Shown here piece after piece: positions 1 to 39,386 of a stretch of DNA of 39,386 nucleotides. Position 1 is the first letter of the stretch; every line of letters starts with the position of its first letter. Under the pieces are notes generated by a model. That model searched no databases. It saw nothing but the letters and a program-made list of their open reading frames with translations, and had not been told where the DNA came from. The stretch comes from Minisyncoccota bacterium (GTDB lineage Bacteria; Patescibacteriota; Minisyncoccia; JAHIHE01; JAGLIN01), in NCBI GenBank assembly GCA_023137595.1, contig JAGLOZ010000071.1, positions 1 through 39,386 of the forward strand, in the 5' to 3' direction. Both the position numbers and the translations under genes were made by a program.

Positions 1-646
1 TTGAACAGTTGATTTGCTTTTTCAACCTTATCTTTAATTTATTTAGAATATCTTCGCCAGCTTCGTTTTCTCTGATACTATCCAAAATATTAACAAATTC
101 AAGATCATCTTGCTGGCGGTGTTTCTTGTTAAGATAACATACCTTTACATCTGCCTGCTCCCATGCCAACGACTTGTAGGCAAACTCTACTCCTTCTCTT
201 CCTCCCGCGTTAACTGGCGGAAGCTGGAAAAAATCTCCGCACATTATGATCTGCAATCCGCCAAAGGACAAAAATGGCTCTTTCGCCGCCTTGCAAATTT
301 GATCCAATAGATCAAGACGAGCCGCGTCTAGCATCGAAATCTCGTCAATAATCAAAATTTCAGCCTCTTTAATTCTCTTGCGCAATTCTTCTTTTCTAAG
401 CAAACTCTTAATTTGCTTATCAGTTAATTTGCTTGCAATCCCCATTCCGGACCACGAATGGATAGTGATCCCGTCCAAATGTGTCGCGGCAATACCGGTT
501 GAAGCGGTTACGCTAACTTTAATATTTTCTTTTCTCAAATATTCAATAAATTCATTCAACAAAAAAGTCTTCCCGGTTCCAGCCGAACCGGTAAGAAATA
601 TATTCTGTCCAGATTTAAGAATTTTCAAAGCTTGAGATTGGTTCAT
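1..646 (-). CDS. Pif1-like DNA helicase, N-terminal part (truncated by window edge)
   Basis: Superfamily 1B helicase of the Pif1/RecD-like group, expected to unwind DNA 5'-3' with ATP. The minus frame starts at ATG 646 and stays open to the window edge, giving 215 residues; the C-terminal half is outside. Walker A GSAGTGKT is at residues 20-27, Walker B IIDEISML at about 99-106, and motif III GDFFQLPPV at 137-145, which is typical of Pif1 proteins. A KHRQ segment near 175 fits motif IV. Start choice is supported by a good promoter 35 bp upstream and by Walker A lying about 20 residues in, as usual. Pif1 acts on G-quadruplexes, R-loops and recombination intermediates; in Patescibacteria these genes often carry extra C-terminal domains that cannot be seen here. 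Confident on family, less on role. Confidence 0.9.
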   Translation of the reverse strand, partial: MNQSQALKILKSGQNIFLTGSAGTGKTFLLNEFIEYLRKENIKVSVTASTGIAATHLDGITIHSWSGMGIASKLTDKQIKSLLRKEELRKRIKEAEILIIDEISMLDAARLDLLDQICKAAKEPFLSFGGLQIIMCGDFFQLPPVNAGGREGVEFAYKSLAWEQADVKVCYLNKKHRQQDDLEFVNILDSIRENEAGEDILNKLKIRLKKQINCS

Positions 647-680
647 AATTGTAACGATTTATTTTCTAATCAATGTTCTT

Positions 681-708
681 ATTATATCAGTTGGACAAAT
701 TGTGTAAA
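681..708 (-). promoter_or_regulatory. sigma70-type promoter for the Pif1-like gene
   Basis: On the minus strand TTTACA (708-703) is followed after 16 bp by a perfect TATAAT (686-681). Predicted start of transcription near 674 gives a leader of about 28 nt to the ATG at 646. Confidence 0.7.
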
Positions 709-910
709 ATAAATAAAATCTGTCCATACTCTGTGTGGAGTCTTTTGTGGTTTGGAAAAACTTTTTGGAATCGCAGAATCTTTTTATCGCTGGCTCCATA
801 GTCCCACTAGGGCTGTGGAGCCTATTTGCGCCATGTAGATTGGTTTCATAGTGGCGATAGTCCCGTGGAACCTAATCGCGATAAAATAAAAAAAATAAAA
901 TCCCAAAACA
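709..910. other. intergenic stretch with GGCTCC...GGAGCC hairpins
   Basis: No gene is visible between the Pif1-like gene and the small membrane protein. A hairpin at 792-822 has arms GGCTCCA / TGGAGCC, and a second weaker pair (ATCGCGATTAGG-like) lies at about 850-885. The GGCTCC/GGAGCC arms recur at 4936-4957, 6062-6085 and 35356-35379, so this belongs to a dispersed hairpin family. Confidence 0.5.
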
Positions 911-939
911 AAAAGAACTGAATATGAGTCAGTTCTTTT
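911..939 (-). terminator. intrinsic terminator of the 954-4585 gene group
   Basis: Perfect 11-bp stem AAAAGAACTGA / TCAGTTCTTTT with a 7-nt loop, 15 bp after the stop of the membrane protein gene. On the minus strand it is followed by TTTTGTTTT, the usual U tail. Confidence 0.8.
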
Positions 940-953
940 AATGAAATTATTTT

Positions 954-1673
954 TTATTGTGTCAAGCCCAAATCGTAATCATTTACTTTATATCTAATTT
1001 TAAGCATTTCTTCAACTGTTTTTCCATATCTGGGAGCTAAGATTTTTGCAGTTTCTTCATCTGTAACAATATCCTGTGTTTTCATCATTTCATACCATAA
1101 ATCTCTCATGGCGGTATTTATTTCAATTTCTAATTCAGTTGGTTCGTTTGTTCTTTTTTTGTCAATAAATTCTGTAAATTTATAGGTTGTTTTTTGATTT
1201 TGTTTTAGGTTAGCTTCTTCCCATTTTCCATTTGGAGCCCATTCAGCTTGGGCAAGTGTATATGCTCCACTGACTTGACTTCTGTTAAAATAATAAAAAA
1301 TTGATATAGCGTCCGCTTTTTGTTGTTGATAATCTTTTATTATTTTTTCACTTAGAATTTCTATTTGTTTTTTAGTTACTGGATTATTTTTAATTAGAAC
1401 TTTTACATTAAATCTTTTCACTATTCCGTAATTTGGATCGTTGAATGAAATATCTTCAGATTCTACCAATTCATAGTCAATAGTTTTTATGGTCTCCAGA
1501 CTTTCTTCATTATTTTCTCGTAGGTTCTTTTGAGATTCTATTTTGTTTGTGTTCTCAATATTTTTAATTTTTTGAGAATCATCATCACCTCCAAAAATTA
1601 TTACTATTCCTATAACTGCAATCAGAATAATAACCCATCGTTTTTTATACCATTTGTTGTTTTGATTAGACAT
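954..1673 (-). CDS. membrane-anchored hypothetical protein, last gene of the Shedu group
   Basis: A 239-residue protein of unknown function. Residues 11-28 form one hydrophobic helix preceded by KKR, so an N-in anchor with an outside C-terminal domain is likely. Then comes a charged linker (30-65) and a mixed alpha/beta domain with an AYTLAQAEWAPNGKWEEA segment near 145-162, reminiscent of DUF4875-type domains (memory-based, unverified). Start ATG 1673 has a good AGAAAGGA site 7 nt upstream, one of few in the window. It lies 32 bp after the beta-helix gene and just before a terminator, so it is probably co-transcribed with it. Confidence 0.75.
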   Translation of the reverse strand: MSNQNNKWYKKRWVIILIAVIGIVIIFGGDDDSQKIKNIENTNKIESQKNLRENNEESLETIKTIDYELVESEDISFNDPNYGIVKRFNVKVLIKNNPVTKKQIEILSEKIIKDYQQQKADAISIFYYFNRSQVSGAYTLAQAEWAPNGKWEEANLKQNQKTTYKFTEFIDKKRTNEPTELEIEINTAMRDLWYEMMKTQDIVTDEETAKILAPRYGKTVEEMLKIRYKVNDYDLGLTQ

Positions 1674-1705
1674 AGTTTTTCCTTTCTACTTTAATTTTTT
1701 AGAAT

Positions 1706-3253
1706 TTAATACGACCATGACGATTCACACGGAACACCATTATTATCGCCATCAAGTTTATGAATATCATTATTGATTCCACCGCAAACATTAAAAATTC
1801 TTTGAGCATCTGCTTGATTTTCAAAATTAGAACAATTATAAAAATCATAAGAACAAATCACATAATTCCCAAAATCCACCTCATTAATCGTATAAACCAA
1901 ATCTAAATCATAGCCATCAGTTGACTCTAATAAAACTTTAGTTCCCACATCGCCATTTGGCACAAGCTGATAAATATCAGTTTGTCCATCAACTCTCACC
2001 AAATCAGAAACGACAAAAGAATCCATTTCACTCTGACTAACTGTCAAAATATCTTCCCATTTCAAATGACCATAACTTTCAAAAACTTGTGGGTTCAAAA
2101 CTAATCTTTTAAATTGCTTTCCGTTTCTATATTTCACAATATAAACATCCGGATTATTGGCAGTTTTTACTATTGCTCCTTCTAAAATTGAACTGCTGTA
2201 GTTACTCTCATTTGTTTCAGGCTTTGGTTGTGTTGTATTTTCTGTATCATTTTCATTGTCAGTTTCAATCTGGCATGATTGACTTAAAATAGGATTGCCG
2301 TTGATGCAATTCTCTGGGGAAGATGAAATAATTGTTCTTGTTTGCTGTCCGTCTATGCACTCGCTCCAGTTTGAATAAGTCCAAGAAGTGCAAATAGTAG
2401 AAGTTGGAGTATCAATAATTGATGAACCAATATTAGCTATTTCAAAACTTTTAATTGGATCATAATTAAGAATTTGTAATGATACATCATCGTTACCATC
2501 TTCTATATAGCTGTTAATTACACTTTCATTTACTGTTCCCCACCAATTACTTGAGATTTCAATATTTCCATTTCCATTTTCGGGAGCTTTTATTATAAAA
2601 TTGTTATCTGAAAAGTTGTTATTAAACACTACTGTATAACCAAAATAATATCCATGACTAAAAACACTATTGTTGTCCATAAAAATATTGTTTTCAAACC
2701 TATTATTATCTCCTAATGTTCTTATGCCATAAAAAACTTCATCATTGTTTGAGAATGTATTATTTAAGAATTGCATATTTTGATAACCATTTGTATCTGT
2801 TATTACCCAATCATTGTGTTTAAATAGATTTCCTGTAAAAGAAATTATTGAAACACCTTGTAAATCTATAGCTCTAGTTGCATTTTCAATTATAGAATTA
2901 TTAATTTGGCTATTATCACTATCAATAAACTCAATTCCCCACCATTTATTACTGCTATTTGAGGTAAATTTAATGGGTAAATTTTCAGATCCGTTTACAT
3001 TTAAAGTTCCTGCTACTCTTATCTTTTTTTCTGGATTTATTTTAATAATCACGCCTTGCTCAATTGCTAATGTAACACCTGACGGAATTTGAACTGTATC
3101 AGTTATAATATACGGACTATTAGATGATGTCCAAATAGTATCTGCATTGATAATCCCGCTAACATTTGTATCTGCATATGCTTGTTCAATTGATATAGAA
3201 CAACTAAACATTACAGAAATTAAAGTCAAAAAAAATGTAAATTGTTTTTTCAT
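1706..3253 (-). CDS. secreted mosaic protein: right-handed beta-helix, TSP1-like module, excalibur domain
   Basis: Secreted or surface protein, 515 residues. Residues 1-27 look like a cleavable signal peptide ending AYA. Residues 30-275 carry NosD-like parallel beta-helix repeats rich in N-N-x-F and I-x-N-N turns. Residues 288-327 hold a Cys-rich WTYSNWSEC segment resembling a thrombospondin type-1 repeat. Residues 355-455 form a domain seen in other Patescibacteria surface proteins (IVKYRNGKQFKRLVLNP). The C-terminus (470-515) fits an excalibur calcium-binding domain, with Cys pairs and the DGDNNGVPCE loop. It starts 27 bp after the Shedu stop on the same strand, and no SD is visible. The domain types are clear; substrate and role are unknown, with adhesion or glycan binding as inference. 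Confidence 0.85.
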   Translation of the reverse strand: MKKQFTFFLTLISVMFSCSISIEQAYADTNVSGIINADTIWTSSNSPYIITDTVQIPSGVTLAIEQGVIIKINPEKKIRVAGTLNVNGSENLPIKFTSNSSNKWWGIEFIDSDNSQINNSIIENATRAIDLQGVSIISFTGNLFKHNDWVITDTNGYQNMQFLNNTFSNNDEVFYGIRTLGDNNRFENNIFMDNNSVFSHGYYFGYTVVFNNNFSDNNFIIKAPENGNGNIEISSNWWGTVNESVINSYIEDGNDDVSLQILNYDPIKSFEIANIGSSIIDTPTSTICTSWTYSNWSECIDGQQTRTIISSSPENCINGNPILSQSCQIETDNENDTENTTQPKPETNESNYSSSILEGAIVKTANNPDVYIVKYRNGKQFKRLVLNPQVFESYGHLKWEDILTVSQSEMDSFVVSDLVRVDGQTDIYQLVPNGDVGTKVLLESTDGYDLDLVYTINEVDFGNYVICSYDFYNCSNFENQADAQRIFNVCGGINNDIHKLDGDNNGVPCESSWSY

Positions 3254-3280
3254 AAATTTATTTATATTATATTTTAAAAA

Positions 3281-4585
3281 TTAATTATTGTTTGATTCTA
3301 GCTGACTTATTATAAAGTTTAATCTTCTAAGTAAATCATCATAAGTCAAAATATCAATAACATTTTTATATTTTCTTCTGATAACTTCAAAATCGCTCTT
3401 TTGATCTGGGCTAAGTCCATTATCTCTTCCCATAATGATTAAACCAGATGGATTGATAATTTTTATGCTAAACCCTTCTGGTAACTTTCTCTTATATCTC
3501 TTTATTAAACAGTCCTCTCCTTTTTTGCCCCATCTGTTTAAATAATATATATATTTTTCAATTTGCATAATTGTTTTCGACAAAGCTAGCGCTGGAGTGT
3601 AATTATTTCTATATTTTGTTGGTCTAACTATACTATCATTAGAAGGTTTTTTTATCTCTATTATATCAATATTTCCTCCAGCATCTACCAGTAAATAATC
3701 TAATCTTTTGCGTTTTTTGCAACCAGCTTCTACAAGAGCTTCATCGAAGACATTTATATATTTCGGATATAAAAGTAAAATTATCTTGTGCATTTCTTTT
3801 TGCCATTCCTTTTCATTAAAGTTAGCTTCATCTTTTAACATTCTTTTCAATTCTTCATAAATAGCCTTGTATTTTACTAATTCGCTTTTTTTGAACATCT
3901 TGTATATATTTTTTCCTTTTATACTAATTTTTTTGTTCATATAATCTTTGTATTTTTCTTCACTGTCCACTGTTGTATTAAAATAATTTATCAAAACTGT
4001 ACTAAGCCGAGCATCAACATACTTTTCAAGTTCACCTTCTTTTGGAAAGTCATCTAGCATTTTGTTAAATTCTTCTTTTGGAATATGGCTATCTTTTTCT
4101 CCTCCAATATAAATATCTTCATTGAGTAGTTTATCAATTTTTCTAAAAATTGACACTCCTCTTGATGCAATAAAAAATTTCCAAGTAATCTTAATATCTT
4201 TGTGAATAAATACATCTTTGCTTATGTCTAACTTATTTCTATTAATTTTATAATAATTGTCTTCTACTAGTTTGCCAAAAATGAATTCAGCTTGTCCGTC
4301 GTAATCTTTCTCTAAATTTTTATCTAAACTTTGTTCAAATAAATCTTTTCTTTTGAATACAAAAGTTTTCTTTATCGGTATTGCTTTTTGTTTTCTTAGT
4401 TTTTTAAAAATCCACTCAGGATTACCGACAGGTTCGTAAATAAGTATCAACAGATTATTTTCTACTCTAAATTCAATCATACTTTTTAAAATTATCTTTA
4501 AAATATTACTCTCACAAAAAAAGCCTTCCGCCAGCTGATAGCGCCTTTCGGAGCTATCACTATACTCTTTCGAGTATAGACTCAT
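3281..4585 (-). CDS. sduA: Shedu-type anti-phage nuclease (SduA-like, DUF4263)
   Basis: Shedu proteins are single-gene phage defence nucleases with a PD-(D/E)XK core, cutting DNA after assembly into oligomers. This 434-residue protein shows the fold near its C-terminus: E264 in WQKE, D296 in KRLDYLLV, and E310-x-K312 in DIIEIKKP. It is followed by the conserved end GLIIMGR (381-387), an IRRKY helix (402-406) and ILTYDDLLRRL (412-422), as in known SduA. The N-terminal 250 residues are a variable sensor-like region. A promoter lies 103-130 bp upstream. The start is uncertain: ATG 4585 sits inside an 11-bp inverted repeat and has no proper SD; the next in-frame ATG is codon 36. Downstream genes on the same strand are close (27 and 32 bp), so the nuclease may be co-transcribed with two envelope proteins. 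Confidence 0.85.
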   Translation of the reverse strand: MSLYSKEYSDSSERRYQLAEGFFCESNILKIILKSMIEFRVENNLLILIYEPVGNPEWIFKKLRKQKAIPIKKTFVFKRKDLFEQSLDKNLEKDYDGQAEFIFGKLVEDNYYKINRNKLDISKDVFIHKDIKITWKFFIASRGVSIFRKIDKLLNEDIYIGGEKDSHIPKEEFNKMLDDFPKEGELEKYVDARLSTVLINYFNTTVDSEEKYKDYMNKKISIKGKNIYKMFKKSELVKYKAIYEELKRMLKDEANFNEKEWQKEMHKIILLLYPKYINVFDEALVEAGCKKRKRLDYLLVDAGGNIDIIEIKKPSNDSIVRPTKYRNNYTPALALSKTIMQIEKYIYYLNRWGKKGEDCLIKRYKRKLPEGFSIKIINPSGLIIMGRDNGLSPDQKSDFEVIRRKYKNVIDILTYDDLLRRLNFIISQLESNNN

Positions 4586-4629
4586 CCTACAAAGTACTGG
4601 CTAGAAAGCCATTTCTATGTAGGATGAGA
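4542..4629. repeat. nested hairpins over the Shedu start codon
   Basis: CTCATCCTACA (4581-4591) and TGTAGGATGAG (4619-4629) form a perfect 11-bp inverted repeat, and the Shedu ATG (4585-4583) is within one arm. Inside its loop TAGAAA/TTTCTA can also pair. Within the first 20 codons two more hairpins occur: TATACTC/GAGTATA (4560-4577) and GATAGC/GCTATC. The translation initiation region of the mRNA would therefore be tightly folded. Confidence 0.65.
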
Positions 4630-4687
4630 TTTAAACCATACTCCATCCCAAACACTAGGGACAAAGGTTAGGTTACTAAATTGTTAC

Positions 4688-4715
4688 TTAATATCACACC
4701 AAACAAAATAGTCAA
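4688..4715 (-). promoter_or_regulatory. probable promoter of the Shedu gene group
   Basis: Minus-strand TTGACT (4715-4710), 16-bp spacer, TATTAA (4693-4688). Predicted start near 4681 gives a leader of about 95 nt that contains the inverted repeat over the start codon. Confidence 0.5.
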
Positions 4716-4756
4716 TCAAAAAATAAAAAATTAAATGATAAAATAGAGAAAAATAG

Positions 4757-4798
4757 CTATAGCCTATTTACATGCGGTCGCACTAAAATAGGCTATAG
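4757..4798. repeat. 13-bp perfect inverted repeat between Shedu and zeta modules
   Basis: CTATAGCCTATTT (4757-4769) and its exact complement (4786-4798) with a 16-nt GC-rich loop containing ATGCGGTCGCA. On the minus strand TATTTTT follows 2-3 nt after the stem, so it can also act as a terminator for the zeta pair upstream. Confidence 0.65.
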
Positions 4799-4908
4799 TT
4801 ATAATTGTAAATTTGTTTACAAAATTAATTAAGCTTAATCTAACCTTATAACAGAATAGACTATTTTACCAACACTTTTTAAGTATTAAACCGTATAAAC
4901 CGCATAGA

Positions 4909-4958
4909 ATTGTTTAGATGAGTTTGACAAAATGCTCCAGCCAAAAGACTGGAGCCAA
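4909..4958. repeat. left 50-bp direct repeat flanking the zeta module; includes a terminator hairpin
   Basis: Matches 6038-6087 in the same orientation at 44 of 50 positions. Its core is a hairpin GCTCCAG/CTGGAGC preceded by GAGTTTGACAAAA. Read on the minus strand the stem is followed by ATTTTGTC, so it can end the transcript of the zeta kinase and the 55-aa ORF. Confidence 0.7.
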
Positions 4959-4986
4959 TAAAAAACCAAATTTCAAAATTCAAAAA

Positions 4987-5154
4987 TCAACCGCGTTTAA
5001 CTGTTTTTATTTTGCCGAATTTCTTGTCATATCTCTTTACCAAATCCAGCTGATCCTTATTTGCCTTAGCGGCAACTCCGCTTATTATATCTTGCTGTTC
5101 TTTAACCGGCAATTTAGAAAAACTATTCAAATCTAATTTTTTATTATTTTTCAT
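4987..5154 (-). CDS. 55-aa protein overlapping the zeta kinase stop; candidate partner
   Basis: Short gene starting ATG 5154 in an ATGA overlap with the kinase stop codon and ending TGA 4987. The product is 55 residues, Lys-rich and without a membrane segment. It begins MKNNKKLDLNSF; residues 13-47 look helical (LPVKEQQDIISGV, then DQLDLVKRYDKKFGK) and the end is basic. The 4-bp overlap means translational coupling with the kinase. Classical zeta antitoxins (epsilon, PezA) are upstream and larger, so a role as antitoxin is only a guess from position; a regulatory or unrelated small protein is equally possible. I do not recognise the family. Confidence 0.6.
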   Translation of the reverse strand: MKNNKKLDLNSFSKLPVKEQQDIISGVAAKANKDQLDLVKRYDKKFGKIKTVKRG

Positions 5155-5855
5155 TTTATATCTTTTAATATTTCATTTAACTTTCTTTCAGAATACTTTA
5201 TTTTTAGATAACTGTCAATGTGAACATCGAGGTAAGATTCTTTGATATTATTGCTATAATCCTTAATTATTAAATAAACTTTTATTTTATCTTTAAAAAT
5301 AGACTTAATTTTTTTGACATTATTTTTAGCGTTGAAAAATGATTCAATAAATACTTTTTTAGGCACCATTCTGCCTTCTAACTTTTCCCGTTTTTTTGTA
5401 AACTCCCAAGCAACTAACGGATCTTGATAAATATAATGTATTGCCACTTCCCTATTTTTATTAATTGATCTTTCAATATTGCGATAAACAATATTAAATT
5501 TTGCAAAAGTGCCGTCTAGCAATAAATTGTATTTATTTTTCAAAGTGTAACTGTAAAGCATATCAACAGCTATAGAAGCGGCACCTTGAACAACATCTGA
5601 ATTAGCGCCATTATATTGCGGTATTATTTCTCTAATTTCATCCGCGTCAATTCTTACTATGTTGCTGTCAAACCTTTCAATAAACCTTTTAGAATATTCC
5701 GTTTTCCCCGCTCCCGGCGAACCTGCCATAAATAATGAAATAGGGTTTTCGTTCGGTTTATAAATTTTGCTGCTAGCAAATTTTTCAAACAATAAATTTT
5801 TATTCTTTTTTATAAATTCTTTAGCATTCTCGCTGTCTTCTAATAATTTACTCAT
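5151..5855 (-). CDS. zeta-toxin family kinase
   Basis: P-loop kinase of the zeta/PezT group, which phosphorylates UDP-sugars such as UDP-GlcNAc and so blocks wall synthesis, or in other branches acts as a house-keeping nucleoside-type kinase. In 234 residues: Walker A AGSPGAGKT (44-52), RIDADEIREIIP (68-79) with the putative catalytic Asp, LLLDGTFA near 111-118, and the lid segment KREKLEGRMVPKKVF with Arg residues (about 154-168), all in zeta order. Start ATG 5855 is followed by a helical, charged N-terminus. No epsilon-like antitoxin gene lies upstream; instead a 55-aa ORF overlaps the stop codon. The module is enclosed by 50-bp direct repeats, which suggests transfer as a unit. Confidence 0.8.
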   Translation of the reverse strand: MSKLLEDSENAKEFIKKNKNLLFEKFASSKIYKPNENPISLFMAGSPGAGKTEYSKRFIERFDSNIVRIDADEIREIIPQYNGANSDVVQGAASIAVDMLYSYTLKNKYNLLLDGTFAKFNIVYRNIERSINKNREVAIHYIYQDPLVAWEFTKKREKLEGRMVPKKVFIESFFNAKNNVKKIKSIFKDKIKVYLIIKDYSNNIKESYLDVHIDSYLKIKYSERKLNEILKDIK

Positions 5856-6037
5856 TGTTTTATATTTATAATAACGCTTTTATAAATCCTACCTCCACCT
5901 TATCACTCCACACCCGATAAATCAAGGTTAAACAGAGAAAATTAAGACATTCTGTTATTTGCAATCTCACAGAAATATATGATTCAGATCAGGAGACGCT
6001 GAACCAACATAAGATTTCTGTGATTGTCGTAGACAAG

Positions 6038-6087
6038 ATTGTTTAGAGGAGTTTGACAAAAGGCTCCAGTTAGGAGACTGGAGCCAA
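6038..6087. repeat. right 50-bp direct repeat flanking the zeta module
   Basis: Same orientation as 4909-4958, 44 of 50 identical. Its hairpin is longer here: GGCTCCAGT / ACTGGAGCC with loop TAGGAG. Substitutions in the loop differ between copies while arms are kept, as expected for a structure under selection or repeated spread. Confidence 0.7.
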
Positions 6088-6205
6088 CGAAGATTAATGC
6101 AGCAATAAATAAGATAAAACTGTCTCGTATTTCTATTTTCCCAAAAGCTCTATTTTCAACTTCCTTATTTTTTTTAAATCACACCCAATCATAAATATAG
6201 GGGAA

Positions 6206-6259
6206 ATAGAAATATAGTGTATTTTGCAACGGCCGTTGCAAAATACACTATATTTCTAT
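6206..6259. repeat. perfect 54-bp palindrome with no loop
   Basis: Both halves of 27 bp match exactly and meet at GG|CC (6232/6233). The centre reads TTGCAACGGCCGTTGCAA and the outer part is AT-rich (TAGAAATATAGTGTATT). No T tail on either strand, so it is not a normal terminator. DNA of this type can extrude as a cruciform. Confidence 0.9.
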
Positions 6260-6386
6260 GCACGTTATGTATTAAGTTATGCTTTTGTATATTTTTTTAT
6301 ATAAAAAAATAAAGCAAAGAAGTTTTGATATTAAAGCAATTATTGATCAACTATTTTGTAATAAGCTGGCGGGGAATATCTTTGAT

Positions 6387-6842
6387 TTAAAGCAAAATAT
6401 CAAAAGTAACGAATGCGACAACTATGTAGCGGAACAGCTTGCCTAAAATAACATAAAAAGTGAATTTTTTAAAATCATATTTCAAAAGCCCCGCGACAAA
6501 AGTTAGGGGATCTCCGATGATCGGAAGCCATGAAAAAAATAACATGATGGGGCCGTATTTTTTGAGCTTTTTGGACGCTTTTTCGGTTTCTTTGTCATCA
6601 AACTTTATAATTTTGTGAAATACAGTATTACTTCCTTTCATGCCGATATAATAATTAGTTACAGCGCCAAGATAATTCCCGGCGGTTGCAACTAAGATAA
6701 TAATAAAAATATTTAATTTTTGGCTTACGAAATATGCCAAAAGTCCTTCGGAGCCGAGAGGAATCAAAGTTGACGCAAGAAAACTGTATGTGAAAAGACT
6801 CAGGTAGGCATTTTCTAGTAATATTTTTAAGATATCTAGCAT
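6387..6842 (-). CDS. YqaA-like membrane protein (DedA/VTT superfamily)
   Basis: Integral membrane protein of 151 residues with four or five hydrophobic segments. Family marks: STLIPLGSEGLLA near 24-36, GNYLGAVTNYYIGM near 55-68, and KKYGPIMLFFSWLPIIGDPLTFVAG near 93-117, matching the YqaA branch of the SNARE-associated/VTT proteins. VTT proteins are thought to move lipids across the membrane; for YqaA the substrate is not known. The length is usual for YqaA. It is a single gene on the minus strand, divergent from recJ, with a repeat element between them. Confidence 0.8.
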   Translation of the reverse strand: MLDILKILLENAYLSLFTYSFLASTLIPLGSEGLLAYFVSQKLNIFIIILVATAGNYLGAVTNYYIGMKGSNTVFHKIIKFDDKETEKASKKLKKYGPIMLFFSWLPIIGDPLTFVAGLLKYDFKKFTFYVILGKLFRYIVVAFVTFDILL

Positions 6843-6911
6843 TGTGAGTATGTTAATTTATTGGTCATACGCAATTTCACATTCTTTCAATTCTCTCGTT
6901 CTTAAGAAATA

Positions 6912-7121
6912 TGTCATTCTGAACTTGGTTCAGAATCTTTCAACTATTACACCAAACAAGTCCATAAAATCATTGAATCTTTCGCTTAGGACGAAAACTC
7001 AATTGCTGTCTTTAGTATAAATAAAAAGATGATTGCATTTGCGTCGTAGACGAAAGGCAATATTAAAATAGGATAAATTGAACCTAAAATATAATAGATT
7101 CTGAAACAAGTTAGAATGACA
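6912..7121. repeat. MITE-like element R1, copy A
   Basis: About 210 bp with terminal inverted repeats of 26-27 bp: left 6912-6938 starts TGTCATTCTGAACTTG, right 7096-7121 is its complement with one deletion and one substitution. Internal sequence (ATTGCATTTGCGTCGTAGACGAAAG-like, then AACCTAAAA) matches copy C at 32196-32396. No ORF inside. Confidence 0.8.
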
Positions 7122-7253
7122 AAAATAAGGAAGTTTTAGCGTTGAATAGTGTTAAGTTACATATGACCTTAATTTATACAATAACTTAATACGACAACTT
7201 AATACTATAACAATCTAACAGTTTATACAATAAAATTTCTTTCTTAAAAAATT

Positions 7254-7281
7254 TTGAAATAAGAACTGCAAGTGATATAAT
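7254..7281 (+). promoter_or_regulatory. recJ promoter
   Basis: TTGAAA (7254-7259), 16-bp spacer, TATAAT (7276-7281); start expected near 7288, leaving a leader of about 20 nt before ATG 7309. Confidence 0.7.
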
Positions 7282-7308
7282 GAAATTATAATTCATTTTT
7301 TATTTTTT

Positions 7309-9216
7309 ATGCAAAAACGCTGGATTGTGAATAAAAAATATCCTGAAAAATTTGCGAAGGAATTTCCGGAACTTTCTTCAATTATTCTGCAACTTCTTTG
7401 GGACAGAGAAATTAAAGATCAAACTCTTGTTGATGAATTTTTTAATCCGGATTATGAGCAGGATATTCATGATCCGTTTTTAATGAAAGACATGGATAAG
7501 GCTGTCCAAAGAATTTCCAAAGCACTTGAAAATGACGAGAAGATAACAATTTATGGAGATTACGATGTTGACGGAGTTACTTCTTCCGTAGTCATGGTAA
7601 GTGCGCTTATAGAATTAAAATCGGTTATTAGTCAAATAAAAAAAGAAGAAGCGAAAAAATTTATAGATATATATATTCCTGACCGAGAGCTTGAAGGATA
7701 TGGACTTAACGAAAAAGCAATAAAGGAAATCAAAAAGAAAAAAACTGATTTGGTTGTGACTGTTGATTGTGGAATTTCCAGTTTTGAGAGCGTGGAGATC
7801 GTCAAAAGATTAGGGATGGACATTATCATAACTGATCATCATCATGTTCCGGATGAAGTTCCTGAAGCGTTAGCAGTCATAAATCCCAAGCAAGAAGACT
7901 GTTCATATCCCTTCAAAGAGCTGGCAGGAGTTGGCGTCGCGTTCAAGGTCGCGCAGGCGCTCATTGGAAATCTATCAGATAGAAATATAGACCTCCCTCA
8001 TCCCGACCCTCTCCCAAAGGGAGGGGGAGAAAAAGAGCCATTAAGTTTAAATTCTAGAAAGTTACAGCCTAAAAAGCTAAAAAGCTACAATTTAAGCATT
8101 GGTTTTGAAAAATGGCTTCTTGATCTTGTGGCCCTTGGAACAGTTGCGGATTGTGTTAATCTTATCGGAGAAAATAGAACATTGGTAAAATACGGACTTT
8201 TAGTGATCAATAAAACAAAACGAATAGGAATTAAAAAACTTATCAAAGCATCAGGAACAAAAATAAGGGAAAACGGCAATGTTAAAGAGGCGAAAATGAT
8301 TGACACGACTTCCATAAGTTTTATGCTTGCTCCAAGGCTTAATGCCGCGGGAAGAATGGATCACGCCAACACTTCTTACGAGCTGTTGAATTCTGAGGAT
8401 GAGCGCGAGGCGGAAGAACTTGCCGGCAAACTTGAAAAAAACAATCAAAACAGGCAGAGAATTACCGAAAAGGCCATGGTTGAAACGAGACAGAGGATCG
8501 GCAAATATAAAAAGTTGCCGAAAATTATTATTGAATCAGATCCCGACTGGAGAATCGGCATCGTAGGCCTTGTGGCGGGAAAATTAGCTGATGAATATTC
8601 CCGGCCATTTTTAGTTTTACAGGAAAAAGAAAACCAAAGTGCCGGATCAGGAAGGAGTATTCCGGAATTCAATTTGATCGAAGCGATCGAAAAATGCAAA
8701 GATATCCTGATAAGTTTCGGCGGGCATTCTCAGGCGGCGGGACTTAAAATCGAAAATAAGAATTTAAAGAAATTCAGGAAAAAAATTGAAGGAATTGCTA
8801 AGAAAGTTCTAAAGGAAGAAGACCTCATTCCTTCAATTGAAATTGATCGTAAAATAGATCATGAGCAAATAAATTGGCAACTCATTGACGAGATTGAAAA
8901 ATTCAAACCATTCGGACAAGGGAATAAAAAGCCGGTGTTTATGGCAAAAAAGTTTGAAGTGCATGAAGTACGAGCGGTTGGGAATGATAACGCGCATCTC
9001 AAACTTTGTTTTAAAACGATCTTAAAGGATAAAGACGTAAAATATTTTCCGGCAATCGCATTTAGGCTTGGCAAATTGGCGGAAGAAATGCCAAACGAAA
9101 AGCCGGGACTTCGCTGGGGAGATATTGTTGATGTTGTTTTTCAATTGGAAGTGAATGAGTGGAATGGGAATAGGGAGTTGCAGATGAATGTGCTGGATTT
9201 GAAGATGAGTGAATAG
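7309..9216 (+). CDS. recJ: single-stranded-DNA exonuclease RecJ with an in-frame repeat insertion
   Basis: RecJ degrades ssDNA 5'-3' in RecF recombination and mismatch repair using two metal ions. The 635-residue product carries all DHH motifs: YGDYDVDGVTS (83-93), VTVDCGISS (about 148-156), DHHHVPDE (about 176-183), and ALGTVADC (about 278-285). The DHHA1 region has AGSGRS and FGGHSQAAG, and an OB-fold C-terminus follows. Between the AGVGVAFK helix and LDLVALGTVADC there are about 55 extra residues. Part of them (228-244, LPHPDPLPKGGGEK) is the translation of a GC-rich palindromic repeat, the next part of a second AAGCTA-type repeat. Frame and motifs are intact, so the enzyme is probably active with a surface loop. 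It is a single gene with its own promoter. Confidence 0.95.
   Translation: MQKRWIVNKKYPEKFAKEFPELSSIILQLLWDREIKDQTLVDEFFNPDYEQDIHDPFLMKDMDKAVQRISKALENDEKITIYGDYDVDGVTSSVVMVSALIELKSVISQIKKEEAKKFIDIYIPDRELEGYGLNEKAIKEIKKKKTDLVVTVDCGISSFESVEIVKRLGMDIIITDHHHVPDEVPEALAVINPKQEDCSYPFKELAGVGVAFKVAQALIGNLSDRNIDLPHPDPLPKGGGEKEPLSLNSRKLQPKKLKSYNLSIGFEKWLLDLVALGTVADCVNLIGENRTLVKYGLLVINKTKRIGIKKLIKASGTKIRENGNVKEAKMIDTTSISFMLAPRLNAAGRMDHANTSYELLNSEDEREAEELAGKLEKNNQNRQRITEKAMVETRQRIGKYKKLPKIIIESDPDWRIGIVGLVAGKLADEYSRPFLVLQEKENQSAGSGRSIPEFNLIEAIEKCKDILISFGGHSQAAGLKIENKNLKKFRKKIEGIAKKVLKEEDLIPSIEIDRKIDHEQINWQLIDEIEKFKPFGQGNKKPVFMAKKFEVHEVRAVGNDNAHLKLCFKTILKDKDVKYFPAIAFRLGKLAEEMPNEKPGLRWGDIVDVVFQLEVNEWNGNRELQMNVLDLKMSE
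7991..8045. repeat. palindromic repeat inserted in frame inside recJ
   Basis: The core CCCTCTCCC AAA GGGAGGGGG (8007-8028) is a hairpin-forming GC-rich unit, translated as PDPLPKGGG. Similar CCCCTCTCGAGAGGGG units lie on both sides of the DUF559 gene 1.3 kb away, so the same repeat type has spread locally. It keeps the reading frame of recJ. Confidence 0.75.
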
Positions 9217-9228
9217 TGTTGCTTCAAC

Positions 9229-9333
9229 ACGCCCCGTCTGCTTCGCAGCCCACCTATCTCAAGAGAGGGACTATCGTAAAAGTAAAATTCCCCTCTCGAG
9301 AGGGGTAGTCCGCGTAGCGGGCGGGGTGTGTTA
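9229..9333. repeat. left flank repeat of the DUF559 endonuclease cassette
   Basis: Contains CACGCCCCGTCTGCTTCGCAG at the left, CCCCTCTCGAGAGGGG (about 9290-9305) as a perfect palindrome, and GCGGGCGGGGTGTGTTA at the right. The two outer parts are roughly complementary. The last 11 bp, GGGGTGTGTTA (9323-9333), are the exact complement of TAACACACCCC at 9708-9718. Confidence 0.75.
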
Positions 9334-9344
9334 AGAGTAAAAAT

Positions 9345-9710
9345 ATGCGTAAAATAATCCCATATAACCCAAAACTAAAACAAATAGCAAAAAATTTAAG
9401 GAACAACAGCACTTTGTCAGAAGTATTATTATGGCAACACCTGAAAGGCAAAAAAATGAAAGGGTATGATTTTCACAGACAAAAACCTATTGGAAATTAT
9501 ATCGTTGACTTTTTCTGTAATGATCTAATGCTGGCAATTGAAATTGATGGTATAAGCCATGATGATAAAATTAATAAAGACATAAAAAGACAAAAGCAAA
9601 TAGAAAGTTTTGGAATAAGCTTTTTGAGATTTAATGATATTGATGTAAAAAAGAATATTGAAGGAGTGATTGTGGCGATTGGGGAGTGGATTGATGAGTA
9701 TAATTCGTAA
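9345..9710 (+). CDS. DUF559 (Vsr/MutH-like) endonuclease in a repeat-bracketed cassette
   Basis: Small nuclease-fold protein, 121 residues, of the DUF559 family (restriction-endonuclease-like, related to Vsr). Family pattern is complete: LRNNSTLSEVLLWQHLKG (18-35) with E26, HRQKPIGNYIVDFFC (44-58) with D55, the core IEIDG (65-69) with E66 and D68, H72, and a final ISFLRFNDIDV (91-101). No activity has been firmly assigned to this family. The gene starts 11 bp after one inverted repeat and its TAA stop is part of the other, so the ORF fills the cassette exactly. No SD is seen. Neighbours recJ and the methyltransferase are unrelated. A mobile or repeat-linked nuclease is inferred from the flanks. 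Confidence 0.9.
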   Translation: MRKIIPYNPKLKQIAKNLRNNSTLSEVLLWQHLKGKKMKGYDFHRQKPIGNYIVDFFCNDLMLAIEIDGISHDDKINKDIKRQKQIESFGISFLRFNDIDVKKNIEGVIVAIGEWIDEYNS

Positions 9711-9800
9711 CACACCCCATCTGCTTCGCAGATTTACCCCTCTCAAGAGGGGAATAATTTATTGTAATTGCTTCGCAGATTTACCCCTCTTAAGAAGGGA
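9708..9800. repeat. right flank repeat of the DUF559 endonuclease cassette
   Basis: TAACACACCCC (9708-9718) includes the DUF559 stop codon. Then the unit CTTCGCAGATTTACCCCTCT appears twice in tandem (about 9724-9743 and 9770-9789), each followed by a CAAGAGGGG or TAAGAAGGG arm and AATAAT. Confidence 0.75.
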
Positions 9801-9877
9801 ATAATCTATTGTACTGCTTCGCTTTCTGTCTCTCTTCTTGAAAAACGAGGTAGATCGAGAAGAGAATATATTTTAGT

Positions 9878-9906
9878 TTGTTTATAGGATATAAAAGTGT
9901 TAAAAT
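9878..9906 (+). promoter_or_regulatory. possible promoter of the methyltransferase/membrane-protein pair
   Basis: TTGTTT (9878-9883), 17-bp spacer, TAAAAT (9901-9906). Both boxes deviate from consensus in two or fewer strong positions; spacing is ideal. Confidence 0.4.
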
Positions 9907-9958
9907 ATAAACATACAAAGCTTAAAAGCATAGGATTAAATTATAAATTATATAATTA

Positions 9959-10684
9959 GTGAAAAGTCTTGAAAAAGAAAAGCAATCTTCCAATGAGAAA
10001 GCAAATATCTTAGTAAATAATTTTGATGATCTTTTGAAGTCTGTCAAAAAGCAAGTTCCGATCTTTTATTTTTTACAAGAAAAATATGATTTCAAAGGAG
10101 AAATTTTGGAACTTGGCGCGGGGAGCTGCTGGTTTAGCGCTCTAGTTTCGAAATTGCCGGAAGTAGAAAAAGTATACGCGCTTGATCTATCAGAAGATCT
10201 GCTTGATAAGATCGGTAAAAAAGTTATCAAACAGTTGGAAGGAAATTGCAAGAAGATCAAATTCGTTGTTTCTGATTTTCATAAAATGTCTTTTAATAAT
10301 AATAAATTTGATATAATAATTTGCGATGCCTCGCTTCATCATACGCAAAATTTACCGGTTTTACTGAAAGAAACAAGCAGAGTTTTGAAAAATGACGGAT
10401 TTTTATTGGCAATTCGCGAGCCAATAAAAACCGTTCCTTATTTTTTGAAATTAAAAAAATTTGGAAAAACAGAAATAAAAAAAGGGTCAACGGAAAATAT
10501 TTATAGCAAAAGTGAGTGGAAAAAACATTTTTCTGAAGCTGGATTTGAACTGGGTTTTTCTGAAGAATTTAATAAAAACGATACGACAACAAGGCTAGCA
10601 AAAATTCCTTTATTTAAGGTTTTTAATGGCATTTTATTTTCAAGATATTATTTATTTGCTAAAAAAGTTAAATCAAAACTATGA
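9959..10684 (+). CDS. class I SAM-dependent methyltransferase
   Basis: Rossmann-fold methyltransferase, 241 residues. Motif I ELGAGSCWFS (51-60) binds SAM; ALDLSEDLLDKIG (about 79-91) carries the acidic end of beta-2; FDIIICDASLHH (about 118-129) is motif II of the type-11 group; the motif near REP (about 158-160) follows a typical VLKNDGFLLA strand. Substrate is unknown. The start is GTG 9959; no ATG precedes the SAM motif in frame. The stop overlaps the next ORF in ATGA, so the two are translationally coupled. Confidence 0.8.
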   Translation: MKSLEKEKQSSNEKANILVNNFDDLLKSVKKQVPIFYFLQEKYDFKGEILELGAGSCWFSALVSKLPEVEKVYALDLSEDLLDKIGKKVIKQLEGNCKKIKFVVSDFHKMSFNNNKFDIIICDASLHHTQNLPVLLKETSRVLKNDGFLLAIREPIKTVPYFLKLKKFGKTEIKKGSTENIYSKSEWKKHFSEAGFELGFSEEFNKNDTTTRLAKIPLFKVFNGILFSRYYLFAKKVKSKL

Positions 10685-11955
10685 CAAACGAAAAATTAAG
10701 TTCGTCAATACCGAAACTGATTATATCTGTAACTTTAATCGTGATGATTGGAGGACTTATGGGAACGGTTGGGTATTTAATAACAAAAAAAGATGATTTG
10801 AAAAATATTTCAACAGAAACTGAACAAACAAAAAATATTTCAATTTATGATATTGGCTTTGAAAAAATATTTCTAAAGGATTCAGAACTTAAAGATTTTT
10901 ATAAGCCTTATAGGGAAACAAATACTGCGTCAGGAATTGGAAAAGGACACCCGATTATTTTTGGCGATTTGACTCAAGATGGCATTGACGAAGCCGTTGT
11001 TCCTGTTTCTTCCGGAGGAACTGCCGGGGATACGGCTTATGCTGTTTTTAGTGTTCAAAACAATAAATTAACAAAACTTTTTTACAATTTAAATATCTAT
11101 CAAGTTATTTTGAAAATAGAAGATGGACAACTGATTGAGCAAACGCCATTTTTTTCTGAAAATGACGCGAATTGCTGTCCTTCATTTTATAGATATACAT
11201 ATTATAAATACAACAAAGAAAATAATAAGATGGAAATAGCAAAAGCGATACTAAAGAAGAATGATAATAATTTAGCAGCAAATGAAGATAAAAACGAAGT
11301 TGATATTTCCGATTGGCAGATATACAAAAATGAAGTCCTTGAACTTGAAATAAAACATCCTATAAATTTAAATAAGTATATTAATGAATTTACATTCTTT
11401 ATTACTTCAGAAGAAGATCTTAGAAAATATCAAAAAAAAGAAGAAGCGGATATGTGTCTTCATAATTGTGGATTGTTTAAAGAAAATGAAGATTTGTTTA
11501 ATAAGCAGTTTGAAATAATAAATAAATCTAGCCATTGTCCATATTTAGAAACATATAAAGAAGATATAAAAAACAACTTTGTTCTATTTAGTAAAGGAAT
11601 AAGAACTATTGAAAAAATTGATAGTATCGAAAATGAGAACTTAAATGTTTGCGGATTAAAGCTAATAACTTATGAAGGCTATGAAGCTGGTAATATAACG
11701 CTATATTCTTATATTACAATTTTTCAAAAAGATGACAAAATTATCAAAATTGATCTTCCTTTATTTCCTGTAGAAGTATTTAAAGAAGCTGATGAGATTT
11801 GGAAGGAAATCGGATATAATTTTGAAACAAAACGATGCGAAGGTTGTTATCAAAATGAACTAAACTTTGATATGAACTTTGATGTTAACGAAAAAAGAAT
11901 ACAAAAAATAATAAGACAATATGATGAAATTGTTTCTAGTTTTAAATTAAATTAG
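10681..11955 (+). CDS. membrane-anchored hypothetical protein coupled to the methyltransferase
   Basis: A 424-residue protein with one N-terminal membrane helix (about 13-33, IISVTLIVMIGGLMGTVGYL) and a large extracytoplasmic part. The first outside domain (about 55-185) has a PIIFGDLTQDGIDEAVVPV stretch, in which D-x-x-x-D-G-x-D-E resembles an FG-GAP/EF-hand-like metal loop. The second (about 210-420) has several Cys residues (CLHNC, CEGCY) that could form disulfides. No family recognised. Start ATG 10681 overlaps the preceding stop by 4 bp. Confidence 0.75.
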   Translation: MTNEKLSSSIPKLIISVTLIVMIGGLMGTVGYLITKKDDLKNISTETEQTKNISIYDIGFEKIFLKDSELKDFYKPYRETNTASGIGKGHPIIFGDLTQDGIDEAVVPVSSGGTAGDTAYAVFSVQNNKLTKLFYNLNIYQVILKIEDGQLIEQTPFFSENDANCCPSFYRYTYYKYNKENNKMEIAKAILKKNDNNLAANEDKNEVDISDWQIYKNEVLELEIKHPINLNKYINEFTFFITSEEDLRKYQKKEEADMCLHNCGLFKENEDLFNKQFEIINKSSHCPYLETYKEDIKNNFVLFSKGIRTIEKIDSIENENLNVCGLKLITYEGYEAGNITLYSYITIFQKDDKIIKIDLPLFPVEVFKEADEIWKEIGYNFETKRCEGCYQNELNFDMNFDVNEKRIQKIIRQYDEIVSSFKLN

Positions 11956-11989
11956 GTTTAACAACACAGACGCAAAGCGTATCATATAG

Positions 11990-12133
11990 TTCTACCCTGT
12001 CTTGACAGGGGTTCCCGCTGTCGCGAGATTTAGCCTCGCGACATGAAGTTTCGCGGAACATGACATAGGAAAACGCGATGAGACTTCTGTCGAAGGGCTA
12101 GGCCCCGTGGCGGCACGGAAAACTATTTTTTCA
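11990..12133. ncRNA. GC-rich structured block, candidate RNA upstream of comM
   Basis: In an AT-rich intergenic of 310 bp this stretch is markedly GC-rich and almost entirely pairable. Helices: CCCTGTC/GACAGGG (11995-12010), GTTCC-CGC enclosing TGTCGCGAG/CTCGCGACA and closed by GCGGAAC (about 12010-12060), GGGC/GCCC, and CCGTG/CACGG (about 12103-12118) followed by AAAACTATTTTTT. The last hairpin plus T run fits a plus-strand terminator; a weak promoter (TTTAAC-17-TATCAT) precedes. No match to a known riboswitch or RNA class could be made by eye, and strand is not certain. Confidence 0.45.
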
Positions 12134-12265
12134 GTAAACCGCTCTCAAGAGAGCGTAGAATAATGATATTCAAATTCCTATGCTTTTAAATTAAAATTAA
12201 AACATAAATAAATTTTTTTGACTTTCCGACTTTATAAACTTTATAATTTTTAACTTATTTATCCT

Positions 12266-13789
12266 ATGCTTTCAAAAATAAATTCTTGCGCAGTTATCGG
12301 ACTGGATTGTGAGGCGGTGGAAGTTGAGTTGGATATAAGCCCGGGACTTGGGAATATCACTGTTGTTGGTTTGCCGGATACTGCTGTTCAGGAGTCAAAG
12401 GAAAGAGTTCGCGCGGCGATCAAAAATTCCGGTTTCAAATATCCGACAACGCGTATTACGATCAATCTTGCCCCAGCGGATATCAAGAAAGCCGGTCCCG
12501 CTTATGATCTGCCGATTGCGATTGGAATGCTCAAAGCGTCAAAGCAATTGGACGCGAGTATTGATGACAGTCTTTTTGTGGGAGAACTTTCTCTTGATGG
12601 GAAATTAAGGCATACGAATGGAATTCTGCCGATTGCGATTTATGCTCAGGAAAAGAAATATAAAAGATTATATATTCCAAAAGTGAATGAATATGAAGCG
12701 AGCTTGGTTGAAGATGTTGAAATAATCCCGGTTGAAAGTTTGCTCCAACTTTTCCGACATCTTAGCGATATAGAGATCATTGAGCCTGCAAAAACTCATG
12801 GCTTGGATGATATCAAAGAAAGTGAAAATTTTTCAATTGACTTTGCCTATGTGAAGGGGCAGGAACATATCAAAAGAGCGCTTGAAATCGCGGCAAGCGG
12901 AGGACATAATGTTCTTTTGAGTGGTCCTCCCGGAACTGGAAAAACTCTTTTGGCGCGAGCCGTTCCGACCATACTTCCGAAGATGACAAAAGAGGAGGCG
13001 CTGGAGGTTACGAAAATATATAGCATTGCCGGACTTTTGCCTTCTGATGAGCCATTGATAAAAATCAGGCCGTTCAGAACTCCGCATCACAGTGCTACGG
13101 CCCCGTCTCTTGTTGGAGGGGGGCAATTCCCAAAACCCGGGGAAATAAGTTTGGCTCATCGGGGAGTTTTGTTTCTTGACGAACTTCCTGAATTTCCCCG
13201 CGGAATTTTGGAAAATCTTCGCCAGCCTCTTGAGGACGGGATCGTTACAATAGGCAGAGCGCAAGGCACGCTTACTTTTCCCGCCAAATTTTCACTTATT
13301 GCCAGTATGAATCCCTGCCCGTGCGGATACGCAAGCGATCCAGATCGCGATTGCAGCTGTTCGCCGGCGCAAATTATAAAATATCAGAAAAAGATCTCAG
13401 GTCCGCTTCTTGACAGAATTGATCTTCATATTGAAGTTCCGCGTATTAAATTTGAAAAGCTTGCGAATGATGATCTGGCAGAGCCTTCAAAGTCAATAAG
13501 AGCGCGCGTAGAAAAAGCGAGAAAAATCCAGCAAGAAAGGTTTGAAAATAAAAAAGTTCTGACCAACTCAGAAATGAGCTCTCAGGATGTGAAAGAGTTT
13601 TGCAGAACAAACGCGCAGACGATTGAGCTTCTTAAAACAGCCGTCAATCAATTCCAGTTAAGCGCGAGGTCGTTCTATAAAATTCTCAAGCTCGCCAGAA
13701 CGATCGCAGATTTGGAAGAAAAGAAAAACATTGAAAGCGTTCATGTTGCGGAAGCGTTGCAATATCGCCCGAGGAGCAATGTAATTTAG
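12266..13789 (+). CDS. comM: ComM/YifB family AAA+ ATPase (Mg-chelatase-like)
   Basis: ComM is a hexameric helicase that promotes branch migration during integration of transforming DNA. The 507-residue product has the usual order: N-terminal Lon-protease-like S5 domain (about 1-170, VVGLPDTAVQESKERVRAAI, INLAPADIKKAGPAYDLPIA), AAA+ core with Walker A GPPGTGKT (220-227), FRTPHHSATAPSLVGGG, Walker B GVLFLDELPEF, the family hallmark MNPCPCGY, and a C-terminal helical lid (SARSFYKILKLARTIADLE). Length is normal. ATG 12266 matches the family start (MLSKINSCAVIG). It stands alone with a repeat element downstream. Together with pilin-like proteins in the window it hints at DNA uptake. Confidence 0.95.
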   Translation: MLSKINSCAVIGLDCEAVEVELDISPGLGNITVVGLPDTAVQESKERVRAAIKNSGFKYPTTRITINLAPADIKKAGPAYDLPIAIGMLKASKQLDASIDDSLFVGELSLDGKLRHTNGILPIAIYAQEKKYKRLYIPKVNEYEASLVEDVEIIPVESLLQLFRHLSDIEIIEPAKTHGLDDIKESENFSIDFAYVKGQEHIKRALEIAASGGHNVLLSGPPGTGKTLLARAVPTILPKMTKEEALEVTKIYSIAGLLPSDEPLIKIRPFRTPHHSATAPSLVGGGQFPKPGEISLAHRGVLFLDELPEFPRGILENLRQPLEDGIVTIGRAQGTLTFPAKFSLIASMNPCPCGYASDPDRDCSCSPAQIIKYQKKISGPLLDRIDLHIEVPRIKFEKLANDDLAEPSKSIRARVEKARKIQQERFENKKVLTNSEMSSQDVKEFCRTNAQTIELLKTAVNQFQLSARSFYKILKLARTIADLEEKKNIESVHVAEALQYRPRSNVI

Positions 13790-13849
13790 AATCTTGGATT
13801 ATGAATTATGAATCAGGAATTTATCGTATAAATTTGAATACGATTTCCT

Positions 13850-14080
13850 CCCCTGATAAGAGCTTGCTCTGAGCGATAGCTGAATAGGGAAGGAAGGGAG
13901 TATCCCTCTTTGTAAAAGGGGGCAGGGGGATTTAGTGAAATATTGTAGAACTATAAACTAAAAACAAATTTAAAAGTTTCTTCTAGCTTTTATTTTATAA
14001 TTACAATTCTGTCCGCATTCAAAACCCCCTTTAATTTCCCCCCCCATTCGACTTTGCTCAGGGCAGGCTCTTATCAGGGG
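13850..14080. repeat. MITE-like element R3 with about 40-bp inverted ends
   Basis: Left end CCCCTGATAAGAGCTTGCTC (13850-13869) and right end (14061-14080) are complementary; the match extends, with mismatches, over about 40 bp through a TGAGCGATAGCTGAATAGGG module. Inside there is a second inner inverted pair of G-runs and C-runs (about 13915-13930 and 14025-14045). No ORF. The right end abuts the next gene's leader. Confidence 0.75.
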
Positions 14081-14122
14081 GACGATATAAAATATGCAAA
14101 ACCTAATTTAATAAAAAACAAT

Positions 14123-14332
14123 ATGGAAAATGAAGAACAAATTTTGGAAATTTTAAAACAAAATCAGGAAATTTTAAAACAGACCCACAGGTCTGCTGAA
14201 AAAACTAGAAAATATATTCTTTATAATATGATCTTTACTGTAGTGGTTTTCCTTTTGCCCGTAATCGGACTTGTAATCGCAATTCCCATCTTTATGAGAA
14301 CATATATGGAATCGCTCAATGGGTTGATATAA
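14123..14332 (+). CDS. 69-aa small membrane protein
   Basis: Starts at ATG 14123 (MENEEQILEILKQ); the longer frame upstream runs through the repeat R3 and is not credible. Residues 4-20 hold two copies of an EILKQ(N/T) motif, a short amphipathic or coiled-coil helix, and residues 36-58 (MIFTVVVFLLPVIGLVIAIPIF) form one membrane helix or a tight hairpin. Similar small N-terminal-coil/TM proteins are frequent in Patescibacteria; function unknown. A weak hairpin GGTGAA/TTCACC follows the stop. Confidence 0.6.
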   Translation: MENEEQILEILKQNQEILKQTHRSAEKTRKYILYNMIFTVVVFLLPVIGLVIAIPIFMRTYMESLNGLI

Positions 14333-14352
14333 AAAAGAAGGTGAAAAGATGT

Positions 14353-14601
14353 TCACCTATAAAATGAATTTAATATTTTTGTTTTTAACTTTTCAATTAT
14401 TCTAGGGTCTTCATATATAAAAATAAAATAAAGAACCCATAAACAATAGAGAATGCAAACGATTAAAGATTCTATAACATCAGGTAATCTATATTCGGAA
14501 AGAAAAAGTCCAAAAACCGTGAAGTGTGTAATAGAAACAAAAATAGTAAATTTGATTTCTGCTGTATGTTTATTCCAAAGATCTGATATGTTTTTCAACA
14601 T
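14353..14601 (-). CDS. 82-aa small membrane protein
   Basis: ATG 14601 is chosen because GGAGAG lies 7 nt upstream; a longer frame reaching 14664 has no such site. The product has two hydrophobic segments, about residues 17-34 (FTIFVSITHFTVFGLFL) and 43-61 (SLIVCILYCLWVLYFIFI), with a basic C-terminus (KLKTKILNSFYR). It converges on the 69-aa gene with 20 bp between stops. Function unknown. Confidence 0.55.
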   Translation of the reverse strand: MLKNISDLWNKHTAEIKFTIFVSITHFTVFGLFLSEYRLPDVIESLIVCILYCLWVLYFIFIYEDPRIIEKLKTKILNSFYR

Positions 14602-15024
14602 TTGTATCTCTCCTATAATTTTTCTTTTTTTATAACACACAAATTTAAACTTAGCAATAGTCAAAATTATATTCTTAACATATTTTGAATTCTAAGTATT
14701 TGTGATGAGAAATCCCTTCAATAATATTTTACTGTAATAATTTTTATGCGTTTAATCTAATTAAAAAGATTCCTCAGTCGCGGAGTTTATCTCTTAGGCT
14801 CATTTCGAGACAAAAAGATGTTTTTCTTCACTGACTAGAGATTCGGAATGATTGCGCGCTTTCTCGTCACAGTCTTCTGTGGAGAGACTGCGACGGGGTG
14901 AAAGTGTTTACATATTAAAATGTTTATATGTTTGTATGGTTTGTCCCTCTATACAAAATGAAATTTACATACTATAATAAAAAATATTATAGTTTAATCA
15001 GTATAAAAATAGTAAAATACCTAT
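14602..15024. other. gene-free stretch before ftsH with degenerate repeat
   Basis: No gene seen. An element-like part runs from about 14768 to 14905: AGATTCCTCAGTCGCGGAG near the left and AGAGATTCGGAATGA near 14845, then a CGTCACAGTCT / AGACTGCGACG hairpin (14872-14898). Just before ftsH there are ACTATAAT/ATTATAGT arms (14971-14993) and AT-rich sequence where a promoter such as TTTAAT-14-TAAAAT might lie, not certain. Confidence 0.4.
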
Positions 15025-16887
15025 ATGAAAAAGAAAATTAAGAAAATTACTAAAAATCCCATAAAAAACGATCTAGTAAAAAATTTATTGACCATTATTC
15101 TACTTTTTGTTTTTATGGCGTCTGCTTTCACTCTTTTTGATATTTCAGAAGAAAAACCCGAAGAGATATCAATAAGTAAGCTTGCGAAACAGGTTGATGA
15201 GGAAAAAGTGAAAGAGATAATTGTTAGAAACGAAAAAGTTGAAATAATTTTAAACGATGAAAATAATACAAAAGAAATAGCTCGATTAGGAGGAACTTCT
15301 TCGCTAGAAGATGAGCTAAAAAATGTACATGAAATTTCGAAAGAAAAGGTTGATAAAGCAAATATATTAGAAAAAGACATAACCGGAACTGAAAAATTTC
15401 TTGTCTCTTTCGGCCCGTCTCTTCTATTGTTTATTCTTATCGGTTTTCTTTTATGGATGATGCTTGGGCAAGCCCAAAAGCAGAATGGGCAAGCAATGTC
15501 ATTCGGAAAATCAAAAGCAAGGTTTCTGAAGCCCGGAGAGAAAAAAAAGAAAACAACGTTCAAAGACGTAGCGGGAGTAAAAGAGGCGAAAGAAGAACTG
15601 CTGGAAATTGTTGATTTTTTGAAAAATCCCAAAAAGTTTCTTGAGCTGGGAGCAAGAATTCCAAGAGGCGTTTTGCTTTTAGGTCCTCCCGGAACCGGAA
15701 AAACTTTACTCGCGAAAGCGGTTTCCGGAGAAGCTAATGTTCCGTTTTTTAATATTTCCGGTTCGGAATTCGTGGAAATGTTTGTCGGAGTCGGAGCTTC
15801 AAGGGTTAGAGATCTGTTTAAGAATGCCAAGAAAAACGCGCCGAGCATATTATTTATTGACGAAATTGACGCGGTTGGAAGACATCGCGGAGCGGGTCTT
15901 GGCGGCGGACACGATGAAAGAGAGCAGACTTTGAATCAAATTCTTGTTGAAATGGACGGTTTTGATACTGAAACAAATGTAATTGTAATGGCAGCAACGA
16001 ACAGGCCTGATGTTCTTGATCCGGCGCTGCTCAGACCAGGTAGATTTGACAGGAGGATCATGCTTGATCTTCCGGATATAAATGACAGAGAAGGAATATT
16101 AAAAGTTCATGCCCAGGGAAAGCCGATTGAGAAAAATGTAGATTTGCGCAGAATAGCGGAAAGAACCCCTGGATTTTCCGGGGCGGAGTTGTTCAATTTA
16201 CTCAATGAAGCAGCAATTCTTACGGCAAGAAGGAATAAGAAAATTGTAGGAAAAAATGAGATTTTGGAGTCTATTGAAAAAGTTATGCTTGGTCCTGAAC
16301 GGAAAAGTAATCTACTTCTTAAAGATGAAAAGAAAATTGCCGCTTACCATGAAGCGGGGCATGCTCTTCTGGGACATCTTCTTCCTAAAACAGATCCGAT
16401 TCATAAGATATCAATAATTTCCAGAGGTCGTGCTGCCGGTTATACTTTAAATCTTCCTGAAGAAGACAGGCATTTTCATTCTAAATCGGAATTCATAGAC
16501 AATCTTGCAATGCTTCTGGGAGGATACGCGGCTGAAAAAATAATTTTTGATGATCTTACGACTGGAGCTAGTAGTGATTTAACTAAAGCAAGCGGAATAG
16601 CGCGTGAATTGATTACAAAATATGGAATGAGCGAAAAGATAGGGCCGATCGTTTTTGGCCAGCATTCTGGAACGGTTTTCTTGGGGAAAGAAATTCACGA
16701 ACAGAGAAATTATAGTGAAGAGGTTGCCGCTGACATTGATCATGAAGTTGAGAGGTTTCTTAATGATGCCCTAAAAACCGCGACAGAAACAATAAACAAA
16801 AATAAAGGCAAATTAGATAAAATAGCGAAGAGGCTGATAGAAGTTGAAACGATCGAGAAAGAAGAATTTGAGAAGTTGATGAAATAA
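15025..16887 (+). CDS. ftsH: ATP-dependent zinc metalloprotease FtsH
   Basis: Membrane-bound hexameric AAA+ protease that extracts and degrades misfolded membrane proteins and short-lived regulators. In 620 residues: two membrane helices (about 18-38 and 128-148) around a small extracytoplasmic domain; Walker A GPPGTGKT (220-227); pore loop [10 protein letters not shown]; Walker [12 protein letters not shown]; second region of homology [20 protein letters not shown]; zinc motif HEAGH (442-446) and the distal Asp region [12 protein letters not shown]. Length is normal. No SD; ATG 15025 gives a standard basic N-terminus ([10 protein letters not shown]). Single gene. Confidence 0.97.
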
Positions 16888-16938
16888 ATTGTTAGATTGT
16901 TCTCTTGCTGCATTGCTAATATTTTAAAATTACGAAAT

Positions 16939-17109
16939 ATCATTGCGGGGAGCACTGAAATGAATTCATAAACCCTCGCGACTACGAGCGTAAATCGTAA
17001 TATTACATCTAGTGAAACTATTGCGGGATTGCAGGAGCCTGCTCTGAGCGATAGTCGAATGGGTCGGCTTTTCTCTCATTAATATTCGTTCAGCCTTCTC
17101 GCAATGACA
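16939..17109. repeat. MITE-like element R2, copy A
   Basis: Ends ATCATTGCGGGGAGC and TTCTCGCAATGACA are roughly complementary. Inside lies GCCTGCTCTGAGCGATAGTC, a module shared with R2 copy B and R3. A 45-bp tail downstream (AATGAATTTCTTACCGGCG, then CTAAATACT twice, to 17175) is also shared with the flank of copy B. Confidence 0.7.
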
Positions 17110-17186
17110 GTAAGTGTATATTAATGAATTTCTTACCGGCGTTTGCTTAATGCTAAATACTGTAGACTAAATACTATCTAAAAAAT

Positions 17187-17564
17187 ATGAAGAAACTATT
17201 CAGTAAAAATGTGTTCTTTTCACTGTTTTTTGCTTTATTTCTAGTTCAAATCTTATTTCTAGAAACAGGAACAGTTTGCGCGCAGTGCGGACCGACCGTT
17301 GGCATTCCGTGTAATCCTCTTGATGGCACGGTTTCATCTTTTCGTGACGCAATTATTGTTGTTATTAGATACTTATTATATATTATAGGAATTATAACAT
17401 TAACTTTCATAGTAATATCAGGTATCAAATATATAATCTCTTCTGGCAATGAAGAAAAAATGAAATCAGCCAAAGACGCTCTCTTTTCTTCTCTTTTCGG
17501 GCTGGCGCTGGCGCTTATGTCTTATGTCATTTTGGAAGCGATCGTTGATATTTTGAATAAATAA
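17187..17564 (+). CDS. Patescibacteria T4SS-pilin-like small membrane protein, first of three
   Basis: TrbC/VirB2-like pilin-type protein, 125 residues. Hydrophobic signal segment (8-27), then an exported Cys-containing stretch CAQCGPTVGIPCNPLDGTV (31-49), and two membrane helices (about 57-80 and 97-122) joined by the family hallmark SGIKYIISSGNEEKMKSAKDAL (82-103). This pattern matches small pilin-like proteins abundant in Patescibacteria. They are thought to form or feed a surface appendage or secretion channel; no assembly ATPase is in this window. Next gene 17786 has the same Cys pattern C-x(n)-CNPL-x-GTV. Confidence 0.8.
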   Translation: MKKLFSKNVFFSLFFALFLVQILFLETGTVCAQCGPTVGIPCNPLDGTVSSFRDAIIVVIRYLLYIIGIITLTFIVISGIKYIISSGNEEKMKSAKDALFSSLFGLALALMSYVILEAIVDILNK

Positions 17565-17785
17565 GCTTTTCGTAAAACTAATAAAAATAGTGCTAAACAA
17601 TTGCCTTAACAAGTTTTTCTTCGCGCAATATTTTTAATGCTTTTAATATTCAAATCATAAAGATGCCTGTCGCCCGGAAGCGTTTTGCGTCTGTGATGAA
17701 AACCTAATTTCTTCATACGTAAGTTGGTTTTATTTGAGAAATTGTTGTATAATAAGTTTAAGAGCTTGTAAATATAAATAAAATT

Positions 17786-18175
17786 ATGCTATTTTTGCCT
17801 AAATATTGGAAAAAGAAGATTTTCTTTATAGGAATTTTTTGCTGTTTGTTTTTTATTTCAATCTGTAGCTCGGTGGTATGTTTTTGCGCAGCTTCCTGTG
17901 ATCCGGAAACTTCATTCTTTTGCAATCCTTTGCGGGGGACTGTAGGGACGCTTGTTGAAGGAGGAGAAAAAATGACCGGCTATATCCTGGGTCTAATCGG
18001 ATCCGTAGCGCTGCTTCTCATAATAATATCCGGCATCATGTATATAACTTCTGCCGGAAATGAAGAAAAAATTGCTTCTTCAAAGAAAATACTTACCGGA
18101 TCGGTTGTTGGCCTCGCGATCGCGCTTCTCGCATTTAGTTTGCTTCAAGTTCTTTTGTCGATTCTTAATATGTAG
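17786..18175 (+). CDS. Patescibacteria T4SS-pilin-like small membrane protein, second of three
   Basis: Paralogue of the preceding gene, 129 residues. Signal segment (about 11-33), Cys-rich exported part (CFCAASCDPETSFFCNPLRG, 34-53), two membrane helices (about 67-90 and 105-127) and the loop SGIMYITSAGNEEKIASSKK. Sharing of the CNPL-x-GTV motif with its neighbour indicates tandem duplication followed by divergence. ATG 17786 chosen from the signal-peptide start. No SD visible. Confidence 0.8.
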   Translation: MLFLPKYWKKKIFFIGIFCCLFFISICSSVVCFCAASCDPETSFFCNPLRGTVGTLVEGGEKMTGYILGLIGSVALLLIIISGIMYITSAGNEEKIASSKKILTGSVVGLAIALLAFSLLQVLLSILNM

Positions 18176-18187
18176 GATAAAAAACAT

Positions 18188-18285
18188 CCAATAACCAACG
18201 TCCAACATTCATTCAATATCTAAAATTTAAATAATCAACAAAATTGAATATTGAAAGTTGAGTGTTGAATGAATATTGGGTATTG
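18188..18285. repeat. imperfect inverted repeat between pilin genes
   Basis: CCAATAACCAACGTCCAACA-like left arm and TGTTGAATGAATATTGGGTATTG-like right arm pair imperfectly over about 30 nt. The AT-rich hairpin may end transcription of the second pilin gene, though no T run follows. Confidence 0.5.
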
Positions 18286-18312
18286 TCTATTGAATATTAA
18301 AACATTTTTTCA

Positions 18313-18879
18313 ATGAAATTTATAACAAATAAAATATTTTTAGTTTTATTCGCGGTTTTGTTTGTAGTTTTGCCGTTAATAGGGTTTTCGCATAATGCCA
18401 GCGCTGTGCTTGGCACTCCGACTTGCGCTCCCAATGATGGATGTTTACCTTCCTGTCTTCCTGATTTTGGAGTTCCTGACCCGGACTGTATAGACTTAGG
18501 AGTTCCCGGACTATGTCCAAAGTTGCAAGGCTCTAAAGGCTTGATCCCGTGTGGTAAAAATTATGATGACCCTGATACTGATTGGGATGAATGCGCGTAT
18601 TGCAGTCTGTGTTCCTTTATTTTTATGGGACAGCTTATCGTAGAATTCCTTCTTAAAATTACCGCAGTTGTAGCTGTTTTGGCTATTGCTGCCGGAGGGT
18701 TTCTTTATATGTTCGCTGCCGGAAGTCAAGGCACCATAGATAACGCAAAATCAATTATAAAGTACGCTTTGATCGGTTTTGTAATTGTTTTTATTTCATG
18801 GGCGGTAGTTGGCACAGTTTTGACAATGTTCGGATATATAGATCCAATCGGAGGAGAGTGGTATGCGTTAGACTGCTAA
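18313..18879 (+). CDS. Cys-rich T4SS-pilin-like membrane protein, third of three
   Basis: Longer relative (188 residues) with the same C-terminal layout: two membrane helices (about 107-137 and 148-172) around AAGGFLYMFAAGSQGTIDNAKS. The exported N-terminal part after the signal segment (about 10-32) holds many Cys residues (CAPNDGCLPSC, CIDLGVPGLCPK, CAYCSLC), so several disulfides or a metal site are possible. It forms a group with the two genes before it. Function as surface or channel subunit is inferred from family. Confidence 0.8.
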   Translation: MKFITNKIFLVLFAVLFVVLPLIGFSHNASAVLGTPTCAPNDGCLPSCLPDFGVPDPDCIDLGVPGLCPKLQGSKGLIPCGKNYDDPDTDWDECAYCSLCSFIFMGQLIVEFLLKITAVVAVLAIAAGGFLYMFAAGSQGTIDNAKSIIKYALIGFVIVFISWAVVGTVLTMFGYIDPIGGEWYALDC

Positions 18880-19492
18880 TCAGTTCCTGCTAAAACACTA
18901 ATTCAATGTATGGAATTTCAATAATTCATAAAAGTAACAGTCATCTTTATGAACATATTGATTTCTATAAAATAGCTTACTACGACTGATAAATCTTGAT
19001 AGCGATTTAATTCTCCGGCGACTGTTACTGAGACTTTATAACTATTTCAACAAGAACCCTAATTATATCGTCCTAACTGATGTATTGTTAAGATGTTTAA
19101 AATTTGAAAGGTTATTTATTTACAAACTCTGGGCGGGTAAGTTATATTTAGTTAAAATTATTGTGTTTATAACACTGCTGATCTTGTTAGTCAGTTTTGT
19201 TTTTTTGTAAAAAAGATAAAAATAATCTGGAATTATTAAAAAGCTAGACAAAAGTTAACGAATAATCGAAAATACAAGAGAACAAGAGAAGAAAGAGGAG
19301 TCCATAGAGAATGATGAGAAAAAAATAATGGCGAAAAATTTTCAAAAACTTATTAGTTGAAATTAAAAATTTAATAGACCTGTCGGTTAGCTGGCAGGAA
19401 TTAAAAATTAAGATTAAGTTTCTACCTTTACATATAATATTTTTATGTTAAAATGTTAAAATGTTAGTATGTTAAAATGATCATATGATTTT
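18880..19492. other. gene-free 610-bp stretch upstream of tRNA-Ile
   Basis: No ATG-started gene of note. An AGTAACAGTC / GACTGTTACT pair (about 18926-19028) may fold the first half. An open frame without ATG from about 18974 to 19209 ends in a hydrophobic stretch and is unsupported. Close to the tRNA the sequence ATGTTAAA is repeated (19446-19482), a motif seen in several other intergenics here. Confidence 0.4.
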
Positions 19493-19566
19493 GGGCCATT
19501 AGCTCAGTTGGTTAGAGCGCGATCCTTATAAGGTCGATGTCCCTGGTTCAAGTCCAGGATGGCCCA
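19493..19566 (+). tRNA. trnI-UAU: tRNA-Ile (anticodon UAU)
   Basis: Complete cloverleaf: acceptor GGGCCAT/ATGGCCC, D arm AGCTCAGTTGGTTAGAGC, anticodon arm CGATC-CTTATAA-GGTCG with anticodon TAT, T arm CCTGG-TTCAAGT-CCAGG, discriminator A. It reads AUA codons. CCA is not encoded (ACAGC follows), so a CCA-adding enzyme is needed. Many bacteria read AUA with a lysidine-modified CAU tRNA instead; a UAU gene is less common. Confidence 0.97.
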
Positions 19567-19665
19567 CAGCAAAACAATAGAGCGATAAAATTTCCAAACA
19601 CTTTGCAAGTAGGTTCTACGGCTCTAAATGAACTATGGAGTTATCAGATTCTAGTGCTCAAAACC

Positions 19666-19698
19666 AAAAATAGGCTTCTATTAAAAAGCCTATTTTTT
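19666..19698 (+). terminator. bidirectional terminator after tRNA-Ile
   Basis: AAAAATAGGCTT (19666-19677) and AAGCCTATTTTT (19686-19697) form a 12-bp stem with T runs on both strands. It can end the tRNA transcript and the minus-strand solute-binding gene that stops at 19747. Confidence 0.8.
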
Positions 19699-19746
19699 AT
19701 TGTAAAAGTAAAAGATCCATAATTCTCGCTTCATTATTCTATTTTT

Positions 19747-21099
19747 TTAATCCAGCGATCTGATTTTACTCGCAGCATAATTTGCTGCTTGTTCTATTGT
19801 CTTTTTTTTATTCTCGTCATTTGTTATTATTGAGTCTAGCATTTCTAATAAAACCTTATCAACAGCTTTATCGTCATAGCGAGGCCAGCTTTTTGCAGTA
19901 AGAACTTGGCTTGCGAACACACTTCTCGCGTCATCAGAATCAGAGGCTTGTTCTTGCGCAAGTTGCAAGTTTGCGGATGCCCTATTCGTTGCATCTAGAT
20001 AAAGACCGACATTTTCTTTTTTAGCGGCAAAATTTAGATATTCCCATGCAAGGTCGTAGCAACTAACAGAAGATTTACAGGGTGCTATCTTGGGCACAGC
20101 AGGCACCCAGTAGGTTGCATAATTAACTTTATAGTTTTTGTCAAATTGCGGAACGGGAGCAATTTTAAATTTTAATATACCTCCGGTTTTAGTTGTAACA
20201 TTATCTATGTGATGAGAATAATTGATCATCATTGTTGCTTTTCTTTGCGTGAACGCGTCTATAGAATATATCTGGTCTTCATTCCATGTGTAGAATCTTT
20301 TTGCTGGATCAGTAAAATCCGTATAAAATTTTATAGCGGAAATAGTCTCTGGATTTCTAATAGAAATTTCAGATTCTAAAATACCATTTCTATAATTGTT
20401 TTGCATAGCCAGAAGAAGAATAATGTCTTGGCTTCTATTCACATTGCTTCCTCCTCCAAATGCAGCTCCAGCTTTCTCAATATTTCCGTTTTCATCAAGT
20501 ATAGTAAGTTTTTCAGTATAGTTTTTAAATTCATCCCATGTTTGAGGAGCGTTAAGAAAACCTTCGTTTATAAATCTGTCTTCATTATAATATAATGCTG
20601 GAGTGTCAATGTAAAAAGGAAGCGCGTATATGGTGCCTTCATCAGACATAAGATCATCAACAGTGACTTGAGCAAATGTATTTTTAAATTGAGAAACGTC
20701 CATCATTTTAGCGGGTACAGGTAAAAGTTTTTCTTGATATCTTGGAATCCATGAATTAAATAGCATAAAGATATTAGGTCCTTTCCCTTCAAACTGCATT
20801 TCTCTTATTATATCTTCGTAATTTGCTTGGTCTGATATTTTTTTGTAGTTTATGAGAACATCTAGATAGCCGTTTTCCTGCTTTTTTTTGTATGCGTTAA
20901 ATTTTTCGCTAACATCTTTCCAATCGTTCGCACTGTCCCAAGGACCGACCATGGTCAAAACAACTACTGGAGGCGGCGGGCCTGAAAGCGGTCTGGTTCC
21001 GGGACATTTTTCAAATGGCGGGCATTCAAACATAAACCAAGCTGCGACAAGAATAAATAATATTATAACGCCGATTAAAAGTATTTTTGATTTTGTCAT
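19747..21099 (-). CDS. membrane-anchored extracellular solute-binding protein (ABC family 1 type), orphan
   Basis: Sugar-type periplasmic-binding-protein fold, 450 residues. An N-terminal hydrophobic helix (6-24) is followed by a Cys/Pro-rich spacer, so the protein is probably anchored. Family pattern: GPWDSANDWKDVSEKFN (52-68), IFMLFNSWIPRY near 112, the hinge region YALPFYIDTPALYYNEDRF near 160-178, PQTWDEFKNYTEKLTILDE near 185-203, and AFTQRKATMMINYSHH near 285-300. A paralogue lies at 30099-31562 with the same segments. No permease or ATPase gene is next to either copy. Ligand unknown; oligosaccharides or peptides are possible. Confidence 0.9.
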   Translation of the reverse strand: MTKSKILLIGVIILFILVAAWFMFECPPFEKCPGTRPLSGPPPPVVVLTMVGPWDSANDWKDVSEKFNAYKKKQENGYLDVLINYKKISDQANYEDIIREMQFEGKGPNIFMLFNSWIPRYQEKLLPVPAKMMDVSQFKNTFAQVTVDDLMSDEGTIYALPFYIDTPALYYNEDRFINEGFLNAPQTWDEFKNYTEKLTILDENGNIEKAGAAFGGGSNVNRSQDIILLLAMQNNYRNGILESEISIRNPETISAIKFYTDFTDPAKRFYTWNEDQIYSIDAFTQRKATMMINYSHHIDNVTTKTGGILKFKIAPVPQFDKNYKVNYATYWVPAVPKIAPCKSSVSCYDLAWEYLNFAAKKENVGLYLDATNRASANLQLAQEQASDSDDARSVFASQVLTAKSWPRYDDKAVDKVLLEMLDSIITNDENKKKTIEQAANYAASKIRSLD

Positions 21100-21311
21100 T
21101 TTTGTAAATTTAAAATTTATCGCATAGAAATTTAATAATTTGCTTGAATACGGGAGATGTTCGCGAATGTCGCTTGCAAGTGCGCTTTGTGTATGTGCGT
21201 AAGCCTAATTTAAAACATAGGAATTTCTGCACTACTCTATCTGCATTTAAAATCTCTTCTAATTTTTCTTTATCAGATGGAAAATAGAACGCGCAAAGCT
21301 TAGTTTGCGAT

Positions 21312-21893
21312 CTATCTAATCGCAGAAAAAACCATTCCGTAGTGTTTATTGCCAGTGTTAAGGTTTTTTATGATTTTTAAACCATTTTTAATAGATAGCT
21401 TTTTTATATCTTCTTCGCTAAGGCAATGTTCAAATTTTGGTCCTAACGGGACTTTATCAGGAATCCAGTCAATAATAATGATTTTCCCATTATCTTTTAT
21501 AATTCTTTTTGCCTCGCCTATAACAGAATCATAGTCGTTGCATTGAAATAATATATTTGCCAATACAGCTAAGTCAACAGATCTATCTTTGATATTGGAG
21601 CCGCCGATCGTTTCTATATTTGCTCTTACAGTTTCTATATTTAAAAGTCCATATATTTTTGCTTTACTTAAAACAGATTCAAGCGCGCTGTTTAAAACAT
21701 CTACCGCATAAACCTTGCCGCTGTTTGTTACTAGTTTTGCGATTGGAATCGTAAAATATCCCGCGCCACAGCCAAAATCAGCAATGATCATACCGCTGGT
21801 GATATTCATTTTTTTTATAATATCATCTGGATTCATAAGTCCTCCGCTGCCAACTTCACTTATTATTCCAATATCATTTTTATTTTCCTCCAT
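21312..21893 (-). CDS. class I SAM-dependent methyltransferase (UbiE/type 11-like)
   Basis: 193 residues with MIIADFGCGAGYFTIPIAKL (35-54, motif I), KVYAVDVLNSALESV (61-75, motif post I), VDLAVLANILFQC (near 106-118, motif II) and IIKDNGKIIIIDW (near 131-143). The N-terminal GGLMNPDDIIKKM is seen in arsenite-methyltransferase-like and UbiE-like proteins. Substrate unknown. Start ATG 21893 follows an AT-rich leader without SD. Unrelated to the one at 9959 except for fold. Stands alone. Confidence 0.8.
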   Translation of the reverse strand: MEENKNDIGIISEVGSGGLMNPDDIIKKMNITSGMIIADFGCGAGYFTIPIAKLVTNSGKVYAVDVLNSALESVLSKAKIYGLLNIETVRANIETIGGSNIKDRSVDLAVLANILFQCNDYDSVIGEAKRIIKDNGKIIIIDWIPDKVPLGPKFEHCLSEEDIKKLSIKNGLKIIKNLNTGNKHYGMVFSAIR

Positions 21894-22072
21894 TTGTTTT
21901 TTTATTAAATAATTAAATTGTCAAATTGCTAATATTGCCAAATTATCGCACATTTTATTTTCTTCTGACAATTTAACAATAAAAAATATTCGTAAAATGC
22001 AAGAATTTTTTCTTATCGTAGAGATGAGGATGAAGCCCATCTCTACTTCTGTGGGAAACATTATGAAATTGG

Positions 22073-22099
22073 TTGCCTGCCTGTCGGACAGGCAGGCAA
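22073..22099. repeat. palindrome TTGCCTGCCTGTC-G-GACAGGCAGGCAA
   Basis: Perfect 13-bp arms with a single central base, upstream GG and downstream CC. Just before it TAGAGATG / CATCTCTA (22018-22045) forms a second hairpin. Both lie beyond the 3' end of gyrA. GC-rich in an AT-rich surrounding and without T run, so more likely a dispersed palindrome than a terminator. Confidence 0.75.
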
Positions 22100-22141
22100 A
22101 CCAGTTCCCGCGTCGTTTAAATTTTTATATGTTAAAATGTT

Positions 22142-24613
22142 TTACACGATCGCTATTGAAGACACCTTATCTTCACTGCTAAGCCTCATCACTCGAACGC
22201 CTTGAGTAGCGCGTCCTGATTTTGCGATATTGGAAAAGGGAGTTCTAATCACTTGTCCCTTGCGAGAAATAAGCAATAGATCTTCACTTAATTGATTTTC
22301 GCCTATAACCCTTGAACTGACAAGCGGTCCTGTTTTGGTATTAATTATCGCAGTTTTTATTCCACTGCCTCCTCTGCGCTGAATTTTGTAAAATTTTAAG
22401 TTGCTTATTTTTCCAAAACCATTTTCAGATATAGTAAAGATATATTTTTTTTCTTTTCCAGAATCAAAAACAACATCCATGCTGATAACTTTGCTTGCCG
22501 GTTTTAACTTGATAGCTTTTACTCCAGAAGCGCTTCTGCCCATAGATCTTATGTCTTTTTCTTTGAATCTAATCGATTGTCCTCTCGAAGAAACTATAAT
22601 GACATTATTATTACCATTACTTGACCTGACCCACCTTAACTCATCATCTTTTTTTAGTTTAACCGCGATAAGTCCGGACCTTCTAACATTTGTGAATTCT
22701 TCTATGCCCGTTTTCTTCATTATACCATTTTTTGTCGCCATTACAAGAAACTTTGTATCATCTTTTTTATCAATGGATATAACCGCTGTAACAATTTCTT
22801 CAGTAGAGAGTTGGAGAAAATTAACAATTGCCTGGCCCTTTGCCGTTCTTGAACTAGCTGGAATTTCATAAGCTTTTGTTTGGAAAACTCTGCCAAAGTT
22901 TGTAAAGAATAATAAATTATTATGGGTGTTTGTTACAAACAGATGATCCACAACATCCTCTTCTTTTGTTGTTGCTCCAATGACTCCTTTGCCTCCTCTA
23001 TGCTGAACATGATAGGTCGTGGTATCCATTCTTTTTATATATCCTTCCCTGGTAAGAGTTATTATTACATCTTCGCTTGGAACTAGATCTTCTTGAGAAA
23101 ATTCGTCGATAGCGCTTTTGACAATTTTTGTTCTTCTTCCGTTTCCATATTTTTTTCCAGCTTCAGTCAATTCATTTTTGATAATTTCCATAATCCTTGT
23201 CTTGCTTTTTAGTATTGCCTGGAGTTTCTTGATAAGCTTTTTCTTTTCTTCCAATTCGTCTTTTATTTTTTTTCTTTCCAAACCGGCAAGCGTTTGAAGT
23301 CTCATTTCTAAAATCGCAGTTGATTGTCTATCGCTTAGCTTGAACTTGTCCATTAAATCTATATGAGCTTTTTCTTTTGTAGGAGCTTTCTTGATCGTTT
23401 TAATTATAGCATCAATATTATTAAGAGCAATATTCAATCCTTCCAATATATGCGCTCTTTCTTTTGTTTTATCTAATTCAAATTTAGTTCTTCTTCTGAC
23501 AACTTCTTCACGATGGATAAGATAATACTCAAGAATCATTTTTAAATTTAGAACTCTTGGTTGTATTCCATCAACAAGGGCAAGCATATTAAAGTGGAAT
23601 GCCTTTTGCAGATCAGTAAGTTTGTATAGTCTGTTCAAAATTTTCTTTGGGTAGGCGTCATTTTTCAGGTCCATAACGATCCTGACTCCGTCTCTGTCAG
23701 ATTCATCTCTAATATCTTTTATTCCTTCAATCCTTTTTATCTTAACAAGTTCGGCTATTTTTTCAATTAGATTGGATTTGTTTACCTGATAGATCACCTC
23801 AGAAACAATTATTTGAAAACGACCCTTTTTGTTTTCTACAATTTCAACTTTTGCGCGGATATCTATTTTTCCTCGTCCTGTTGAATAAGCATTTATGATA
23901 TCTTTATGACCGTAAATTATGCCACCAGTCGGAAAATCGGGACCTTTAACGAATTTTAGCAGATCTTCAATTGTAGCGTTCTGATTATCTATGAGATAAA
24001 CAGTTGCCTCTATTATTTCTTCAAGATTGTGCGGAGGTATATTAGTTGCCATTCCGACTGCGATGCCCATTGCGCCGTTCAATAACAATTGAGGAATTCT
24101 GGCAGGCAGAACTGTCGGTTCTTTGCGGCTTTTGTCGTAATTATCAGCGAAATTAACTGTATTTTTTTCTATATCAACAAGCAGTTCTTCCGCAATTGGT
24201 TTTAATTTTGCTTCTGTGTATCTCATGGCAGCAGCACTATCTCCATCCATTGAGCCGAAGTTTCCTTGACCATTGACAAGTGGATAGCGCATTGAAAAGT
24301 CTTGAGCCATTCTAACCATTGAATCATATACCGCCACATCTCCGTGCGGGTGATATTTTCCCAAAACCTCTCCTACAACTGTCGCTGATTTTCTAAATTT
24401 AGCTTGAGGTTTAAGTCCGATGTCATGCATTGCATATAGAATTCTTCGGTGGACAGGCTTAAGTCCATCACGAACATCTGGAAGAGCGCGAGAGACAATG
24501 ACACTCATTGCATAATCAAGATAACATTCCTGCATCTCTTCAACTATCGCTTTGTCTTCAATTTTTCCAACATTTTTTTCTGCTGGTTTATTATCATCTT
24601 TTTCTTTTTTCAT
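22142..24613 (-). CDS. gyrA: DNA gyrase subunit A
   Basis: GyrA makes the transient double-strand break for negative supercoiling with GyrB. The 823-residue product begins its winged-helix region with [19 protein letters not shown] (32-50) and has catalytic Tyr132 in [10 protein letters not shown] (E. coli Tyr122). The tower and coiled coil lead to a C-terminal beta-pinwheel. The GyrA box reads QHRGGKG in place of the usual QRRGGKG, which still supports gyrase over ParC. In the quinolone region [10 protein letters not shown] (88-97) Val93 stands where E. coli has Ser83; Asp97 (Asp87) is kept. No gyrB nearby. ATG 24613; N-terminal 20 residues are charged and poorly conserved. Confidence 0.96.
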
Positions 24614-24670
24614 AAGGAGTTATTTTAGTGGTGTTTAATTTAAAATACAGGAACTTCAATATCTGTCACG

Positions 24671-24714
24671 GTGACGGGCACCTTAGCATCAAATATATCT
24701 AAGGTGCCCGTCAC
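24671..24714. repeat. 16-bp perfect inverted repeat upstream of gyrA
   Basis: GTGACGGGCACCTTAG (24671-24686) and its exact complement (24699-24714) with a 12-nt AT loop. No T run on either strand. The GTGACGGGCACCTT core resembles dispersed REP-type palindromes known in other bacteria (memory-based). Two shorter hairpins follow to 24770. Confidence 0.8.
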
Positions 24715-24776
24715 TTAGTAATGCTTTATGTCTGCCTTCCGGACTGGCAGTCCTATATGTGTTCATAGGACCTGGT

Positions 24777-25559
24777 CTATTGTAGAGGAGCTAAATATGT
24801 AGAGTCTAGCAGATTATCATAAAATGAAATAACCTCTCCGTTTTGAGCGTCTATAAGGTAAATATAATCACAAATAGGTTGAAGTGAAAAGACATTTATT
24901 TTCCAAGCTAAATAATATTTGACTGGATTACTATCAGTATCTCTATAAACAACTATTTCTGAACTTTTTAAATCTAGACTTTCATTTTTCAAAGCGTCAG
25001 CTATTAAATTAAAAGCCTCATCTTCTGTAATTCTTGGTTCAATGTTGTTAATCTCAATATTTGTATCAAAATTAGAGTCTGAATGAGCTATTTTTTCTTC
25101 TTCATCGCTTATAATAAAAGATACGCTGCTTTTATATACTAAAATGTCTTTATGATACTGCTCATATTCTACATACCAGCTGTTTTTCCATTTCTCAATA
25201 TTTTTTAATTTTAAATCAGATAAATTTGCGTCTTTAAGGTAATTATTCTCTTCAATATAATTTTTTACCGCTTCCTCTATTTCTCTTTCTTCGTTTTTAA
25301 TAGCAGCTTCATTGGTAATAGCATTATAATTTTTGCTTATTTTATTAATATTATCAAGTTCGCTTTTGAAATTAGGAAATGAAGAAAATATTGATTTCTC
25401 GTAATTATACCGCGTACTTTTTTTTGAATTTAAGCTAATGTATAATCCTATGACCACAACAATCATACAAAAAGCAACAAAAATCCATATAATTTTGATT
25501 TTTGTTTCTTCTGGTTCATCCTGTATTTTTTTTAGTTTATTTTTAAATTTGTTTATCAT
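24777..25559 (-). CDS. membrane-anchored PepSY/FTP-like protein without a protease domain
   Basis: 260 residues: cytoplasmic Lys-rich N-terminus, one membrane helix (about 23-43), then an outside domain. WYVEYEQYHKDILVYKSSVSF (about 128-148), PRITEDEAFNLIADAL (about 175-190) and the final DYIYLIDAQNGEVISFYDN match the fungalysin/thermolysin propeptide and PepSY arrangement, normally an intramolecular inhibitor and chaperone of M4 metalloproteases. No peptidase domain follows. A role as free-standing protease inhibitor or folding helper is inferred. No SD; single gene. Confidence 0.7.
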   Translation of the reverse strand: MINKFKNKLKKIQDEPEETKIKIIWIFVAFCMIVVVIGLYISLNSKKSTRYNYEKSIFSSFPNFKSELDNINKISKNYNAITNEAAIKNEEREIEEAVKNYIEENNYLKDANLSDLKLKNIEKWKNSWYVEYEQYHKDILVYKSSVSFIISDEEEKIAHSDSNFDTNIEINNIEPRITEDEAFNLIADALKNESLDLKSSEIVVYRDTDSNPVKYYLAWKINVFSLQPICDYIYLIDAQNGEVISFYDNLLDSTYLAPLQ

Positions 25560-25626
25560 AATTTAGTAGATAGTATCGAGTATGTAGTATTTAGCACTGC
25601 ATATTAAACTTTCAAACCCTGTTTGT

Positions 25627-25792
25627 TGTCATTGCAGGGAGCGACAGTGACGAAGCAATCCCGAAACTATACACACAGAGCTGCAATATAACACTACATG
25701 AATCTAAACTCGGGACTACCAGAGCTTGCCCTGAGCGATAGCCGAGGTTGGTCTTTCTCTCATTACATTCGTTCAGCTTCTTCGCAATGACA
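25627..25792. repeat. MITE-like element R2, copy B
   Basis: Left TGTCATTGCAGGGAGC (25627-25642) and right TTCTTCGCAATGACA (25778-25792) are roughly complementary. Internal GAGCTTGCCCTGAGCGATAG and TCTCTCATTACATTCGTTCA match copy A at 16939-17109. The flank after it (AATGAATTTCTCACCAGCG, CTAAATACTAAATACT) is shared with copy A too. Confidence 0.7.
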
Positions 25793-25844
25793 ATGAGGCG
25801 TATAACAATGAATTTCTCACCAGCGTTCGCTAAATACTAAATAC

Positions 25845-26495
25845 TTACGCAGTTTTCATTAACACAACTTTTGCTTCATTTTGAGGTAGATCTTTTTTCT
25901 TTATGTTAAATTTCTCAACAGCATCTTCTGCGGATATGCCGTGCTCTTTGCAAAAATTATCGGCATTATCTATCTTTGACAAGTCTCCGGACATTCCTGT
26001 AAGTTTATAGTGCATAGGAATAACTATTCTTGGTTCAGTTTGGCTTATTATGACGCTTGCCAGTTTCCAATCTATAGTAAAAATTCCGCCGATAGGAATA
26101 AAAAGGACGTCAATTTGTCCTATTTTTTCCAGCTGACTATTCAAAAATCCTTCTTGTCCGAAATCTCCCAAATGACAGATCCTTATATCTTCCATTTCAA
26201 TAACATAAATAATATTGTCCCCCCTTTCCTTCCCTTTACTGTTGTCATGGAAAGAATCAATGCCTCTTATTGTTATCTTTCTTATTTCGTATTCTCCGGC
26301 ACTATCAACTACGAACGGATCGCCTTTTATAATTTTAAAATTATTATGATCGTAATGATCATGACTGACTGTTACAATATTAGCCGCTCCGTAAGGCGGT
26401 TTTAATCCAATTTTTTTATCAAAAGGATCTGTAATCAAAACAATATCTTTGCTTTGTAATTTAAAACAGCTTTGCCCATACCAGGTAATGTTCAT
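25845..26495 (-). CDS. MBL-fold metal-dependent hydrolase (UlaG-like)
   Basis: Metallo-beta-lactamase fold, 216 residues from ATG 26495 (MNITWYGQSCFKL, the usual family start). A second ATG three codons upstream belongs to an ATGTTAAA repeat and is less likely. Metal ligands: SHDHYDH with H45, H47, D49 and H50, then H108 and D111 in HLGD, and H162 in PMHY. Relatives include UlaG and several DNA/RNA-independent hydrolases; the substrate cannot be told. Such small MBL proteins are common as house-keeping genes in Patescibacteria. It diverges from the S1-domain gene. Confidence 0.85.
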   Translation of the reverse strand: MNITWYGQSCFKLQSKDIVLITDPFDKKIGLKPPYGAANIVTVSHDHYDHNNFKIIKGDPFVVDSAGEYEIRKITIRGIDSFHDNSKGKERGDNIIYVIEMEDIRICHLGDFGQEGFLNSQLEKIGQIDVLFIPIGGIFTIDWKLASVIISQTEPRIVIPMHYKLTGMSGDLSKIDNADNFCKEHGISAEDAVEKFNIKKKDLPQNEAKVVLMKTA

Positions 26496-26496
26496 A

Positions 26497-26571
26497 TTTA
26501 ACATTTTAACATTTTAACATGCTAACATCTGTGTGCTTGTTAATATGTTAGCATGTTAATATGTTAACATG
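26497..26571. repeat. array of TTAACAT units forming an inverted repeat
   Basis: Left half has tandem TTTAACATTTTAACATTTTA units, right half TTAATATGTTAGCATGTTAA units; the CATGCTAACA / TGTTAGCATG centre is a perfect stem around 12 nt. Similar arrays occur at 14918-14940, 19446-19482, 22126-22142 and 32863-32893. Confidence 0.65.
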
Positions 26572-26582
26572 AAAAAGACCCT

Positions 26583-26611
26583 TTGACAATATAAAAATAA
26601 TAGATTATACT
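26583..26611 (+). promoter_or_regulatory. strong sigma70-type promoter of the S1-domain gene
   Basis: TTGACA (26583-26588), exactly 17 bp, TATACT (26606-26611). Start expected near 26618. Confidence 0.8.
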
Positions 26612-26621
26612 ATATTTATCA

Positions 26622-26646
26622 TTTGACGCTCCTTTAGAGTGTCAAA
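26622..26646 (+). promoter_or_regulatory. 5'-end hairpin in the S1 mRNA leader
   Basis: TTTGACGCTC / GAGTGTCAAA with a 5-nt loop, 10 bp including one G-U pair, begins within a few nucleotides of the predicted transcript start. No T run, so not a terminator. It could protect the mRNA 5' end or serve autoregulation as known for rpsA. Confidence 0.5.
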
Positions 26647-26675
26647 AATCTCAAAAAGAAAGGAGAAAATTAAAA

Positions 26676-27950
26676 ATGGCAAGTTCTGTTAAAAAAACGA
26701 GCAAAGCTTCAAAAATGGATGTTTTACTGAATGATAAAGAAGCTCCTAAGCTTCCTAATGTTGGTGATATTATAAAAGGAAGTGTGATAGAAGCAGGCAA
26801 TAATATAATTTATGTAAATCTTGGTCCGATCGGTACCGGAGCTATTTATGGTTATGGAAAATTTGATGGCTTGACTATGATCAAGGAACTAAAGCAGGGA
26901 GATCCACTATCAGCGACTGTTACGGACATTGAAAATGATGATGGTTTTGTAGAAATGTCGTTGAAGCAGACCAGTCTTGAAATGGTTTGGAAAGAACTGG
27001 AAAAAAAGATGGAAGAAAAAGAGGTTATTGTAACCAAAGTCTTGGAAGCAAACAAAGGCGGGCTTATGATAAAGATAAATAATATTATAGGATTTTTGCC
27101 AGCTTCTCAGCTTTCCAGTGAAAATTATCCGAGAGTTGGTGATGGCGATAAGAACAAGATTTTGTCTTTATTGATGCAATTGGTTAGCAAGGATATAAAA
27201 GTTAGAATAATCGGATTGGATAAAGATGAAGGAAAACTGGTTGTGAGTGAAAAAGCTACAAAAACGGAAGAAGAAAAGCAAAAAGTTTCAAAACTGCAAG
27301 AAGGAAATATTGTTGAAGGTGAAATTAGCGGTATTGTAGATTTTGGAGCATTTGTCAAATTCAATGACAACCTTGAAGGTCTGGTGCATATTTCTGAGCT
27401 GGCATGGAAATTGATTGATGATCCGAGAAAATTGTTTAATGTCGGCCAAAAAGTCAAATGTAAGATAATCGGAATTGATGATTCAAGAATTTCGCTGAGC
27501 ATCAAAGCCTTAGAAGGAGATCCATGGCAAGAAGTAAGTGAAAAGTATAAAGTAGGCCAAAAAGTCAAAGGTGAAGTTACAAAGATAAATCCTTTCGGAG
27601 CATTTGTTCAATTAGATAAAGACATTCATGGTCTTGCGCACATATCAAAGCTAGCAGAAGAAAGCGGAATTGAATTGTTGAAAGTTGGAGGAACATATGA
27701 ATTTGATATTATTTCTATTGAACCTTCTGAACATAGGCTTGGGTTAAAACCGAGAATTAATGAAAAACAATCGCAAGAAAAGAAAGAAGATAAGAAAGTA
27801 AAGGCAAAAAATGAAGAAAATGAGAAAGAAGACGAGAATGCAAAAAAAATAAAGAAATCAGAGAAATCAGAGAAATCAGAGAAAAAAGGAAAAAAGAACA
27901 AAGATAAGAAAGAAAAAGAAGAAAAAACGAAAGAAAAATCCAAGAAATAA
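26676..27950 (+). CDS. rpsA: S1 RNA-binding-domain protein, ribosomal protein S1-like
   Basis: Four S1 domains in 424 residues: about 27-95, 108-192, 205-275 (GEISGIVDFGAFVKFN... LVHISEL) and 288-358 (GEVTKINPFGAFVQLD... LAHISKL). The last two are the most typical. S1 brings mRNA to the 30S subunit, which matters in a genome where SD sites are rare; this gene itself has a good AGGAG 10 nt before ATG 26676. The C-terminal tail (about 360-424) is almost only Lys and Glu, with a 9-nt tandem repeat coding K-S-E three or four times (27857-27884). Four domains is fewer than the six in E. coli but usual in short S1 forms. Own promoter, leader hairpin and terminator. Confidence 0.92.
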   Translation: MASSVKKTSKASKMDVLLNDKEAPKLPNVGDIIKGSVIEAGNNIIYVNLGPIGTGAIYGYGKFDGLTMIKELKQGDPLSATVTDIENDDGFVEMSLKQTSLEMVWKELEKKMEEKEVIVTKVLEANKGGLMIKINNIIGFLPASQLSSENYPRVGDGDKNKILSLLMQLVSKDIKVRIIGLDKDEGKLVVSEKATKTEEEKQKVSKLQEGNIVEGEISGIVDFGAFVKFNDNLEGLVHISELAWKLIDDPRKLFNVGQKVKCKIIGIDDSRISLSIKALEGDPWQEVSEKYKVGQKVKGEVTKINPFGAFVQLDKDIHGLAHISKLAEESGIELLKVGGTYEFDIISIEPSEHRLGLKPRINEKQSQEKKEDKKVKAKNEENEKEDENAKKIKKSEKSEKSEKKGKKNKDKKEKEEKTKEKSKK

Positions 27951-27988
27951 CAAAATTGTGGATAACTTGTTGACAAGTTTACGATAAG

Positions 27989-28025
27989 CAACCTCGTTAC
28001 TTTATAAAAAGCGAGGTTGTTTTTG
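27989..28025 (+). terminator. intrinsic terminator of the S1-domain gene
   Basis: CAACCTCG (27989-27996) and CGAGGTTG (28012-28019) form the stem, followed by TTTTTGT. A smaller ACTTGT/ACAAGT hairpin precedes it at 27965-27978. Confidence 0.8.
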
Positions 28026-28084
28026 TAAGGCAAGTTTCGTTCTTTAGCTTATCTTGGGTAAATAAATAGGGTTTAGCTATATGC

Positions 28085-28113
28085 TTGACCAAGGTATGTT
28101 TTTATGCTATACT
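28085..28113 (+). promoter_or_regulatory. strong promoter in front of a non-coding transcription unit
   Basis: TTGACC (28085-28090), 17-bp spacer, TATACT (28108-28113). One of the best promoters in the window, yet no gene of normal size follows before a terminator at 28542-28595. Confidence 0.75.
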
Positions 28114-28119
28114 GTATGT

Positions 28120-28595
28120 GTAAGTTGGAATTGCACCTTGAAAAAAAGATCTCTAAATTTTTTAAATGTCAGGAGTAAATTGAATATAAATAGCAAGCAA
28201 TAGATTTGTTGTGTAATTAGTTTCACAACAAGCCTAAAAATGGTTTCGTTTGTGTTTAGTTTTCTCTTGCTGTTTTTATCGGTTTTCCATAAAATTTTTA
28301 AAATAAAAATAAATAAAACAAAAAATAAAAATAAAAAATAAAAAAACAAGGAAAAAACGAAAAAATGGTTAGAGATACAAACGATTCTTTAAAAATAAAG
28401 AATTGAAACGATCTTTGTTTGAAATTGTTGTTGCGTCACTTGTGTATATTTGTAACATTAGCGGTTTAGTGTTCAAATACACACAAGTGAACATTTTGTT
28501 CTTCCACCCTAGAATAAGAAGGCAACACAAATAGAGATTGTAAAAAGGCCATGAGCCATATAAATCTATATTTGGGCGATAAGGGCCTTTTTAAG
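28120..28595 (+). ncRNA. candidate 475-nt non-coding RNA
   Basis: Bounded by the consensus promoter at 28085-28113 and a terminator at 28542-28595. Internal hairpins: TTGTTGTG/CACAACAA (28207-28230), TCACTTGTGT/ACACAAGTGA (28437-28493) extended by ATTTG/CAAAT. Only tiny ORFs exist: 33 codons at 28240-28341 (hydrophobic MVSFVFSFLLLFLSVF then Lys/Asn-rich) and 13 codons at 28364. No tRNA-like end, so not tmRNA, and no SRP RNA core motif. It could be a regulatory RNA or encode a small membrane peptide. Class unknown. Confidence 0.5.
28542..28595 (+). terminator. terminator of the non-coding transcription unit
   Basis: AAAAAGGCC (28542-28550) pairs with GGCCTTTTT (28583-28591) and the T run is part of the right arm, as in strong intrinsic terminators. 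A 32-nt loop can add inner pairs. Confidence 0.7.
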
Positions 28596-28706
28596 CATCT
28601 AATTTTTTTAGTTGTTGTATAAATTTGTTGTTTGTGAAGTTAAAAGGTGTTGAAAAACTAGCAAATTTCTATTTTTTAATTTATAGCATAGGAATTTCAA
28701 TATTTC

Positions 28707-28844
28707 GGAGTCGTGACGAGAGTTGGGAAGTAATTCTAAGGCTCATCAGCCTTTAGGCTGAAAATATCACAATTCTTTTGAAACTCACTAATTTTTTCTA
28801 TGAGTGTAAAATCTTGTGTTCTTACTCACTCTCGTGGGGACTCC
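28707..28844. repeat. imperfect inverted repeat upstream of the DksA-like gene
   Basis: GGAGTCGTGACGAGAGT (28707-28723) and ACTCTCGTGGGGACTCC (28828-28844) are complementary at 14 of 17 positions. The inside has CAGCCTTTAGGCTG as a further hairpin (28749-28762). It begins with GCATAGGAATTTCAATAT, similar to sequences near 12150, 18910 and 21220. Confidence 0.55.
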
Positions 28845-28895
28845 AATTTACACTTCGCGCATGTGCTCAGAGAACCTAATTTTTTTTATTTTTTA

Positions 28896-28924
28896 TTGCC
28901 CAAAAAATCAAATAATGTTATTAT
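28896..28924 (+). promoter_or_regulatory. promoter of the DksA-like/lspA pair
   Basis: TTGCCC (28896-28901), 17-bp spacer, TATTAT (28919-28924). Confidence 0.55.
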
Positions 28925-28926
28925 AT

Positions 28927-28950
28927 AAATACAGTCAAGCTGTATTTTTT
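28927..28950 (+). terminator. terminator-like hairpin in the leader of the DksA-like gene
   Basis: AAATACAG / CTGTATTT, 5-nt loop, followed by TTT and directly downstream of the predicted promoter, 31 bp before the start codon. Its place suggests attenuation of the DksA-like/lspA operon; the stem contains few G-C pairs, so strength is uncertain. Confidence 0.45.
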
Positions 28951-28980
28951 ATGTGGATTTATCAGATTAACAATAAATAT

Positions 28981-29352
28981 ATGAACAACAAAAATAGCGA
29001 AAAATTAAAAAAAATTAAAAATAAATTAATTGCCAAAAAGAAATTGATAATTTCTCAGTTACAAAAATTTGCGAAAAAGAATAAAAAAATAAAGGATGAT
29101 TTTAGGACGGAGTTTCCTGATATCGGAGATCATCAAGATGAGAACGCGGATGAAGTTTCTGAATATGAAAACAAACTTTCCGTAGAGCATGAATTGGAGA
29201 ATGAACTCAAGAACATTGAAGGCGCTTTGAAAAAAACTTCAGAAAACACTTATGACATTTGTTCGGCTTGCGGAGAAAAAATAAATCCAAAAAGACTGGA
29301 AGTTATGCCTGAAGCAACATTATGCGTTAAATGCAGTGAAAGGAAAAAGTAA
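28981..29352 (+). CDS. TraR/DksA-type C4 zinc-finger protein
   Basis: DksA/TraR proteins enter the RNA polymerase secondary channel and change initiation with ppGpp. Here 123 residues from ATG 28981; a longer frame to 28816 runs through promoter and repeat and is rejected. N-terminal Lys-rich coiled coil (1-35 and 58-90), the tip-like segment GDHQDENADE (49-58), and a C4 zinc finger CSACGEKI...CVKCSERK (about 97-122). Lengths fit short DksA-like proteins. It is followed after 4 bp by lspA, so they form an operon. Role at the polymerase is inferred from family. Confidence 0.88.
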   Translation: MNNKNSEKLKKIKNKLIAKKKLIISQLQKFAKKNKKIKDDFRTEFPDIGDHQDENADEVSEYENKLSVEHELENELKNIEGALKKTSENTYDICSACGEKINPKRLEVMPEATLCVKCSERKK

Positions 29353-29356
29353 AATA

Positions 29357-29773
29357 ATGGATTTTTTTATGTGTAAAAAACAGCAAAGCGTAAGAATTTT
29401 TGTAGTTGTTTTTGTTGTTTTATTTCTAGATCAAATTTGTAAATTAATTGTTTTAGAAAGGTTTGCTGACGTATATTTGAAAAAGAATTACAGCTCTCTG
29501 TTGGGATTATCCGCTAATTTGTATTTATTTTTTTTATTTCTTCTGGCAGTTTTTATATGTTTAAGGAAAGATATTTTTTTAAAAAGTAGCAATGGCTCGA
29601 TGTTTGCTTCTGCTTTGTTGTTTGGAGGAGTTATAAGTAATTCTGTTGATATGTTTTTTCGTGGATATATAATTGATTACATTATTCTTCCAGAATTATT
29701 TTCTTTCAATATTGCTGATTTGGCGATTTGCGCGGGGTCTTTATTGTTGGGGTGGAAGATTTTAAAGAAATAA
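29357..29773 (+). CDS. lspA: lipoprotein signal peptidase LspA
   Basis: Aspartyl membrane protease that cuts the signal peptide of prolipoproteins. 138 residues with four membrane helices. Motifs: FLDQICKLIV (23-32), GGVISNSVDMFFRGYIIDYI (90-109) with catalytic D107, and FNIADLAI (117-124) with catalytic D121. The usual N-R-x-x-D is changed (NSVDMFFRG) and the periplasmic loop is short. Start ATG 29357 lies 4 bp after the DksA-like stop; an earlier frame start overlaps that gene and is less likely. No lgt gene nearby. Confidence 0.88.
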   Translation: MDFFMCKKQQSVRIFVVVFVVLFLDQICKLIVLERFADVYLKKNYSSLLGLSANLYLFFLFLLAVFICLRKDIFLKSSNGSMFASALLFGGVISNSVDMFFRGYIIDYIILPELFSFNIADLAICAGSLLLGWKILKK

Positions 29774-29861
29774 TAAATAAATTATTACATTGTTATTCTA
29801 GTAACTAATTCTATTGTTGCTGAAAAATTGTCATGGTGAGTTTGTCGAACCAATAATTAAT

Positions 29862-30022
29862 TGTCATTCTTAAACTTGTTTCAGAATCTTTAAGCTGTTA
29901 AATTGAAACAAGTCTATAAATTACCAATATAGAGTTTATTGCGTTGAATATGACTAGATATAGCAGTTAAAAGATTCTGAACTAAGCTTGTCCTGAGCTT
30001 GTCGAATGGATTCAGGATGACA
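29862..30022. repeat. MITE-like element R1, copy B (degenerate)
   Basis: Left end TGTCATTCTTAAACTTGTTT (29862-29881) matches R1. The right end AGATTCTGAA (29972-29981) is interrupted by CTTGTCCTGAGCTTGTCGAA before TTCAGGATGACA (30011-30022). Another TGTCATGGTGAGTTTGTCGA fragment precedes at 29829. Suggests nested insertion of two repeat types. Confidence 0.65.
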
Positions 30023-30098
30023 TCTTTTGACAAACCTATCTGTTTGATGGGCAGGCTCAAGACGATTTAGCAATACAATAATTTAACAATTTAATCTG

Positions 30099-31562
30099 AT
30101 GCCAAAAAAAACACTAACAGTCACATCTTTTATATTCCTGATAATAATTATTTTTAGTGTCGGCTATATTTTGGTAAAAGCCTATCCTAGCTTTAAAACG
30201 CCTTACGTGCAAACAGAAAGTGATAAGCCGATTGAAGTAACTTTGGAGTTTTGGGGGCTTTGGGATAATTCTGATAATTGGGAAGAAATTATAAGAAAGT
30301 TCGAAAATAGAACTTATAATTTTAACGGACGCAAAGTGAATGTTTCCATAAATTATACTAAAAAAGATTTTGGTTCTTATGAAGAGGACATTGCGAAAGC
30401 GAAAGAAAAAAACAATATCCCGAGTATTTTTATGATCAATAATAATTGGTTTGAGAGTTATATTGATCTTCTTGAGCCGTTAGCCGGTAATGACGCTTAT
30501 ACTCAGGAGTATGATCTTATTAGTCATAACGATCTGCTAGACATATTTTCAGCAAGAACACTATTTGACGCGGTTCGTAAAGATCAGCTATATGGAATGC
30601 CTTTGTATTCTGATTCTCTTGCTTTATATTATAATAAAGATCTATTTGAAAAAGCGGGAATAAAAGAGCCGCCAAAGTCGTGGCAAGAATTTAATAAAGT
30701 TGTGAAAAAATTGACCATTCTTGATAATAAAGATGAAATAATCCAAGCTGGCGCGGCGCTTGGAACCGGAGAAAATGTAAGTCGGTCCTCTGATATTTTG
30801 TCTCTTTTGATAATGCAGGGAGGAGGAAGCGTGATAGACAGTGATAGCAAGGTAGACATAAACAAAGAAATAGAGGTGAATATGATCAATGGAACAGAAA
30901 AGAGAACTCCTGGGAAAAGAGGTATAGAATTCTATACGGAGTTTGCAAATTCCAAGAAAGAAATATATTCCTGGAATTCCGATCAGGAGAATTCTATTAA
31001 AGCTTTCGCGGAGGGCAAAGTAGCAATGATGATCGGATATAGCTATCATGTGAAAAATCTATCGGCTATTAACTCTGGTTTAAATTATGGAATATCGCAA
31101 ATGCCTCAGCTTGAGAATTCTACCCCGATAAATTTTTCGAATGTGACGATCCCCGTAGTTTCTAATCTTGGTAATTGCAAGGTTGAGCCGGTTGAATTAT
31201 CTCATGAAGTGGACTGCGCGAAAATTTCCTGGAGCTTTTTGAGCTTTGCTGTTGAAAAAGAGAACTCAAAACAATATCTTGATCTAACAGGCAAAGTCGC
31301 GGCGAGAAAAGATTTGATTCAGGAACAGATTGAAGCAGATGGAGCAGCAAGTATTTTTGCGTCCCAAGCTGAAAGCTCGCAGAGCTATAACAAATTTGAC
31401 GACAAAATTGATAATATTTTAGTTGAGATGATTGATGAAATTAATTTGGAGAGAGAAGAAACAGATAAGATCGTTAATGAAGCGGTTCTGAAAATTGAAA
31501 ATCTCAATCAAGATACAAGAATACAAGAAACAAGGACACAAACAAATTCCAATAATCAATAA
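30099..31562 (+). CDS. membrane-anchored extracellular solute-binding protein, second copy
   Basis: Paralogue of the gene at 19747-21099; 487 residues with an N-terminal hydrophobic helix (9-28). Shared segments: GLWDNSDNWEEIIRKFE (51-67), IFMINNNWFESYID near 107-120, YGMPLYSDSLALYYNKDLFE near 165-184, PPKSWQEFNKVVKKLTILD near 189-207, GENVSRSSDILSLLIMQGG near 219-237, and AFAEGKVAMMIGYSYHV near 297-313. No transporter genes beside it. The last 18 residues (QDTRIQETRTQT...) are coded by a repeat that is inverted downstream (31619-31645), so the natural C-terminus was probably replaced by repeat sequence. Ligand unknown. Confidence 0.9.
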   Translation: MPKKTLTVTSFIFLIIIIFSVGYILVKAYPSFKTPYVQTESDKPIEVTLEFWGLWDNSDNWEEIIRKFENRTYNFNGRKVNVSINYTKKDFGSYEEDIAKAKEKNNIPSIFMINNNWFESYIDLLEPLAGNDAYTQEYDLISHNDLLDIFSARTLFDAVRKDQLYGMPLYSDSLALYYNKDLFEKAGIKEPPKSWQEFNKVVKKLTILDNKDEIIQAGAALGTGENVSRSSDILSLLIMQGGGSVIDSDSKVDINKEIEVNMINGTEKRTPGKRGIEFYTEFANSKKEIYSWNSDQENSIKAFAEGKVAMMIGYSYHVKNLSAINSGLNYGISQMPQLENSTPINFSNVTIPVVSNLGNCKVEPVELSHEVDCAKISWSFLSFAVEKENSKQYLDLTGKVAARKDLIQEQIEADGAASIFASQAESSQSYNKFDDKIDNILVEMIDEINLEREETDKIVNEAVLKIENLNQDTRIQETRTQTNSNNQ

Positions 31563-31645
31563 TCAAATTCCGAATTGTTTGATTATTGAAATTTGGTTGT
31601 TGATTATTTTTTGATTATTGTTTCTTGTATCCTTGTATCTTGATT
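31506..31645. repeat. inverted repeat spanning the end of the second solute-binding gene
   Basis: AATCAAGATACAAGAATACA (31506-31525) continuing to 31532 is complementary to 31619-31645 at 26 of 27 positions. Between them AATAATCAA/TTGATTATT pairs again. The left arm is coding, the right is beyond the stop. On transcription this makes a long AT-rich hairpin followed by TTTTTTATT, able to terminate. Confidence 0.75.
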
Positions 31646-31701
31646 TTTTATTATTCGAAGTATTCTAGCAATATATTCCTTTAATTTATATAAATAATTC
31701 T

Positions 31702-32142
31702 ATGTCCAAATTACTGATCTTCACCGACGGCGGTTCTCGCGGAAATCCTGGTCCTTCCGCGGCAGGTGTTGTTATAAAAAACGATAAAAATGAAATAATT
31801 CTAAAGGTTTCAAAATATATTGGCGAAACCACAAATAATCAAGCGGAATACGAAGCGCTGGTTTTAGCTCTTCAAAAAGCAAAAGGTATTTTTAAGTCGC
31901 ATAAAGTCAAAAAGGGTAATCTGGAATGCTATCTTGACAGTGAGCTGGTGGTCAGACACTTAAATCACGAATATAAAATAAAAGATGAGGGATTACAGCC
32001 GCTTTTTATAAAAGTTTGGAATTTAACACTCGATTTTGATTCTGTGAAATTTTTTCATATCCCGCGAGAGAAAAATAAACTGGCGGATGAAATGGTGAAT
32101 AGGGAATTAGATAGGCAGGAGAGGAATGAAAGTTTGTTTTAA
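31702..32142 (+). CDS. rnhA: ribonuclease HI family protein
   Basis: RNase HI cleaves RNA in RNA-DNA hybrids and helps remove R-loops and primers. 146 residues with the catalytic set D9 (FTDGGSRGNPG), E49 (NNQAEYEAL), D79 (YLDSELVV) and D129 (NKLADEMVN). As in archaeal/plant-type and YpdQ-like enzymes, the basic handle helix of E. coli RNase HI is missing. Start ATG 31702. No SD. Single gene followed by repeat R1 copy C. Confidence 0.92.
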   Translation: MSKLLIFTDGGSRGNPGPSAAGVVIKNDKNEIILKVSKYIGETTNNQAEYEALVLALQKAKGIFKSHKVKKGNLECYLDSELVVRHLNHEYKIKDEGLQPLFIKVWNLTLDFDSVKFFHIPREKNKLADEMVNRELDRQERNESLF

Positions 32143-32195
32143 ATTTTTAGGGCTTACGAGTATTTTCGGTTTATATATAATTCAACTCTATGAAT

Positions 32196-32396
32196 TGTCA
32201 TTCTGAACTTGTTTCAGAATCTATTTTCTCTTACGATTAGCCAGGCCCATAAATCACAAAACTTTTAAATGAAGTTGAAAACACAATAGCTGTCATAGAA
32301 AGATAATTGTATTTGCGTTGTAGATGAAAGTATAGTGTTAAATGGCGTAAATTTAACCTAAAACAACAAAGATTCTGAAACAAGTTCAGAATGACA
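32196..32396. repeat. MITE-like element R1, copy C (most intact)
   Basis: 201 bp with perfect 27-bp terminal inverted repeats (32196-32222 and 32370-32396; left begins TGTCATTCTGAACTTGTTTC). The inner part shares ATTGTATTTGCGTTGTAGAT and AACCTAAAAC with copy A. It contains no ORF. Confidence 0.9.
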
Positions 32397-32429
32397 GTTT
32401 AGTGAACTCAGAATAGCGCCGCTGCAAAT

Positions 32430-32457
32430 AAAAACTCCCCAATGAAAGGGAGTTTTT
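32430..32457. terminator. bidirectional terminator between R1 copy C and the minus-strand small RNA
   Basis: AAAAACTCCC / GGGAGTTTTT, 10-bp stem, 8-nt loop; T runs on both strands. Most likely serves the minus-strand small RNA that begins at 32657. Confidence 0.7.
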
Positions 32458-32498
32458 GAAAATAAACTATATTGTAAATTCAAATTTAGGCAGATTAA

Positions 32499-32657
32499 AA
32501 GAGATGGGGTTTTTTGTTAAGTGAGCGTTAGCTGGTTTGAAGGGTGACCTCCTATTGTATTGTTATTTGATGTGTGATTGGTATTTTTCAAGTTTTTATT
32601 TTTAACAACCTGAAAAATACCAATCATCTACAATCAAACCGCTCTTCCCATCTCTTA
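32499..32657 (-). ncRNA. structured small RNA of about 160 nt, 6S-like layout
   Basis: A consensus promoter places the minus-strand start at about 32657, exactly where the closing stem AAGAGATGGG begins; it pairs with CCCATCTCTT at the 3' end (32508-32499). Further in, GAGC/GCTC and GGTTTGA/TCAAACC pair, then an open region, then a long apical stem TGATTGGTATTTTTCA / TGAAAAATACCAATCA (16 bp). Closing stem, central bubble and long apical stem are the plan of 6S RNA, the polymerase inhibitor. The bubble is lopsided here (about 8 against 35 nt), so 6S is only a possibility. No ORF inside. Confidence 0.6.
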
Positions 32658-32663
32658 ATTACA

Positions 32664-32692
32664 AATATAGCATGTATTTATAATCTTGTCAA
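32664..32692 (-). promoter_or_regulatory. consensus promoter of the minus-strand small RNA
   Basis: TTGACA (32692-32687), 17-bp spacer, TATATT (32669-32664) on the minus strand. Confidence 0.75.
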
Positions 32693-32901
32693 GGGCAGTT
32701 ATCCATAGTACGTGATATGATTTATTATATTGCATAGTGAGTTTAAATTTACACTTTGAAAAAAGTGAACTCCATTTCCGGAGTTCGGGTTTTAATCTGT
32801 AATAATGCGTTGTAAATCTAATTTAAATTATCATATTTCAAAAACCAAACAAAAATTCTTGTTAAAATGTTAGTATGTTAAAATGTTTATATGATTTGGT
32901 C

Positions 32902-32929
32902 TTGACAAATCGGCGATTTTGTATATACT
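32902..32929 (+). promoter_or_regulatory. probable original promoter of rnpB
   Basis: TTGACA (32902-32907), 16-bp spacer, TATACT (32924-32929). Start near 32936, which is 160 bp before the first RNase P helix; a MITE-like element fills the gap. Confidence 0.65.
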
Positions 32930-32936
32930 TAAAAAA

Positions 32937-33100
32937 GTTTAGGGTCTGTCCATAAATAATCTCCACAATTTCATCTCATCTTCACGCCATCTTGGTGTGA
33001 TATGACTCTCAATATATATCAATATCTTTCAATTTTTTTCAAACCAATCTGACATATCTAAGTGAACTTGAGGATATTATTTATGGACGTACTCTAAAAC
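32937..33100. repeat. MITE-like element between rnpB promoter and rnpB
   Basis: Left GTTTAGGGTCTGTCCATAAA (32937-32956) and the complementary right end TTTATGGACGTACTCTAAAAC (about 33080-33100) share a perfect core GTCCATAAATAAT and a diverged outer part. No ORF. The right end touches the 5' strand of rnpB helix P1. Confidence 0.65.
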
Positions 33101-33137
33101 GCTTAAGTTTTAAGGTGATAAGCTAGATAATCGCCCA

Positions 33138-33231
33138 GCACCAAGTTTTACAAGATAATTTGTATCAATAAGTTAAACTTAGTTTTACTAAAATAAATTA
33201 TTGAGTAATATTGTAATGTAAAACTTGGTGC
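33138..33231. repeat. palindromic insertion in rnpB helix P3
   Basis: GCACCAAGTTTTAC (33138-33151) and its exact complement (33218-33231) enclose 66 nt of AT-rich sequence with further pairing. The CACCAAGTTT arm also appears in the P12 insertion, which points to a common repeat. Confidence 0.75.
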
Positions 33232-33342
33232 GGGGAGGAAAGTCCGAACACCCATCCCGAGTTTTCGGGATGAAGTAGGCAGTTGTTAACGGCAACCGTT
33301 CCGATTACTCGGGATAGGGAAAGTGCCACAGAGACTATACTA

Positions 33343-33444
33343 CCCAGTACCAAGTTTGTGTATTAGTCAGATATTTTATGCAATAATAAACTTATCTTTA
33401 TAATTGCAATCGTGACCATATTAGTATATAGACTTGGTGCTGGG
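33343..33444. repeat. palindromic insertion in rnpB helix P12
   Basis: CCCAGTACCAAGT (33343-33355) pairs with ACTTGGTGCTGGG (33432-33444) over 13 bp with one G-U. The 76-nt inside is AT-rich. The TACCAAGTTT arm matches the P3 insertion. Confidence 0.75.
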
Positions 33445-33624
33445 AAAAGGTGAAAAGTTGAATAATGTTCTAAATCGTTTAACGATTTAGGGCTATATTC
33501 TTTCCTTGTCGGTGACGGCAAGTGATGGTAAACCCTGCCTGGTGCAAGAACAAATCCCTTATTTGGGAAAAAAGTGGTTCGCATGACTTTGTCAGCAATG
33601 ACAAAGCTAGATAGATGATTATCA

Positions 33625-33686
33625 CCCCAATTTCTTTCAGAAGCTGAGCTTCCAATTGGAAGCTCAGCTTCTGAAAGAAATTGGGG
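33625..33686. repeat. perfect 62-bp palindrome in rnpB (P19 position)
   Basis: Two exact 31-bp halves meet at CCAA|TTGG (33655/33656); left half begins CCCCAATTTCTTTCAGAAGC. It stands between GATGATTATCA and the CR V motif, where many type A RNAs have helix P19. As RNA it would be a nearly loopless 29-bp hairpin. Confidence 0.92.
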
Positions 33687-33819
33687 AACAGAATTCGGCT
33701 TATTGCTTGTTGCCTTTGAACTCAAGCGTTTTTTTTGTTGTATAATTTAAATATACTATTGCTCTATCGCTATATTGTTGTTATCATTATTTAATGAATC
33801 TTTGTAATAATGTGATAAT

Positions 33820-33848
33820 TTAGCAACATAACAATGCAACGGTATAAT
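33820..33848 (+). promoter_or_regulatory. promoter of the sugar transferase gene
   Basis: Perfect TATAAT (33843-33848) 11 bp before ATG 33860; the -35 candidate TTAGCA at 17-bp spacing is weak. A start near 33855 would make the mRNA nearly leaderless. Confidence 0.5.
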
Positions 33849-33859
33849 CTTATAATTTT

Positions 33860-35269
33860 ATGAAAAAGTCAGAATTAGTTTTTAACGCGCTTTTAGTCCC
33901 AATAGATTTTTTGATGATAGTTCTTGCGGGAGTGCTTGCGTATTCTTTGAGATTTAGCGTTGAATTTTCAAGTCTTCGGCCGATTGTTTTTGATCTGCCA
34001 TTTAAGAATTTTATGGAGATAGTTTTTGCAATATCTCCTATTTTTATTATATCTTTCGCGCTGATCGGACTTTATAATATGAAGAGTGTCCGAAAATTGT
34101 GGAAAGAAATATTTCAGATTATGATCGGGGTTTCGGCCGGTTTTATGTTTATAATTTTTGCGTCTTTTATGCAGCGGGAAATGTTTTCATCTCGTTTTAT
34201 ATTTTTTGCGGGCTGGTTTTTTGCGATTATAACCGTTGTGATTGGCAGGATCGTTGTTAGAATTATACAGGGCTGGATGGCAAATAAATTTAAATTCGGA
34301 TTTCATAGGCTGGTTTTACTCGGAGAGAACGGAGCCGTAAAAACTATTCAAAAAGAAATTAAACGTAATAAAGTTTTGGGCTACAAAATTGTCAGGAAGC
34401 TCCGAGATTTTAAAGTTGAAGATCTAGAGAGAATATACAAAGATCCCGGCATTGATGAGATAATTTTGTGTTCTACTAATATTAAGGAAGACAGAATTCA
34501 GGAGCTTCTGGATTTTTGTCAGGAAAAAAATATTGATTTTAAATTTGTTCCTGATATGTTTCAGGCGCAAGCGGCTCTATTTGAAATGCAGACTATATCT
34601 GACATAACTTTGATCGAAGTAAAGCGAACTCCTCTTGATGGCTGGGGAAAAATTTTTAAAAGAAGCATAGACATTATCGGATCTCTTTTGGGGCTTATTA
34701 TACTTTCTCCATTTTTTGTTTTTATGGCGATTATCATAAAAATGGACAGTGCTGGACCGGTTTTAGCAAGACTTGAGAGAGTTGCCAGGGGCAAGAAATT
34801 TAAGCTTTACAAGTTTCGTTCTATGATAGAAAATGCTCACGAGATGAAATATGACAAAGACGGAAATCTTAGGTCTGAATTTGCGAGACTTAATGAAAGA
34901 GGTGAGGGTCCTCTTTTCAAGATGAAGAATGATCCTCGTATAACAAAAGTAGGAAGATTTATCAGAAAGACTCGTCTAGATGAATTTCCTCAGCTTATTA
35001 ATGTTCTAAAAGGAGAAATAAGTTTGATTGGTCCTCGTCCGCACGAGCCTGAAGAGGTTGCGAAATATGAGAAGCATCACAAAAAATTATTAACCATCAA
35101 ACCAGGATGCACCGGGATGGCTCAAGTTAGTGGCAGTTCGGGTTTAGATTTTGAAAGAGAAGTAAAACTGGACATTTATTATATTGAAAATTGGTCTTTA
35201 TTTTTAGATCTCATAATTATTATAAAAACCTTGCTTATGTATTTAAGGGGGGATAAGTCGGCGTGCTAG
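33860..35269 (+). CDS. polyprenyl-phosphate sugar-phosphotransferase (WcaJ/WbaP type)
   Basis: Starts assembly of surface polysaccharide or glycan by moving a sugar-phosphate from a UDP-sugar to undecaprenyl phosphate. 469 residues: four N-terminal membrane helices (about 8-30, 45-70, 82-104, 112-136), a Rossmann-like cytoplasmic domain (about 140-245, FHRLVLLGENG), a re-entrant helix (IDIIGSLLGLIILSPFF, about 272-288) and the catalytic domain with KFRSM, the Asp-Glu pair D374-E375 in RLDEFPQLINV, and GPRP. Length is normal for the long form. No other glycosyltransferases in the window, but rfbD follows 1.2 kb downstream, so nucleotide-sugar pathways may be linked. Confidence 0.93.
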   Translation: MKKSELVFNALLVPIDFLMIVLAGVLAYSLRFSVEFSSLRPIVFDLPFKNFMEIVFAISPIFIISFALIGLYNMKSVRKLWKEIFQIMIGVSAGFMFIIFASFMQREMFSSRFIFFAGWFFAIITVVIGRIVVRIIQGWMANKFKFGFHRLVLLGENGAVKTIQKEIKRNKVLGYKIVRKLRDFKVEDLERIYKDPGIDEIILCSTNIKEDRIQELLDFCQEKNIDFKFVPDMFQAQAALFEMQTISDITLIEVKRTPLDGWGKIFKRSIDIIGSLLGLIILSPFFVFMAIIIKMDSAGPVLARLERVARGKKFKLYKFRSMIENAHEMKYDKDGNLRSEFARLNERGEGPLFKMKNDPRITKVGRFIRKTRLDEFPQLINVLKGEISLIGPRPHEPEEVAKYEKHHKKLLTIKPGCTGMAQVSGSSGLDFEREVKLDIYYIENWSLFLDLIIIIKTLLMYLRGDKSAC

Positions 35270-35350
35270 TAACTTATAACTTGTAACATATAACGCATAA
35301 CGCAATTTAAAGCATTCAGTTTTTATGCTGTTAACTCTAATTTTCTAGCG

Positions 35351-35387
35351 TCGTTGGCTCCATACTCTCGTGCGGAGCCGTGTCAAA
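35351..35387. repeat. GGCTCC...GGAGCC hairpin, inverted copy of the family flanking the zeta module
   Basis: TCGTTGGCTCC (35351-35361) and GGAGCCGTGTCAAA (35374-35387); read on the minus strand it is TTTGACACGGCTCC...GGAGCCAACGA, as in the direct repeats at 4909 and 6038. Confidence 0.55.
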
Positions 35388-35441
35388 TCATTTAACCATG
35401 ACACTGAAATTCTCTAGAACGTGCTGGACTAATACAAAGAA

Positions 35442-35470
35442 TTTATTAATTTTCATTTTTGTGGTATAAT
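35442..35470 (+). promoter_or_regulatory. promoter of the pilin-like gene at 35505
   Basis: TTTATT (35442-35447), 17 bp, TATAAT (35465-35470). The -10 is perfect, the -35 weak. Confidence 0.5.
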
Positions 35471-35504
35471 ATAAATAAATGTAAATTACCCGTTATTCAC
35501 GACC

Positions 35505-35879
35505 ATGAGATTTGAGCCTTACTCTTCGAAAAAACTTTGTCGTTTTATACCAAGCAGACAAAAGTTATTTTGTTTAATTTCAATTTGTTTAATTTCAATT
35601 TTTGCTTTTCCTGCCTATGCCGTAGGATCTTTCTCATTTCTTGGCAAGCCGGTTGTTGAAATAGTCAATGATATCATAAAATTAATTTTGACATTTGTCG
35701 GAAGAATTTCCTTGTTGGTTCTTATTCTGGGAGGAGTGTTTTATGTAATTTCCGGTTCAAATCCCGAAAGCCAGGAAAAGGCAAAAAAGACTATCGTTTT
35801 CGCGCTTTTGGGCGTTATGCTTGTTTTAGCCTCATATGCAATTCTAATTATAATAGATAAAATAGCTGTTCAGCCGTAA
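35505..35879 (+). CDS. T4SS-pilin-like small membrane protein, fourth
   Basis: 124 residues: basic start and signal segment (about 21-40, ends AYA), short exported part without Cys, then two membrane helices (about 53-80 and 97-119) and the hallmark GGVFYVISGSNPESQEKAKK (76-95). This branch lacks the Cys pairs of the 17-19 kb genes and resembles the next gene, with which it shares ILGGVFYVISGS-type loops. Probably a channel or appendage subunit as judged by family; no assembly genes in view. Confidence 0.8.
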   Translation: MRFEPYSSKKLCRFIPSRQKLFCLISICLISIFAFPAYAVGSFSFLGKPVVEIVNDIIKLILTFVGRISLLVLILGGVFYVISGSNPESQEKAKKTIVFALLGVMLVLASYAILIIIDKIAVQP

Positions 35880-35909
35880 ATTTGCGCTTTGCGCCCGCTT
35901 GTCTGATAT

Positions 35910-36027
35910 AGACTGTCTAAAAACTCTTTTGGGTAGGTTGAAGCCATCGCTTCAACCTGTTAAATAAGCCACTTTTAATTTGAGCGAGGGCTCAAATCTA
36001 CCCGAACGCGAACTTTTTTAACAGTCT
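35910..36027. repeat. multi-arm palindromic element between pilin-like genes
   Basis: Outer AGACTGT / ACAGTCT (35910-35916, 36021-36027), next GGGTAG / CTACCC (35931-35936, 35998-36003), inside two perfect hairpins GGTTGAAGC/GCTTCAACC (35936-35957) and ATTTGAGC/GCTCAAAT (35978-35997). A cloverleaf-like fold with two arms. Confidence 0.7.
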
Positions 36028-36070
36028 GGATAGGTAGGTATATGTTTCTGATGTCTTAATTCATAGCACT

Positions 36071-36400
36071 ATGAATATAAAATATATAAAATATTATAGT
36101 AGTTTTGCCGTTTTAGCGCTTTTGGTCTCTGCTCCGGCAAAAGCAATGGAACTGCATTATTTTACCAAAGATATCGCGGAAGTTTTTAATGATTCCACAA
36201 AAATTCTTTTGATATATGCTGGCAGATTAGTTCTTCTTTTCCTCATAATTGGAGGTGTGTATTATGTAATTTCCGGTTCTGATCCTCAAAAGCAGGAGAA
36301 CGCAAAAAAGGTAATTACATACGCGATATTTGGACTTGTGGTTATTCTGATCTCATATGCTGTTATTGTTTCTGTTGGTAAAATTGGCACAACGCCATAA
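36071..36400 (+). CDS. T4SS-pilin-like small membrane protein, fifth
   Basis: 109 residues; signal segment (9-25, ending AKA), exported MELHYFTKDIAEVFN, two membrane helices (about 43-66 and 81-103) and GGVYYVISGSDPQKQENAKK (61-80). Very similar in plan to the preceding gene, so a duplication with a palindromic element between the copies. 38 bp before rfbD on the same strand. Confidence 0.8.
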   Translation: MNIKYIKYYSSFAVLALLVSAPAKAMELHYFTKDIAEVFNDSTKILLIYAGRLVLLFLIIGGVYYVISGSDPQKQENAKKVITYAIFGLVVILISYAVIVSVGKIGTTP

Positions 36401-36437
36401 ATATTAATAGGTCTAATTTAATGAAACTAATAAAATT

Positions 36438-37286
36438 ATGAAAATTTTAATTTTAGGACATAAAGGAATGCTGGGCCATGAACTGGCAGATGAACTTGAA
36501 GGAGATCATGAGCTTATTTTATGGGACAGGGATCAGATTGATATTTCTAATAGGGAAGATGTGATGAAAAAAATCGGTGAGCTAGAGCCTGATGTTGTTG
36601 TTAATGCTGCTGCATACACCGCTGTTGATAAAGCTGAATCAGAAAAAGACCTAGCTTACAAAGTGAATGGTTGCGCGGTAGGATTTTTATCTACGATCTG
36701 CAAAGAGATAAATGCTCTTTTTGTCCATTTTAGCACTGATTATGTTTTTGATGGTGAAAATCATCTTGGATACAAAGAAGATCATCCTTATAAGCCGATA
36801 AATATATATGGAAAATCAAAAGCTCTTGGAGAGAAAATGATACTGGATATTGAACCTAGATATTATATAATAAGAACATCATGGCTTTTCGGTAAATATG
36901 GAAAAAATTTTGTGGAAACGATGTTGCGAATCGCTAACGAAGGAAAAGACCTAAAAGTAGTTAATGATCAATTCGGAAGTCCTACCTATGCCAAAGATTT
37001 TGCAAAAAAAGTCAGTGAATTAATTGAATCTCATAAGCCGTTTGGAATTTATCACATTACAAATTCTGAAAGTTGTAACTGGTATGAGTTCGCTTTGAAG
37101 ATCTTTGAATTTTCCGGATTAAACCCAAATGTTCAGCCAGTAACATCCGAGTCCCGAGCACTCGGGACAACTTCTTCTGAAAGGCCGACATATTCAATGC
37201 TTATCAATACAAAACTTTCACTGATGAGGCCGTGGGAAGAAGCATTAAAAGATTATTTAATAGAAACTGGAAAAATAGTTAAATAA
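36438..37286 (+). CDS. rfbD: dTDP-4-dehydrorhamnose reductase with a small palindromic insertion
   Basis: RfbD/RmlD reduces dTDP-4-keto-rhamnose to dTDP-L-rhamnose for surface glycans. 282 residues of the extended SDR fold: LILGHKGMLGHEL (4-16) binds NAD(P)H, VVNAAAYTAVDKAE (about 54-67), FSTDYVFDG (about 104-112), Y124-x-x-x-K128 catalytic pair, RTSWLFG (about 147-153) and DQFGSPT near 180. Near the C-terminus residues 239-244 (SRALGT) are coded by the palindrome at 37151-37168, between the usual PVTS and RPTYSML segments; frame stays open. rfbA, rfbB and rfbC are not in this window. Confidence 0.93.
   Translation: MKILILGHKGMLGHELADELEGDHELILWDRDQIDISNREDVMKKIGELEPDVVVNAAAYTAVDKAESEKDLAYKVNGCAVGFLSTICKEINALFVHFSTDYVFDGENHLGYKEDHPYKPINIYGKSKALGEKMILDIEPRYYIIRTSWLFGKYGKNFVETMLRIANEGKDLKVVNDQFGSPTYAKDFAKKVSELIESHKPFGIYHITNSESCNWYEFALKIFEFSGLNPNVQPVTSESRALGTTSSERPTYSMLINTKLSLMRPWEEALKDYLIETGKIVK
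37151..37168. repeat. GTCCCGAG-CA-CTCGGGAC palindrome inside rfbD
   Basis: Perfect 8-bp arms with 2-nt centre. Related GGGAT/ATCCC arms occur in rnpB (ATCCCGAGTTTTCGGGAT, 33255-33272). It is GC-rich against its surroundings. Confidence 0.7.
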
Positions 37287-37384
37287 AAATAAAACAGCTT
37301 GAGAACGAAATAAAAGAAATAAAAAAAGACGATCAGTAGAAATATATATCCAAATTATAAAATAATTTTTAATAAATAAAAAAA

Positions 37385-37492
37385 ATGGACAAGAAAAACA
37401 AAAAACAAGATGTTGTTCCCGCGATGCTTTTCGTAAGTTTTTTAGGAGTTGTTATTCTGGCTCTTGTTTTGATAGGCATGCCGGGGTTTTAA
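37385..37492 (+). CDS. 35-aa single-span membrane protein
   Basis: Short gene from ATG 37385 to TAA 37492. Product: charged start MDKKNKKQDVVP, then a membrane helix of about 20 residues (AMLFVSFLGVVILALVLIGM) and end PGF. An N-in orientation follows from the Lys residues. No family known. Between it and rfbD, a short frame KQLENEIKEIKKDDQ-stop (37299-37339) without start codon might be a gene remnant. Confidence 0.5.
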   Translation: MDKKNKKQDVVPAMLFVSFLGVVILALVLIGMPGF

Positions 37493-37607
37493 TGTTTGGA
37501 AAAACAAAGTTCTGTTTCGCTGCAGTCTCTAACAAAGATTGCAGCGAAGAGAATATTCACAAATGAAAAATTAACAATTTAACAATATAATTCATTAATC
37601 TAAGTAT

Positions 37608-39386
37608 ATGAAAGATAATTTTAAATTGGATTCGGATCGTTATTATAATATTAATGATTCAAAAAAGAAAAAAGATTTAAGTAAAACAAAAACAAAGGAT
37701 CTTTCTCTGTTATTTGTTGCGCTATTTCTTTTTATTTTTATTGGTCTTGGCGGAGTGTTGCTTGTTTCTAAAATTAACAACGGCAAAATAGGAATTCCAT
37801 TTTTTCCAGGCAAGCCTCCGACAATAGAAGAAGAAAGTAATGGAGTTGTAAAAAAGTTTAAAGATTATACGGAGCTGAAAGAATTTATGGAAGATGGTAC
37901 TGCCGTTACGAGCAGTTACGGCTATGGCGATTATCTCGGCGGAGTCAATGCTTTTGAAGAAAGAATGGAAATAAGTAAATCTAATGGAGACATGGAGGGA
38001 TGGGGATCAGAAAGCGCGCCGTCTGGCGTTCCAATTGATCAAGCCATTGGAGGCGGTAATGATTATTCCACAACAAATATTCAAGTCGGAGGAGTTGACG
38101 AAGGAGATATAGTAAAGACAGACGGAAAATATATTTATACAGTTGCCGGAAATGAAGTTGTGATAGTTGAAGCATATCCGGTTCCAAATGCCAAGGAAAT
38201 TTCGAGAATAAAACTTGATTCAAGCCCAAGCGGGATCTATATAAATAGCAACAAGCTTGCGGTTTATGGACAAAATTATAATATTCGGACATCTAAAGAA
38301 TATAGAGATATTTTGCCTGGAAGGAGTAACAGCTATACTTTTCTGAAGATCTTTGACGTGAGCGATAAAAGTAGGCCTGTTTTGAAAAGGAGTTTTGACC
38401 TTGAAGGGAATCTTGCTAATTCTCGGATGATCGGAGATTATATTTATTCTGTAACTTCCAGCTATAATTATTATTATGACGATGAATTTCCAGTTCCGAT
38501 AGTTCTTGAAAATGGAAAAGTTTTGAGTAGCAACAAGAACGCCGCGAATTATTATTCTCCCGATGTTTATTACTTTGACATTCCATACCATTCTTACAAT
38601 TTCACGACGGTAACGGCTTTAAATATAAATAATGATTCAGAAAAAATAAGCAGTGAGGTTTATCTTCTGGATGGACAGCAGAACAATATGTTTGTGTCAA
38701 AGAGTAATATTTATGTAACATTTAACAAACAGATAAGCGAAATAGAGCTGGCAATGGAAATTATGCAAGAAATGATTGTTCCAAGATTGGACAAAAGAGA
38801 TCAAGAACGGATTGCGGAAATACAAGCAACAAAGAATTACATTTTATCGCCTGAAGAGAAATTGGAAAAGATTGGATTGATGTTTGAAAGATATGCTGAA
38901 TCACTGACTGACGAAGAAGAAAAAAATCTTGAGAGTGAGATGGAAAACAGAATGAAGCAAAAATATGAAGATATCTCCAAAGAGCTTGAGAAAACTGTGA
39001 TCCACAAGATCGAGATCAATGATGGCAAACTAAAATATAAAACTTCGGGAGAGGTGACGGGAGTAGTGTTGAATCAATTTTCAATGGATGAAAGCGGGGG
39101 GTATTTCAGGATCGCAACTACTAAGAATAGGAGCTGGTCAAGATTTGGGAATGAAGACACGCGAGAATCATATAGCAATTTATATGTTCTTGATGAAGAT
39201 ATGAAAGTTGTTGGAAAAGTTGAGGGACTGGCGAAAGGAGAAAGAATTTATTCCGTGCGGTTTATGCAAAGCAGGGCGTATCTGGTTACTTTCAGGCAAA
39301 CTGATCCGCTGTTTGTGATCGGTCTTGAAGATCCGACAAACCCAAAGGTGTTGGGAGAATTAAAGGTTCCCGGATTTTCCAGCTAT
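37608..39386 (+). CDS. membrane-anchored beta-propeller protein (C-terminus beyond window)
   Basis: The frame from ATG 37608 is open to the edge: 593 residues. The N-terminus is basic (SKKKKDLSKTKTK), followed by one membrane helix (about 38-60, LLFVALFLFIFIGLGGVLLV). The outside part starts with a linker and the family mark VGGVDEGDIVKTDGKYIYTVAG (about 163-184), as in Beta_propel (PF09826) proteins of archaea and Patescibacteria. Blades show repeated YVLDEDMKVVGKVEG-type strands and the typical RIYSVRFMQSRAYLVTFRQTDPLFVIGL near the end. About residues 375-465 are a charged, helical insert (EEKLEKIG, LTDEEEKNLESEM). Function unknown, probably binding at the cell surface. Confidence 0.9.
   Translation, partial: MKDNFKLDSDRYYNINDSKKKKDLSKTKTKDLSLLFVALFLFIFIGLGGVLLVSKINNGKIGIPFFPGKPPTIEEESNGVVKKFKDYTELKEFMEDGTAVTSSYGYGDYLGGVNAFEERMEISKSNGDMEGWGSESAPSGVPIDQAIGGGNDYSTTNIQVGGVDEGDIVKTDGKYIYTVAGNEVVIVEAYPVPNAKEISRIKLDSSPSGIYINSNKLAVYGQNYNIRTSKEYRDILPGRSNSYTFLKIFDVSDKSRPVLKRSFDLEGNLANSRMIGDYIYSVTSSYNYYYDDEFPVPIVLENGKVLSSNKNAANYYSPDVYYFDIPYHSYNFTTVTALNINNDSEKISSEVYLLDGQQNNMFVSKSNIYVTFNKQISEIELAMEIMQEMIVPRLDKRDQERIAEIQATKNYILSPEEKLEKIGLMFERYAESLTDEEEKNLESEMENRMKQKYEDISKELEKTVIHKIEINDGKLKYKTSGEVTGVVLNQFSMDESGGYFRIATTKNRSWSRFGNEDTRESYSNLYVLDEDMKVVGKVEGLAKGERIYSVRFMQSRAYLVTFRQTDPLFVIGLEDPTNPKVLGELKVPGFSSY

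What the first reader, a model, noticed from the sequence alone, without database searches (positions are those of the whole stretch)
4909..6087. Zeta kinase plus an overlapping 55-codon ORF enclosed by 50-bp direct repeats
Direct repeats at 4909-4958 and 6038-6087 (44 of 50 identical, hairpin inside) bound a 1.1-kb segment holding just the kinase and a small ORF that overlaps its stop by ATGA. A downstream, coupled small protein is not the known epsilon-zeta or PezAT order. It could be a new antitoxin arrangement or a small regulator, and the unit may move by recombination between the repeats.
Basis: partly seen in the sequence, partly recalled or inferred. Interest (0 to 1): 0.7.

Follow-up and report, generated by a model that had tools for sequence, protein, structure and literature searches.

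The report
Zeta kinase with downstream antitoxin candidate
A toxin-like kinase gene is followed by a tiny gene of unnamed family that sits behind this kind of kinase in nearly every intact copy checked, in several bacterial phyla; the tiny protein is probably the kinase's antidote, and the DNA repeats around the pair are scattered genome-wide and probably unrelated to it.

Summary
In detail: a PF06414 zeta kinase (5151-5855, -), a 55-codon ORF starting in its ATGA stop overlap (4987-5154, -), and 44/50-identical repeats at 4909-4958 and 6038-6087. The small ORF is a real, unnamed protein family. It follows 73 of 76 zeta genes in 80 loci fetched from Patescibacteria, Pseudomonadota, Enterococcaceae and others (the three gaps are one contig end and two truncated kinases), 17 of 17 intact zeta genes in 384 genomes of the class, and 13 of 13 new ones in 380 genomes of the phylum. 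The ATGA overlap is the commonest junction, no gene is conserved upstream, and dN/dS of the small ORF is at most 0.36. Kinase-dead loci keep the small gene (10 broken, 3 small gene alone); one divergent plasmid kinase lacks it. A read-through AlphaFold2 model places the small helix on the kinase (pTM 0.86; ceiling about 0.78 without docking). Best reading: a toxin-first zeta toxin-antitoxin module with an undescribed antitoxin family; toxicity is untested. Toxin-first order itself is known (AvrRxo1-Arc1). The repeats are copies of a dispersed hairpin element (about 40 genome-wide), absent around the module in relatives; mobility through them is not supported.

The parts
5151..5855 (-). Zeta-type P-loop kinase (candidate toxin), 234 aa, first gene of the module
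   Evidence: Pfam PF06414 E 6.1e-41; Walker A GSPGAGKT, D72, D114, R156, R162 invariant and D70 in 71 of 72 relatives; a relative's model matches zeta 1gvn/3q8x and PezT 2p5t
4987..5154 (-). 55-aa small helical protein (candidate antitoxin), second gene
   Evidence: Homologues downstream of 73 of 76 zeta genes; dN/dS 0.02-0.36 in pairs with finite dS; one long helix, residues 17-46, pLDDT about 90-97; invariant Q35 in 73 of 73
5151..5154 (-). ATGA stop/start overlap, probable translational coupling
   Evidence: 32 of 73 relatives have the same -4 overlap; most others start within 13 nt of the stop
5856..5925 (-). 5' region conserved with zeta loci of two related genomes; probable leader or promoter
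   Evidence: blastn 77% identity extends to about 5925 in G004 and to about 5891 in G009
4909..4958 (.). Copy 1 of dispersed hairpin repeat, 28 nt past the small ORF's stop; terminator-like on the - strand (hairpin 4934-4955)
6038..6087 (.). Copy 2 of dispersed hairpin repeat, upstream of the kinase; terminator-like on the - strand (hairpin 6062-6085)

Best explanation
The kinase and the 55-aa protein form a two-gene toxin-antitoxin module in toxin-first order. The zeta-type kinase would phosphorylate a nucleotide sugar or a similar metabolite and arrest growth. The small, mostly helical protein, translated by coupling at the ATGA overlap, would bind the kinase and hold it inactive. Shown here: the pairing, its conservation and selection, the intact kinase motifs, the zeta fold, and the survival of the small gene at kinase-dead loci. 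Predicted: physical docking. Inferred: toxicity, neutralisation, substrate, and that the small protein blocks the active site. The flanking repeats are independent copies of a dispersed hairpin element.
For: 73 of 76 zeta genes in 80 loci have the small gene next; the other three are a contig end (L102) and two truncated kinases (L061, L104). In 384 genomes of the class all 17 intact zeta genes have a downstream small ORF (14 found by the family profiles divergent). In 380 genomes of the phylum 13 of 13 further ones do (10 by clear profile score, 3 divergent). No recurrent gene upstream. Kinase broken but small gene present: L098, L113, L128, G017, G002, G033, G113, an Enterococcus phage contig, G623 and G655; small gene without kinase: G000:C64, G009:C16 (last 38 codons of kinase only), G139. 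Purifying selection on the small ORF. Read-through model pTM 0.86 over 304 residues, above the 237/304 = 0.78 possible if only the kinase were placed. Precedent: Arc1, downstream of the zeta-fold AvrRxo1, is predicted to occlude its ATP site and stays intact beside pseudogenes (PMC4938570).
Against: No toxicity or neutralisation data. The loss asymmetry is not significant if loss scales with gene length (P about 0.10 for 11 cases; two more came later); it would be about 2^-11 if both genes were lost equally often. Some broken kinases may be assembly errors, and the zeta data sets overlap. A divergent P. aeruginosa plasmid zeta relative has no small gene. The model joins two genes through a stop codon, had only four paired rows, and gave no coordinates, so the interface is unseen. 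Residues equivalent to zeta's UDP-GlcNAc-binding R120 and T121 are not kept.
Confidence: 0.72

Rival explanations
1. The small protein is a positive partner, such as an activator, specificity subunit or chaperone, of a kinase with an ordinary or defence role.
For: Strict pairing and predicted docking suit any obligate subunit; UDP-GlcNAc-binding residues are not conserved, so a different substrate is possible; no DNA-binding domain is recognised in the small protein.
Against: An activator should decay once the kinase is gone, yet the small gene survives at 13 kinase-dead or kinase-free loci; zeta-superfamily kinases with characterised small partners are neutralised by them (PMC4938570, PMC5923241).
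Confidence: 0.18
2. The kinase and the small ORF are a mobile cassette whose ends are the 50-bp repeats.
For: The repeats bracket exactly these two genes, are 88% identical, and share flanking bases that other copies mostly lack.
Against: The repeat core occurs about 40 times genome-wide, alone, in pairs and inside ORFs. Related zeta loci have no copies; in the nearest relative, homology spans only the two genes. No empty site at VTT-gene relatives.
Confidence: 0.05
3. The second gene is a small regulator acting on nucleic acid, with no direct contact to the kinase.
For: Many lysines and arginines in the N-terminal part and long helix.
Against: The long conserved helix with an invariant Gln docks in the joint model; no match to any DNA-binding family.
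Confidence: 0.05

Closest known systems
epsilon-zeta (pSM19035) and PezAT
   Same: Kinase family, fold and catalytic residues; nearest solved structures 2p5t, 1gvn, 3q8x
   Different: There the antitoxin is upstream (established knowledge) and is epsilon or PezA; here the partner is downstream and unrelated in sequence, with no recurrent upstream gene
AvrRxo1-Arc1
   Same: Zeta-fold kinase first, small antitoxin immediately downstream, small gene intact beside kinase pseudogenes (PMC4938570); fold match 4z8u/4z8q
   Different: Kinase is 421 rather than 234 aa; Arc1 and its relatives are mostly 81-98 aa with a KExFD...YExxYY motif that the 55-aa protein lacks; no useful profile match to any PDB chain
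Gonococcal epsilon1-zeta1
   Same: Zeta-type kinase with a partner of non-epsilon fold; second-best profile match in the PDB
   Different: Permuted two-domain toxin with an OB domain (PMC5923241)
Rv0366c-Rv0367c (M. tuberculosis)
   Same: Non-canonical zeta/PezT toxin lacking UDP-GlcNAc-binding residues
   Different: Antitoxin is upstream and has a ribbon-helix-helix domain (PMC6362051)

Membership tests
Zeta_toxin (PF06414) kinases | Family profile match | tested here: met
   E 6.1e-41, 140.5 bits against a cut-off of 22.3
Zeta_toxin (PF06414) kinases | P-loop Lys/Thr, catalytic Asp, two conserved Arg | tested here: met
   K51, T52, R156, R162 in 72 of 72; D70 in 71 of 72. Pairing of these with zeta D67, R158 and R171 rests on the PezT alignment and recall
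Zeta_toxin (PF06414) kinases | Zeta/PezT fold | tested here: met
   Best Foldseek matches 3q8x, 1gvn, 2p5t, on the L068 relative
Zeta_toxin (PF06414) kinases | UDP-GlcNAc-binding residues of characterised zeta toxins (R120, T121) | tested here: not met
   Equivalent positions are mostly Ala/Ser and variable. Not required of all members: also absent in AvrRxo1 and Rv0366c (PMC4938570, PMC6362051)
epsilon-zeta / PezAT toxin-antitoxin | Antitoxin gene upstream of the toxin | tested here: not met
   No recurrent upstream gene in 72 loci
epsilon-zeta / PezAT toxin-antitoxin | Epsilon or PezA antitoxin | tested here: not met
   Small-protein profile matches no epsilon or PezA chain in the PDB; small proteins match no Pfam or NCBIfam family
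AvrRxo1-Arc1 | Small gene immediately downstream of a zeta-fold kinase | tested here: met
AvrRxo1-Arc1 | Arc1 homology, double-tyrosine motif | tested here: not met
   No profile match to Arc1 chains in the PDB; the 55-aa protein has a single Tyr
Type II toxin-antitoxin | Toxin arrests growth and the small protein neutralises it by binding | not testable with these tools
   Only predicted docking and loss asymmetry
Repeat-bounded mobile cassette | Repeats travel with the module, or an empty site with one repeat exists | tested here: not met
   No copies at related zeta loci; no empty site at VTT relatives

The most novel reading that the evidence does not exclude
The small protein founds a new antitoxin family, one long helix with an invariant Gln, that is the standard partner of a large zeta clade spread over Patescibacteria, Pseudomonadota, Enterococcaceae and others, whose members would be annotated as zeta toxins without an antitoxin.
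Probability: 0.62. Interest if true: 0.65.

Novelty: new variant of a known kind. Interest (0 to 1): 0.58.

Why it matters
Zeta toxins are common and many lack a recognised antitoxin. This gives one candidate partner for a whole clade, with homologues in culturable bacteria (Pseudomonas, Halomonas, Pseudoalteromonas, Enterococcus), so the hypothesis can be tested directly. It also suggests that toxin-first order arose in more than one zeta lineage, and supplies a profile for annotating a protein family that Pfam and NCBIfam (and, for the window protein, PHROGs and PADLOC) do not name in the copies searched.

Tried and rejected
Repeats as plain terminators of adjacent genes: only 8 of 23 copies lie within 150 nt past a same-strand stop, 6 of 23 in the convergent control, and 5 lie inside ORFs, so a dispersed hairpin element fits better, although both window copies look terminator-like. 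Repeats as cassette ends: rejected. LOOT RNA as part of the module: it follows the small gene in G004 and G009, but in 54 genomes it occurs beside many other genes, so it is not specific. Literature searches found no description of this pair; the library holds no preprints and few subscription papers.

Full report
Observation. All features are present at the stated coordinates. The kinase at 5151-5855(-) is 234 aa and matches Pfam Zeta_toxin at E 6e-41. The 55-aa ORF at 4987-5154(-) starts inside the kinase's stop as ATGA. The repeats are 44/50 identical and unique as a pair in the window, each with a stable hairpin.

The small ORF is a real gene. A search of relatives found it beside zeta genes in four genomes of the same family besides the window's own, twice with a broken or nearly absent kinase. 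A wider scan returned 80 zeta loci from Patescibacteria, Pseudomonadota, Enterococcaceae and other bins. In 76 the kinase frame passed the intactness check, and 73 of these carry a matching small ORF directly downstream; the other three are a contig end and two truncated kinases. The junction is -4 (ATGA) in 32 and mostly within 13 nt otherwise. dN/dS of the small ORF is 0.02-0.36 in pairs with a finite dS. The family has one invariant residue, Q35 in window numbering. Its members match no Pfam or NCBIfam family and no PDB chain at useful significance; the window protein also matches nothing in PHROGs or PADLOC.

Symmetric test. In 384 genomes of the class, searches with both profiles gave 17 intact zeta genes, all followed by a small ORF; in three (G101, two in G058) it is divergent. 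Four further zeta genes are broken (G002, G017, G033, G113) and keep the small gene; three small genes have no kinase (G000:C64, G009:C16, G139). In 380 genomes of the phylum, 13 new intact zeta genes all have a downstream small ORF, three of them divergent, and two broken ones (G623, G655) keep it; contig-end cases were set aside. These sets overlap with the 80 loci. An Enterococcus phage contig has a broken kinase and an intact small gene. One divergent P. aeruginosa plasmid relative has no small gene, and more distant Enterobacter plasmid zetas are followed by a protein of about 210 aa. The one-sided loss is what an antitoxin predicts, but with loss proportional to gene length the probability for 11 cases is about 0.10, so it is supporting rather than conclusive.

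No upstream partner. Among 72 loci, upstream same-strand ORFs are not shared except between close relatives. This differs from epsilon-zeta and PezAT.

Kinase. The P-loop, D72, D114, R156 and R162 are invariant and D70 is in 71 of 72. Nearest PDB sequences are PezT, gonococcal zeta1 and zeta. Positions equivalent to zeta's UDP-GlcNAc-binding R120 and T121 are not kept, by the PezT alignment, so the substrate is open.

Structure. The small protein alone is modelled as a short helix and one long helix (residues 17-46). A relative, L068, whose small gene lies in frame after the kinase stop, was read through as one chain: pTM 0.86 over 304 residues, a disordered linker at 240-256, and the helix region at pLDDT 82-87. 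If only the 237 kinase residues were placed, pTM could not exceed 0.78, so part of the small protein is placed with confidence relative to the kinase. Coordinates and PAE were not available, so the site is unknown. The model matches zeta, PezT and AvrRxo1.

Repeats. The core CAAAAGGCTCCA, with up to one mismatch, occurs 42 times in the genome against 1 for the reversed control. Copies stand alone, in pairs and inside ORFs. Related zeta loci have none, and homology to the nearest relative spans just the two genes. VTT-gene relatives show no empty site. The two window copies share extra bases, so local duplication is possible.

Known systems. AvrRxo1-Arc1 is a zeta-fold kinase with a downstream antitoxin predicted to occlude the ATP site; arc1 is intact next to pseudogenes (PMC4938570). 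The present pair therefore works like a known arrangement but has an unrelated partner and a different kinase clade. The tree shows one Pseudomonadota group (support 83/79) and one Enterococcaceae group among Patescibacteria lineages, but group labels rest on bin titles.

Verdict. A new variant of a known kind: a toxin-first zeta module with an undescribed candidate antitoxin, well supported by comparative evidence and untested by experiment.

Noticed in passing
window 3281-4585 (-): Shedu-type defence nuclease SduA (PADLOC E 5.5e-148) next to the module.
   Followed up: partly
window 4537-4674 (-); L203: LOOT RNA (RF03000) upstream of Shedu; in G001:C78 a LOOT RNA lies 57 nt before a near-identical Shedu gene. 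In other genomes LOOT precedes many different genes.
   Followed up: partly
window 6206-6259: Perfect 27-bp inverted repeat, 54 bp in all, a very stable hairpin between the VTT-domain gene and the kinase; similar sequence near a VTT relative in G001:C73.
   Followed up: partly
window 6912-6940, 29873-29927, 32193-32399: A second dispersed repeat, TGTCATTCTGAACTTG...TTTCAGAATCT, with inverted copies; the genome has four Y1 transposase matches over the cut-off.
   Followed up: no
L169 (G139): The orphan small gene lies near a MNT/HEPN-like gene pair and a gene of DUF3800 type beside a DUF3800-II RNA; these gene names are by eye, not by a family search.
   Followed up: no
L186, L187: More distant Enterobacter plasmid zeta genes are followed by a protein of about 210 aa of unknown function.
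   Followed up: no
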